Assembly: GCA_012523305.1 (NCBI GenBank)
Contig: JAAYIV010000146.1
Coordinates: forward strand, 1 to 50,548
Length of the DNA stretch: 50,548 nt
Origin: Spirochaetales bacterium
GTDB taxonomy: Bacteria; Spirochaetota; Spirochaetia; Sphaerochaetales; Sphaerochaetaceae
Direction of reading: 5' to 3'
Under the pieces are notes generated by a model that was not told where the DNA came from, ran no database searches, and saw only the letters and a list, made by a program, of their open reading frames with translations. The translations under genes and the position numbers were made by a program. Below are positions 1-50,548 of the stretch, one piece after another. How positions within the stretch are numbered: position 1 is the first letter of the stretch; every line of letters starts with the position of its first letter.

Positions 1-143
1 ACGTGCTGGCCCTGGGCGGGCCGCTGCATTCGGCGGGCGAGCTCAGCGAGATGGTCAGGATCTGGTTGGAAACTCCGTTTGGCGGTGGAAGACACCTGCC
101 AAGAATTAATAAATTGATGGCGATAGAAAGAGGAGAATATTGA
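1..143 (+). CDS. C-terminal end of RpiB/LacA/LacB-type sugar-phosphate isomerase (partial)
   Basis: The frame is open from the left edge and stops at the TGA at 141-143. The visible 46 residues read VLALGG..., then ...LETPFGGGRH...RINKL. This is the C-terminal pattern of the RpiB/LacAB family (ribose-5-phosphate isomerase B or galactose-6-phosphate isomerase): a loop LALGG followed by a helix ending in F-x-GGRH-x-x-R. The active-site Cys/His half lies outside the window. It ends 4 bases before deoC, so the two are surely cotranscribed. Pairing of an RpiB-type isomerase with deoxyribose-phosphate aldolase is typical of sugar-phosphate catabolic loci, including microcompartment loci. The first 50 bases are very GC-rich (38 of 50) compared with what follows. 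Confidence 0.8.
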   Translation, partial: VLALGGPLHSAGELSEMVRIWLETPFGGGRHLPRINKLMAIERGEY

Positions 144-147
144 TACC

Positions 148-939
148 ATGGACGAACAGAGACTCATCCAAACAATTACTTCGGAAATATTGAAGCGCCT
201 CCAAGGAGAAGCGATCGGTCAAAATACTGGCGGTCCACTTTTAGGTAGCGGATATCGTGTGCCGATGGATACAAAGGAGCTAGCTCAATACATTGACCAT
301 ACGATGCTCAAGCCAGATGCTGTGACAGCAACTTTTGATCAATTGTGTAGCGAAGCTGTGCAATACCGATTTAAATCTGTGTGTGTAAACTCCTCATGGG
401 TGCCCTACGTTGCGAAGAAGTTGCAAGGGACAAGCGTACGAGTATGTTCGGTCGTGGGATTCCCGTTGGGAACGATGACCAGCAGGAGCAAGGCGTTCGA
501 GACCCGCGAGGCGATCGAGCACGGAGCGAGTGAGATCGACATGGTCTTGGCAATCGGGAAACTCAAAGCCCGTGAATATGCTTACGTTGAAGAGGATATC
601 TTGGCGGTTCGCAGGGCTACCAGAAGCAATACAATTTTAAAAGTAATCATTGAAACTTCAATGTTGACACAAGAAGAGAAAGTACTTGCCTGCCAACTGG
701 CCAAACGTGCCGGAGCAAATTTCGTGAAGACGAGCACCGGTTTCGGCGGAGGCGGAGCTACCGTAGAGGACATTGCTTTGATGAAAAGTGTCGTGGGCAA
801 AGATATGGAAGTAAAGGCCAGCGGTGGTGTCAGGGATTATGATAAAGCGATGGCGATGATTGGAGCTGGAGCAACAAGGATCGGAGCGGTTTCCAGCGTG
901 GCGATAGTAACCGGAAGCCGGGGAACGGGTAGTTATTAA
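148..939 (+). CDS. deoC: Deoxyribose-phosphate aldolase with N-terminal extension
   Basis: Cleaves 2-deoxyribose 5-phosphate to acetaldehyde and glyceraldehyde 3-phosphate through a lysine Schiff base. The class I aldolase barrel begins near residue 41 (TKELAQYIDHTMLKPDA). The Schiff-base lysine lies in FVKTSTGFGGGGAT (about residue 192), and the second catalytic lysine in VKASGGVRD. At 263 aa it is about 40 residues longer than typical short DeoC. The extra N-terminus is a predicted amphipathic helix (MDEQRLIQTITSEILKRLQ) followed by a Gly/Pro linker, the form of a bacterial microcompartment encapsulation peptide. The ATG at 148 follows AGGAGA at 131-136. It lies directly after the RpiB-type gene and before the epimerase gene. 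The family call is firm; encapsulation is inference, since no shell gene is in view. Confidence 0.93.
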   Translation: MDEQRLIQTITSEILKRLQGEAIGQNTGGPLLGSGYRVPMDTKELAQYIDHTMLKPDAVTATFDQLCSEAVQYRFKSVCVNSSWVPYVAKKLQGTSVRVCSVVGFPLGTMTSRSKAFETREAIEHGASEIDMVLAIGKLKAREYAYVEEDILAVRRATRSNTILKVIIETSMLTQEEKVLACQLAKRAGANFVKTSTGFGGGGATVEDIALMKSVVGKDMEVKASGGVRDYDKAMAMIGAGATRIGAVSSVAIVTGSRGTGSY

Positions 940-958
940 CCGATTGGTGGAATTAATT

Positions 959-1624
959 ATGCAATCACAGAAGATGATAGCGGCATCTGTGCTTTCGGCA
1001 GATTTTACAAAGCTCGGGAAAGAGATCGAAGATGTTGAAAAAGCTAAAGCTGATTGGATTCATTTCGATATTACTGATGGACATTTTGTTCAGAATCTTA
1101 CCATGGGAACATTGGCTGTTGAAGCTGCCAGACGAACAACCGATCTTCCGCTGGACGTACATCTCATGATCGAGAATCCTGAACGGTTTATTGAGATGTT
1201 CGCTGAAGCGGGTGCAGATTACATTTCCGTGCATTGTGAGACTACTCGCCACTTGAATAGGGTCATCCAGACAATCAGGGCATGTAATGTTCGTCCCGGA
1301 GTTGCTATTGGACCGGCAGCTCCCTTCGAACAACTCCGGTGGATATTGGAATATGTTGATTATGTATTAGTGCTTACCGTAAACCCGGGATTCGGAGGTC
1401 AGAAGATACTGTCAAATTCAGCTGAGAGGATTCGCACCTTAGCCGATAGCATCAAATCGAGCGGTCGTGATATATTGATTCAAGCAGATGGCGGTATCAA
1501 TCTGGAAACTATCCATATGTTGTCAGAAGCCGGAGTAAATATATTTACTGTAGGTTCGGCATTATTTGGAAGTGATGATTATACTACCACGATCCAACGA
1601 ATGCGAAAGGTGATGGAAGTATGA
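959..1624 (+). CDS. rpe: Ribulose-phosphate 3-epimerase family protein
   Basis: A TIM-barrel epimerase that interconverts ketopentose 5-phosphates (D-ribulose/D-xylulose 5-phosphate) or, in the AlsE branch, allulose 6-phosphate and fructose 6-phosphate. Family signatures: AASVLSADF at the start, IHFDITDGHF (metal-binding His and catalytic Asp), LDVHLMIENP (metal-binding His), LTVNPGFGGQ (phosphate-binding loop) and QADGGIN (metal/catalytic Asp). The reading frame extends to a TTG at 944, but the ATG at 959 is preferred because GGTGGA lies 8 bases upstream. The stop overlaps the next start by ATGA. The usual FVPNIT is FVQNLT here, so a dedicated epimerase for this pathway rather than the housekeeping Rpe is possible. 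Confidence 0.88.
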   Translation: MQSQKMIAASVLSADFTKLGKEIEDVEKAKADWIHFDITDGHFVQNLTMGTLAVEAARRTTDLPLDVHLMIENPERFIEMFAEAGADYISVHCETTRHLNRVIQTIRACNVRPGVAIGPAAPFEQLRWILEYVDYVLVLTVNPGFGGQKILSNSAERIRTLADSIKSSGRDILIQADGGINLETIHMLSEAGVNIFTVGSALFGSDDYTTTIQRMRKVMEV

Positions 1625-2487
1625 TTGTTGAATTAGAAAATGCATTGTATTCAGCTTCGATCGACAGCATGGGTGCTGAATTGAAACGTCTCGACAATCG
1701 AATTGACGGTACAAAATATATGTTCAACGGCGATCCGTTCTGGTGGAATGGTTCTGCACCGGTGTTATTTCCCATCGTAGGAGGGCTTTCGGGCGGATCT
1801 TACACTTTCGAAGGGGAAACATATCAACTCGGTTCACACGGATTTGCAAGAAAATCAGAATTTGTCGTAGTAGAAAAAAGTGCTGACCGAGCGGTGTTCA
1901 TGCTCCATGCTAATGATAAGACCAGAGTGCAGTATCCGTTCAATTTCAGATTGACCGTGTTATTCAATCTGGAGATGACAGGAATCACTGTTACCTATCA
2001 AGTTGAAAATTTCGGAACCAACACCATGTATTTTTCTATCGGCTCCCACCCAGCGTTCAATCTCCCGTTTGTTGGAGGTTCACTGGAACATTATTATATT
2101 GAATTCGAACAACCGGAAGCAAACAGTAGATATTTTTTCGTTGATGGTTGTATCTCAGCCGTTACCGAACCTGTGTTCAATAACAGCAAGCACATATTTC
2201 TCAATTCGACCCTATTTGATCGAGGGCCGTTAATCCTAAAGGATGTTGCCTCCCGATCTGTCAGTATCCGGAAAACAAGAAGTTTCCGAGCTATAAGAGT
2301 GTCTTTCGATGCTCCGAACGTCGCAGTGTGGTCAAAACCAAATCGAGCACCGTTCATTTGCATAGAACCGTGGTGGGGAACTCCCGATCCTATTGGATTT
2401 TCCGAAACTTTTGATAAGAAACCCGGAATAAGATCATTGTCTCCAAGAGAAGTCTTTACGACTCGATATGCGGTTGAAATACAGTGA
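1621..2487 (+). CDS. LacX-type aldose 1-epimerase (mutarotase) family protein
   Basis: A galactose-mutarotase-like beta-sandwich protein of 288 aa. Members interconvert alpha and beta anomers of sugars or sugar phosphates in the cytoplasm. The sequence follows the LacX subgroup: an N-terminal MGAELKRL strand, WWNGSAPVLFPIVGG, then GSHGFARKSEF (sugar-binding His), SIGSHPAFNLP (second His) and a late CIEPWWGTPD (catalytic-Glu region). It overlaps the upstream epimerase gene by 4 bases (ATGA), implying translational coupling. There is no signal peptide. In this operon it probably supplies the correct anomer to the isomerase and epimerase enzymes; the substrate cannot be read from the sequence. 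Confidence 0.85.
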   Translation: MIVELENALYSASIDSMGAELKRLDNRIDGTKYMFNGDPFWWNGSAPVLFPIVGGLSGGSYTFEGETYQLGSHGFARKSEFVVVEKSADRAVFMLHANDKTRVQYPFNFRLTVLFNLEMTGITVTYQVENFGTNTMYFSIGSHPAFNLPFVGGSLEHYYIEFEQPEANSRYFFVDGCISAVTEPVFNNSKHIFLNSTLFDRGPLILKDVASRSVSIRKTRSFRAIRVSFDAPNVAVWSKPNRAPFICIEPWWGTPDPIGFSETFDKKPGIRSLSPREVFTTRYAVEIQ

Positions 2488-2513
2488 CTTTGGTGTGAAA
2501 GAAGGTGGATTCG

Positions 2514-3353
2514 ATGGAAAATGAGTACTTTCTGGGTATCTATGAAAAAGCTTTTCCAAAACAATACCATTGGGAGCGACGATTCAAAACAGCCCGGGAT
2601 ATTGGTTTTGATTTCATTGAGTTTTCCATCGATGAGTCAGATGAACGCTTGGCTCGGCTGGATTGGGATGCAACTACTTGTCAAGATTTTCTTGCTATAA
2701 AAAATACTTATGATGTCTGCGTGCCCACTATGTGTTTAAGCGGGCTGAGAAAATTCCCTTTAGGGGCCTCAGATCCTTCAATTCGAAGCATGGGTCTGGA
2801 CACTTTGCTCAAGGCAATCCGCTTGGCGTCGCGTCTTGGCCTATCAGTAGTCCAAGTCGCGGGTTATGATGTTTACAATGAAGAGAGCACGGAAACAACA
2901 CGTGAGAATTTCAAACATCATATTGAAATCGCCCTCACAGAAGCACAGAAACTTAAGATTGTTCTTGCAATTGAAAACATGGAGACTCGGGCAACTGATT
3001 CACTGACGAAAGTAATGGAATATATCAATTACTTTGACAGTCCGTTTCTACAAATCTATGTTGATATTGGGAATCTCATCGCCATGGGTAATGATTTGGC
3101 TTCACAGTTAAGGATTGCCCAAGGTCATATCGCAGCATTCCATATCAAAGACGTAATGCCCAAAATATGCAGGGACATTCCATTCGGGCAGGGGATCGTA
3201 GATTTTGATCAAGTCTTTGCTGAGATCAAACACATTGGATTCAAAGGCCTGTTGTTGCTTGAGATGTGGGCAAATTCACATAGTGATCCAATCGAAGAGA
3301 TGGCAAAAGCATACTCGTTCATTACAAGCAAAATTCAACTCGCACGTCCGTAA
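2514..3353 (+). CDS. L-ribulose-5-phosphate / L-xylulose-5-phosphate 3-epimerase (UlaE/SgbU family)
   Basis: A 279-aa xylose-isomerase-like TIM barrel resembling UlaE/SgaU. Family marks are LGIYEKAFP at the N-terminus, GFDFIEFSIDESDERLARLDW, LCLSGLRKFPLG-type active-site strand (here MCLSGLRKFPLG), LAIENMET (metal-binding Glu), IYVDIGNL (Asp), AAFHIKDV (His) and LLLEMWAN (Glu). Together these form the divalent-metal site. The ATG at 2514 is chosen because GAAGGTGG ends 5 bases upstream; an in-frame GTG at 2505 overlaps that Shine-Dalgarno. It is the last gene before a strong terminator. With the LyxK-like kinase downstream it fits an L-xylulose to L-ribulose 5-phosphate route. Confidence 0.87.
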   Translation: MENEYFLGIYEKAFPKQYHWERRFKTARDIGFDFIEFSIDESDERLARLDWDATTCQDFLAIKNTYDVCVPTMCLSGLRKFPLGASDPSIRSMGLDTLLKAIRLASRLGLSVVQVAGYDVYNEESTETTRENFKHHIEIALTEAQKLKIVLAIENMETRATDSLTKVMEYINYFDSPFLQIYVDIGNLIAMGNDLASQLRIAQGHIAAFHIKDVMPKICRDIPFGQGIVDFDQVFAEIKHIGFKGLLLLEMWANSHSDPIEEMAKAYSFITSKIQLARP

Positions 3354-3371
3354 AGAATTTCTATCCTAAAA

Positions 3372-3396
3372 AAAAGCACCTATCACAGGTGCTTTT
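3372..3396. terminator. Bidirectional rho-independent terminator
   Basis: A perfect 10-bp inverted repeat (AAAAGCACCT / AGGTGCTTTT) with a 5-base loop separates two convergent genes. It gives an A-tract before and a T-tract after the stem on either strand, so it should stop both transcripts. Confidence 0.92.
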
Positions 3397-3416
3397 CTAT
3401 GGATGAGATGAATAGA

Positions 3417-4160
3417 TTAGAAGCCGCTAATATCCTGTGCCAGCCCATATAGGCATATTTCAGATACGCAAGCGCCTTTCGAAAGTGCACAGATCATATA
3501 ACAAGCATCAGCGAAATGCTCGGGTCTCACCGCCAGTTCTTCATCCCATTCGAATTTGTTCAGCCCTTCTGCTTTTTGGAATCCTGTATTGGAACCTCCC
3601 GGAACCAACACCGTGACCCCGATACCAAACGGCCTTACTTCGGTGTAAAGACATCTTGAGAATTCCCTGATTCCGGCTTTTGCAGCAGAATAAACAGAAA
3701 AACCTGGCCATGATCTACGATCGCACACACTAGAAACATTGATAATCTTTCCTTCTTTCTGTTTCTTGAATTGTGCCATGAACGTCCGGCAACTCATAAT
3801 GGTGCTGGTAAGGTTAAGGTCGATTACCTTCCTATTGGTTTCATCGTCAAGTTCTTCAACCATAGCCCATTTGACAGCCCCGCCGGCAAAATTAATCAGG
3901 AAATCTATTTTACCGAAATGCTTCATGCATTCGTCCAACGCTTTGGTGAATGTCTCAAGTTTGGTCACATCGGCTTGGAAAGCAATTACTTTAGACCCTG
4001 CATCAGTACAATGTTTCACCGTATTATCCAAAGCTTTCTTATCGATGTCCATAAGCACTAGATTGCATTGGTCCTGTTTCGCAAACAACTCGGCCGTGGC
4101 CTTCCCAAAACCTGAACCCACACCTGTTATTACAGCAGTTTTACCTTTCAATGATTCCAT
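3417..4160 (-). CDS. Short-chain dehydrogenase/reductase (SDR)
   Basis: A classical NAD(P)-dependent SDR of 247 aa. It has the cofactor-binding TGVGSGFG motif near residue 12, an Asp after beta-2 (LMDIDKK) suggesting NAD preference, NFAGGA (NAG motif), a catalytic Ser in NVSSVCD and YSAAK (catalytic Tyr/Lys). The ATG at 4160 is preferred over the TTG at 4166 because CCTCC (GGAGG on the coding strand) at 4168-4172 gives a 7-base spacing. It lies 24 bases after the aldolase gene on the same strand and so is its operon partner. It probably oxidises or reduces a polyol, ketose or sugar acid feeding this pathway; substrate unknown. Confidence 0.88.
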   Translation of the reverse strand: MESLKGKTAVITGVGSGFGKATAELFAKQDQCNLVLMDIDKKALDNTVKHCTDAGSKVIAFQADVTKLETFTKALDECMKHFGKIDFLINFAGGAVKWAMVEELDDETNRKVIDLNLTSTIMSCRTFMAQFKKQKEGKIINVSSVCDRRSWPGFSVYSAAKAGIREFSRCLYTEVRPFGIGVTVLVPGGSNTGFQKAEGLNKFEWDEELAVRPEHFADACYMICALSKGACVSEICLYGLAQDISGF

Positions 4161-4184
4161 GTACAAACCTCCATTCTTGAATAA

Positions 4185-4835
4185 TTATTTTTTTGGTTGT
4201 GTTATCTGGCCATAATTCATAAATGAATCCACAGCGTCTTGAATCTGTGACGGAGTCAATTCAGGGACCGCACGAATTGACCTGGCAACACAATATGTTT
4301 TAGCGGCATCTTCCATATACACCGCCGCATACAACGCTTCTTTAAGATTCCCTCCAATCGTGATTATACCATGTTGTTTTAATATTACAGCCCTTTTCCC
4401 ATTTAAATACTCTACGGCAGCAACCCCCATGTCTAAGCTGGCAGCAGAACTGAACGGAGCAACACTCACGGGACCGAGGGTCGCATTTACCAAAGTGGTG
4501 ACCACAGCTGGAAGCGTATCCGAAAAAAGCCCCACAGCTGTCGCATACACCTGGTGAGTATGGATTACCGCCCTAACCTCCGGCATATGGTTCAGAATAT
4601 GTAAAATGGCAATTGAATCAACCGAAGGACGCCTTTCACCTTCTATGATGTTCCCATGCAAATCCAAAACGACAATATCATCGGGGACAAGATCTTCATA
4701 CATCATTCCTGATGGGGTGACCAGTACATGGTCTTCTATTCGAAGACTGACGTTCCCTCCGGAAAGGCTTATCAATTTGTATTCATGCAACTTGATTCCT
4801 GTCTCAATAACATGCTTCTTTTCCTCTTCGTACAT
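4185..4835 (-). CDS. Class II aldolase / AraD-FucA family protein
   Basis: A zinc-dependent aldolase/epimerase fold of 216 aa. Visible motifs are SLSGGNVSLR (phosphate-binding loop), TPSGMMY, VIHTHQVYA (two zinc His), and ILKQHGI (third zinc His). FucA-type aldolases carry a catalytic Glu in SSEWRFH; the equivalent here is SVDSIAILH, with Asp. AraD 4-epimerases also have Asp at this spot, but the AraD catalytic Asp in HADY is not evident here (TTLVNATLG). Substrate assignment between L-fuculose-1-phosphate-like cleavage and L-ribulose-5-phosphate 4-epimerisation is therefore open. The ATG at 4835 has AGGAG 7 bases upstream. It is first gene of a minus-strand operon with the SDR, driven from the operator region shared with the kinase. 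Confidence 0.86.
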   Translation of the reverse strand: MYEEEKKHVIETGIKLHEYKLISLSGGNVSLRIEDHVLVTPSGMMYEDLVPDDIVVLDLHGNIIEGERRPSVDSIAILHILNHMPEVRAVIHTHQVYATAVGLFSDTLPAVVTTLVNATLGPVSVAPFSSAASLDMGVAAVEYLNGKRAVILKQHGIITIGGNLKEALYAAVYMEDAAKTYCVARSIRAVPELTPSQIQDAVDSFMNYGQITQPKK

Positions 4836-4870
4836 ACGATTCTCCTACTAATATTTCATTGTGATTGATA

Positions 4871-4899
4871 GCGTAACATATGCTATAACAGATGTCAAG
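4871..4899 (-). promoter_or_regulatory. Promoter/operator element, copy 1 (aldolase-SDR operon)
   Basis: On the minus strand the site starts CTTGACATCTGTTAT, then AGCATATGTTACGC. It contains a consensus -35 (TTGACA) and a direct repeat of TGTTA spaced 12 bases apart. It matches copy 3 at 25 of 28 positions. A weak -10 (TACGCT) lies 17 bases from the -35. A binding site overlapping the core promoter suggests repression by the nearby SorC-type regulator, which is inference. Confidence 0.75.
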
Positions 4900-5088
4900 C
4901 TAGAATATGTGAAGAATTACTTTTATATAATTGTTTTTAAAGTTATATAATAAAATAAATAAAAAAAATAAGATGATTAAAAATATTACTATGTTTTTTA
5001 GCTTTCTATTTAGATTTCATGTTGGGAGAGCTGTGAAACAATCGGGTGCTTAAAGAAAACGGGGCTGGGCAATAAATAATATTTCTTA

Positions 5089-5117
5089 GTTGACAAATGT
5101 TATAGCAAAAGTTAAGC
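5089..5117 (+). promoter_or_regulatory. Promoter/operator element, copy 2 (kinase gene)
   Basis: Reads GTTGACAAATGTTATAGC then AAAAGTTAAGC. It shares TTGACA, TGTTATAGCA and the 12-base-spaced TGTTA/AGTTA repeat with copies 1 and 3, with a few substitutions. It lies 35 bases ahead of the kinase ATG. Confidence 0.7.
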
Positions 5118-5151
5118 TTTATTACAGACTACCTGTCAAAAGGATTGGGCC

Positions 5152-6654
5152 ATGGGAACATACGTGCTTGGCATTGATAATGGCGGGACCGCGATCAAAG
5201 CCTCATTGTACGATGAGTACGGGCATGAGGTAGCCACTACGGGTGCAAAGACTACGCTGATAATTGAGAAGCCTGGCTTTATCGAACGGGACATGCACGC
5301 ATTATGGAAAACAAATTGCGATGTAATCCGTTCAGTACTCGAGAAGGGAAAGCTGGCGCCATCAGAGATAATCGGTATCGCAGTAACCGGGCATGGAAAC
5401 GGATTGTATGCGATTGATGGAAAAGGAGAACCGGTTGGCAAAGGAATTCTATCAGCTGATTCAAGAGCGAATTCTATAGTCCAAGACTGGTATGCTAACG
5501 GATTGGCCCATGAAATATCATCTATCAGTTGTCAGGATGTCTGGGCAGGCCAACCAGTCGCCATCCTTTCATGGATGAGAATCAATGAACCACATACGTT
5601 TGAACGAATCGCTTGGATCCTCATGTGTAAGGATTATATTCGTTATCGACTGACCGGGGAAATCTGGGCGGAAAGAACGGACTATTCCGGAACTAACTTT
5701 GTTGATCCGCATTCAGGTGAGTATTCAGACCAGCTTCTTGCGCTTTTCAAACTGCTTGATTGTAGAAAGAAGCTTCCCCCAATCAAGAATTCCATTGATT
5801 ATTGTGGTTCCGTCTCGAAATACTGTGCACAAGAAACCGGTTTGGCAGAAGGAACTCCGGTATATGCGGGGATGTTTGACATTGATGCCAATTCCATCGG
5901 GATGGGCATCACTAAGTCAGATATGTTTTGCATTATTGCAGGAACATGGAGTATCAATCAATGCATTTCTACCGTACCTGTATCGACTGACCCTCCATAC
6001 CGGTGTACGAATTATTGTATCCCTGGATATTGGCTTATTACCGAAAGCAGTCCGACATCTGCTAGCAACCTTGAATGGTGCATTTCGCATATGCTTGATA
6101 AGAGTCACATTGAAGGTTCTTTATATGAACACTGTGACAAGCTTGTACGGGAAACCGATCCTGATAGTTCGAATCTGCTTTTTTTGCCATTTCTCTATGG
6201 TAGCAACGTCGGTCCGAACGCCAGCGGAGGATTTCTCGGATTAACCGGATGGCATACGACAGCTCAGGTAATCGCGGCAGTGTATGAAGGGGTTGCTTTT
6301 TCACATCGCATGCATATCGATCGGCTTAAAACCCATTTTCATGGAAATAAACAATATCGTGTGTCAGGAGGAGCTGTTCGTTCTCATGTTTGGGTACAGA
6401 TTTTTGCAGATGTTCTTCAGCAACCGATGGAGATTTTGGAGAATGAAGAAATAGGAACTTTGGGAGCAGCGATGGCTGCTGCCGTAGGAGCTGGTTTGTA
6501 TCGTTCATTTGAAGAAGCTGCAAATAAGATGGTGAGGATTCAGAGTGTGATAGAGCCAAGATCAGATATTTCTAATACTTTTCAAAGAAAATATTTAAGT
6601 TATTGTAATGCTGTTAATATTTTACAAGATTTCTGGAATGGTAATTGCCTTTAG
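5152..6654 (+). CDS. FGGY-family carbohydrate kinase, LyxK-like (L-xylulose/pentulose kinase)
   Basis: A 500-aa FGGY sugar kinase that phosphorylates a ketose with ATP. The N-terminal domain opens with VLGIDNGGTAIKASLYD (phosphate-1 loop) and has ERDMHALW, ILSADSRA and DYIRYRLTGE. The C-terminal domain has YAGMFDIDANSIGMGI (catalytic Asp region), GTWSINQ, LLFLPFLYGSN, YEGVAFSH and the FGGY-like RVSGGAVRSHVWVQIFADVL. The order of motifs and the LFFLPFLYGSN-type stretch resemble E. coli LyxK more than XylB. With a UlaE-type epimerase and an AraD/FucA-type enzyme nearby, an L-xylulose or L-lyxose route is plausible. The ATG at 5152 follows AAAGGA with 8-base spacing. Substrate not certain. Confidence 0.88.
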   Translation: MGTYVLGIDNGGTAIKASLYDEYGHEVATTGAKTTLIIEKPGFIERDMHALWKTNCDVIRSVLEKGKLAPSEIIGIAVTGHGNGLYAIDGKGEPVGKGILSADSRANSIVQDWYANGLAHEISSISCQDVWAGQPVAILSWMRINEPHTFERIAWILMCKDYIRYRLTGEIWAERTDYSGTNFVDPHSGEYSDQLLALFKLLDCRKKLPPIKNSIDYCGSVSKYCAQETGLAEGTPVYAGMFDIDANSIGMGITKSDMFCIIAGTWSINQCISTVPVSTDPPYRCTNYCIPGYWLITESSPTSASNLEWCISHMLDKSHIEGSLYEHCDKLVRETDPDSSNLLFLPFLYGSNVGPNASGGFLGLTGWHTTAQVIAAVYEGVAFSHRMHIDRLKTHFHGNKQYRVSGGAVRSHVWVQIFADVLQQPMEILENEEIGTLGAAMAAAVGAGLYRSFEEAANKMVRIQSVIEPRSDISNTFQRKYLSYCNAVNILQDFWNGNCL

Positions 6655-6658
6655 TAAA

Positions 6659-6686
6659 CTTGATTTTTTCAATATAGTGGTATAAT
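6659..6686 (+). promoter_or_regulatory. Probable promoter of the SorC-type regulator gene
   Basis: A perfect TATAAT at 6681-6686 is preceded by CTTGAT at 6659-6664 with a 16-base spacer. It lies 63 bases before the GTG start of the regulator and after the kinase stop, so the regulator can be expressed on its own. Confidence 0.55.
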
Positions 6687-6749
6687 TTTTCGATATTGCG
6701 AAATAAATAGTATGGATTTGCCAAGCGGCAAGGAATCCGAAGGAGTAAC

Positions 6750-7769
6750 GTGGCACGATATGAAACAGCTTTGGTGGTAACAGTCTCCAAACTGTATTAC
6801 CTTAGTCAGTTAAAACAAGAAGAGATAGCCTCACGGCTTAAAATATCCCGTGCCTTGGTCTCATTAATTTTAAATGAGGCCAAACGGATGGGGATAATTG
6901 AATTTAAGATCAATGACCCCCAAGAAGAGAATAAGGTTGTGGCGAAGGAACTGCAGAGACATTTTCCAGATGTTCAGTTTGTCGTTGTTCCTTCCTCATC
7001 GAAAGATGAACAGGTCTTAAGAGAGTTTATAGCCAGTAGGGCTGTGGAAGTTATCAATGATCAGATGCTTAACGGTGAAACAGTAGGGATATCCTGGGGA
7101 AGGACATGCTACTCGATCATGAGTTCGTTCACCGCCAAAGGAACGAACAATTTGTCAAGAATCGTCCCGATGGTGGGTGGAAGTAATAAAAACTTGCCAA
7201 GGTTTCAATTAAACGAGCTAGTGCGGGTGTTTGCTGCTTCGATGGATGCCCAACCTCATTTTATCCATGCTCCGGCATTGCCAGCGACCCAAGAAGACTT
7301 TGACCTGTATATGAAAAGTAGTTCGATGAAACAAATATGTTCATTGTGGAATAAGATTGATCTGGCGATTCTTTCGGTAGGTCCACCGCCGATTGATGAA
7401 GAATTCGACGGGAGTCCCGTCATCGAGCCTTATAAAGAAAAATGGATGGGAGCAGATAAAACCTTGAAGCTTCCTGTCGGGAATATGTGTGCCCGTTATT
7501 TTGATATTGACGGGAACTATGTCGAGAATGATGTGCAGCGTCGTATCATCGCGATTCCATTCGATCACATGAAACGAATCCCGAAAGTGATTGCGATATC
7601 AGCAGGATTGGGACGAGTTCATTCGGTTGTCGGAGCACTTAAGACAGGTATCATCAAGACCCTGGTCATCGATGAATTGTCTGCGAAGACTGTCGCCGCA
7701 CTGCTTGAGAAGGAAAGGCTTCATGGCCTCGAAGAGGACGTGAAAAAGCTCTATGGGATTACACAATAG
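6750..7769 (+). CDS. SorC/DeoR-type sugar-responsive transcriptional regulator
   Basis: A 339-aa protein with an N-terminal helix-turn-helix (residues about 10-45: VSKLYYLSQLKQEEIASRLKISRALVSLILNEAK) and a C-terminal sugar-phosphate-binding domain of the SorC family (GISWGRTCYSIM, a long effector domain ending GLGRVHSVVGALKTGIIKTLVIDE). Such proteins bind operators as tetramers and release DNA with a phosphosugar. The start is the GTG at 6750, with AGGAG at 6741-6745 only 4 bases upstream. It sits between the kinase and the first ABC transporter. The repeated ~28-bp elements at both sides are its likely targets. A terminator follows. Confidence 0.9.
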   Translation: MARYETALVVTVSKLYYLSQLKQEEIASRLKISRALVSLILNEAKRMGIIEFKINDPQEENKVVAKELQRHFPDVQFVVVPSSSKDEQVLREFIASRAVEVINDQMLNGETVGISWGRTCYSIMSSFTAKGTNNLSRIVPMVGGSNKNLPRFQLNELVRVFAASMDAQPHFIHAPALPATQEDFDLYMKSSSMKQICSLWNKIDLAILSVGPPPIDEEFDGSPVIEPYKEKWMGADKTLKLPVGNMCARYFDIDGNYVENDVQRRIIAIPFDHMKRIPKVIAISAGLGRVHSVVGALKTGIIKTLVIDELSAKTVAALLEKERLHGLEEDVKKLYGITQ

Positions 7770-7796
7770 GCTTATTCGATAATTCAACACGATAAA

Positions 7797-7843
7797 ACGA
7801 TCGATATGCTTTTACTAGGCAAGTATCGGTCGTATTTTTTTTT
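7797..7843 (+). terminator. Rho-independent terminator after the regulator gene
   Basis: Stem ACGATCGATA (7797-7806) pairs with TATCGGTCGT (7824-7833) with one G-U pair, followed by a run of nine T. It isolates the regulator from the transporter operon. Confidence 0.85.
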
Positions 7844-7974
7844 GTGATTTGACGTCCGTTGTTTTTACATAACGATCAGTATTAATTTATCAGTTTATTT
7901 TCTCTATGATTTTCTTTTTTTGCAAGTATTGGCAATTTCAAGAATTACACGCATGAATTATTTTATAATTAATT

Positions 7975-8002
7975 CTTGACATCTGTTATGTCAAATGTTA
8001 CG
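7975..8002 (+). promoter_or_regulatory. Promoter/operator element, copy 3 (first ABC transporter)
   Basis: Reads CTTGACATCTGTTATG then TCAAATGTTACG. TTGACA is a consensus -35, and TACGAT 17 bases downstream is a weak -10. The TGTTA direct repeat has the same 12-base spacing as the copies at 4871 and 5089. It lies 32 bases ahead of the binding-protein ATG, whose ribosome-binding site AAGGAGG is at 8023-8029. Confidence 0.78.
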
Positions 8003-8034
8003 ATTCAAACAAGGTCAATCGCAAGGAGGTACCT

Positions 8035-8982
8035 ATGAAAAAAAAGGCATTGATGAATATTGTCGCTGTAGTGGCAATATTGATGTGTGCGCTTCCTGTT
8101 TTTTCTGCCGGACAACAAGAAGCGGCTGGAGATGAGATACAAGTAACATTCATGGTCCATGACCTAGGGAACCCATTCTGGGCGACCCAGGCTAAGGGTG
8201 CAACCGATAAGGCCAAAGAACTTGGAGTAAAGCTTACAGTAATTGATCTTCAGGTAGATGCGGCTAAGGAAATCAGTACTTGGGAAAATCTCATTACTGC
8301 AAAAGTTGATGGAATTATGATTTCGTGTGTAGACGAAGAGGCAAGTAAAGCGTATTGCCAGAAAGCCCAGGCAGCGGGCATTAAGGTCATGGCGACCGTT
8401 CACCCGCTGGCAGGTGCTGATGGATCGCTTGCGAATGATGAATACAACTACGGATTTTTGGCAGGTGAAGTAGCTGGTACATTCATCAAAGAGAAACTCG
8501 GTGGAAAAGCAAAATTTGCCTTGTTGGCAAATGATGCGACCGCATTTGTAATTCCAAGAATTGATGGTGTCCGTGATGGTATTCTTTCTCAAGCACCGAA
8601 TGCGGTCTTGGTCGCTAGACAGGATGCTTTCCAAACCGATACGGGCTTGGCAGTCACTGAATCATTACTTCAAGCCCATCCTGATCTTGCTGTAATAGGT
8701 TGTCTGAATGACGATGGAGCACTTGGTGCCTATGAAGCAATGAGAGCTGCCGGGAAAGATCCTGAAAAGGTTTGTATCACAGGAACCGATGGTATCACGC
8801 AGGCTTTGGAATTAATCAAAGCAGGTTCGATGTTACGGGCATCAGTAAGTATGGCTCCTTATGAGTCAGGTAAGGCTGAAATGGATATTCTTTACAAACT
8901 TATAAAAGGATTGCCTGTAGAGCCACATCAAAAGATTCCAAATGAGGCCATTACTACTGCCAATGTTGATAAATATTTGTGA
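8035..8982 (+). CDS. RbsB-type sugar ABC transporter substrate-binding protein (transporter 1)
   Basis: A 315-aa periplasmic binding protein of the ribose/galactose family (Peripla_BP_4). A signal peptide (residues 1 to about 24, ending FSAG) precedes the two-lobed sugar-binding domain. Typical signatures are MVHDLGNPFWATQAKGA, ISCVDEEASKA, DNEYNYG-type hinge (NDEYNYGFLAGE), RIDGVRDGI, and GCLNDDGALGAYEA followed by GTDG. It captures the sugar and delivers it to the ATPase/permease encoded next. It is first gene of the operon, directly after operator copy 3, and an 8-base Shine-Dalgarno-like AAGGAGGT precedes the ATG. The ligand is probably the pentose or polyol consumed by the adjacent kinase/aldolase pathway (inference). 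Confidence 0.92.
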   Translation: MKKKALMNIVAVVAILMCALPVFSAGQQEAAGDEIQVTFMVHDLGNPFWATQAKGATDKAKELGVKLTVIDLQVDAAKEISTWENLITAKVDGIMISCVDEEASKAYCQKAQAAGIKVMATVHPLAGADGSLANDEYNYGFLAGEVAGTFIKEKLGGKAKFALLANDATAFVIPRIDGVRDGILSQAPNAVLVARQDAFQTDTGLAVTESLLQAHPDLAVIGCLNDDGALGAYEAMRAAGKDPEKVCITGTDGITQALELIKAGSMLRASVSMAPYESGKAEMDILYKLIKGLPVEPHQKIPNEAITTANVDKYL

Positions 8983-9004
8983 TCTTGGGGTGATATGACA
9001 GCTA

Positions 9005-9035
9005 TTCCGTTCGGATCGAATCGATCCGGACGGAA
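9005..9035 (+). promoter_or_regulatory. Intra-operon mRNA hairpin after binding-protein gene 1
   Basis: A near-perfect 31-base palindrome (TTCCG...CGGATCGA-ATCGATCCG...CGGAA) lies between the binding-protein stop and the ATPase start. There is no T-run, so it is more likely a 3'-stabilising or partial-attenuation hairpin than a terminator, keeping binding-protein mRNA in excess. Confidence 0.7.
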
Positions 9036-9070
9036 ATTTCGGGTGTGAATTCCAAAACAGGGAATGCGTC

Positions 9071-10564
9071 ATGGACGAGCAAAAAATTCTGGTCTCAGCA
9101 AGACAAATAGTAAAACGATATCCCGGAGTGCTTGCTCTCGATAAAGTAGACATGGATTTCTATAGCGGAGAGATCCATGCAATCTGCGGGGAAAATGGTG
9201 CCGGTAAATCAACATTCATTAAAATCTTGACCGGTGCAATCCAACCTGATTCTGGATGTATAGAAATTGATTCTGTGGTTCGTAATGGATTTGAACCGCA
9301 TGAAGCAATGAACGATTTTGGAATTTCGGCTATCTACCAAGAATTCAATCTGATCCCGGCACTTAGTATTGCAGAAAACCTGTTCTTAGGAAATGAACCG
9401 CGAAAAAATGGTCTGATTGATGTCAATAAGATGAATAAAATGGCAAAGGAAATTCTTCAATCACTCGAAGTTGATCTGGATCCCAAGCTGCCGGTTGAAA
9501 ATTTAGCTGTAGCCTATCAACAGATTGTAGAAATTGCAAAAGCTACGTATCACAAAGCAAAATTGCTCATCATGGACGAACCCACTGCTCCTTTGACCAT
9601 ACATGAAGTCGATACTCTGTTTGCATTGGTGAAGCGACTCAAAGCCCAAGGCATTACGATAATTTACATATCGCATAGACTTCTCGAAATCTTTGAGTTG
9701 TCAGATAGGGTGACTGTATTCCGTGACGGTAAGAAAATTGCCACATTGAAAACCTCGGATACTTCGAAGGATGAATTAATCCACCTCATGGTAAATAGAA
9801 AGTTAGAAGAAACATACCCTGAGAGGAGTCATTTTATCGGTGAAAAGATTCTAGAGGTACTTCACGTATCAACTGCCACTCGTCTGAAAGATGTAAGTTT
9901 CTTGCTGCACAAAGGAGAAATTCTAGGATTTGGAGGATTGGTAGGTGCGGGGAGGACAGAGCTTGCTAGAGCTGTGTATGGAGCTGATCAGATAACTGCC
10001 GGGCAAATCTTAATTAACGGTCACAAAGTATCAATTCGGCATCCACAGAACGCAGTAACTCTAAAAATCGGATTGGTTCCTGAAGACAGGAAATTGCACG
10101 GGATAATTTCTGAATTATCAGTAAAAGAGAATATTTCATTCAGTTCATTTAATAAAGTCTCTAAGTTAGGATTGATCAATGTTTCCTTACTCGAACAAGC
10201 TGCTACATACATGATTAAACTACTTAGGATCGCAACTCCAAATACACAAAAAAAAGTGAAAGAACTTTCCGGAGGGAATCAGCAGAAAGTCATCATCGGG
10301 AGATGGCTTACCTCCGATTGCGACATTATTCTGTTTGACGAACCGACAAGGGGAATCGACGTCGGGGCAAAACAAGAAATCTACGAACATATCAATGAAC
10401 TGGCTTCCCAAGGGAAGGCAATTATTCTCATATCTTCGGATATGCAGGAATTGTTAGGTATGTCAGATAGGATAATCGTAATGCATGAAGGGGTGATAAC
10501 TGGGGAATTAACCAAGGAGGAGGCGACGCAAGACAAAGTACTTCGTCTTGCATCGGGAGAATAG
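9071..10564 (+). CDS. RbsA-type sugar ABC transporter ATPase (transporter 1)
   Basis: A 497-aa duplicated ATPase of the ribose/xylose importer class. NBD1: Walker A GENGAGKST (about residue 40), YQEFNL Q-loop, VAYQQIVEIAKA signature region, Walker B LLIMDEPTAPL, ISHRL H-loop. NBD2: GLVGAGRTEL (Walker A with Arg in place of Lys, as usual for this family), LSGGNQQKV signature, Walker B IILFDEPTRGIDVGA. It energises the permease encoded 4 bases downstream. A hairpin separates it from the binding-protein gene. Confidence 0.93.
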   Translation: MDEQKILVSARQIVKRYPGVLALDKVDMDFYSGEIHAICGENGAGKSTFIKILTGAIQPDSGCIEIDSVVRNGFEPHEAMNDFGISAIYQEFNLIPALSIAENLFLGNEPRKNGLIDVNKMNKMAKEILQSLEVDLDPKLPVENLAVAYQQIVEIAKATYHKAKLLIMDEPTAPLTIHEVDTLFALVKRLKAQGITIIYISHRLLEIFELSDRVTVFRDGKKIATLKTSDTSKDELIHLMVNRKLEETYPERSHFIGEKILEVLHVSTATRLKDVSFLLHKGEILGFGGLVGAGRTELARAVYGADQITAGQILINGHKVSIRHPQNAVTLKIGLVPEDRKLHGIISELSVKENISFSSFNKVSKLGLINVSLLEQAATYMIKLLRIATPNTQKKVKELSGGNQQKVIIGRWLTSDCDIILFDEPTRGIDVGAKQEIYEHINELASQGKAIILISSDMQELLGMSDRIIVMHEGVITGELTKEEATQDKVLRLASGE

Positions 10565-10567
10565 GGT

Positions 10568-11512
10568 ATGAGAGCTAACAAATCGAACAATATAAAGAAA
10601 TATGCCATCTTGGGAGTACTGATTCTCCTTGCGGGGTTCTTCTCAATAGTTACCGATTCTTTTCTTACGGCAAGTAATCTGATGAATATTTCACGCCAAG
10701 TTTCGATGTTAGGTATCTCAGCAGTTGGGATGACGTGCGTAATATTGACTTCTGGTATTGATCTCTCTGTAGGATCTGTAATGGCAATAGTGAATATCAT
10801 TGGTGCGAAGTTGATGACCGAAGCCGGTCTGCCTATATTCCCTGCTGCTGTCATTACATTGATAGTAGCTGCCATAGTCGGATTAATTAATGGTGTGATG
10901 ATTTCATATGTCGGGGTCCCTGCCTTTATAGTAACCTTGGCAACTATGATTTCACTCCGAGGATTGGCTTATGTGCTATGTGCCGGAATGCCTATATGGG
11001 GTCTCCCAGATGCATTTAGAACCTTGGGGCAAGGATATCTTGGACCAATTCCAATCCCGGTGATAATAATGTTGATTGTCTTCGCAATCGGGTGGGTTTT
11101 TCTCAACCGGACAAAAACCGGCCGTTATATCTATGGGTTGGGTGGTAATAAGGAAGCTGTCAGGCTTGCTGGCATCAGAACTGCCAGGGTAGGAACAATT
11201 GCTTACATCATTAGTGGATTTCTCACCGGTCTGGCAGGATTGATAATGTTGTCCCGGATAAATACCGGACAACCGAAGATAGGTACTTCATTCGAGATGG
11301 ATGTTATCACTGCAGTAGTATTAGGCGGAGTGAGCATGCGCGGGGGTAGTGGATCCATTTTAGGCGTGCTGGTTGGTGTGTTTATCACGGGAATTCTATC
11401 CAATGGAATGATATTGCTAAATATCAGTGAATATTATCAACAAATAGCAAAAGGTTTGGTCCTGCTGTTTGCCGTTACGTTGGATACCGTTGCCAACTTG
11501 CGGAAGAATTGA
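10568..11512 (+). CDS. RbsC-type sugar ABC transporter permease (transporter 1)
   Basis: A 314-aa inner-membrane permease of the BPD_transp_2 family with about 8-10 hydrophobic segments. Family signatures are ILTSGIDLSVGSVMAI, GVPAFIVTLATM, GGNKEAVRLAGI (the cytoplasmic loop that contacts the ATPase) and AVVLGGVSMRGGSGSILGVLVG near the C-terminus. It starts 4 bases after the ATPase stop, as the last gene of the first transporter operon. No terminator is obvious in the following 205 bases. Confidence 0.93.
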   Translation: MRANKSNNIKKYAILGVLILLAGFFSIVTDSFLTASNLMNISRQVSMLGISAVGMTCVILTSGIDLSVGSVMAIVNIIGAKLMTEAGLPIFPAAVITLIVAAIVGLINGVMISYVGVPAFIVTLATMISLRGLAYVLCAGMPIWGLPDAFRTLGQGYLGPIPIPVIIMLIVFAIGWVFLNRTKTGRYIYGLGGNKEAVRLAGIRTARVGTIAYIISGFLTGLAGLIMLSRINTGQPKIGTSFEMDVITAVVLGGVSMRGGSGSILGVLVGVFITGILSNGMILLNISEYYQQIAKGLVLLFAVTLDTVANLRKN

Positions 11513-11590
11513 CCAGAAATAATTGGGGGCAAATGTTTGGATTTACGCAAAAGAGTAGATATTTGTTGCCTGGTTGAGTATTGCATTTTT

Positions 11591-11605
11591 TATAACATTT
11601 GACAA
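11591..11605. promoter_or_regulatory. Possible fourth partial operator ahead of transporter 2
   Basis: TATAACATTTGACAA contains, on the minus strand, the 12-mer TGTCAAATGTTA that is also present in operator copy 3. It includes TTGACA on the plus strand. It is only a half match, so co-regulation of transporter 2 is tentative. Confidence 0.4.
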
Positions 11606-11717
11606 TTTAAGCTACATTTGCTTCCTAATTAAATATATAATATGGAGAGAGGTCTTTGATTTCACTCCAGACGGTTTCACATGTGTGATACCGTATCAAA
11701 AAAATTGGAGGATTTGT

Positions 11718-12677
11718 ATGGGAAAGAAGAGGGTAGTTGCATTGGTACTCGTTCTGATCGTGATGATGATCGGATCATTGCTCTTCGCAGCCGGAGCTAA
11801 AGAAACTGGGGAGAAAAAACCAACATTCGTTATGGTACCGAAACTGGTTCATCCATTCTATGAACCGTGTATCGAGGGATTTCAAGATGCCGGTGCAAAG
11901 TACGGAGTTAATATCGAAGTTGAAAGCCCGCCAAAACTAGATATCGCGCTTCAAGTAAAAGTAATTGAAGATTTGATTGCAAGAGGTGTTGATGGCATCG
12001 CGATATCTGCAGTTGATAACAAAGGTTTGATGGCGGTTATCGACGAAGCAATCGCCGCTGGAATCAAGGTCATATGTTTCGATGCGGATGCTCCCGATAC
12101 CAATCGTGCGACTTATATCGGAACAGTGAACAAACAAGCCGGGGTTACTGCTGCTGAATATCTGTTTGAATTAATGGGCGGAAAGGGAAACATGGCGATT
12201 ATTCAGGGAGGGCTGACTCCAAACCTCAACGAACGGCAAGAGGGAATCAGAGAAGCTGCGGCAAAGTCTAATGTAAAAGTTATCGCTTTTGAAGATTACC
12301 ATGCTGATTTTGCTGAAGGTGTCGATAAGACCGAAGCTCTGCTCGAGACGTATCCTGAACTGGATGCGATCTTTGGTGTTGAAGCCTATGGCGCACCTGT
12401 TGCAGCGACAGTCTTGAAAGAACAAGGGCGTGCCGGTGAGATCATTGTCGGAGGATTTGATGATCTTGCAGAAACAATTACTGGAATCAAAGATGGATCA
12501 GTTCATTTCTGCCTTGTGCAGAAAGCTTACAAGATGGGTTGGATGTCAGTAGAAATTCTTTTGGACATGATGAATGGCAAAGAGATTCCGAAAGTAATCG
12601 ATACTGGTGTGATAATCGTAAATAAAGACAATGTTGACAGCTATATGGCTCAAGTAAAGGCTGAACTCCAGCAGTAA
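11718..12677 (+). CDS. RbsB-type sugar ABC transporter substrate-binding protein (transporter 2)
   Basis: A 319-aa periplasmic sugar-binding protein. A signal peptide (to about residue 25, LLFAAGAKE) is followed by MVPKLVHPFYEPCIEGFQDAG, VDGIAISAVDNKGL, CFDADAPDT, GNMAIIQGG, ERQEGIRE and VGGFDD, all family hallmarks. The frame continues upstream to a TTG at 11574, but the ATG at 11718 has GGAGG 6-8 bases upstream and starts exactly at the signal peptide. The ligand-binding lobes differ clearly from those of the first binding protein, so the two transporters likely take different sugars or anomers. Confidence 0.92.
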   Translation: MGKKRVVALVLVLIVMMIGSLLFAAGAKETGEKKPTFVMVPKLVHPFYEPCIEGFQDAGAKYGVNIEVESPPKLDIALQVKVIEDLIARGVDGIAISAVDNKGLMAVIDEAIAAGIKVICFDADAPDTNRATYIGTVNKQAGVTAAEYLFELMGGKGNMAIIQGGLTPNLNERQEGIREAAAKSNVKVIAFEDYHADFAEGVDKTEALLETYPELDAIFGVEAYGAPVAATVLKEQGRAGEIIVGGFDDLAETITGIKDGSVHFCLVQKAYKMGWMSVEILLDMMNGKEIPKVIDTGVIIVNKDNVDSYMAQVKAELQQ

Positions 12678-12699
12678 GCCAATACAGTACTTTACGTGG

Positions 12700-12724
12700 A
12701 TGCTGGGCAGATTCTGCCCAGCAT
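12700..12724 (+). promoter_or_regulatory. Intra-operon mRNA hairpin after binding-protein gene 2
   Basis: A perfect 11-bp stem (ATGCTGGGCAG / CTGCCCAGCAT) with a 3-base loop sits between the binding-protein stop and the permease Shine-Dalgarno (AAGGAG). There is no T-run. It matches the hairpin position in the first transporter operon and probably sets binding-protein excess. Confidence 0.78.
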
Positions 12725-12739
12725 GCTTAAGGAGCGAGA

Positions 12740-13741
12740 ATGATAACTGAAAAAGTACATACATCTACGGATAAACAACCATTTTCTACGCGTACGAAGC
12801 GTTTTATACAAAGAACTCTCCGAATGAGAGAATCCGCGATTTTTCTTGCGTTATTAGGTATCATGCTTGTTATCACTATCGTTGCGCCTCAGTTCGCGAC
12901 ATCAGGAAATATTTATAGAGTTTCTCGCCAAATCTCTTTCGTCGCCATTGCGGCTCTTGGTGTGTTCACCGTAATTCTTACTGGAGGGATTGATCTTTCT
13001 TTGGGATCGATCATCGGTATCAGTGGTGTGATAAGTGGTCTTTGCATGGCCTCGGGCATGCACTATCTGTTGGCGATAGTTATTGGTCTGATAACTGGAT
13101 GTGCAGTAGGGACAATTAACGGATTGCTCGTATCGTATGTTGGCATCACGCCTTTCATCGTCACATTGGGGATGTTGAGTGTCGCCAGAGGAAGCATTTG
13201 GATTATCACGAAAGGTTGGCCGGTTGAGAATATTGATGACCGGATATTGGCATTAGGCCAAGGAGATGCCTTTGGTATTCCACTCCCTGTGATTATCATG
13301 GTGATTGTTTCGATTATCGTACATTTCTTCTTACGCTCAACGGTATTCGGTAGACGTGTGTATGCAATCGGCGGAAATGAGGAAGCAACCCGTTTATCCG
13401 GAATTGATGTCAAGAAAATTAAGTGCCTTGTATATACGATATCCGGGCTAATGGCAGCGATTACCGGTATCATGCTGGTTGCACGCTTCAATTCAGCACA
13501 AACATCTAGTGGAGATGGTTGGGAGTTGGATGCAATCGCAGCTGCTGTAATCGGTGGAGCTTCTCTTCAAGGAGGAGCGGGTAGTGTGGTCGGAGTCCTT
13601 ATCGGAGCTGCCATCATGGGTGTGATCAGGAATGGACTCGTGTTGATGAAAGTCTCAGCCTATTGGCAAACAGCCATAATGGGCTTGATAATAATACTTG
13701 CAGCCGTTATAGACCGTATTAAAAATAGGAAGGTGTCATGA
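12740..13741 (+). CDS. RbsC-type sugar ABC transporter permease (transporter 2)
   Basis: A 333-aa polytopic permease of the ribose-transporter family. It has a basic cytoplasmic N-terminus of about 33 residues, then membrane segments and the signatures ILTGGIDLSLGSIIGISG, VGITPFIVTLGMLS, GGNEEATRLSGIDV (ATPase-contacting loop) and AAVIGGASLQGGAGSVVG. The start ATG at 12740 has AAGGAG upstream at 12729-12734. The stop overlaps the ATPase start by 4 bases. Gene order (binding protein, permease, ATPase) differs from transporter 1, so the two operons are not a simple tandem duplication. Confidence 0.92.
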   Translation: MITEKVHTSTDKQPFSTRTKRFIQRTLRMRESAIFLALLGIMLVITIVAPQFATSGNIYRVSRQISFVAIAALGVFTVILTGGIDLSLGSIIGISGVISGLCMASGMHYLLAIVIGLITGCAVGTINGLLVSYVGITPFIVTLGMLSVARGSIWIITKGWPVENIDDRILALGQGDAFGIPLPVIIMVIVSIIVHFFLRSTVFGRRVYAIGGNEEATRLSGIDVKKIKCLVYTISGLMAAITGIMLVARFNSAQTSSGDGWELDAIAAAVIGGASLQGGAGSVVGVLIGAAIMGVIRNGLVLMKVSAYWQTAIMGLIIILAAVIDRIKNRKVS

Positions 13742-15234
13742 TGGCTGAATTTCTTATTGAGATGCGGCAAATTTCCAAGCAATTTCCAGGAGTGAGAGCT
13801 TTACGTGATGTTGATTTTAGTATCAAGAAGGGAGAGATCGTATGCCTTTTAGGAGAAAATGGTGCTGGTAAATCCACTCTAATGAAAATCCTAACCGGGG
13901 TATACAAACAGGATTGTGGGTCGATCTATTATGAAGGAGAAGAAATACATCTTACTGGCCCGCGAGATGCATATGAGCGTGGAATAAACATAATTTTTCA
14001 AGAATTCAACCTCTGTTCCAATCTTTCAGCAATGGAAAACTTATTTCTTGGGAACGAAAACAGAACGAAAGAAGGGTTCTTCTCTTTTACCCAGACAAGA
14101 AAGAAAGCTAAAGAGTTGTTTGAAAAGTTGCATATTGATATAGAGCCTGATATAAAGGTGTCACAGCTTAATGTCGCCAGGCAACAAATGGTCGAGATCG
14201 CCAAAGCCTTGGCATATGATACGAAAGTTCTGATCATGGATGAACCAACATCGGCGTTGACAAGCAAAGAAATCACCACGCTTTTTTCTATCATGCGTAC
14301 ATTAAAGGAACGTGGTGTCGCCATCATTTTCATCAGCCATAAGCTCGAAGAAGTATTGGAAGTGACCGATAGGATCGTTGTACTGCGAGACGGAGAGAAC
14401 TGCGGGAATGTGATTACTTCAGATGCGACAAAGAATCAATTGGTTTCGTTGATGGTTGGGAGAGAGATCCATAATTTCTTTACAAAACGCACACAAGCCC
14501 CCTCGGATGAAATACTATTGGAAGTGAAAGGGATATGTGGAAATAAAATCAAGAAAGCATCCTTTAACATCAAAAAAGGGGAAATTGTTGGATTTGCAGG
14601 ATTGGTTGGCTCAGGACGTTCCGCTCTTGCACGATTAATTATCGGGGCAGAAAAGAAAAGTGAAGGTACCATTCTGATGGATGGGAAAGAATTGATTATC
14701 CGGCACCCGAAAGATGCCATTGCTGCGGGAATTGCCTACTTGCCCGAGGACAGAAAGAATATGGGGCTAGTGCTTCCGATGACTGTGCGAGAAAATACAA
14801 CGATGTGCATCCATCGGAAACTCCAAAGATTATTCGGATTAATCAGCAATAAAGACGAATATGATATTACCGATCATTATATTGATGAGTTAAAAATTAA
14901 AGTGTTCTCAAGGGAGCAGATAGTAGAGACCCTATCTGGAGGCAACCAACAAAAAATAGTTATTGCCAAAGCATTGGCAGTTACGCCAAGATTATTGATT
15001 TTATGCGAGCCGACCCGTGGAATAGATGTGGGGGCGAAGGCAGAAGTTCACAATATCATCGCTACTCTCGCAGATCAGGATATTTCAATAATTGTGGTAT
15101 CCTCGGAATTGCAAGAAATCTTTAATCTTGCCGACCGGATATTGGTCATGCATGAAGGAGCCATCACCGCTGATATCCCGATTGGGGAAGCTAATCAAGA
15201 AGTGGTGATGAAAGCCGCAATCGGTGCTGTTTAA
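13738..15234 (+). CDS. RbsA-type sugar ABC transporter ATPase (transporter 2), NBD2 Walker B altered
   Basis: A 498-aa tandem ATPase. NBD1 is intact: GENGAGKSTLMKIL, FQEFNL, VARQQMVEIAKAL, LIMDEPTSALT, ISHKLEE. NBD2 has GLVGSGRSAL (Arg for Lys, normal in this class) and LSGGNQQKIV, but its Walker B reads LLILCEPTRGIDVGA. A Cys (TGC at 15004-15006) replaces the Asp that coordinates magnesium in most homologues, while the catalytic Glu is kept. In this family NBD2 is often degenerate, so the transporter may still work with one catalytic site. Translation is coupled to the permease gene by the ATGA overlap. Confidence 0.92.
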   Translation: MMAEFLIEMRQISKQFPGVRALRDVDFSIKKGEIVCLLGENGAGKSTLMKILTGVYKQDCGSIYYEGEEIHLTGPRDAYERGINIIFQEFNLCSNLSAMENLFLGNENRTKEGFFSFTQTRKKAKELFEKLHIDIEPDIKVSQLNVARQQMVEIAKALAYDTKVLIMDEPTSALTSKEITTLFSIMRTLKERGVAIIFISHKLEEVLEVTDRIVVLRDGENCGNVITSDATKNQLVSLMVGREIHNFFTKRTQAPSDEILLEVKGICGNKIKKASFNIKKGEIVGFAGLVGSGRSALARLIIGAEKKSEGTILMDGKELIIRHPKDAIAAGIAYLPEDRKNMGLVLPMTVRENTTMCIHRKLQRLFGLISNKDEYDITDHYIDELKIKVFSREQIVETLSGGNQQKIVIAKALAVTPRLLILCEPTRGIDVGAKAEVHNIIATLADQDISIIVVSSELQEIFNLADRILVMHEGAITADIPIGEANQEVVMKAAIGAV

Positions 15235-15296
15235 CCACATGATATGTGTAAATCACAGTCTCTGTGTCGGACCGTTCTACCCGAAGTATCGTCGCA

Positions 15297-16112
15297 TCAG
15301 GTAACATAGCTATGGAGACTCGGAAGAAGAATGTTTACACCGATGAAGGTGAAAATTACAGAAGCGAATCCGATAATTGCAAACCAAGCAGCTGGTTTAC
15401 CTCTCCAGTTGCGTCTCAATCTTAGGTGAAGATATATGGCATAGATAATCCAGGTAATCAATGACCATGTCTCTTTCGGATCCCAAGCCCAATAACGTGA
15501 CCAAGCTTTTTGTGCCCATATCGCACCGGAAATAATTACGACCGTCAGCATCAGTTGACCAAAGACGATTACACGATAAGCGAGCATGTCACTGATTTCT
15601 CGATCCTTAAGTATGCTCTTCCCTTCTGGTCTTTTCACATCTATCAAATAAATGACTGCCAATGCACAAGATAACGCAAAGGATCCATACGATAATATGG
15701 CTGTCCCGACATGGAATGTGAGCCAATAACTTTGTAATGCGGGCATCAATGGTTTGATTGTCTTGGATTGCATCGCAGCGTACCCCATTACCAAAATTGC
15801 CAACGGGAGCACAAACGACCCGATTGCTGCAAATTTATAGATCACATACAACACGATAAAACATACAATGATTCCCCATGCGAAGCTCATGGCGAATTCA
15901 TATTGGTTACTTAGTGGTAAACGACCTGCTCCGATGGTACGAAACACCATTGCAATCGTATGGAATAATACACCCGCACTGGTGGCGATGAGAGCGGGCT
16001 TCTCAACTTTCTTACTCAACTTAGAGAGAAAAAGGAGAAACAAAATGGCAGCAACCACATAAAGACCGAATGCGATAGTAAATGTAAAATTCTCAAAATA
16101 TGCCAAATCCAT
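15297..16112 (-). CDS. ccsA: Cytochrome c maturation protein CcsA/ResC (System II)
   Basis: A 271-aa polytopic membrane protein (about 8 membrane helices) that, with Ccs1/ResB, moves haem outward and attaches it to CxxCH motifs in apocytochromes. The hallmark WWD motif is present (WSRYWAWDPKETWSL, about residue 210), together with conserved haem-ligand histidines in helices around residues 45-60, 140 and 260. Its ATG (16112) follows the resB stop by 2 bases. It is the last gene of the cytochrome operon, next to a convergent ATPase gene. Confidence 0.93.
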   Translation of the reverse strand: MDLAYFENFTFTIAFGLYVVAAILFLLFLSKLSKKVEKPALIATSAGVLFHTIAMVFRTIGAGRLPLSNQYEFAMSFAWGIIVCFIVLYVIYKFAAIGSFVLPLAILVMGYAAMQSKTIKPLMPALQSYWLTFHVGTAILSYGSFALSCALAVIYLIDVKRPEGKSILKDREISDMLAYRVIVFGQLMLTVVIISGAIWAQKAWSRYWAWDPKETWSLITWIIYAIYLHLRLRRNWRGKPAAWFAIIGFASVIFTFIGVNILLPSLHSYVT

Positions 16113-16114
16113 GA

Positions 16115-17377
16115 TTATTCCTTCTTATCATCAGCAATGTTGCCTTGAAGGCGTCTTGCGACCGATTGGGCAAACACCCAATTATTCTTCCTGCTGTACG
16201 TTATCAACACTCCATCGGTGAAACTGACAAACCGGGGATAGAGATAGAAACTGACGACCATTCCCAGTACTATGAAGATGAATCCCAGTGAAACCACGAC
16301 AAAACTTGGATCCGTCCTAAATAGAAGCCCCGTATATGTTTGAGAATGGACGAAACTAATATCATATTGACCGTATGGAATCACCTCCTGAGGGCCTACG
16401 ATGTAGGATCCTATCGGATTGCCAAATTCATATAAAATCACGGCATAGTGAGGATTGATTTCTCGCTCTGAAAGATTGATTGGCTGCTGGTCGTTTCCTA
16501 TCGCCAACTCAGGGAAATATTTGAATAAATAAATCGTGAGATGTGAATCTTGATGAAAGTAGTTTGAATTGTTTCTAAGGTACTGTTCATCTACGATCTC
16601 TTTCGTTTCCCTATCAGTGATCGTGAGATAACTGATCCATCCATAACTTGCTTGATAAAACTTGACTCCTTTATGTGATACCGGATTATTAACCCACATT
16701 GTTCTTTTCAGCTCCGTCTTGTCTTCATCGATAATGGTGATATCGCTGACATATTGAGAGATGCTTCCATTCTCATCAAATTCGATGTTGAAATCATCAA
16801 GGCGAAGTACAAATTGTTTCTCGTCGAACGAAACTTCATTTCCCGGAAGAAGATTCACAGAAGCTTCTTGGGCTGTCATGGCGCCGATAACACCCCCGAG
16901 AATCATAATCAGTATACCGATATGAGTGATAGCAGCCCCGAGGACTCCCCATCGATATTTACTCGCCGTAAATCCTATATCTTGTTGTTCGATCTGATAG
17001 TGGCGTTTTTGAAAATAGGCACGAGCATCATCCAAAGGTATTTGTTCGATGCGATGCCCATGCGTAGCTGTCGCTGGAGAAAATGTTTTTTTCGATTGTG
17101 CGAACTGTCCGCGAAGAGATGTAATGGTACAGGTGATCAGATTAATTGAAAATAGGATCGTAAGAACGATGAAAATCGCAGACGCATACACATCATCGAA
17201 AGACATTGCTATTAAAAACTTGCCGACATCTTTATATCTCTGAGTGTAATACGCTGCATCCATGTGCTGAGGGATAAGTGTTCCGATAATGATATATAGA
17301 GCAATCAGGATCAATAAAACAATGGCTACACCCAAGGAAGAGACTATTGAATATATTTTTTTAACAATTCTGTTCAT
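16115..17377 (-). CDS. resB: Cytochrome c maturation protein Ccs1/ResB (System II)
   Basis: A 420-aa membrane protein of the ResB/Ccs1 family that forms the haem handling and ligation complex with CcsA. Three N-terminal membrane helices (about residues 10-30, 60-85, 145-170) flank short loops. A large periplasmic domain (about 175-355) contains YQASYGW, and a fourth helix lies near residue 365. The early IIGTLIPQ motif is a ResB signature. It begins 79 bases after the multihaem cytochrome and ends 2 bases before ccsA. Because the System II pair lies directly downstream of an 11-haem cytochrome, that protein is probably its main client. Confidence 0.92.
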   Translation of the reverse strand: MNRIVKKIYSIVSSLGVAIVLLILIALYIIIGTLIPQHMDAAYYTQRYKDVGKFLIAMSFDDVYASAIFIVLTILFSINLITCTITSLRGQFAQSKKTFSPATATHGHRIEQIPLDDARAYFQKRHYQIEQQDIGFTASKYRWGVLGAAITHIGILIMILGGVIGAMTAQEASVNLLPGNEVSFDEKQFVLRLDDFNIEFDENGSISQYVSDITIIDEDKTELKRTMWVNNPVSHKGVKFYQASYGWISYLTITDRETKEIVDEQYLRNNSNYFHQDSHLTIYLFKYFPELAIGNDQQPINLSEREINPHYAVILYEFGNPIGSYIVGPQEVIPYGQYDISFVHSQTYTGLLFRTDPSFVVVSLGFIFIVLGMVVSFYLYPRFVSFTDGVLITYSRKNNWVFAQSVARRLQGNIADDKKE

Positions 17378-17397
17378 GTAGGTCCTTTATATACAAA

Positions 17398-17431
17398 GAA
17401 TGAACCGGAGTACAATAGCTCCGGTTCATTC
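17398..17431 (-). terminator. Hairpin between the cytochrome and resB genes
   Basis: A perfect 13-bp stem (GAATGAACCGGAG / CTCCGGTTCATTC) with an 8-base loop lies after the cytochrome stop codon, followed on the minus strand by TTTGTATAT. The short T-run makes it a leaky terminator or processing hairpin that could lower resB/ccsA expression relative to the cytochrome. Confidence 0.75.
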
Positions 17432-17455
17432 TTATGGTAATTCCGGCTACGCATA

Positions 17456-18823
17456 TCAGTTGTTAAGGGCTGGCGGGGCTCCCGTAACAACAAGACTGGT
17501 AGCTTTGCTATCTGTCGGTCTCAAATCTGACTCTCGTAAGAATATCCTGTCATTGCCATGGCACGAATCACAGCTTTCGTTCTGGAATGTGGACTTTTGG
17601 ATATTATGAGATGGAGAGTACTTCCAGTTGGAACTTTCATCGAAGTTAACCAATAAATCTTCTCCCGCTTCAATGAATGATTCCGCAGTCGTCGGGATAT
17701 GGCGTAATGCCACATATGTATACGGACGCTCTTCAGTCGGATTCGGATTGAGTCCGATTCTAAAGAGGACTCTCATTTCCGAGCTACTTGAAAGGCTCTG
17801 CCGATCTTCAGCGATGGAGACGTGGCATTCGAAACAGTTTTGGTTTGCACTAGCATGACATACTTGGCAAGAAAGATTAGTCCCATGGACATTGTGGGCT
17901 ACAATCTCTGATTTCCCGGGAACAGCATTTTCATGGCAATCGAGGCAACTTGGAAGTACGGGTTTATCCCACATCGATGCATATGCTTCTCCGGTACCAT
18001 GGAAATTGTCGACCGTATGGCAATCGACACAAGTCATTCCTGCATCAAAGTGCACGTCGGTCGCATATCCTACCGTTCCCATGAATTCACCGGCATTACG
18101 CGCACCGTGACAGCCATAACATGTCTGATCCATCGGAGGAGTACTAAAGAACTCATGCTTGTTGATCAGTCCCCCCGCATAATTGCTTGGTCTGCTCACA
18201 TGGCATTCTCCACATGAAGCATGGCAATTCATACAGTTAAGGTTCCACACCTCGCCAAGACCCTCATGGGCGTCAGCCAGTGCGTCTTTATCTCCGGCAA
18301 AATTAATCAATGAATTTGAAAACCCGCGGACAGTATAGTGTAACGAATTCTCATACGTCTCTGTGACTTCAGAATGGCATTTTGAACAAATACCATTCGT
18401 ATCAGCAGAAGGCGATGGATTCACACCGATATGTGCTTCTGTATAAATTTCACTGTTAGGTCCGCCATGGCAGGTAACACAGCCGAGCTGGCCGTGGGCG
18501 GTCTCGAGAAATTCAAAAGATACTTGATATTTTTCTAGCGCCGAAAACTCCGGCGCAGACGGGCCTCACCCACCTTCCCCACCATGACTTGATGCGACAG
18601 GTTCGGAAGCAAGCTTGGTGATCGGGTGAGTTTTTGTGTGACAAGCAATACACTTATCACTCGGTTGGCTTTCGATTTCAACAGGGCTGGTAAATCTGGC
18701 TGTTACCGCCATGGTCTGGCTTGGTTCACTTTTTTTTGAACAGCCACTAAACATGAAGGCAACAATCAGTGCCAAGCCCCAAAAAAGCCAATACGATGCA
18801 GTTCTTTTCTCTTTGTTGCTCAT
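17456..18823 (-). CDS. Selenocysteine-containing 11-haem c-type cytochrome lipoprotein (TGA read as Sec86)
   Basis: Read through one in-frame TGA (18566-18568), the frame encodes 455 residues. An N-terminal membrane segment ends in the lipobox FSGC (Cys28), so the protein is exported and lipidated. Eleven CxxCH haem sites are visible: CIACH58, then after the TGA CVTCH115, CSKCH, CMNCH, CGECH, CYGCH, CVDCH, CLDCH, CQVCH, CFECH and CDSCH. The TGA lies in a glycine-rich loop (HGGEGG-U-GPSAPEF) between haems 1 and 2. The next usable start after it is a GTG at 18424; using it would lose haem 2, lack a Shine-Dalgarno and leave nine haem sites without a signal peptide, so two separate genes are unlikely. 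The start ATG at 18823 has GTGGGGA upstream and its own promoter. selB lies just upstream, the haem-ligation genes just downstream. Probable role: periplasmic or surface electron transfer or reductase; the substrate is unknown. Confidence 0.82.
18538..18556 (-). promoter_or_regulatory. Candidate bacterial SECIS hairpin
   Basis: On the minus strand, 9 bases after the TGA, GCGCCG pairs perfectly with CGGCGC around the loop GAGTTTT. The loop's first G is at +16 from the UGA. Bacterial SECIS elements are short hairpins within coding sequence just downstream of UGA with a G in the first loop positions, which this meets. SelB, the protein that binds such hairpins, is encoded about 100 bases upstream. 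Confidence 0.75.
18566..18568 (-). other. In-frame TGA, putative selenocysteine codon
   Basis: TGA at codon 86 of the cytochrome frame. The coding frame is open for 85 codons before it and 369 after it, with a haem motif on each side. A sequencing error or a true nonsense mutation are the alternatives. Confidence 0.8.
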
Positions 18824-18860
18824 AAATTCCCCACAAACCTAATAAATGTATCGTTACGCT

Positions 18861-18888
18861 ATTATAGCATTTCATATCGATAAGGCAA
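18861..18888 (-). promoter_or_regulatory. Promoter of the selenocytochrome gene
   Basis: On the minus strand a perfect TATAAT (18861-18866) lies 16 bases from TTGCCT (18883-18888), 37 bases before the ATG. It lets the cytochrome be transcribed separately from selB. Confidence 0.6.
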
Positions 18889-18926
18889 TCTCCATTTGGA
18901 AAAATCTCTTTCTTAAGCTATATCAT

Positions 18927-20723
18927 TCATAATATTTTCCTCATATCGCCAATTCTAGCGACAAGTTTCTGCTCTTCCATCTTATTCAACAAAGGAATCA
19001 TGTATTTCCTCGAGAGATTGACATGTTGTTTCGCATCCGCAATCGAAAACAGATCTCCTTTCTTCTTTTGCCCAATGATCTTTTTAACAATCGTTACATA
19101 TATCTCGGATGAGTAGACGAACATTTCTCCGATGATAATGGCTTGTTCGTCACGTAATAACTCACCAAGTGTTTGTTTTTCTTCCCTGCTCAGCAGTTTG
19201 ATCTCATAACCGAACATTCCTTTCGCGGTTATTTTCCCTAATAATGTCTCAGCCTGAGGAGAAATGGTGATCTTCACTTTACCGACCGGGCACAGCAACG
19301 AATTCTTTCTTCGTATGAGTTCCTTGGTAAGCAATTGGCGAATGATCACATCACTGACCGCATCGTCAATCGATAATTGTTTTTTAAGATCAACTAAGGG
19401 GATTCTTCCTGAAGTAGTAACCATGTCGATTATTTGTTTGGAAATCACCGTATGCAGTGATCGTTTGATGAGCCATGTGCCAAAGGCATCGTATCGTTCA
19501 CCACACAGCACGATAGACTCTTCTAGTTTCCGGTTGCAATTGAAAAATCCATGAATGACAAGAGCTAGATATCCCTGTTCATCAATCTCATCAAGAATAT
19601 TCTCTCTTTCGTAAATAAGTCGTGCTATCTTTTTATACATACTTGGAGTTCCGGAAACGCTCCAGACGATTGTTCCGAATGCAAGCACGGTACTTTTTCC
19701 AGGTTGAAAGACAATTAGCCGCTGCTTCCAAAACCAGATGCCTTCATCCTGTGTAACCAGTCTCGCAACGACAGTCTTCCGATTTATCTTATCCGATCCA
19801 TCAGATATGAAATGCAGTTGGCAAAGTGAATGACGGGTCCCATAAGCAATCCCAACTTCTTGATGATTTCTAATATGTAACGATTCTGTTTCTTTTGGAG
19901 GCCGAACAAGCACTAAAATCTCTTTCGAAACTTGCAAAAGAGACGGTGATTGAGTGATACACATCCCTTTGCTTACCCGATCGTTTTTCACTGACTGGAT
20001 ATTCAGTGCCGTGCGACTATTGGGAAAAGCAGTGGTTACTTGTTTGTCGAACTGCTGGATTGATCTGATTTTGATAATTTCATTACCGGGAAGCAACGTC
20101 GCCTCATCCCCTTCATGTATCGATTGGCCCATCAGCGTACCGGTGGCAATCACTCCTGTTCCGGATAGGGTAAACGTCCTGTCGATATACATGCAGGACG
20201 GGAAGTTTCTCTCATCGGCTTTTTTTACCAACATGCTGATTTTAGATGTCAGTTCGATCAAACCGATATTTTTATGGCAACTAATTTTAATTGAATCGCA
20301 TGGTTTGTTAAAAATCTGGCTACAGCGGTATAAGGCCTGCTGTTCAACTTCATGTGACCGTTCACAACTCACCAGATCAATCTTGGTGATGACCAGTAAG
20401 ACCTCGGATGTTCCCATACCTTTCAATATCAATGCATGATCCTCGGTTTGAGCCATCCATCCGTCATCTGCCGCAACAAGCAAAAGAGCACAGTTCAACG
20501 CCCATGCACCGCTGGCCATGTTTTTAATGAAACGCTCATGTCCCGGAACATCAATGATTCCGATCTGCATGCCATCGGAACCATAAAAAGAAGCAAATCC
20601 GAGATCGATGGTCAATCCGCGCCGTTTTTCTTCTTTGAGATTATCGGTGTCCTTACCGGTCAGAAATTTTACTAACGTAGTCTTTCCGTGGTCTACATGA
20701 CCTGCTGTTCCAATCAGATACAC
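18927..20723 (-). CDS. selB: Selenocysteine-specific elongation factor SelB
   Basis: A 598-aa GTPase that delivers Sec-tRNA to UGA codons marked by a SECIS hairpin. The N-terminal G domain has GTAGHVDHGKTTLV (G1), DVPGHERFIKNM (G3) and ITKIDLV (G4); beta-barrel domains follow, with RTFTLSGTGVIATGTLMGQ. The C-terminal part (about residues 400-598) consists of winged helices that bind the SECIS RNA. It starts with GTG at 20723, overlapping the selA stop by 10 bases, so selA and selB are translationally coupled. Length is close to that of other bacterial SelB proteins. The cytochrome gene directly downstream is the only Sec protein candidate I found in the window. Confidence 0.96.
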   Translation of the reverse strand: MYLIGTAGHVDHGKTTLVKFLTGKDTDNLKEEKRRGLTIDLGFASFYGSDGMQIGIIDVPGHERFIKNMASGAWALNCALLLVAADDGWMAQTEDHALILKGMGTSEVLLVITKIDLVSCERSHEVEQQALYRCSQIFNKPCDSIKISCHKNIGLIELTSKISMLVKKADERNFPSCMYIDRTFTLSGTGVIATGTLMGQSIHEGDEATLLPGNEIIKIRSIQQFDKQVTTAFPNSRTALNIQSVKNDRVSKGMCITQSPSLLQVSKEILVLVRPPKETESLHIRNHQEVGIAYGTRHSLCQLHFISDGSDKINRKTVVARLVTQDEGIWFWKQRLIVFQPGKSTVLAFGTIVWSVSGTPSMYKKIARLIYERENILDEIDEQGYLALVIHGFFNCNRKLEESIVLCGERYDAFGTWLIKRSLHTVISKQIIDMVTTSGRIPLVDLKKQLSIDDAVSDVIIRQLLTKELIRRKNSLLCPVGKVKITISPQAETLLGKITAKGMFGYEIKLLSREEKQTLGELLRDEQAIIIGEMFVYSSEIYVTIVKKIIGQKKKGDLFSIADAKQHVNLSRKYMIPLLNKMEEQKLVARIGDMRKIL

Positions 20724-22036
20724 GCAAGATCCTTCAATACATCGCGAATAGCCGATGCAATAATGGTAATCTCATCATCGAACACCGCAGCCAAATGCAG
20801 ATGCACTTTTGAATCAATGATAATCGCTATAATCGGAATTGGCCTGTCACGCAACATCTTTAGGATTTGATGTGGATTATGGAGGCTGTCAATTTTAATC
20901 GCAACGCTAGGGTACTCGCCCTCAGGGTCACTACCTCCTCCAAAAGCCATCGGAGATTCGACAAGCGCCAGTTGTTCGTTGCCGGTAATCGAGATGATAC
21001 TATTTCCCATCTCTCGCAGTTCGTTCATGGAGCGTTTGAAAAAAGACCCGGGAACACTTGGGATAGTATTTAATCTATCGATTAAGGTGTGTTCGAATAT
21101 GCTGAGAACTGTTTTGCCAGGTCTGAGTACTCGATACAACGGATGTTTAGCCAACTGTTTGACAATCTTTGTCTTACCACATATGCAGCCGATTTGTACC
21201 GAACCAATCAGCTTATCTCCAGAAAATGTAATGATATCGGCACCTTGTTTGAACAATGTCCTCGTACTGATCTCACCCGGAACCGAGTTGTCGTGAGCTC
21301 CGGATCCCTGATCAACAGCCAATATCGCTCGTCTTCCGATTGCCTTGGCCAGTTCGTCTACTGATGCTTCATTAGTAAAGCCATGGATGCTGAAATTACT
21401 TCTGTGAACCTTAAGTACCATTGCAGTGTTCTCGTCCAATGCATTCACATAATCCGAGACCGTAGTTATATTGGTTGTCCCGACTTCCACCAACTCAGCT
21501 CCAGATTGTTGCATTATTTCATGAATTCTGAAGCCACCGCCGATTTGGACCAATTCGCCACGACTGACCAACACACGTTTTCCTTTCGCGACTGCGGCGA
21601 GTAACAAGAAAAGAGCAGCGGCATTGTTATTGACGACGATCGCATCTTCCGATCCTGTCATGTGATGAAGCAAATCCGATGAAATATCGGCTCGATTACC
21701 ACGTTTACCAGTGGAAAGGTTAAACTCCAGATTGGTGTACCGGCAATTTGCTTCTTTAACTGCATCCCACACCGATTCAGAAAGCGGTGATCGACCTAGG
21801 TTGGTATGGATAAGTATGCCGCTGCAGTTTACCACCCGTATAGGATGCATTCGTTCACTCGATTGGCAAACTTGTGCCACTTGATCAATAATTGCCTGAA
21901 TGCCATCGATGCTTTGGCCGTGCAATATCATCCCACGAATCTCGTGTAGCACTGAACGCACAACATCGACAACTCTCGGTCTCCCGAGAATTCTGATCCA
22001 ATGAGAAAGTTGAGAATCGGAAACTATTGTTTCCAC
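20714..22036 (-). CDS. selA: L-seryl-tRNA(Sec) selenium transferase SelA
   Basis: A PLP enzyme that converts seryl-tRNA(Sec) to selenocysteinyl-tRNA(Sec) using selenophosphate. Signatures include GRPRVVDVVRSVL, VNCSGILIHTNLGRSPL, YTNLEFNLSTGKRG, AIVVNNNAAALFL, KVHRSNFSIHGFT, LAVDQGSGAHD and ITFSGDKLIGSVQIG (PLP lysine in SGDKL). The only standard start near the expected end is the GTG at 22036, with no Shine-Dalgarno. The in-frame codons just upstream (LSELPQ before the GTG) resemble the usual SelA N-terminus, yet no ATG, GTG or TTG precedes them back into selC. The true start is therefore unsettled. It lies 34 bases after selC. Confidence 0.94.
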   Translation of the reverse strand: METIVSDSQLSHWIRILGRPRVVDVVRSVLHEIRGMILHGQSIDGIQAIIDQVAQVCQSSERMHPIRVVNCSGILIHTNLGRSPLSESVWDAVKEANCRYTNLEFNLSTGKRGNRADISSDLLHHMTGSEDAIVVNNNAAALFLLLAAVAKGKRVLVSRGELVQIGGGFRIHEIMQQSGAELVEVGTTNITTVSDYVNALDENTAMVLKVHRSNFSIHGFTNEASVDELAKAIGRRAILAVDQGSGAHDNSVPGEISTRTLFKQGADIITFSGDKLIGSVQIGCICGKTKIVKQLAKHPLYRVLRPGKTVLSIFEHTLIDRLNTIPSVPGSFFKRSMNELREMGNSIISITGNEQLALVESPMAFGGGSDPEGEYPSVAIKIDSLHNPHQILKMLRDRPIPIIAIIIDSKVHLHLAAVFDDEITIIASAIRDVLKDLACI

Positions 22037-22070
22037 TTGAGGTAATTCAGATAATTTATCCTTGTGCTTA

Positions 22071-22159
22071 CGGAAGAGGCAGGAATCGAACCTACCACTG
22101 CAATAGTTGCAGCCAACGGTTTTGAAGACCGCGGGAGCCTCCAGACCCCATCAACTTCC
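22071..22159 (-). tRNA. selC: tRNA-Sec (anticodon UCA)
   Basis: An 89-base tRNA on the minus strand ending in discriminator G, without an encoded CCA. Anticodon stem CGGT/ACCG encloses CTTCAAA, giving anticodon TCA. Other features are a six-pair D stem with a short TGGA loop, a long variable arm (CTGCAA/TTGCAG) and a T loop TTCGATT. These are specific to tRNA-Sec. The acceptor stem begins GGAAGTTG and ends CCTCTTCC: the outer five pairs are good, positions 6 and 7 do not pair, and position 8 pairs. It lies 49 bases after the rhodanese gene and just before selA. Confidence 0.93.
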
Positions 22160-22208
22160 AATTACAGGGAAGAATGTGACAAACACAATCTCCCCTGATT
22201 CATTAAAT

Positions 22209-23192
22209 TTATTTTGTGACAACTGGGAGATTTGCATTGATCCATCCAGCGGTCATGCCGGATGAGAGAGAATATGCATCATAACCCAATGTTCTGAGAA
22301 TCCCGACAGTCTGGCCTGAAGTCTGGCCGGAGAAACAAGCGATAACGATCTTGTCACTCTTGGACAATGAATCAAGCTGACCGCCAAATTGTGCCCAAGG
22401 AACGAAAACTGCGCCGGCGATATGACCAGCATCAAATGCTTCCTGTGAACGGATATCAAAGACCTTGAAGGCTTTTGGATTTACATCAAGTTGGTCGCTA
22501 ACATCCTGACCTTTGATGATTTTGTTACCATCGGTACCGACTTTCACGAAATTTGCCTTTGCGGCTTCCCATAGCACTTCCTGCTCTGCATCCTTAGGAG
22601 AAGAAACATTAGCTCGGGCTGACAATTCATTTGCTCCGGTTCCGGTGACTGGCAGCTCAGCAGCTTTCCAACCATTATTCATACCACCCTGAAGAGATTT
22701 AACATTGGTAAAACCAGCAAAGCGAAGAGTCGCCACAGCTTGTCCAGCGGTTTGTCCTGAGTAACATGCAACCACGACCTGCCTATTTTGGGGAATCTTT
22801 TCCATCACATCACCAAGTTTTGCCCAATCGCTGTGGAATGCACCTTCGATATGGCCAGCTTCAAAATCCGCACCGCTACGAATATCTACGATAAACACTG
22901 CCTGTGGATTATCATCCAGCATGGTCTTGAGATCTTTCGCAGAAATCATGTTGTTGCTCTGTGCAATTTGAGCGAAGAAATCTTTTGCTGCTGTAACAAG
23001 AACCGCATCCTTGTCAATTGCCGGTGCTGCGGGTTGGGTTACTGCTGGTTGAACGGCAGGGGCTACGGTTGTTGTGGTGGGTGCCGGGGCAGCAGCCTGA
23101 GTTGGGGCTTCAGCCTTTTTGCCACATCCGGTCAACCCGATTACTACTACAAGTACAAGGACAATCGCAAAAGCCCAGAATCTTTTTTTCAT
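22209..23192 (-). CDS. Tandem rhodanese-domain lipoprotein
   Basis: A 327-aa exported lipoprotein (lipobox LTGC near residue 23), an Ala/Pro/Thr linker (to about residue 60), then two rhodanese domains. Each has a DIRS-x-x-x-F-x-x-GHI-x-GA motif and an active-site Cys loop: CYSGQT in domain 1, CFSGQT in domain 2, so both should be able to carry a persulfide (or perselenide). The ATG at 23192 is chosen because AGGAG ends 6 bases upstream; the ATG at 23198 abuts it. It is the first gene of the selC-selA-selB-cytochrome block on the same strand. A periplasmic sulfur or selenium relay to the cytochrome is possible but unproven. Confidence 0.88.
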   Translation of the reverse strand: MKKRFWAFAIVLVLVVVIGLTGCGKKAEAPTQAAAPAPTTTTVAPAVQPAVTQPAAPAIDKDAVLVTAAKDFFAQIAQSNNMISAKDLKTMLDDNPQAVFIVDIRSGADFEAGHIEGAFHSDWAKLGDVMEKIPQNRQVVVACYSGQTAGQAVATLRFAGFTNVKSLQGGMNNGWKAAELPVTGTGANELSARANVSSPKDAEQEVLWEAAKANFVKVGTDGNKIIKGQDVSDQLDVNPKAFKVFDIRSQEAFDAGHIAGAVFVPWAQFGGQLDSLSKSDKIVIACFSGQTSGQTVGILRTLGYDAYSLSSGMTAGWINANLPVVTK

Positions 23193-23624
23193 ACACATCT
23201 CCTATGAAAATTTATATATCTTATTCCCAAGAAGGGGAATTTCAAAGGATGAAATCCAATATAAAACCATGTGTAAAGATAATGATATATCGATAAACAA
23301 AGTTTATATACAAGAGCATGTTATCATATGGGCCACATAACAGGCAATGCCTTTTATACCGCTCTTAAATGGAACTGGTAGAATTTTCTAACGACCTATA
23401 CGTTTCCAAACAAGCAAGGCGATTGAAGATTTCATGTCGATGCATATGGTGGGGGAGACTTAGGTTGATAGATAATTCCGAGATAATGATACTTGTATCA
23501 ATAAGCGAAAGAAAGTTATGCTAAGGACGGTTGCGATATGGTTTGTACCAAATTTGATTTTAAGATATAACCTAATTACAACCAATGAATTCGAAACAAC
23601 ATTATGGCAATAGGGGGCTGCATC
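23193..23624. other. Divergent intergenic region without a gene
   Basis: The 432-base AT-rich gap between the rhodanese and OYE genes has no ORF with a ribosome-binding site. A small inverted repeat (ATTCCC / GGGAAT) at about 23222-23239 lies ahead of the rhodanese gene and could be an operator. Nothing else was recognised. Confidence 0.6.
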
Positions 23625-24749
23625 GTGATAGAACAAAATACTCATCTTTTTTCACCGGGGATCATCGGGCCGTTCAAGACTATCAATCGGTTTGTCTCTC
23701 AACCGATGGAAGGAAACGATTCCGATCATGGTGCGGTTTCTGCTGATGTGTTGGAACGCTATCGACAGTTGGCTGCGGGACGTTGGGGTATCATCATTGT
23801 GGAAGCATTGACAGTGGATGCAGCCGCACTGGCAAGAAAAGACCAATTGGTAATCAATAGTAACAATGTGCCAGGCCTGACCAAACTGATAGATGCAATA
23901 AAAGCTATTGCTCCGGATACGTTGGTCATTTTCCAAATCACCCATTCCGGACGAAAAAGTGGGAAAGCATTTTCACGGCCAACCGCTTTGTACGCTCCCA
24001 CACCCGACGAGCATTTGTTGACTACAGATGAAATCCAAGAGATTCAGGATAAGTTTGTCGAAGCTGCAAGATTGTCAGAACTTGCCGGAGCTGATGGAAT
24101 CGACTTTAAAATGTGCCATGGATATCTCGGTGGTGAGATACTCCGACCGGCTAATATCAGAGATGACCGCTGGGGCGGTTCGTTTGAGAACAGAACCCGT
24201 TTTTTCAGGGAAGGGTTCGCCAGGATTCGGGAAAACCAACAAAGAGCCGATTTCATATTGGGAAGCAGGATTTCTTATTATGAAGGGATACGGGGAGGCT
24301 GCGGAACTGTTGCCGCTGACGATGTGGTGGAAGATTTATCCGAAATGGATGAGGTGATTCGTATCATGGCACATATGAAATTGGATTACCTCAATGTAAC
24401 TGCAGGTATCCCTGGTGTTACTTCAGAAATTGGCAGGCCGACAGCTACTTCCCGGTGGTTATACCTACAGCAGTTCAGATACGCCAGACGTGCGAAGAGT
24501 TTGGCTCAGGATATGAAGATATTCGGTTCCGCCTACACCGTATTACTGGAAGAATCGATCAAAGCAGCGGAAGAGAATCTTGCCAGAGGCGATGCTGATT
24601 TTGTGGGATGGGGCAGGCAATCCCTTGCCGATCCGCACTTTCCTGCAAAAATAGATCAAGGACTTGCGGTCGATTATTGTAAGCTTTGCTCAGGGTGTTC
24701 CAAACACATGGTACGTCAAGAAAAAGTCAGGTGCATTTTTCGTACATAA
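23625..24749 (+). CDS. Old Yellow Enzyme-family NADH:flavin oxidoreductase with C-terminal Cys cluster
   Basis: An FMN-dependent TIM-barrel reductase of the 2,4-dienoyl-CoA / 2-enoate reductase branch, about 374 aa. Visible signatures are FVSQPMEGN, FQITHSGRKS (FMN/substrate site), ADGIDFKMCHGYLGGEILRP, RWGGSFENRTRF and DFVGWGRQSLADPHFPAKI. It ends with four Cys in the pattern CxxCxxC-x11-C, close to the 4Fe-4S motif of 2,4-dienoyl-CoA reductases, but stops right after it, so the usual C-terminal FAD/NAD domains are absent. A GTG at 23625 follows AGGGGG with 7-base spacing; an upstream ATG at 23604 lacks a Shine-Dalgarno. The separate flavoprotein gene 38 bases downstream may supply the missing electron-transfer part. 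Confidence 0.88.
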   Translation: MIEQNTHLFSPGIIGPFKTINRFVSQPMEGNDSDHGAVSADVLERYRQLAAGRWGIIIVEALTVDAAALARKDQLVINSNNVPGLTKLIDAIKAIAPDTLVIFQITHSGRKSGKAFSRPTALYAPTPDEHLLTTDEIQEIQDKFVEAARLSELAGADGIDFKMCHGYLGGEILRPANIRDDRWGGSFENRTRFFREGFARIRENQQRADFILGSRISYYEGIRGGCGTVAADDVVEDLSEMDEVIRIMAHMKLDYLNVTAGIPGVTSEIGRPTATSRWLYLQQFRYARRAKSLAQDMKIFGSAYTVLLEESIKAAEENLARGDADFVGWGRQSLADPHFPAKIDQGLAVDYCKLCSGCSKHMVRQEKVRCIFRT

Positions 24750-24787
24750 CAAATCTGCTTAATCCGGGCGGTCAAAGGAAAAATCAG

Positions 24788-26815
24788 ATGCCAAAATCCA
24801 TTCAGACTATCGAGATCGAAGGCTTGTCCATTCCCATAATTCACACCGACGTATTGGTTGTGGGCACCGGAGCTGCTTCTCTTTCTTGTGCGATCCATCT
24901 TAATCGCTTAGGATGCAAAGATATTCTGATTGTCACAGATAACAGTAAGGGCGGGACTTCACGGAATACCGGCTCCGATAAGCAGACATACTACCGGCTC
25001 AATGATTCCAGTACGGTTGCCGATTCACCTTATGAGATGGCAAACACCTATCTTGAAGGGGGGTCGATGCATGGGGATATTGCATTGGTCGAATCCATGG
25101 TATCATTGCGCGCTTTCTATAATCTGATCGCTTTAGGCGTTCCGTTTCCCCATAACACGTACGGTGGGTACACCGGATACAAGACTGACCATGATCCACA
25201 TAGCAGAGGCACGTCAATTGGTCCATATACGAGTAATTCCATGGTTGAGAAACTCTGGGAGGAAGTCAATCGACGTGGCATCCCATACCTTGATCATAAT
25301 TCGGTTGTGCGCTTATTAGTCGATGAGAACAATACCATGCTTGGTGCGCTTGTACAGGATACGGTACATCTAGAGAATCAAAGCATGGGTTTTTCACTGG
25401 CGCTAGCCAATCATGTCGTGTTCGGAGTGGGCGGCCCGGCCGGATTCTATGCTTCTTCGGTATACCCTCGGGTACATTCGGGAGGAATCGGCCTTGCGTT
25501 GGAAATTGGAGCGGAGGCGGCAAATCTCACCGAATCCCAATTCGGTCTTGCTTCCACAAAAGTACGCTGGAACCTATCCGGAAGTTATCAACAGGTATTG
25601 CCCCGTTATTACAGTACCGATCAGGATGGCAATGATGAGCAGGATTTCCTTTCATCATATTTTAATGATTGGGAGGAACTGACTGGGGCGATTTTTCTTA
25701 AAGGTTACCAATGGCCATTCAATTCCTCTAATCTTGAGTACCATGGTTCATCATTGATCGATCTGCTGGTATATCATGAAATATTTGTAAAGAAGCGAAG
25801 AGTTTTTCTTGATTTCCTCAACAATCCTACCGGCCAAATCGGTTGGCCACCCTTTTCCGTCGATGTCGTTGATGCCACGGCTCTTTCATATCTACAAAAT
25901 TCCAATGCTTGGAAAGAACGACCGATTGAACGGCTTGACATACTGAATCCCAAGGCGATTGAGCTTTACGAGAATCTTGGCATCGATGTATGGAGCGAAC
26001 CGTTGGAAATTTCCCTTTGTGCACAACATAACAACGGAGGACTTGCTGCCGATATTTGGTGGGAATCGACGTCAGTAAAACATCTTTATCCCGTTGGAGA
26101 AGTAAATGGAAGCCATGGGGTGAAGCGTCCGGGCGGAAGTGCTTTGAATTCTGGGCAGGTGGGATCCATCAGGGCTGCAACCAGGATCATGGGATATTCG
26201 AATCATGGACCGATTGATGTACTTCACTTTGTTGAACAGGTGAAGTCTCAGGTCCGAGACATTGTTTCCTTAGCTAAAAATTGGGTTGAGCATGCTGTTT
26301 CACATGGTACTCGCATCGAACAGGCAAAAAGCTATCTTGAACAAATCCGTCTTGCTTTCCGACAGCGAATGTCGACAGCTGCCGGTCCTATCCGGTCTCT
26401 CGAAAAAGTCCGCCGGGCAATAACCCAGGCCAATACTCCTGAATCATCTATCCCGTTAGACGCATCAATTCCTTTGATGATGTTGCCGCAAGCCTTGAAA
26501 CTAAGGCATATGCTTATCGCTCAACACTATTATCTTTTTGCTGTTGAGCATTACCTTGCCAACGGGGGTGGTAGCAGGGGAGGGTACGTGGTCTCAGATG
26601 AATCAGGGAAAGCCGTTCACCCGCAACTCGATATGTACCGGGTACAACCAGAAAATGAAAAGCTTCGGGAGAAAATTCAAATTGTAGTCGATGACGGACA
26701 CGGATCACCGGTCGGGCATTTTATTAATTGCCGACCAGTTCCGACTCAAGAATTCTGGTTTGAACGAATGTGGACTGAATTCCGTGAAGAAACTTTCTTC
26801 GAACCTACAGTCTAG
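24788..26815 (+). CDS. FAD-dependent oxidoreductase, fumarate reductase/succinate dehydrogenase flavoprotein-like
   Basis: A 675-aa flavoprotein. The N-terminal FAD-binding Rossmann motif (VLVVGTGAASLSCAIHL) is followed by GGTSRNTGSDKQTYYRL, HVVFGVGGPAGFYASS, and near the end LYPVGEVNGSHGVKRPGGSALNSGQVGSIRAA. This last segment closes the FAD site in the FrdA/SdhA/adenylylsulfate-reductase superfamily. There is no signal peptide, so it is cytoplasmic. The ATG at 24788 has AAAGGA 7 bases upstream. It is paired with the OYE gene, suggesting a two-component reductase acting on an unsaturated or keto substrate. Not a classical fumarate reductase: no iron-sulfur or membrane subunit gene accompanies it. 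It overlaps the convergent SDR by 11 bases. Confidence 0.85.
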   Translation: MPKSIQTIEIEGLSIPIIHTDVLVVGTGAASLSCAIHLNRLGCKDILIVTDNSKGGTSRNTGSDKQTYYRLNDSSTVADSPYEMANTYLEGGSMHGDIALVESMVSLRAFYNLIALGVPFPHNTYGGYTGYKTDHDPHSRGTSIGPYTSNSMVEKLWEEVNRRGIPYLDHNSVVRLLVDENNTMLGALVQDTVHLENQSMGFSLALANHVVFGVGGPAGFYASSVYPRVHSGGIGLALEIGAEAANLTESQFGLASTKVRWNLSGSYQQVLPRYYSTDQDGNDEQDFLSSYFNDWEELTGAIFLKGYQWPFNSSNLEYHGSSLIDLLVYHEIFVKKRRVFLDFLNNPTGQIGWPPFSVDVVDATALSYLQNSNAWKERPIERLDILNPKAIELYENLGIDVWSEPLEISLCAQHNNGGLAADIWWESTSVKHLYPVGEVNGSHGVKRPGGSALNSGQVGSIRAATRIMGYSNHGPIDVLHFVEQVKSQVRDIVSLAKNWVEHAVSHGTRIEQAKSYLEQIRLAFRQRMSTAAGPIRSLEKVRRAITQANTPESSIPLDASIPLMMLPQALKLRHMLIAQHYYLFAVEHYLANGGGSRGGYVVSDESGKAVHPQLDMYRVQPENEKLREKIQIVVDDGHGSPVGHFINCRPVPTQEFWFERMWTEFREETFFEPTV

Positions 26816-27578
26816 GGATGTGTAACCCTCCGTCGACATCGATCACCGATCCGGTTGAGAAAGGCATCGAACCATCAATCAATGCCTGTACTGTCTTGCC
26901 GATATCTTCTGGATATCCCCATCTATGCTGGGGAACCAATCCTTCATCGATCATTCGGTTGTATTTATCAATAACCGTACTTGTCATATCTGTCTTTATT
27001 ATACCCGGCCTGACTTCATAGACATTTATATGCTCAGAAGCGAGGCGTGCTGCAAACAATGACACGGCCATCGAGATACCGGCTTTACTGATACAGTATT
27101 CGCCTCTATTGGTTGAGACCATGGTCGAGGAGATCGAAGAAACAAAGACGATGTGCTTTTGAGTAGAAGTCTCTCTTTTTTGCCATTCTTGGGCAAACCT
27201 TTGCGTAAGGAAGAACGGTCCGACAAGATTTACATCCATGACTTCTCTGAACGACTTTTCCGACATCTGGATCACATCATCGCGTTGACGCGGCGCAATG
27301 CCTGCATTATTCACCAACGCATCAAGTGAATCGAATTCGTTGAATACGGTTTGAACAAATTGATTATGTGTCGATGTATCTGAAATATCGCATTTCAGCG
27401 CGACAAACCTCTGATTTTTGTCAATCGCTAATTCTTCGCATTGGCGTTTCGTTTCCATCGCAGCATCAGAATTATTCACATAATTTACGACCACTGAATA
27501 ACCAGTCTTGGCTAGTTGAATGCAAATGCCTCTTCCAATGCCGCGACTTCCACCGGTAACTACTACTGATCCTTTCAT
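26805..27578 (-). CDS. 3-oxoacyl-ACP reductase-like SDR
   Basis: A 257-aa classical SDR. Motifs: VVTGGSRGIGRG (cofactor loop), CDISDTS, NNAGIAPR, the catalytic Ser in FVSSISS, YCISK (Tyr/Lys) and the C-terminal GSVIDVDGGLH typical of FabG-like enzymes. An ATG at 27578 with AAAGGA 7 bases upstream is preferred to the ATG at 27596, which lacks a Shine-Dalgarno. It is convergent with, and overlaps, the flavoprotein gene. It may act on the product of the OYE/flavoprotein pair; no substrate can be read. Confidence 0.87.
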   Translation of the reverse strand: MKGSVVVTGGSRGIGRGICIQLAKTGYSVVVNYVNNSDAAMETKRQCEELAIDKNQRFVALKCDISDTSTHNQFVQTVFNEFDSLDALVNNAGIAPRQRDDVIQMSEKSFREVMDVNLVGPFFLTQRFAQEWQKRETSTQKHIVFVSSISSTMVSTNRGEYCISKAGISMAVSLFAARLASEHINVYEVRPGIIKTDMTSTVIDKYNRMIDEGLVPQHRWGYPEDIGKTVQALIDGSMPFSTGSVIDVDGGLHIPRL

Positions 27579-27742
27579 GTCACTATCCTTTCCCATGTGA
27601 TGTTGTAACTATGGATAATCAAGATGATGTTGTCAATTCTAACATATTATGAAAATCTCTCTGTGATAGTCATGAAATGGACGTTTTATATTACTTTACG
27701 TATATTCTTAGCATATAACAATCAGAAAGCTTGGAGGATAGT

Positions 27743-28570
27743 ATGATTACACATCTGCAAGATACGGTGAAATTAAATAATGGTGTGACTATGCCCGCCT
27801 TTGGTTTGGGCGTGTTCAAGGTCCGGGAGGGCGACGAAGTCGAACAATCCGTGAAATCCGCTCTTAAAGCCGGATACAGACTTATCGATACGGCAGCTGC
27901 TTATGGCAACGAAGAAGGAGTGGGCAAGGCTATTCGGGAGAGCGGTATTCCCAGAGAAGAAATTTTCGTAACAACAAAACTGTGGAACAGAGACCAAGGG
28001 TATGAGACAACACTAAAAGCTTTCGATGCGAGTTTGAAACGCCTTGGATTGGAGTATCTTGATCTGTATTTGATTCATTGGCCGGTGAAGGGAAAGTATG
28101 TAGATTCGTGGCTGGCTATGGAAAAACTCTATAAAGAGAAAAAGGTCAGGGCAATCGGCGTAAGCAACTTCCAGATGCATCACTTAAAAGATGTGATGGA
28201 AGCAGGAACAATCGTGCCAGCCGTAAACCAAGTCGAATTGCATCCCCATCTGAATCAAGAAGAATTGAGACAGTTTTGTCTTGCGCACGATGTGAAGGTT
28301 GAAGCATGGAGCCCGATCATGAAAGGCAATCTTGATATTCCTGAGATTCTCACGATCGCCAAGAATCATGACAAGAGTCCTGCGCAAGTCGTTCTGCGAT
28401 GGCATCTCCAGCATGACATCATCGTGATACCCAAATCGATTCACGAGCATAGGATTATCGAAAATTCACAGATCTTTGATTTCTCACTTTCAGACAAGGA
28501 GATGGCTACTATTGACTCATTGAACAAGAATTTCAGATTCGGACCGGATCCGGATAATTTTGATTTCTAG
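27743..28570 (+). CDS. Aldo/keto reductase
   Basis: A 275-aa NADPH-dependent (beta/alpha)8 reductase of the AKR5 type (2,5-diketo-gluconate reductase-like). The catalytic tetrad is visible: Asp and Tyr in LIDTAAAYGNEEGVG, Lys in VTTKLWN and His in YLIHWPVKG. AIGVSNFQ and the NADPH-binding VIPKSIHEHRIIEN are also present. The ATG at 27743 has GGAGG 5 bases upstream; a TTG at 27731 overlaps that site. It stands alone between an SDR and the EET-type locus and is probably a general aldehyde reductase. Confidence 0.92.
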   Translation: MITHLQDTVKLNNGVTMPAFGLGVFKVREGDEVEQSVKSALKAGYRLIDTAAAYGNEEGVGKAIRESGIPREEIFVTTKLWNRDQGYETTLKAFDASLKRLGLEYLDLYLIHWPVKGKYVDSWLAMEKLYKEKKVRAIGVSNFQMHHLKDVMEAGTIVPAVNQVELHPHLNQEELRQFCLAHDVKVEAWSPIMKGNLDIPEILTIAKNHDKSPAQVVLRWHLQHDIIVIPKSIHEHRIIENSQIFDFSLSDKEMATIDSLNKNFRFGPDPDNFDF

Positions 28571-28591
28571 TAGGCCATTATCAGAGCATGG

Positions 28592-28617
28592 TCATGGGTG
28601 CCGGTCAGCACCCATGA
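28592..28617. terminator. Hairpin between convergent genes
   Basis: A perfect 10-bp stem (TCATGGGTGC / GCACCCATGA) with a 6-base loop, flanked by ATTATC and GATAAT that may extend it. It lacks a T-run on either strand but lies between two convergent stops, so it may end both transcripts. Confidence 0.6.
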
Positions 28618-28620
28618 TAA

Positions 28621-29610
28621 TCAACTGGGTCTGTCGATAAGTTTGATGAAGAGTGAACGTAAGGTGGAGGATACCTCTGTGTTGCTTAACAATGAGAGAT
28701 CAGCCAGAGCACGTTCTCGGTATACGTCACACATATGGGAAGATTTTTCAATCCCGCCAAGGTCAACAACCATCCGTACTGCTTTCGCAGTATCCTTGTT
28801 GTTCATCTGTCTGCCCTTATCGGTGAGCAATGCAGCCAAAGGCCGATTGCTATTGTTCTTGCGCTCTTCTGCCAAGGCAAGGATCAATGGAATTGTCGGG
28901 ATTCCGCATTGTAGATCTCTTCCGGTCTGCTTACCCAGATCATTTTCATTACCGACATAATCTAATATGTCGTCCTGAATCTGGAATGACATACCGAAGG
29001 CATAGCCAAACCGATGCATCCGATATTGGTCGGTAAGTTCAGCTTTTGTAGTTGCTGCCCCGGCATAGCAGCTGAGAGCGAAAAGTGCTGCTGTTTTTCC
29101 AGCAATCCGTCTGATGTATGTGGGTTTGGAAATAAAGAAATCTCCTTGGGCGGCATCTTGGTCAAGTTCACTTTCGCACAATCGTCCGAAAGCATTGGCA
29201 ACGGCACTCGCCTTTAGGTCTCCTTTTGAATCTCCGACCAAAGCCATGGCTTTGGAAAGCAGATAATCACCAGCAAGTACGGCTTGCTTCGCTCCGACCT
29301 TTGCATAGAGCGTCGGAAGACCGCGCCTTGTCAATGCCATGTCTAAAATATCATCATGGATTAAAGAAGCCAGATGTACCATCTCGAGTATGCTTGCGAC
29401 TTTAATCGCATCAAATCTGGAATCCTGATTTCCAAGACGTGATGAAATAAGGACAAGGGCGGGTCGTAACATTTTCCCGCCCGAATTTACATGCCCTTTT
29501 AATAAGGATTTGATAAATCCATGTGATTGGTCGACAGTGTTTCTTATTTGCTCTCTCACCAAATCCAGATCATGTTTTAAAACACTGTCGGAACTCCAGA
29601 AATCTTCCAT
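28621..29610 (-). CDS. Polyprenyl diphosphate synthase (DmkB-like)
   Basis: A 329-aa trans-isoprenyl diphosphate synthase making the side chain of a (demethyl)menaquinone. Both Asp-rich motifs are present: LIHDDILDMALTRRG (about residue 90) and FQIQDDILDYVGNENDLGKQTGRDL (about residue 215). GGKMLRPALVL marks the substrate-binding N-terminal region. It starts 3 bases after the ndh2 stop, so the two are an operon. In the Listeria EET locus a polyprenyl synthase (DmkB) likewise accompanies a membrane NDH-2, where it serves a dedicated quinone. Chain length cannot be read reliably. Confidence 0.9.
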   Translation of the reverse strand: MEDFWSSDSVLKHDLDLVREQIRNTVDQSHGFIKSLLKGHVNSGGKMLRPALVLISSRLGNQDSRFDAIKVASILEMVHLASLIHDDILDMALTRRGLPTLYAKVGAKQAVLAGDYLLSKAMALVGDSKGDLKASAVANAFGRLCESELDQDAAQGDFFISKPTYIRRIAGKTAALFALSCYAGAATTKAELTDQYRMHRFGYAFGMSFQIQDDILDYVGNENDLGKQTGRDLQCGIPTIPLILALAEERKNNSNRPLAALLTDKGRQMNNKDTAKAVRMVVDLGGIEKSSHMCDVYRERALADLSLLSNTEVSSTLRSLFIKLIDRPS

Positions 29611-29613
29611 ATA

Positions 29614-31632
29614 TTATGCCGAGACATCCTTTTTACGGGCTTCTCGCTTTGCCTTTTGTTTTTTAGTAAACTCCGGTTCGCCAAGATAGAGATAGGTTTT
29701 TTTTGCCAATGGTGTTTTATTCCAAATCTTCTTGATCCAAGGCATCACCCAATAGTCAAGCCCGAAAGCTCTGCCAGCTCCTCCGATCATGATGATCGAT
29801 ACGGCGATATACCATAGGATTTCTTTACCGGCCATAGCCCCGATGAGGAACATCAGTGAAAGACCGATAGAGACAACAGCCGCCGGTGCGGTAAATAGCC
29901 CGCCGATGAAACACAACCCGATGGCAACTTCGACCAGCGTAATTACTATCTGGAAAAAGTAAGGTGCGGCAGCTACCAAATTATCGTTCATCCAAGTATA
30001 AATTCCCAAAGGCTGAGAAAGTAACGGAGGAGCAAACTGTTGGACGGTTTCACCCGCGGCTTGACTTGCAGCAGCCACAGTTTCCACTGCCTGAGTAACC
30101 GCGGCGACAGCTTCGGCTCCTTCAGCGACATAACTGGCTGATGCGACCGAGGGAGAACCTACCGATTCAACCAATGCTCCCGCGGTAGATGCCACTGCTT
30201 GGGAAGCTCCTGCAACCGCATCACCACCCGAGGGACCCCAGTAGACTTTGCTGCCGGTAGTATCGGTCAGCCAACCTGAGGTAATCTTGTTGATTCCTTC
30301 AATAAGCCACATGACTCCAAGGAACATCCTAAGAATTGTTGTCCAGTAGGAGGGGACTTTAAACGTCGCCATTCCACCAATAAGGGACCTGCGATCCTTA
30401 ATTTCCAAAATCTCATGCTTAAAGTAGTTCCATACGCCGTTAATACCACATACTCCGAATTGATAATACATATTGATCATATGCTTGATCGCCTGGGCGA
30501 AGAAGCCCGACATGGCCATTCCCATGTTATAGGAAACAGCATATCTGCCACCCAAAGAGACCATATACCCGTGGAAACGTGATTTGAACGGAGCAACAGG
30601 TTTGGTTTTCAATCCAAGCTCGTTGCGTATCGAGTGGATGATCCCGTCAGCCGCTGTAGCAGCAGTTTGTTCGGCAGCCTCGACAATCTGTGGAAGTGGC
30701 TTTCCATCTTCCATGAACCAGATGCCGTCACCCGCCAGGTATACATTCTCATAATCCGGAGATTGCATGAATTCATTGACCCGTTTGCGACCGACTTTTC
30801 CATCAGTGAGTTCCAATGCGGAGCAGAATGTAGTTCCACGGATACCGCAAGTCCAAACGAGCGTTTTAGTTTTGATAACTGTCCCGTCTTTGATCGTGAA
30901 TCCATCGGCGTCAGCATTGACAATGAGTGAATTCAACTTAATTTCAACACCTTTTTTCTGAAGATAGGTAACAGCTTTGTTACGCGGACCATCAGGAAGC
31001 ATGTTAAGGATGCTTCCGAGGGCTTCAACGTTGATCAGTTTTACCTCGTTGTAATCGATACCGTGGGTTTTGCAGAGAGTAGGAAGCCATTCGGTCAATT
31101 CACCGACCAGTTCTACACCGGTGAATCCTCCGCCGGCAACGACAAAGGTGAGTAACGGGGCTCGTTTTTCAGGATCAAACTCTTTCGCAGCCTCTTTGAT
31201 TGTCGCTTCGATGTGGTATCTGATCCTGATCGCATCTTCAATGCTCCAAAGATAAAAAGCATGTTCTTTGACCCCTGGGATATTGAAGTCGGTGGCCTCG
31301 GCACCCGTACTGATCAATAACTGGTCGTACTTATAGTTGCCAACTTGTCCCTTCAGTACTTGTTCTTTGAAATCAATCGTACAAATTTCATCCTTGATTA
31401 CATGTACCATCTTTCCGCTGAAGATTCGGTCAAATGAAATCTTTACCGATTCCTCTCCAACACGGTTTCCGGCAACCTCATGTAATTCAGTCATTAGGAT
31501 ATGGTCTCGGCGTCTGTCGATTAAGGTGATTTCCACCTGATTGCGCATTCGGCGGAATGCCTTGTGGAGTCTTTTTGCAGCGTGTACACCGGCATATCCT
31601 CCCCCCAGAATTACGATGCGCTTTTTTTCCAT
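29614..31632 (-). CDS. ndh2: Type II NADH dehydrogenase with C-terminal membrane (DoxX-like) domain, Ndh2
   Basis: A 672-aa fusion. Residues 1 to about 400 are a single-subunit NADH:quinone oxidoreductase: FAD loop IVILGGGYAGVHAAKRL, NADH loop FVVAGGGFTGVELVGEL, VWTCGIRG, and YLAGDGIW. The rest (about 430-650) has several membrane helices with an Ala/Val-rich loop (about 480-545), similar to DoxX. Ordinary NDH-2 proteins end near 400-450 aa; the extra membrane domain is the mark of the EET-associated Ndh2. It oxidises cytoplasmic NADH and reduces a membrane quinone. The ATG at 31632 (GAGGAG upstream) is preferred to the TTG at 31638. It is cotranscribed with the polyprenyl synthase gene and divergent from the ApbE gene. 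Confidence 0.92.
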   Translation of the reverse strand: MEKKRIVILGGGYAGVHAAKRLHKAFRRMRNQVEITLIDRRRDHILMTELHEVAGNRVGEESVKISFDRIFSGKMVHVIKDEICTIDFKEQVLKGQVGNYKYDQLLISTGAEATDFNIPGVKEHAFYLWSIEDAIRIRYHIEATIKEAAKEFDPEKRAPLLTFVVAGGGFTGVELVGELTEWLPTLCKTHGIDYNEVKLINVEALGSILNMLPDGPRNKAVTYLQKKGVEIKLNSLIVNADADGFTIKDGTVIKTKTLVWTCGIRGTTFCSALELTDGKVGRKRVNEFMQSPDYENVYLAGDGIWFMEDGKPLPQIVEAAEQTAATAADGIIHSIRNELGLKTKPVAPFKSRFHGYMVSLGGRYAVSYNMGMAMSGFFAQAIKHMINMYYQFGVCGINGVWNYFKHEILEIKDRRSLIGGMATFKVPSYWTTILRMFLGVMWLIEGINKITSGWLTDTTGSKVYWGPSGGDAVAGASQAVASTAGALVESVGSPSVASASYVAEGAEAVAAVTQAVETVAAASQAAGETVQQFAPPLLSQPLGIYTWMNDNLVAAAPYFFQIVITLVEVAIGLCFIGGLFTAPAAVVSIGLSLMFLIGAMAGKEILWYIAVSIIMIGGAGRAFGLDYWVMPWIKKIWNKTPLAKKTYLYLGEPEFTKKQKAKREARKKDVSA

Positions 31633-31676
31633 AATCAAATTCTCCTCGGTTCCGCTTTCCGTGTAGCGGTTCTTTC

Positions 31677-31682
31677 ATTATA
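31677..31682 (-). promoter_or_regulatory. -10 element for the ndh2 operon
   Basis: A perfect TATAAT on the minus strand, 45 bases before the ATG. The -35 is weak (TTGTAC at a short spacing). A small palindrome (TACTA-TTG-TAGTA, about 31688-31700) lies just upstream and may bind a regulator. Confidence 0.5.
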
Positions 31683-31706
31683 CTTCTACTATTGTAGTAC
31701 AAAAGG

Positions 31707-31735
31707 TTGCAATACACGAAGTATATTCGCATAAT
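31707..31735 (+). promoter_or_regulatory. Promoter of the ApbE-type gene
   Basis: TTGCAA (31707-31712) and CATAAT (31730-31735) with a 17-base spacer, 26 bases before the ATG. The PplA-like gene uses the same -35 hexamer. Confidence 0.5.
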
Positions 31736-31761
31736 ATGGCAAGCCAATTAACAGATATATC

Positions 31762-32823
31762 ATGAAACTAATAAAGATTTCAATTCGATTTGTTTTTATC
31801 GCTATCATTTTCCTCGTTTCTATTACTTTTGGGTGTTCAAAAGGTACTGAAACCGAAGCAACCGTTCCGGTTGCACAATCGCAGCTTCTTCTCGGGACAG
31901 TATGTAAAGTCACCATCTATGACTATCCGACAGATAAAGCTTTTGAAGCTGCTTTCAAGCGAATCGCTGAGATAGAAAGTCGGATGAGCCTTCACACTGA
32001 TACGAGTGAGATTGCAAAAATCAATGATTTTGCAGGAATTACACCAGTCCGAGTATCTGATGATACATTTACCGTTATTGAAGAAGCGTTGAGGATTGCA
32101 AAGTTAAGCGGCGGTGCGTTCGATCCGACAATCGGACCACTGGTGAATGCCTGGGATATCGGCGGAGACAATCCTCGCAAGCCGTCCAAAAATGAAATAG
32201 ATTCACTATTACCGTTGATTGATTATACTAAGGTGCTGATCAACAAGAAGGACAAGACAGTGTACCTGCCGACAGAGGGGATGATGCTCGATCTGGGTGG
32301 TATTGCCAAAGGGTACGCAGCTGATGAAGTTGCTAAAACGTTGGAAAGACATGGTGTAAAACGGGCGATCATCAATCTTGGGGGCAACATTCTGACGGTA
32401 GGGATGAAAGCTGACGGAAGTAAGTGGCGTATCGGTATCCAGGACCCTGAGGATTCGCGGGGAGCTCATGTGTTGATCATGCAATTTGATGCATTGGCAT
32501 TGGTAACCAGCGGACCATACGAACGTTATTTCGAACTGGATGGAAAATTATACCACCACATACTCGATACGAACACAGGATATCCGGTAGAGACAGACTT
32601 CACGAGCGCAAGTATTATCATGCCTTCTTCATTCACGGCAGATGCCTTATCCACAGCGGTCTATTCATTGGGTTTGGAGAAGGGCTTGGAGTTGATTGAT
32701 AAGATGGAACAAGTGGAAGCGCTTTTCCTTACCGATGAGTATGAAATTATTCTTTCAGACGGACTGGCGAAAGGCTCGATTCCTCTAGAAATAACAAATA
32801 AAAAGTATGCAATAAGTCAATAG
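31762..32823 (+). CDS. FAD:protein FMN transferase, ApbE/FmnB family lipoprotein
   Basis: A 353-aa exported lipoprotein (lipobox TFGC near residue 28) that attaches FMN covalently to FMN-binding domains outside the cytoplasm. Motifs: [67 protein letters not shown] and the metal-site [14 protein letters not shown]. All are standard for ApbE. It lies in the EET-type locus beside EetA, EetB and the PplA-like gene; the triple-FMN-domain lipoprotein is its natural substrate. No clear Shine-Dalgarno precedes the ATG at 31762. Convergent with the EcfT-like gene (6 bases between the stops). Confidence 0.93.
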
Positions 32824-32829
32824 AAGGCC

Positions 32830-33456
32830 TTAGTTGCGTAACAAAGGTTCAATAACATCAATCCACTGTTGATTGCCAATGAAGAACAGTATCCAAAAAC
32901 ATGCAACAAAGCATATGGTCTTTACCGTAGCACCTGGTGATGAAATAGCTTCATACCCATGTTGTTGAGCTTCCACATATCCATTTTCTTCAATATCAAA
33001 TGAGATGAGTAACGAATCCAGCGCTTCAATCGGATGCCTTTTATCCAAAGATGACCATCTGTTCCTGATAAGATCAAAATAATAAAACTGTTGGGCGATA
33101 AGATTGCCAAGCTTGCCGGGGAACGCAGGGTTTCCCGAAACCATGTACTGGGATAGATACAACAAACCGATCAGCAAGAAGGATTTGTGCAAGCCGATCA
33201 ATATCGCTCCGGAAGTGATCGGATAGCCTAAGATAGAGAAAAGTAATTTACCGTTTGGCTGGAATATGTTTGCAACGACCACAGCGAAGAGGATCATGAG
33301 ATTTGGGAGCAATTTAAATTTCCTCCCGCTAAGCAGCGCGATACATACCGCAAGTACTGTCTGTAACACCAATGCATCGAATGAGTTTTGGAACAACAGT
33401 GCCGGAAGCATGACCAAACCGGCAAGCAATTGGGAATTTGCTTTCCGAATGCTCAT
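32830..33456 (-). CDS. EcfT-like membrane protein in the EET locus
   Basis: A 208-aa membrane protein with about five hydrophobic segments. The central stretch (IFQPNGKLLFSILGYPITSGAILIGLHKSFLLIG...) resembles EcfT/CbiQ transmembrane components of ECF transporters, in which an NxxFxPxG-x-x-LF segment is followed by an I-T-x-x-G-x-L-x-G helix. No EcfA ATPase gene is nearby and the ATPase-coupling Ala-Arg-Gly motifs are not evident. The ATG at 33456 overlaps the EetB stop (ATGA) and has AAGGAG 6 bases upstream; a longer frame starting at 33570 would run inside eetB. Coupling to EetB, itself similar to an S component, is plausible. Confidence 0.72.
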   Translation of the reverse strand: MSIRKANSQLLAGLVMLPALLFQNSFDALVLQTVLAVCIALLSGRKFKLLPNLMILFAVVVANIFQPNGKLLFSILGYPITSGAILIGLHKSFLLIGLLYLSQYMVSGNPAFPGKLGNLIAQQFYYFDLIRNRWSSLDKRHPIEALDSLLISFDIEENGYVEAQQHGYEAISSPGATVKTICFVACFWILFFIGNQQWIDVIEPLLRN

Positions 33457-34001
33457 GAGACACTCCTTGATTGGTACCATTTTGATGTTTTGATAAAGGT
33501 ATTGGCGAACAAACCCAACAGGAGTGCCGTCACCAAACCCATCGTAAGAAACGGAGGTGCGATCAACCACGCGCTTTCACCAAAAAGGATAAAACGTGAG
33601 AGGATCAATTGTACGATATTGCTTGCCATGGCCCCCGCTATGGCAATTCCCACCATCCCGACATGTTGTTTCAAGCCATGATACAGAACAAACATCGTAA
33701 GCGCGCTTGCCAAGGTGCCTCCGAATGAAAAGACCGCGACATATGAAAAAATGGTACCGGTTACCAATTGTTGCCCGAGGAATTTCAACAATACTAGAAG
33801 CGCGTACTCTTTATACGTGAATAACCCCAACGCGATCATCAGCGGAAGGTTCGCCAAACCGATGCGCATGAACGGCACAGGCTTGGGGATGAGGTACTCA
33901 ATAGTCGACAAAAAGAGAGTGAATGCAGCCATGATTGCCACTAGACGTATTCGTACAGGAGCTTGGTCTTTAGAAGGATATCGCATCGACTGCTTGCTCA
34001 T
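33453..34001 (-). CDS. eetB: EetB-like protein (Gx transporter / heptaprenyl diphosphate synthase component I family)
   Basis: A 182-aa membrane protein with five to six helices (RIRLVAIMAAFTLFLSTIEYLIPKP..., GLANLPLMIALGLF, LLVLLKFLGQQLVTG, FSFGGTLASALTMFVLY, GMVGIAIAGAMASNIVQL). It matches the family often labelled heptaprenyl diphosphate synthase component I, which has no prenyl synthase motifs and resembles ECF S components. In Listeria EetB is required for flavin-based electron transfer beside EetA. The ATG at 34001 lies inside the end of eetA (32-base overlap) with GAAGGAG upstream. Confidence 0.85.
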   Translation of the reverse strand: MSKQSMRYPSKDQAPVRIRLVAIMAAFTLFLSTIEYLIPKPVPFMRIGLANLPLMIALGLFTYKEYALLVLLKFLGQQLVTGTIFSYVAVFSFGGTLASALTMFVLYHGLKQHVGMVGIAIAGAMASNIVQLILSRFILFGESAWLIAPPFLTMGLVTALLLGLFANTFIKTSKWYQSRSVS

Positions 34002-34344
34002 CTTGCTTTTCAACTCCTTCTATCATTATGAACACATTGTTGGGCAAACAAATAATCCAGTCACCGATGGCATGTTTCCACCCCGAAGAAACGCATACTT
34101 TATTTTTACAATCAGAATCTACTACGTGGACTTGTCCGTCATGAATTTCGATTTCAGTTGATCCGATCGGACCCTCGACAATGAAATTGCGATCAACGGA
34201 TAGGTCGTACACCCACGTCTGGGTCCCAACTTTCACATGTACCATCGGTTTGCCACCGACTTCGCCATAGGTAAAGTAACTGCCGACAACGATTGCAAGA
34301 GCAATGACAAGGATAACAAAGTCGCCCCACCTAATTGATTTCAT
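33970..34344 (-). CDS. eetA: EetA-like NusG-domain-II protein
   Basis: A 124-aa protein with one N-terminal membrane helix (about residues 8-27) and an extracytoplasmic NusG domain II. The family signature VDSDCKNKVCVSSGWKHA with two Cys, then GDWIICLPNNV, is clear. Despite the name this is not a transcription factor; in the Listeria EET locus the homologue EetA acts with EetB at the membrane. It is first gene of the eetA-eetB-ecfT-like operon and divergent from the PplA-like lipoprotein gene. Confidence 0.87.
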   Translation of the reverse strand: MKSIRWGDFVILVIALAIVVGSYFTYGEVGGKPMVHVKVGTQTWVYDLSVDRNFIVEGPIGSTEIEIHDGQVHVVDSDCKNKVCVSSGWKHAIGDWIICLPNNVFIMIEGVEKQDEQAVDAISF

Positions 34345-34388
34345 CGAATCAACTGTAGCAGTTCGTCATTCTCTTGTCAAAACTCCTA

Positions 34389-34418
34389 TTGCAAAACATT
34401 ACCATTTGCTTATATATT
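34389..34418 (+). promoter_or_regulatory. Promoter of the PplA-like gene
   Basis: TTGCAA (34389-34394) and TATATT (34413-34418) with an 18-base spacer, 35 bases before the ATG. AGGAGA at about 34441-34446 is the ribosome-binding site. Confidence 0.5.
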
Positions 34419-34453
34419 AGAAATGTTCAATCGATATATTAGGAGAGAATAGT

Positions 34454-35743
34454 ATGAAAAGACATTTTGTCTCAGTTTTTGGGATCTTGTTGCTCGTAGC
34501 AATCATGCTCCTTGCTGGATGTGCTAAGAAAGAAGCACCCGCTCAACCGGCAGCACAGGCAACTACGACGCCTGCGGCGACAACGTCAACACCGGCACCG
34601 GCCGCAACAGCATATAAGGATGGAATCTACTATGCTGTAGATGACGCATTTGGCTCTTCAGGGTGGAAAGAAGTGGTGACCCTTGAAGTTCGTAATGGTG
34701 TTATCACGGATGTTGATTGGAATGCGGTGAACATCAACGGTGGTGCGGATAAGAAGACCTATGATAAGGCTGGCAAGTACAATATGGTGGCTTATGGAAA
34801 AGCCCAGGCAGAATGGTACCAACAGGCTGAAAAGGCTGAAGCGTATCTGCTCAAGACCCAAGATCCATCCAAGATTACCTATACTAATGACGCGGGTAAC
34901 ACCGATGATATCGCTGGAGTTTCTATCCATGTGAAAGCGATGTTTGAATTGGCGAAAAAGGCTCTTGCTGCTGGTCCTGTAGGTAAAGGTCCGTTAGCCG
35001 ATGGTGCTTATTTTGCAATTGATGATACGTATCCTAGTTCCGGATGGAAAGAATACGTGTCCTTGACTGTGGTCAATGGTAGGATTGCAGCAGTGAACTG
35101 GAGTGCCGTCAACAAGACCGGAGATGACAAGAAACCGTATGACAAGGCTGGAAAATACCAGATGGTCGCTCGTGGCAAAGCCCAGGCAGAATGGTATCAA
35201 CAAGCTGAAAAAGCAGAAGCTTACCTGATTGCAACCCAAGACCCTGCCAAAATCAAATATACGAGCGCTGAAGGCAATACCGATGACATCGCAGGAGTAT
35301 CTATTCATGTGAAGGCCATGTTTGATTTGGCTAAAGAAGCTTTGGCCGCAGGTCCCGTAGCACTTGGCAAGTATGCCGATGGCGGATATTACGCGATTGA
35401 CAGTGAATTCGCCAACGGATGGAAAGGATTCGCATCAGTATTAGTCCACAATGGAAATATCGTGAATGTGTACTGGAGTGCCCTCAATGAAGCAGGTGAT
35501 GACAAGAAAGTGTTTGACATGGCCGGTAAATACCAAATGGTTGCCCGTGGTAAAGCCCAGTCAGAATGGTATGAGCAGGCAGCACTTGCCGAAGCATATC
35601 TCTTGTCAACTCAAGACACCAAGAAGATCACCTTCAAGGATGAAGCGGGTCACACTGACGACATAGCTGGAGTATCGATTCACATCGGTGATTTCTATGC
35701 CCTGGTCGACCGTGCGTTCGCTGCAGGAGTTAAAAAGTATTAA
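34454..35743 (+). CDS. PplA-like lipoprotein with three FMN-binding domains
   Basis: A 429-aa secreted lipoprotein: signal peptide with lipobox LAGC (Cys23), an Ala/Pro/Thr tether (about 24-53), then three FMN-binding domains at 54-176, 177-302 and 303-429. Each domain begins with a DGxYYAxD-like strand and a GWK(E/G) turn, has a very conserved central part (DxAGKYxMVAxGKAQxEWYxQA) and ends in TDDIAGVSIHV or TDDIAGVSIHI. The last segment aligns with the flavinylation motif DxxSGATxT, with Ser (157, 283, 408) where Thr is usual. PplA of Listeria is a two-domain extracellular flavoprotein of EET. Here covalent FMN by the adjacent ApbE-type enzyme is expected but the Ser acceptors need proof. 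Confidence 0.9.
   Translation: MKRHFVSVFGILLLVAIMLLAGCAKKEAPAQPAAQATTTPAATTSTPAPAATAYKDGIYYAVDDAFGSSGWKEVVTLEVRNGVITDVDWNAVNINGGADKKTYDKAGKYNMVAYGKAQAEWYQQAEKAEAYLLKTQDPSKITYTNDAGNTDDIAGVSIHVKAMFELAKKALAAGPVGKGPLADGAYFAIDDTYPSSGWKEYVSLTVVNGRIAAVNWSAVNKTGDDKKPYDKAGKYQMVARGKAQAEWYQQAEKAEAYLIATQDPAKIKYTSAEGNTDDIAGVSIHVKAMFDLAKEALAAGPVALGKYADGGYYAIDSEFANGWKGFASVLVHNGNIVNVYWSALNEAGDDKKVFDMAGKYQMVARGKAQSEWYEQAALAEAYLLSTQDTKKITFKDEAGHTDDIAGVSIHIGDFYALVDRAFAAGVKKY
34613..35740 (+). repeat. Three tandem FMN-binding domain repeats (~375 bp units)
   Basis: Units at 34613-34981, 34982-35359 and 35360-35740. The central and terminal parts are nearly identical in protein sequence between units 1 and 2; unit 3 is more diverged. 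This points to internal duplication. Confidence 0.88.
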
Positions 35744-35769
35744 TAGTATGTGATTGTATTGATATGTGA

Positions 35770-35798
35770 GAGGGCTTGGTCATAAACACCAAGCCCTC
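35770..35798. terminator. Terminator between PplA-like and cysK genes
   Basis: An 11-bp perfect stem (GAGGGCTTGGT / ACCAAGCCCTC) with a 7-base loop followed by GAATTTT. It lies between convergent stops. Confidence 0.85.
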
Positions 35799-35822
35799 GA
35801 ATTTTCATGTGCCAACACACAA

Positions 35823-36755
35823 TTATTCAGAGAAAAGTGGAGTGGATAGATATCGATCTCCGCTATCAGGGAGAATAACAACGATGGTCTTTCCTTCCAT
35901 CTCGTCTCGTACTGCTATCTTGAGTGCCGCAGCCAATGCTGCTCCGGAAGAAATCCCAGCAAGTATACCTTCAGTTTTTGTAAGTATTTTTGCAGTGGCG
36001 AAAGCCGATTCGTTTTCAATCGTAATAATTTCATCATAGATCGACGTGTCGAGCGTATCGGGAACAAATCCCGCGCCGATACCCTGAATCTTATGCGGAC
36101 CGGCAGTGCCCTTTGAAAGAATCGGAGAATCCGTCGGCTCAACAGCAATGACTTTCACGAGCGGATTCCTTTCTTTAAGGTACGCACCTGCACCTGAAAT
36201 CGTGCCTCCAGTACCGATGCCAGAAACAAATACATCAACGGTCCCATCCGTATCTTCGTAGATTTCCGGACCGGTGGTTTCTCGGTGGGCTTTGGGATTG
36301 GCTTTATTTTCGAATTGGCTGGGAATGAACGAGTTGGGATATGAACTGGCCAATTCCTGAGCTTTTGCAATTGCGCCCTTCATTCCTTTCGCACCTTCGG
36401 TAAGGACAATTTCAGCTCCGTAGGCACGTAATAACGTCCTTCTTTCTACGCTCATCGTGTCTGGCATGGTAAGAATCACCTTATAACCTTTTGCTGCGGC
36501 GACCATCGCAAGACCGATGCCGGTATTGCCGCTGGTCGGTTCGATGATTATCGAATCGGGTGTAAGTAATCCTTTTTTTTCGGCATCGACGATCATTGCT
36601 AGGGCAATCCTATCTTTTACACTACCTGCCGGGTTCAATCCTTCGATTTTCGCTAAGATGTGAGCTTTCACATGATGTGCTTTTGTAAACCGACTTAGTT
36701 CGACTAACGGGGTTCTTCCAATTAGTCCGGTAACATCTCTATATATATTGGCCAT
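35823..36755 (-). CDS. cysK: Cysteine synthase A (O-acetylserine sulfhydrylase)
   Basis: A 310-aa PLP enzyme that makes cysteine from O-acetylserine and sulfide. It has [19 protein letters not shown] (PLP Lys), [11 protein letters not shown] (substrate loop), [11 protein letters not shown], the phosphate-binding [12 protein letters not shown] and [12 protein letters not shown]. The ATG at 36755 has AGGAGG at 36761-36766 with 5-base spacing. It is a single gene, divergent from the GH2 gene. Confidence 0.95.
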
Positions 36756-36950
36756 CAACTCCTCCTAATCCTACATATTAAATAGGATATCTAAAGAATA
36801 TGTGTCCGATTCCCCTACCGTCAAGCAAACGCTTTGAAATAGTAGCATCCGAATCCAATAATCAGCAATCAAAAGGAAACCTTATCGCCATGACTGTGTG
36901 ATACAATCTATTATCGATGATACCGACATGGCGGATGTAAGGGAATTGAG

Positions 36951-38714
36951 ATGAAGATCAAAAAGCGAAAGACGGTACAGATGTTCACACGGTGGGGTAA
37001 AATTCTTCATGACGATAAGGACGCGATCCCCCTGGCTGATTATCCGCGGATGCAACTGCGGCGGACACAATGGCAATGCCTTAACGGTTGGTGGGAGTAT
37101 GCCATTGTTCCTACCGGTGAAGAATGTAGCGTGTTCGAAGGTAAGATCAGGGTCCCGTTCTCACCAGAAGCAGCGCTTTCAGAAGTTAATAGAACACTAT
37201 TGCCACACGAAAGCCTAATTTACCAACGGGATGTATTTTTTGAGGATGAAAAACCAAATTCCTCTGTATTGCTCCATTTCGGTGCTGTCGATCAACGTTG
37301 TGAAGTCTTTTTTGACCAAAAGAAAGTCGGGTCGCACACTCATGGATACTTACCGTTTACCATCAATTTGGGAATGATTGAGAAAGGCCTGCATACCATA
37401 CGCGTGATTGTTCGGGATGACAGCGATACTTCGTTCCATTCCAGGGGCAAACAATCATTACATCCACACGGAATATGGTATTCCGCCCAATCAGGAATCT
37501 GGCAGACGGTATGGTTTGAAACTGTTCCTGAATCTCATATTCAAACTCTATATACCGAAAGTGACATTTTAACGGGGACTTTTATCATTACCGTGCGGGG
37601 TACGGGAAATGAACGGGGCATTATCAGGATTTTTGCCGATGATGAAGTAGCCGGTGAGGCATCTTTCAATGGTTCTTCCAGAGTTACTGTTCCTGTCCGA
37701 TCAATCCGCCTTTGGTCGTGTGAAGAGCCGTTTTTATATGATATTGAAATTACCTATGGTGACGATACTGTGTACTCCTATGCGGCGATGAGGACGATTT
37801 CCATAGGATTTGATAACCATACTGTTTCAAGGCTCTTGCTCAATAATAAGCCATATGTGCATAAAGGTATCCTGGACCAAGGATATTGGCCGGACGGATT
37901 GTATACCGCTCCTTCGGACGAAGCCTTACTGTTCGATATCAAGACAATGAAATCAATGGGTTTCAATATGTTGAGAAAGCATATCAAGATAGAACCTGAC
38001 CGTTGGTATTACCATTGTGATCGTCTTGGTATGCTCGTATGGCAAGATATGGTTAGTGGAGGCTCTTCATATAATCCACTATTGATCGCAGCGAATGCAT
38101 TCTTAAAATTACCGGTAGATGATCAAAAACATCGGCGAATCACATACCGGACTTCGCTAGAAGGCCGTTTGGAATTCGAACATGAAATAAAGAAAACGAT
38201 CAGGCATCTCAAAGGCCATCCTTCGATAGTGGTATGGGTCCTGTTCAATGAAGGCTGGGGGCAATTCGACAGTCTTCGTTTGGCAAAAGAAGTTCGTGAA
38301 TTGGATGCTACCCGTATCATTGACCACGCTAGCGGGTGGTATGACCAAAACGGACCTGATTTGAGAAGCCTTCATATCTATTTCAGAAAGATTCGTATGC
38401 CAAAAGACCATAGACCCATCGTGCTGTCTGAATTTGGTGGATATTCCTTACCAGTGGAAGATCATGTATACAATGTTGAAAAAAGTTTTGGCTACAAGAA
38501 GTTGAGCACCGAGGAACAGTTGAACACGGAGCTGAAAAAACTCTATGAGCACCAGATTATCCCGTACATACCAAAGGGTCTTTGTGCTACTGTTTATACC
38601 CAATTATCGGATGTGGAAGACGAAATTAATGGTCTTGTCACATACGATAGGGCAATCGTGAAGGTAAATCCGGATTTGATAGTGCAAGTACACGACAAAA
38701 TGATTTTAGGATAA
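36951..38714 (+). CDS. Glycoside hydrolase family 2 protein
   Basis: A 587-aa intracellular glycosidase (no signal peptide) with the three-part GH2 layout: sugar-binding jelly-roll (about 35-180, QCLNGWWEYAIVP, ...HGIWYSAQSGIWQTVW), immunoglobulin-like domain (about 180-280) and TIM barrel (about 285-570). The acid/base Glu is in VVWVLFNEGWGQFD and the nucleophile Glu in IVLSEFGGYS. The barrel lacks the large C-terminal domains of LacZ and is close to beta-galactosidase/beta-glucuronidase-like enzymes of anaerobes. The ATG at 36951 follows AGGGA with 8-base spacing. The substrate cannot be told from the sequence. Confidence 0.92.
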   Translation: MKIKKRKTVQMFTRWGKILHDDKDAIPLADYPRMQLRRTQWQCLNGWWEYAIVPTGEECSVFEGKIRVPFSPEAALSEVNRTLLPHESLIYQRDVFFEDEKPNSSVLLHFGAVDQRCEVFFDQKKVGSHTHGYLPFTINLGMIEKGLHTIRVIVRDDSDTSFHSRGKQSLHPHGIWYSAQSGIWQTVWFETVPESHIQTLYTESDILTGTFIITVRGTGNERGIIRIFADDEVAGEASFNGSSRVTVPVRSIRLWSCEEPFLYDIEITYGDDTVYSYAAMRTISIGFDNHTVSRLLLNNKPYVHKGILDQGYWPDGLYTAPSDEALLFDIKTMKSMGFNMLRKHIKIEPDRWYYHCDRLGMLVWQDMVSGGSSYNPLLIAANAFLKLPVDDQKHRRITYRTSLEGRLEFEHEIKKTIRHLKGHPSIVVWVLFNEGWGQFDSLRLAKEVRELDATRIIDHASGWYDQNGPDLRSLHIYFRKIRMPKDHRPIVLSEFGGYSLPVEDHVYNVEKSFGYKKLSTEEQLNTELKKLYEHQIIPYIPKGLCATVYTQLSDVEDEINGLVTYDRAIVKVNPDLIVQVHDKMILG

Positions 38715-38720
38715 AAAAAA

Positions 38721-38745
38721 GTATGGCTCCATTGAAGAGCCATAC
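38721..38745 (-). terminator. Rho-independent terminator after the FKBP gene
   Basis: A 9-bp stem (GTATGGCTC / GAGCCATAC) followed on the minus strand by eight T. It also lies just after the GH2 stop on the plus strand and may act on both. Confidence 0.9.
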
Positions 38746-38769
38746 GTATATCCTGCGGCTAGATATCAG

Positions 38770-39930
38770 TTATTCGGTAACCGGCATCACTTCATGCAAT
38801 TCAACATCCATGATCAACAACGTATTTGGCGGAATCGCATCATTTCCCAATTCTCCGTAAGCAAGGTCAGGATGGATGTAAAATTGATAATAACCACCTT
38901 CGCTCATGATTTCGGCTCCCTCAACAAATCCAGGAATCAGGTTCAGCATGCTGAACACAGAAGGCTCGCCCCTGTCGTATGAATTATCCCCGGTGGTCCC
39001 ATCGATGAACGATACCTTGTAATCTACCTTAATCGTGTCGGTTGATGTCGGTTTCTTCCCGTTTCCTTCTGTGATGACTTTGTATTGAAGTCCCGAAGTT
39101 GTCGTTACAACTCCCTCTTTCACAGCATTTTCTGCAAGGAAGGCTTCGGCTTGAGCGAGATTCTCATTTGCGAAAGCGTCCATCGCTTCTTGGTATTGGC
39201 GATAGAGCATGTCTTCATAAGCTGCAAACATCCCATTGATTTCTTCATCGCTAAACGTGAGTGGAACGCCGACAGTAGCATCAGTGATTCCTGCATTGTA
39301 ACGATCGATGTCGACTGTGATTCCTTCGGTCATCACGTTGTACATCACAAGATAACCATATCCATAACTGAAACGTTCAAACAAGGATTTCGGTACCATC
39401 GGATCATCGCTAGCACCTTCCATCACCGTAGCTTCTTCCATCGTTCCGTCAAGGTACGCCTGATAATCTACGAACGCTTGGTTGACGTCTTCCATGGTTA
39501 GTTTCATATCAGCGTAATTCACGAAATCACTCGATCCTAGTGCGAAAAATGCGGGGTGAATCTTTACACCTTGAGAAGCGATATTCGTACCTAGAAGATG
39601 TCCGTACACATAGCTGAATTGTTCAATTATCTGGGCATCAGATATAGTTGTTTCAGAAACCACTACCGGTTCCTCAACCGGAGTCTCAGCTACGGCTTGC
39701 CCTTGTTCTTCAACGGCCGGAGCAACTTCTGCCGGCTCGGATTCAACTACTTCAACTTCGGCACTCTCTACGGGAACCGGCTCTTCTGCGGCCGGAACTT
39801 CAACCGGTGCTTCCTGAATTGCTATGGCTGGTTGACTAATAGTTTCGGTTGGCTCTGTGGCTTTTGTCGCACAAGAGGCAAACAAGAATACTGCCAACAC
39901 AAATAAAATCAATACATATCGTTTTTTCAT
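38770..39930 (-). CDS. FKBP-type peptidyl-prolyl isomerase lipoprotein
   Basis: A 386-aa exported lipoprotein (lipobox LFASC, Cys20). A Glu/Val/Pro/Ala-rich tether (about 24-90) precedes an FKBP N-terminal dimerisation domain (about 95-265, YVYGHLLGTN) and an FKBP catalytic domain (about 275-380, TTSGLQYKVITEGNG, VDYKVSFIDGT, IPGFVEGAEIMSEG, IHPDLAYGELG, IPPNTLLIMDVEL). It assists folding of exported proteins, like FkpA/Mip. The ATG at 39930 has AAGGAG 8 bases upstream. Single-gene unit with its own terminator. Confidence 0.93.
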   Translation of the reverse strand: MKKRYVLILFVLAVFLFASCATKATEPTETISQPAIAIQEAPVEVPAAEEPVPVESAEVEVVESEPAEVAPAVEEQGQAVAETPVEEPVVVSETTISDAQIIEQFSYVYGHLLGTNIASQGVKIHPAFFALGSSDFVNYADMKLTMEDVNQAFVDYQAYLDGTMEEATVMEGASDDPMVPKSLFERFSYGYGYLVMYNVMTEGITVDIDRYNAGITDATVGVPLTFSDEEINGMFAAYEDMLYRQYQEAMDAFANENLAQAEAFLAENAVKEGVVTTTSGLQYKVITEGNGKKPTSTDTIKVDYKVSFIDGTTGDNSYDRGEPSVFSMLNLIPGFVEGAEIMSEGGYYQFYIHPDLAYGELGNDAIPPNTLLIMDVELHEVMPVTE

Positions 39931-40048
39931 TAAGACATCTCCTTGGTTGGATCACAACACATTATGGAATAAATATGGGCATATATCTTAGATTAGTCAA
40001 TGAAAAGAGGCATTTCCAGGGGAAAAACCTCCTCTGGAACATATAAAA

Positions 40049-40969
40049 TCAATCAACCAATAGCTGTTGTAAGCGATCAGGATAGTCAGAAGTAATAAAA
40101 TCGACACCCAATTTTGCCATTCTCAAGATAGCTTCCTTTTCATTCACTGTCCAAGCCCCAACTCCGAGTCCTTTCGCCCTGAATTCATCGTACAAGGTTT
40201 GAGAAAGGTAATTATAATTGATTCCGACATAGTCGACATTCAATGATGCGATGTTCTCGGCAACGGCTTTCGGTCCTTTCGACCCAATTTCAGTCATATA
40301 TTTCTTACTGATCAGAGCGCCACGTTGTAATGAGGGCTCCAATTCATGTATCCTTTGCAATGATGGAAAATCAAACGAGATGATTACCGACGAATCTATC
40401 CGATCGTATTTTCTTAACAGAGCAATCAATTTCTCTTCCAACTGATCGTATCGGGACCCGTCCTGTTTTAATTTTATTTCGATCTGAAGGAGAACAGATT
40501 GTTCGCGAGTCTGTACATATCCTAACACCTGTTCAAGCGTTGGAATCGGCTGGAATCCGAATAACCGGGCATCCTTATGTGTTTTCGCAGCATTGAACGT
40601 GGCCAAGGTAGCCGCATCATAATCGGATATTTCTTTGGCCTCACCGGTGGTACGAGATAATAATGGATCATGCATTACCATGAGCACGCCGTCATTGCTC
40701 AAATGTATATCCAATTCCAATGCATCGGGGTCATAGTTCAATCCTGTTTCAAATGCGGCGAGGGTATTCTCGGGAGCCAAAGCTGCTCCACCGCGATGGG
40801 CTACACGCATAATAGTTCCTTTTGGTCGAACACTAGTTTGACGAGTTTCTTTTGTGGACGAACATCCGCTGAGTATTGTCAAAACGGATGCTATGGACAA
40901 AAAGAAGACGATGGCCGCAGTTGCGGCCACCGTCCGAGTACGCTGAGACGATTTATTTGAAGTTTTCAT
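40049..40969 (-). CDS. Glycerophosphodiester phosphodiesterase lipoprotein (UgpQ/GlpQ-like)
   Basis: A 306-aa GDPD that hydrolyses glycerophosphodiesters to glycerol 3-phosphate and an alcohol. A signal peptide with lipobox LSGC (about residue 35) places it outside the cytoplasm, as with GlpQ. Catalytic motifs: AHRGGAALAPENTLAAF (His, Glu), LELDIHLSNDG (Glu/Asp metal site) and VMHDPLLSRTTG (second His). The ATG at 40969 is chosen because the signal peptide starts there; it overlaps the binding-protein stop by 17 bases. As last gene of the permease/binding-protein operon it points to uptake of glycerol 3-phosphate or glycerophosphodiesters. Confidence 0.9.
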   Translation of the reverse strand: MKTSNKSSQRTRTVAATAAIVFFLSIASVLTILSGCSSTKETRQTSVRPKGTIMRVAHRGGAALAPENTLAAFETGLNYDPDALELDIHLSNDGVLMVMHDPLLSRTTGEAKEISDYDAATLATFNAAKTHKDARLFGFQPIPTLEQVLGYVQTREQSVLLQIEIKLKQDGSRYDQLEEKLIALLRKYDRIDSSVIISFDFPSLQRIHELEPSLQRGALISKKYMTEIGSKGPKAVAENIASLNVDYVGINYNYLSQTLYDEFRAKGLGVGAWTVNEKEAILRMAKLGVDFITSDYPDRLQQLLVD

Positions 40970-42239
40970 TATACTCTTTTTGTAAGTCAGCTGTGGTTTC
41001 AGCCATGACTTGTTTCGGGTCCATGTTGGCAATCAACAATTTCTCCAACATCTGGCGAAGAATTTCAGTGCCTTTTGGTAAGCTGATCACACTTGCTTGC
41101 GGGCGTACATAGGCCAATTGGTCGAGTGCAACCTTTCTCACAGGGTTGGCATTGTAATAAGCAGCCAAATCTGGATGATTGCGTGCTGATGTACTGTTTG
41201 GCATGTAGCCGGTCATCTCGGCCAAGTAAGCTTGAGCATCGGTGCCGGTCATGTATTTCATAAATTCCCATGCTGCCCACTGACGATTCTTATCAGTGCT
41301 TGGCATTGCCAAAACCGAACCGCCTACCGGGACCAGATTTTGTTTCTGGCCTGGCATGAATGCTGGGATTACTTCGAAATCAGCTCTGCTGAGAAGGTTT
41401 CCCATACTGCCTGTCGAACCAAAAACCATACCAACTTTCTTGTTCAAAAAATCATCGTGAGAGTTGGAAGGAATTGCGGTCTTATCTTTGAAGACCATAT
41501 CCTGCCACAACGTGGCGACTGCGAGAGCTTCCGGGCTGCTAAGGTAGATGTTGAAATCCTCATCGGATACCAAGCCGCCATAAGCATAGACCGCACCCTG
41601 GAAATACCAGTGGCCGCTGGTTACGGTTGTGGTAAATCCGGCACCCAGTTGCTCAGCTTCTCCAGCTGCATTGTATTTGGTCAATTGCTTAGAGAATTCT
41701 CTGAATTCATCCCATGTTTTTGGTGCGCGTCGTGGCAGTCCTGCTGCTGCAAGCATATCACCGTTGACATACAGCAACGGGGTGCTTCGGAGAACCGGAA
41801 GGGCAAAAAGGCTGTCATCATAGTATCCGTCAGCTAACAGTCCTGGGATATAGTCATTCAGGAATCCTGCTTTTTCCTTCTTGACAAAATCATCGAGATT
41901 TACCAAAACACCGTCTTTAGCGAAAATCTGCAAGTGCGGTGAATCAAGCAGTACTAAATCTGGTACGTCACCAGCTGCCAGCGCCGCTTGGAGTTTCTGT
42001 AAGATTTCAGCATACGCTCCTTGGAATTGTGATTCGACGATGATATCACTACGTGATTCATTGAACCGTTTTACCACTTCGTCCTGAGATTCCCCCGCAA
42101 CCCCGGTAAGACTTCGCCAATACACGATCTTTACTGGCCCGGTTGGTTTTACTTCAGCTTGTGCAGCTGCCCATAAAGAACCATTGGCCAACAAAATAAC
42201 AGCGAGTAAAAGAATCAACACAAGGCTTCTTCTTTTCAT
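40953..42239 (-). CDS. UgpB-like ABC transporter substrate-binding protein
   Basis: A 428-aa family 1 solute-binding protein. A signal peptide (to about residue 25, LWAAAQAE) is followed by VYWRSLTG, RFNESRSDIIVESQFQGAYAEILQKLQAALAAGDVPDLVLL, GGSVLAMPS and WEFMKYMTG, typical of UgpB/MalE-type sugar-binding proteins. The ATG at 42239 has AGGAGG 7 bases upstream. It lies between the permease genes and the glycerophosphodiesterase gene; glycerol 3-phosphate or its diesters are the most likely ligands (inference from the neighbour). Confidence 0.9.
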   Translation of the reverse strand: MKRRSLVLILLLAVILLANGSLWAAAQAEVKPTGPVKIVYWRSLTGVAGESQDEVVKRFNESRSDIIVESQFQGAYAEILQKLQAALAAGDVPDLVLLDSPHLQIFAKDGVLVNLDDFVKKEKAGFLNDYIPGLLADGYYDDSLFALPVLRSTPLLYVNGDMLAAAGLPRRAPKTWDEFREFSKQLTKYNAAGEAEQLGAGFTTTVTSGHWYFQGAVYAYGGLVSDEDFNIYLSSPEALAVATLWQDMVFKDKTAIPSNSHDDFLNKKVGMVFGSTGSMGNLLSRADFEVIPAFMPGQKQNLVPVGGSVLAMPSTDKNRQWAAWEFMKYMTGTDAQAYLAEMTGYMPNSTSARNHPDLAAYYNANPVRKVALDQLAYVRPQASVISLPKGTEILRQMLEKLLIANMDPKQVMAETTADLQKEYNENFK

Positions 42240-42309
42240 GAAAAACCTCCTAAAGTTTTCCTTCGGTATCCACACAGGATACTTTCTAGTTATGTAATCT
42301 CAGCAAAAA

Positions 42310-43164
42310 TCAGCCTTTGACTGCTCCTGCTGCGATTCCCTCTATCAACTGTTTCTGTGCGATAAAATATACAACAAGCACAGGAACCAATACAAAAATG
42401 GATGCCGCCATCAAATGTTCCGGTCCGATCGAATATTCTGCCGACCTGACCATCGCCAATCCGACCGGCAAAGTACGCATATGCTGTTTCGTGGTCACGA
42501 TCAACGGCCAAAGGTAGCTGTTCCATTTGGAGATGAACAGATACAGGACCAATGTTCCCAATACGGGTCGTGCTAACGGTAGAGCGACATAGAACATTGT
42601 TTTCAAATGCCCTAATCCATCAATTTCAGCTGCATCATAGAGCGAAGAAGGGACGGATAAGAAATACTGGCGTAATAAGAAAGCTCCGAATACACTTGAA
42701 ACGTGAGGAATCACGATACCTTGGTAGGTATTAATCCATTTCAATTTAGCCAGAATTACGTAATTTGGAATCAAAGCGATTTGACCTGGAATCATCATTG
42801 CCGCTAACATGACAAGGAAAAAGAAATCTCGATATTTGAACCTTATCCTTGCAAAAGCATAAGCTGAAAGAGCTGCGATCGCCACCTCAAGAAAGACTCC
42901 AGAGACCGAAGTCACAATACTGTTGATATAAAAACGACCGAACGGTGCGGTATTCCATGCCTTGACGAAGTTATCCCATCGTACGGTTTCCGGCCACCAA
43001 ATCGGAGGAAACATTGCCACTTCGGCAGGACTCTTGATCGCTGTGGTGAGCATCCATAAAAATGGTAATCCGATGATAATCGTTGCAAGCATTAGGATCG
43101 CATGGATGAAAGTTCTTCCCGCATACCACTTCAACGGTCGGTGTTTGATAGCTGCTCGTCGCAT
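42310..43164 (-). CDS. ABC sugar transporter permease, UgpE/MalG-like
   Basis: A 284-aa inner-membrane permease of the BPD_transp_1 family with six predicted helices. The ATPase-contacting EAA loop is AAEIDGLGHLKTMFYVALPLARP (about 190-212). It starts 10 bases after the partner permease's stop codon with GGAGG 6 bases upstream of the ATG at 43164. It forms a heterodimer with the product of the upstream gene. No ATPase gene is in this operon. Confidence 0.92.
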   Translation of the reverse strand: MRRAAIKHRPLKWYAGRTFIHAILMLATIIIGLPFLWMLTTAIKSPAEVAMFPPIWWPETVRWDNFVKAWNTAPFGRFYINSIVTSVSGVFLEVAIAALSAYAFARIRFKYRDFFFLVMLAAMMIPGQIALIPNYVILAKLKWINTYQGIVIPHVSSVFGAFLLRQYFLSVPSSLYDAAEIDGLGHLKTMFYVALPLARPVLGTLVLYLFISKWNSYLWPLIVTTKQHMRTLPVGLAMVRSAEYSIGPEHLMAASIFVLVPVLVVYFIAQKQLIEGIAAGAVKG

Positions 43165-43174
43165 AGCCGACCTC

Positions 43175-44110
43175 CTAGTAATGTACCCAGCGGCGAGAAA
43201 GCCGATTCTGGACTAGGGTGATTGCCATGATGATTACAAATAGTATCAAGGCAAGGGCGGATGCATACCCTGTTTTAAACCACTGGAACGCGTTTTGGTA
43301 AAGGAAGTGAACAATTACGTTCGATGTGTTCAACGGACCACCGTCCGTCATGATCGCCACGATATCAAAAGCTTTGAGTGCCCCGATGAATCCGGTGATG
43401 GTTAAAAAGAATGTTGTTGGTGAGAGAAGCGGGAAGGTGATGTACCAAAAGTTCTGCCAAGGTGATACCCCGTCCACCAACGCCGCATCATAGATTTCAA
43501 GGGAAATATTTTTGAGTCCGGCAAGGAACAACACCATATCATAACCGATTCCGCTCCATATCAAAACGATGATGACAGCTGGAAGCGAATGGGTTACGCT
43601 TTCAAGCCAATCAAGCGGAGGAATGCCGAACGGTCTCATGAACACTCTGAGTAATCCGAAGTTCGGATTAAATATCCATCCCCAAACCATTGCCACGGCT
43701 ACGCTGGTAGTGAACGTCGGAGAAAAAATAATCGCCCGGTATACCGAGCGACCTTTCACATTTTTATTCAAAGCCAACGCTAGTCCAAGGGCTATTGCCA
43801 TCTTCACCACTACGGTGAAGAATGCCAAAATCAGGGTGTTCTTGGTAACCAACCAGAATACCGGATCATTGAACATTGTTTGGAAATTATCAAGTCCGAT
43901 GAACGTTTTTTTTGGTGCGATCATATTCCATTTGAAGAAACTCAAATAAAGGCTATACAGGATCGGCCAGAATACGAAAACCCCCAGAAGGAAAAAGTTT
44001 GGAAACGTAAACCCTAAAAATGCAAACATATCCCGTTTTGCCCTGCGAGTCATCCTGATGGGGACAACACCCTCTTGGCGTAGAGCCGTTTTCAGCTGCC
44101 TTTTAGACAC
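43175..44110 (-). CDS. ABC sugar transporter permease, UgpA/MalF-like
   Basis: A 311-aa permease with six predicted helices, starting LGFTFPNFFLLGVFVFWPILYSLYLSFF. The EAA loop reads DAALVDGVSPWQNFWYITFPLLSP (about 220-243). A GTG at 44110 is chosen: GGAGG at 44117-44121 leaves 6 bases, whereas the GTG at 44116 abuts it. First gene of the ugp-type operon (permease, permease, binding protein, GDPD). Confidence 0.92.
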   Translation of the reverse strand: MSKRQLKTALRQEGVVPIRMTRRAKRDMFAFLGFTFPNFFLLGVFVFWPILYSLYLSFFKWNMIAPKKTFIGLDNFQTMFNDPVFWLVTKNTLILAFFTVVVKMAIALGLALALNKNVKGRSVYRAIIFSPTFTTSVAVAMVWGWIFNPNFGLLRVFMRPFGIPPLDWLESVTHSLPAVIIVLIWSGIGYDMVLFLAGLKNISLEIYDAALVDGVSPWQNFWYITFPLLSPTTFFLTITGFIGALKAFDIVAIMTDGGPLNTSNVIVHFLYQNAFQWFKTGYASALALILFVIIMAITLVQNRLSRRWVHY

Positions 44111-44260
44111 TAACACCTCCTATGAAACAACCTCAATGTTCTGTGTCACTCACCCACAGCAAGGTACAGTATACCCTATATCCAAAAGATTGTAAAAAAA
44201 ATATCATTTAAAACTGCGCATCGGCAACTGATTTTGGGAAGAAATACATAATTGATTACA

Positions 44261-45307
44261 TTATAGGATATTATGTACAATATTTTTTAATGAGGAAGGA
44301 GTTATCGAAAGTACAAATGTCTTAATTTCCTTTTTCATCGGAACCATCAGATTGTTAATAATCGCACCAATCGGAGAAGTATTTTTCTTTGCTGAAGTAG
44401 TTTGGGTTTGGTAAGGAGCTTCTTTGAAAGCGTTTCGCATCTCGGTCGTCACCCGAAGTTCTGAAAGATCCCAGTTCTTCAAATGAAACGATGATTCGAC
44501 CATATCTTCGATATCATCTTCCAATTTGTAAAAGAAATCGAGTTCGGTTGTCTGTTCAACGACATCGATGCTGGTTGCATAAGCGGTGATGTCCTTGGTT
44601 CCTCGTTCATTCGGAACTATGAACCCGATCGCATCGTAGTGGTCGTCGGAGGCATAGAGGATAGCTTTATAATAATAATTTGGTACTGAGACGTTATTCT
44701 TACCGATCGTTTTATAGGGACCGTCTGAAAGCACAGGTCCTGTTACGACATAGATACTTCCTTTGGTATAGGCAAGATTGCGGACAATCGCTTCCAATGT
44801 GCTCCAGAGCCCCCTGTTGAACGACGGCTCTTGGGGACTCATGTTACTCATGTAAAACGAATCAGACATTGCCTGTTCGGACCAATTCAAGTCTGCTGCT
44901 GGAATAAGATGTCCTCTATCATACCCACTTGACCGGTAATCATCCAAAGTCGCGCTACCGGAAGCAATCTTCGGATCTTCTCGGAAGTTATCCATACGAT
45001 CGATTTCACCCATCACTTCTGCACGTGTCAGTTCATAGGCGACCCAGTCAGCTTGCTCGTGTTCTTCGTTGTATACGAGACGGTATCCGGTATGTGAAAT
45101 AATCGTATCTGAATCTCGAGGAGCCGGTAGTTCCAAATCCGCTATTTTGCTACCGCTCGTTGTGCTTTCATATTCCTCTGCAGAAGGTGTGATGATCCAA
45201 AGGACGATATATGCGATGAGCAGCAAAGCTGCTATGAGAAGAATTCGTTTGAAACGTTTTGATTGTTTCTTTTTTACTTTTTTATTTCTTAATTGCTTCT
45301 TTGCCAC
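44261..45307 (-). CDS. Membrane-anchored DNA/RNA non-specific endonuclease
   Basis: A 348-aa protein. A Lys-rich N-terminus (about 1-20), one membrane helix (about 22-42), then a beta-beta-alpha-metal nuclease domain of the NucA/EndA family. The catalytic DRGH motif is in SGYDRGHLIPAADLNW (about residue 118) and the metal-binding Asn in YMSNMSPQEPSFNRGLW. The C-terminal ~100 residues show no recognised motif. The anchor places the nuclease outside the membrane, where such enzymes degrade DNA for nutrition or uptake. A GTG at 45307 with GGGAG 7 bases upstream is preferred to a TTG at 45346. Confidence 0.88.
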   Translation of the reverse strand: MAKKQLRNKKVKKKQSKRFKRILLIAALLLIAYIVLWIITPSAEEYESTTSGSKIADLELPAPRDSDTIISHTGYRLVYNEEHEQADWVAYELTRAEVMGEIDRMDNFREDPKIASGSATLDDYRSSGYDRGHLIPAADLNWSEQAMSDSFYMSNMSPQEPSFNRGLWSTLEAIVRNLAYTKGSIYVVTGPVLSDGPYKTIGKNNVSVPNYYYKAILYASDDHYDAIGFIVPNERGTKDITAYATSIDVVEQTTELDFFYKLEDDIEDMVESSFHLKNWDLSELRVTTEMRNAFKEAPYQTQTTSAKKNTSPIGAIINNLMVPMKKEIKTFVLSITPSSLKNIVHNIL

Positions 45308-45395
45308 AAGAACGCTCCCTGGTGTTGTTTTGTCTATAACGGGCAAACCAGAGTCTAACCTTTTGGTTACATTGTGGGAAGCATAAGATTGTCTG

Positions 45396-46010
45396 CTACG
45401 TACCGCTCAAGCCATCACGAATCATGGTAATGCATGTATGTACCAATGCCTTGATTTCATCGGTATCCATCTCATCGGTAATGAGCGTGTCGATAGAAAG
45501 CAATACCGTAGAGATGATCTTAACGATATGTTCCGCTTTGAAGCGATGTGTCAATTCTCCTGTATCGATGGCATGATAAATAAGACGTTCGATACTTAGT
45601 TGGCCTTCAAAAGAAAGCGGAGCTGTTAGTTTTTCCCGGGTTATTGTATCTTCCGCTATCAACCTGCGCCAAAAATCATAGACTTTTCTATCTGTCTGGG
45701 AAAATGCAAGACTGTCGGCCAACAAGACCTCCATGTGTTCGAAGAAATCAAGATGTTTTGATTCTACCGGATCAATTACGTAACGTTGTTTGTCAATCGC
45801 GATCTGGCGGGCAATCCAATGATAGAGATCTAGCTTATCCGTAAACCAATGGTAAAAGCTCCCCTTGCTTATGCCTGCATTCTTGATAATCATATTCAAA
45901 GAGGCCGCTTCGAACGGTTTGCTGCCGAATTCAGAGATTCCAGCATCAAATAAACATGCGAAACGCCTAGAGTCAGTTTTTGATAGGGCTTCTGCTTTTG
46001 ACATGTTCAC
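45396..46010 (-). CDS. TetR/AcrR-family transcriptional regulator
   Basis: A 204-aa repressor. The N-terminal helix-turn-helix spans about residues 15-60 (LFDAGISEFGSKPFEAASLNMIIKNAGISKGSFYHWF...KLDLYHW), the standard TetR layout. The C-terminal ligand-binding part has no recognised motif. The GTG at 46010 overlaps the stop of the SDR gene by one base (TAGTG), with AGGGA at 46016-46020; an in-frame ATG lies at 46004. Cotranscribed with the SDR, it probably autoregulates through the palindrome upstream of the SDR gene. Confidence 0.92.
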   Translation of the reverse strand: MNMSKAEALSKTDSRRFACLFDAGISEFGSKPFEAASLNMIIKNAGISKGSFYHWFTDKLDLYHWIARQIAIDKQRYVIDPVESKHLDFFEHMEVLLADSLAFSQTDRKVYDFWRRLIAEDTITREKLTAPLSFEGQLSIERLIYHAIDTGELTHRFKAEHIVKIISTVLLSIDTLITDEMDTDEIKALVHTCITMIRDGLSGT

Positions 46011-46879
46011 TAATTTCCCTGAAGATACGTTTTGGTGATCTTCATGACATCTTCTATGCTCGGTGGCGAGTATTTCGACGCAAGGGCCTTCAACGGTTTT
46101 CCATGCTCATCGAAGATAACACCGTTTGATGATGCGAACTGATTTTCAAGAGCTAACAGTGCATATATTTCTGCCATCGCTTTGGGAGAAATCGACAGCT
46201 TCTTTTTCATCGAGTACAGTTTTTTAAGAAATCCTGGTAGGTCGGGATATCGGTTGATATCAATTTCAACGGCTCCGACACGGATACAGTTCGCTGTGAC
46301 CGAAGTACCTTTCAATTGTCTGGCTAGCCAGACGGTGTACATCTCCTGAGCCATCTTTGATTGATAGTAGGCTTTAGCCACACTGTAACGGCGTTTCCTG
46401 AACTCACAATCTGAAGTATCTACTTTGGTAAAAGGCAGCATTGCCAAACCTTTGGATGAGATCGTGATGATTCTTCCATCGGTACTTTTCCCTAGTAATG
46501 GCATCAATGCTTCGGTGAGCATTACCGGGCCAAGGTGATTCGTTGCCCATACCGATTCGATTCCCTGCGGAGTATATGCCGGCTTCTTGCGCGAAATATC
46601 AAAATCAGCGGCATTATGGATCAATATATCAAGATGATCGAACTTCTGTGCGAATCTTTCTGAAAATTGTTTGATTGAAATATTATCAGCCATGTCCAGT
46701 ATCATTATCTCCAATGACATCGATGAATCTACAGAGAGTATGTCTTGGCAGGCCTTCTCAGCGCGTCCACGGTTCCTGCAGGCCATGATGACGTGCACTT
46801 GTTGTTGGGCGATAAGACACGCAGCTTGCTTTCCGATTCCTGAATTCGCTCCGGTGATAATACAAATTTTCTGTTCCAT
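46010..46879 (-). CDS. Short-chain dehydrogenase, retinol-dehydrogenase-like
   Basis: A 289-aa SDR. Cofactor motif ITGANSGIGKQ, MACRNRGRAEKA (basic residues suggesting NADPH), LDILIHNAADF (NAG region), the catalytic Ser in TISSKG and YYQSK (Tyr/Lys). This pattern follows the RDH/WWOX-like SDR group. It is the first gene of a two-gene operon with its TetR regulator. Substrate unknown; control by a TetR protein suggests a response to a small hydrophobic compound. Confidence 0.88.
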   Translation of the reverse strand: MEQKICIITGANSGIGKQAACLIAQQQVHVIMACRNRGRAEKACQDILSVDSSMSLEIMILDMADNISIKQFSERFAQKFDHLDILIHNAADFDISRKKPAYTPQGIESVWATNHLGPVMLTEALMPLLGKSTDGRIITISSKGLAMLPFTKVDTSDCEFRKRRYSVAKAYYQSKMAQEMYTVWLARQLKGTSVTANCIRVGAVEIDINRYPDLPGFLKKLYSMKKKLSISPKAMAEIYALLALENQFASSNGVIFDEHGKPLKALASKYSPPSIEDVMKITKTYLQGN

Positions 46880-46901
46880 GCAATAGATCCTTATACGTTG
46901 G

Positions 46902-46926
46902 ACTGGTCAGTCTAGACCAGTTGGTC
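46902..46926. promoter_or_regulatory. TetR-type palindromic operator
   Basis: ACTGGTC (46902-46908) and GACCAGT (46915-46921) form a palindrome with 6-base spacing, overlapping a second one, GACCA-GT-TGGTC (46915-46926). It lies 23 bases ahead of the SDR start codon, the expected place for repression by the downstream TetR product. Confidence 0.75.
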
Positions 46927-47031
46927 TAATAATAAGATGGGTACATATCCCCTGTCAACTGTGTTTATATGGAAAACCTTTACGCTTTTATGGCAATGCG
47001 TTATTATCTCATTATATCGGGAGGATTGACG

Positions 47032-47364
47032 ATGGAAGAACGAACAAAAGGACTTGATGAAAAATATTGTTCTTCGTGTGGATCAATTATCAGTATCAGT
47101 GCGGAGATTTGTCCGCATTGTGGAGTACGGGTCGCTCCACCGCCGAGAAATGATTTTATTGCTGAGCATCGAACCTGGCTGATAGTGTTATTACTCTGTG
47201 TATTCCTTGGTCCGCTGGGAATTCATCGGTTTTATGTGGGAAAAATCGGAACGGGTCTTTTGATGCTGCTGACCCTTGGTGGTTTCGGGATATGGGTTGT
47301 CGTTGATTTGATATTAATCGTTACGGGAAATTTCCGAGATAAGGACGGGTATCGGATTTATTAA
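47032..47364 (+). CDS. TM2-domain protein with zinc ribbon
   Basis: A 110-aa membrane protein. An N-terminal zinc ribbon (CSSCG...CPHCG, residues about 12-33) is followed by a TM2 domain: two membrane helices joined by a short loop, with GPLGIHRFYVGKIGTGLLMLLTLGGFGIW as the family mark. Function of TM2 proteins is unknown. The ATG at 47032 with GGAGG 7 bases upstream is used, not the ATG at 46969, which lacks a ribosome-binding site. Its end overlaps the convergent CPBP gene by 44 bases. Confidence 0.9.
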   Translation: MEERTKGLDEKYCSSCGSIISISAEICPHCGVRVAPPPRNDFIAEHRTWLIVLLLCVFLGPLGIHRFYVGKIGTGLLMLLTLGGFGIWVVVDLILIVTGNFRDKDGYRIY

Positions 47365-48202
47365 CCTTTGAAAGAATAACCAAAGTTAAAGCCGAACATA
47401 CGAGCAAAAGTCCCATATCATACAAAGGTGATTGATGTTCTTGAATAAACATTGGATAACCAACCATTGTCGAGCCTTTATAATTGACTGCGAGTGCGAT
47501 AAAAAGGTTGTTGCCGGCGTGGGCTCCTATCGCGATTTCCGATCCGTTGCTTCTAATGGTCAGTTCCATGAAGATTAATCCGGTAAGTAGATAATAGGCT
47601 ATCACAGGGAAGCTCTGGATGGCTGAGGTTACTTCCCGATTAGCCACATGAGCCAAAGCGAAAGTGAGGGCAGAAACAACCGGTGCTACATAACGCCATC
47701 GATAGAGCATTCTCCACAGGTATGTTCTGAACAGCATCTCTTCCGCAACAGATTGGATCGGGGTGAGTACAAGTGCCAATACGATGAAAACCAAACGTGA
47801 TTTGATATTGATCGGAGTGAATGCGATAACCGACAAATCGTCTATGAAATACCGGATGATCACAGCCAATGATGGCACGATTATCCAAACGCAGGCAGAC
47901 AATGTCATCAATGACCACCTGAACTTTTTGTGGGATGTCAAGAATGACAGAATGGAAGTCTTTAACACGAACTTGATGAAAAGTAAGATAAGTACTAACA
48001 GAACAATAAAATTCATATTAAGCGTGACGAATGCTATCAAGGTAGTATCTTGGATTACCCGGCGTAGCCCTATTTCGGTGTAATGGGTAATAAAGCTTCC
48101 GATGAAGGTCCACATCAACTCGATGAATATGAAGCTTGCCACCCATACGGGTAAAGAAAGGTCGTTTTGTCCGATAGGGGATGGAGACATCGGCTTGAAC
48201 AT
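47321..48202 (-). CDS. CPBP-family (CAAX-type) intramembrane metalloprotease
   Basis: A 293-aa polytopic membrane protein of the CPBP/Abi family. Catalytic motifs are SVAEEMLFRTYLWR (EExxxR), FALAHVAN (His) and GAHAGNNLF (HxxxN-like), in the expected order. The substrate is unknown. No Shine-Dalgarno is seen before the ATG at 48202. Alternative in-frame ATGs exist (for example at 48190). It overlaps the TM2 gene end. Confidence 0.87.
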   Translation of the reverse strand: MFKPMSPSPIGQNDLSLPVWVASFIFIELMWTFIGSFITHYTEIGLRRVIQDTTLIAFVTLNMNFIVLLVLILLFIKFVLKTSILSFLTSHKKFRWSLMTLSACVWIIVPSLAVIIRYFIDDLSVIAFTPINIKSRLVFIVLALVLTPIQSVAEEMLFRTYLWRMLYRWRYVAPVVSALTFALAHVANREVTSAIQSFPVIAYYLLTGLIFMELTIRSNGSEIAIGAHAGNNLFIALAVNYKGSTMVGYPMFIQEHQSPLYDMGLLLVCSALTLVILSKVNKSDTRPYLGNFP

Positions 48203-48203
48203 G

Positions 48204-48238
48204 GTGGCAGTATACCATCAATGATGATACACTGCCAC
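48204..48238. promoter_or_regulatory. Inverted repeat between divergent starts
   Basis: GTGGCAGT (48204-48211) and ACTGCCAC (48231-48238) bracket TATACCATCAATGATGATAC. The whole gap between the CPBP and AddB-like start codons is only 37 bases, so this palindrome touches both starts. There is no room for a normal ribosome-binding site on either side. Confidence 0.6.
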
Positions 48239-48239
48239 T

Positions 48240-50548
48240 ATGGATAAAGGTCAGAATGAGCACATACGAACAACGATTCATGCATTGCTCGACGAAGATA
48301 ATGTAACCTTGGTGTTCCCGACCGAAACCGTGGCACAATTTTGGGCTGCCGACTATGCTTTTGGCAGTGAAAAAGGTGCGATTTTTCTTGATAGGGTGAT
48401 GTCTTGGGATAATTTTCGGGCATTGTTCTTATCGGTTCGTTCACAACTACCGGTGAATGCAATAATCAGAAGCTTGTTCGCACGTGAATTTGTTGATTCA
48501 CCTGTAGGTTCCAGATTGACTTGGTTTGTTCGTCAGACAGCGGGTGAAACAAACGCGGTCTTTGCTCCGACCATAGCAAAATTGCTTGGAAGACTTGATG
48601 CGTTTAAAGAGATGGCCCAAAAAGAACCCAAGCTCTACCGACGTCTTCCTCACTCTTTGCGTAAGGATATTGCCATCATCAGAGATGCATACTCTCAATT
48701 CTTAGCTCAGCGGCAATTGTTCGAACCGTCATTTGAACATGTTTCAATCTCCAACTATACATCAAGGCGAGGTCTCCAACGCTATGTCGTCTGCTTTCCT
48801 CAGATGATTTCCTTTTTCAGCCGATTCCTACAGGAACTTGGTACTCCGAATTGGATTGAAACTATGTTTGACAACCTGTCTTGCAACGACGTGGTCATAG
48901 AAAAATTTCCAAACGAACTCATCGAATTGAGAGTTCAACTGCGTCGTATCAATCAATTGTTGGCTGAGGGTACAGCAGCTGATGAGATTGTAGTCACACT
49001 CGCTGATTTGGAACATTCAAGTGAATACCTGCTTCATGAAGCGACTACGATGGGTGTGCGTCTCGCAGTTATCGGAGGGCGCCCTCCCGTCCAATTCAGT
49101 TCGGGCAAATTCCTTTTGAGATTACAATCATGCGTTCGCCATTCGTTTTCGATCGACTCGATGAAAGCGTTGTTGCTCGATTCGGGATTACCATGGAGAC
49201 AACTTGATCTGAACCGAAGTCTGATTACGAGAGCTATAGAATTGAATATTGTTTTCGGGAGTGTTCGTAGACCGATTGAAGATCAATGGGAGATGAAACT
49301 TTCAACATACAGTAAAGATAAAGATCTGTTGAATTATTACCGTTTGATAAAGGATCGACTGACAGCTTTAGACAAAGCGTCTACATATCAAGAGCTGTCA
49401 AAGGCATTACAAAGTATCCTGAATGAATTACTTGTGAAGGATCAATGGCCTGAATTAGAAGCTGACGTGCTTGCCTTTTGTATCGATAGACTGGAGGACG
49501 TTAAAAGAGCGATGTCAGTTTGTGCTATCGAGCACGTCAATGGTTTGTTTGGCTTTTATCTGACACTACTTGGGCAAACACCGTATGTCGTACAACAACA
49601 TGAGCCGGTAATACGTGTCTACCCATATGGAGTCAGTGCGGGATTGCAAGTCGCACACCATTTTGTGTTGGGGTGTACGCATGATGCCACTTCTGTTGCT
49701 TCAGATCTCTTTGGCATTTTCCCTGAAACAATCAAATCTATCACGACAGATGAAAAGGAAGATCTGAGTTCGGCACTGTTGGCTATCTATGCCGCAAGCG
49801 GCGCGAATGTGCATATGTCGATGGGGAACATTTCCTTTGCCAATACGGTGGCTCTCATTCCTGTTTCGGTCAGAGAATTTGGCAATGATGTGGAAACTTT
49901 GACAGAATCTTATCCGGTCGACAGTATTCAACTTGAGTCTTTGATGTGGAAAACAGGGACAGTTCCAAATATTCCGGCAAGTATCCAACAAACCAGGTGG
50001 TTCGAGTATGCTAGCCGGACAGTCTTCGGGACGAACCGTTATGATTTTGCCATGCAAAAAGCTCCTGCCGCCGTACTTTCAAGAATTGTTGATGCACAGG
50101 GTTTGTTCCAATGCTCTCCCACGGCAGTAGATGTGTTCAAAACATGTCCGATGAAATGGGCGTCGATGTATCTCTTCGGTCTACGGGATGTCACATTATT
50201 CGATTCACAGCCGTTAAATGCGATGGACATCGGGAATCTTATCCATTCGGTGTATGAACGGTTCTTCGCATGGGCTACGTCTCTTGGGCCGTTCACCATG
50301 GCATTGCATGACCGGTATCACACTGAAATAATGACAATATTCGAAGAAGAGTTCACAAGGTTCGCAAGCGATGCGGCAGCACCCGCAAAAAGTACTCTCA
50401 GATGGTTGTATCGTGAGTACTCACGCCTTATCCCAATGGTGGTTGATGCGGAATTATCATTGTTTGACAGATCCAATGGAGTAGATTTCGAATATGCTTT
50501 TGATAAAGCCTATTACGAGAAGAAGTATCGCCTGAAAGGGCGGATTGA
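48240..50548 (+). CDS. AddB-like PD-(D/E)XK nuclease/helicase-related protein (3' end outside window)
   Basis: A continuous open frame of at least 769 codons starting at the ATG 48240 and running off the right edge. The N-terminal half lacks visible Walker motifs but has the architecture of an inactivated helicase-like AddB protein. From about residue 630 the sequence enters the RecB-type nuclease domain: CSPTAVDVFKTCPMKWASMYLFGLR is the conserved entry helix with a Cys seen in AddB iron-sulfur nucleases, followed by MDIGNLIHSVYERFF (metal-binding His). The catalytic Asp/Glu-Lys and remaining Cys lie beyond the window. It would work with a UvrD-type AddA helicase in double-strand-break repair; the partner gene would be expected next. 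Confidence 0.75.
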   Translation, partial: MDKGQNEHIRTTIHALLDEDNVTLVFPTETVAQFWAADYAFGSEKGAIFLDRVMSWDNFRALFLSVRSQLPVNAIIRSLFAREFVDSPVGSRLTWFVRQTAGETNAVFAPTIAKLLGRLDAFKEMAQKEPKLYRRLPHSLRKDIAIIRDAYSQFLAQRQLFEPSFEHVSISNYTSRRGLQRYVVCFPQMISFFSRFLQELGTPNWIETMFDNLSCNDVVIEKFPNELIELRVQLRRINQLLAEGTAADEIVVTLADLEHSSEYLLHEATTMGVRLAVIGGRPPVQFSSGKFLLRLQSCVRHSFSIDSMKALLLDSGLPWRQLDLNRSLITRAIELNIVFGSVRRPIEDQWEMKLSTYSKDKDLLNYYRLIKDRLTALDKASTYQELSKALQSILNELLVKDQWPELEADVLAFCIDRLEDVKRAMSVCAIEHVNGLFGFYLTLLGQTPYVVQQHEPVIRVYPYGVSAGLQVAHHFVLGCTHDATSVASDLFGIFPETIKSITTDEKEDLSSALLAIYAASGANVHMSMGNISFANTVALIPVSVREFGNDVETLTESYPVDSIQLESLMWKTGTVPNIPASIQQTRWFEYASRTVFGTNRYDFAMQKAPAAVLSRIVDAQGLFQCSPTAVDVFKTCPMKWASMYLFGLRDVTLFDSQPLNAMDIGNLIHSVYERFFAWATSLGPFTMALHDRYHTEIMTIFEEEFTRFASDAAAPAKSTLRWLYREYSRLIPMVVDAELSLFDRSNGVDFEYAFDKAYYEKKYRLKGRI

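Follow-up and report, generated by a model that had tools for sequence, protein, structure and literature searches.

The locus raises two questions: whether two short open frames, in the same frame and parted by a single TGA, form one cytochrome gene in which that codon specifies selenocysteine (Sec), and, if so, what such a protein might do. The window, the whole 50,548-nucleotide stretch analyzed, comes from a Spirochaetales bacterium (Sphaerochaetaceae; contig JAAYIV010000146.1). Without recoding, open reading frame listing returns an 85-aa frame (18566–18823) and a 322-aa frame whose first start, a GTG, lies at 18424. Translating TGA as U across the whole interval gives 455 residues and then a closing TGA; U86 is the sole internal stop, and there are 11 CxxCH motifs. 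The preliminary description had read the two frames through this codon as a single lipoprotein of 455 aa, having 11 CxxCH motifs and Sec as residue 86; translation bears out the junction, and the coordinates, heme count, and residue number it gave were correct (Table 1). The N-terminus is lipoprotein-like (FMFSGC, with VVGC, ALGC, and GTGC in homologues), and the criteria for a multiheme c-type cytochrome are fulfilled by 11 invariant CxxCH motifs, the lipobox, and adjoining ResB–CcsA genes. The product is very probably one exported holocytochrome, and export with heme attachment by the neighboring ResB–CcsA System II lyase is strongly implied.

Table 1. Features of the selenocytochrome locus, with coordinates in the window and the evidence for each assignment.
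Feature	Coordinates	Strand	Evidence
CcsA (Cytochrom_C_asm; NCBIfam name CcsB)	15297..16112	-	PF01578 E=1.6e-48; TIGR03144 above cut-off
ResB, cytochrome c heme-lyase partner, System II	16115..17377	-	PF05140 E=7e-51
Perfect 15-nt inverted repeat, terminator-like, between cytochrome and resB	17396..17433	-	sequence
Sec-containing 11-heme cytochrome c lipoprotein gene	17456..18823	-	translation, Pfam cytochrome c3/c7 above cut-off, family alignments
SECIS-like hairpin, stem capped by GUU; GUU 17 nt after UGA	18535..18559	-	folding, family comparison, selD SECIS cap
UGA codon read as Sec, residue 86	18566..18568	-	translation; same site in 27 homologues
Possible extended -10 promoter TTGCCT-16-TATAAT, between selB and cytochrome gene	18861..18888	-	consensus match only
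SelB, Sec-specific elongation factor	18927..20723	-	TIGR00475 266 bits, above cut-off
SelA, seryl-tRNA(Sec) selenium transferase	20714..22036	-	TIGR00474 431 bits, above cut-off
selC, tRNA-Sec, anticodon UCA	22070..22160	-	ARAGORN; RF01852, 62.4 bits
Exported tandem-domain rhodanese lipoprotein, two C[YF]SGQT catalytic loops	22209..23198	-	domain search + loop reading

The cytochrome gene is preceded on the same strand by the rhodanese gene, selC, selA, and selB, the last two overlapping, and is followed by resB and ccsA. Sites like the possible promoter upstream of the cytochrome are no more numerous in the region than in shuffled sequence. The inverted repeat downstream is possibly a terminator separating expression of the cytochrome from that of resB.

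Searches of Spirochaetota genomes and genome contigs recovered 27 full or partial homologues of the cytochrome, from Spirochaetota and one “Tindallia” MAG, with 33–69% identity to the window protein among those in alignment A1. Homologues that ended at the TGA, or had neither Cys nor an in-frame TGA at this position, would have refuted the Sec assignment in the preliminary description; all 27 carry the in-frame TGA, and their frames run on past it with conservation on both sides. The Gly85–U86 pair is invariant across the family alignments. No Cys form was found at this site in a wide search of Spirochaetota and a sample of one other class, most phyla not being reached; the contig scan, built on patterns taken from a single protein, would have missed distant or Cys-type members elsewhere. 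Nor did plasmids and viral contigs yield relatives of the cytochrome. Three clades make up the family: A (Sphaerochaetaceae-like genomes; mainly lipoproteins, with a GGU[GA] motif), B (families f26, f30, and f32, with an EGEGUAG motif), and C (L005 and L015). One sequence at a contig edge (L061) has an extra TAA upstream, near heme 1. The nearest outlier to clade A is the “Tindallia” sequence (L011, QYZZ01000066.1), on a contig labeled Clostridia with even G + C (about 38–42%); ResB–CcsA genes lie near it, and no rhodanese or sel genes do. It reflects either horizontal transfer or misbinning, and no second member carrying the selenocytochrome was found among 291 genomes of that MAG's class.

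A reading with two separate products, in which the TGA would be a genuine stop, an error of sequencing, or a pseudogene lesion, agrees with the splitting of the gene by automatic ORF calling, yet is left with virtually no room by the same TGA in 27 homologues from independent assemblies, the conservation of one frame on both sides, the synonymous constraint past the UGA described below, and the adjacent sel genes. General recoding of TGA was also rejected, because the gene and several homologues terminate in TGA and contain only a single internal one.

A GU[UC]-capped hairpin was found in 25 of 26 sequences, with the GU[UC] 17–20 nt past the UGA; that of L011 is only weak. Clades A, B, and C have differing stem sequences and the same hairpin shape. 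For the window gene, a mere 0.1% of synonymous shuffles folded equally strongly. Single-sequence energies in clade B were unexceptional (mostly 12–27% of shuffles were as low), and the codons there are invariant. Among invariant residues of clade A, the codon itself was invariant for 7 of 10 in the 12 codons past the UGA vs. 14 of 206 elsewhere (Fisher p = 3e-6), and in clade B for 5 of 8 vs. 8 of 135 (p = 1e-4). Synonymous change is thus suppressed just at the hairpin region after the UGA. The selD genes of eight related genomes, which have a Sec-UGA of their own, served as a positive control: in them a hairpin of the form GCGCAG-GU[UC]-CUGCG, its cap matching that of the cytochrome hairpins, lies 33 nt downstream. 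Sec-type selD with an AGUA[AS]K motif and a GGU[UC] loop was seen in L038, L042, L044, L081, L082, L087, L035, and L085. Because selC, selA, and selB adjoin the gene, all 27 homologues share the TGA, and the hairpin and the synonymous constraint follow it, the Sec reading is well supported; we regard it as nearly certain, on sequence evidence and in the absence of any selenium measurement, that UGA 86 encodes Sec.

The host genome holds a full Sec set, with selA, selB, and selC in the window and a Cys-type selD (GCGAK) on another contig (C66). SelB was present in all 19 cytochrome-bearing genomes where it was sought or seen adjoining. In the sample from the window's own family it was found in 2/2 genomes with the cytochrome vs. 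0/34 without (p = 0.0016), all 34 of the latter giving EF-Tu-level matches only; SelB is likewise present in another cytochrome-bearing member of this family, the third, which was tested separately. The SelB-like proteins of several genomes with the cytochrome (G361, G351, G380, G294, G017, G363, and G224) fall below the TIGR00475 cut-off, several of them in sel clusters, and this model seems to under-call divergent spirochete SelB. The window genome (G000; 99.9% complete) encodes no PF00384 (molybdopterin oxidoreductase) protein and thus lacks the usual Sec-type formate dehydrogenase. PF14537 finds no further cytochrome of that kind in it, and from these two absences the spirochete may own few or no other multiheme cytochromes. 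Since SelB tracks the cytochrome and no PF00384 protein is encoded, the cytochrome is the sole selenoprotein identified in this genome, other kinds not having been searched for; several relatives have SelD as a second one.

In 21 of the 23 loci that could be assessed, the cytochrome gene has a rhodanese gene as its neighbor or just past the sel genes. None was found near the cytochrome in L011 or in L039, for which a 12.4-kb stretch was examined; L039 has a clade-B selenocytochrome and divergent ResB–CcsA, with selA and selB on another contig of its genome (L089). ResB and CcsA are linked to the cytochrome in 22 of 25 loci. The rhodanese is a tandem protein with CYSGQT/CFSGQT loops in clade A, a single-domain CK[ST]GGR form in clade C, and a thiosulfate/mercaptopyruvate-transferase type (CD[ST]GV) in clade B. 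All 21 neighboring rhodaneses that were read keep the catalytic-loop Cys (CYSGQT and CFSGQT in the window), and most have a visible export signal, a signal peptide or a lipobox being present in those whose N-terminus was read. Different rhodanese subtypes occupy the same slot, whether oriented with the cytochrome gene or divergently from it, which argues for exported sulfur transfer as the property under selection. We consider functional coupling of the cytochrome to the rhodanese likely, without biochemical data, whereas the identification of sulfane sulfur as the substrate is a tentative inference, somewhat more doubtful than not.

A working mechanism can be proposed on this basis. The adjacent selC–selA–selB set would decode UGA 86 as Sec by way of the GU[UC]-capped hairpin downstream, and the protein would be exported and lipid-anchored, with ResB–CcsA attaching its eleven hemes. 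Sec, in the invariant Gly–Sec pair of a Gly-rich loop between hemes 1 and 2, is inferred to be the catalytic nucleophile; the exported rhodanese encoded nearby would pass it sulfane sulfur or, with less likelihood, selenium. The heme chain would then supply or remove electrons, taking zero-valent sulfur to sulfide or the reverse, with neither the direction nor the donor or acceptor established. Taken as a whole, and with no biochemical data, the reading of the protein as a Sec-dependent multiheme oxidoreductase acting on rhodanese-delivered sulfane sulfur, which we favor over the alternatives below, seems to us finely balanced between right and wrong.

The protein could instead be a reductase of selenite, tellurite, or another metal(loid) oxyanion, in parallel to the Geobacter extHIJKLMNOPQS cluster, a proposal we think unlikely and still worth entertaining. 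An exported rhodanese (ExtH) is there similarly paired with a Sec multiheme cytochrome (ExtKL; PMC5877670), some rhodanese neighbors in our family match the ExtH model weakly, and the best weak NCBIfam matches of the cytochrome, far under the cut-off, are ExtM and ExtN. Against this, neither an ExtKL model match nor a porin or ext genes alongside were found in the window, and the selenite effect was shown for ExtI, the role of ExtKL itself being only preliminary (PMC5877670). ExtKL (GSU2937-2936) was reported in 2007 as a stop-codon-containing cytochrome candidate (PMC1914089), and the ext cluster that includes the rhodanese ExtH is linked to selenite/tellurite reduction through ExtI (PMC5877670). 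The two systems share a multiheme c-type cytochrome with predicted Sec and an exported rhodanese in the cluster (PMC5877670; PMC6148476; PMC1914089). They differ in layout, ExtKL having five hemes, the UGA after them, and then a C-terminal part without known similarity (PMC1914089; PMC6148476), whereas the window family has eleven hemes with Sec between the first two. The window protein gave no match to the ExtKL model NF040886 at E ≤ 1, nor did 17 members at E ≤ 0.01. Linked to the window cytochrome, in place of the porin gene extI, extJ, and other ext genes, are sel genes and ResB–CcsA; the six larger genes at 15297–23198 are all assigned to families other than extI/extJ.

A second alternative is that Sec is not a nucleophile and is instead an axial ligand of one heme, the selenolate-ligated c-type heme tuning the potential or forming the active heme; this we consider distinctly unlikely. 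All eleven CxxCH motifs are invariant in the family, and 17 aligned homologues share nine further invariant His residues (110, 131, 162, 223, 258, 275, 310, 313, and 406) for the eleven heme-binding His, so that two hemes lack an obvious conserved distal His. One of these could be the catalytic heme or be Sec-ligated, and the invariant Gly–U pair is sited between hemes 1 and 2. However, the distal ligands could be Met, Lys, or His residues that are not conserved, or be absent at an open catalytic heme, and the Gly-rich loop is variable in length and modeled with very low confidence. The AlphaFold2 models are weak (pLDDT 45 for the first and 66 for the second, with the Sec loop below 50), and a PDB fold search with the cytochrome model gave no significant match; for these reasons no Sec–heme geometry is claimed, and Sec as a heme ligand remains possible but unproven. 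The preliminary description had offered both roles, axial ligand and catalytic residue, as possibilities. Similarly doubtful is a further reading, in which the Sec selenolate naturally ligates a c-type heme axially in an eleven-heme reductase, or a Sec-persulfide forms beside an open heme, and the family could not function with Cys. If true, this would be a new kind of heme–selenium active site, maintained by a gene cluster with Sec machinery of its own.

Very unlikely, in our estimate, is a role mainly in conducting electrons to acceptors outside the cell, Sec guarding against peroxide or over-oxidation. A many-heme lipoprotein would suit it, but conservation of the rhodanese partner and of a Sec for which no Cys form is seen indicates specific chemistry, no genes for an outer-membrane conduit were recognized nearby, and the genome has no other PF14537 cytochrome.

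The sulfane-sulfur reading follows a logic that resembles a known pathway, in which an exported sulfurtransferase feeds a sulfur reductase: in Wolinella, the periplasmic sulfur carrier Sud feeds polysulfide reductase Psr. Psr is a molybdopterin enzyme, whereas the window genome lacks any PF00384 protein. The octaheme sulfite reductase MccA (PDB 4rkm), likewise a multiheme reductase, has eight hemes and is not known to contain Sec; the weak local profile similarity to it (E = 7e-4) spans only about 95 profile positions. Octaheme tetrathionate reductase (OTR, TIGR04315) is a multiheme cytochrome family with an annotated Sec member (PMC13188914), and differs in having eight hemes against eleven; one of 17 family members matched that model weakly (E = 1e-4), the window protein did not, and the cut-off was not met. 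Membership in the ExtKL, OTR, ExtM/N, NrfB, or GSU2203 families was rejected, all NCBIfam scores being under the cut-offs.

ExtKL and a Sec member of the octaheme tetrathionate reductase family appear in a 2026 inventory of prokaryotic selenoproteins, which contains no eleven-heme family (PMC13188914). The preliminary description, which mentioned neither the adjoining selC–selA–selB genes, nor the hairpin past the UGA, nor the rhodanese partner, knew of no such family in spirochetes; its novelty holds in that the proteins are unmatched to the ExtKL and octaheme models, with the addition that Sec is known in other multiheme cytochromes. We class it as a new selenocytochrome family, one that may by analogy work like ExtKL without belonging to it. 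Since 27 genes share the TGA and are linked to Sec machinery and an exported sulfur carrier, the gene probably represents an undescribed selenium-dependent enzyme family.

The finding adds a selenocytochrome family in which, within the range searched, Cys has never been seen replacing Sec, and which stays hidden because gene calling without recoding splits every member in two. It would tie Sec to sulfane-sulfur carriers outside the thiol-fold and molybdenum enzymes. Strict Sec conservation, a self-contained cluster, and the recurrent rhodanese pairing make it noteworthy, and the fact that an exported rhodanese accompanies a Sec multiheme cytochrome both here and, separately, in Geobacter (ExtH/ExtKL) offers a testable chemical hypothesis. 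In the window's own bacterial family, the cytochrome seems to be the reason that the Sec machinery is retained.
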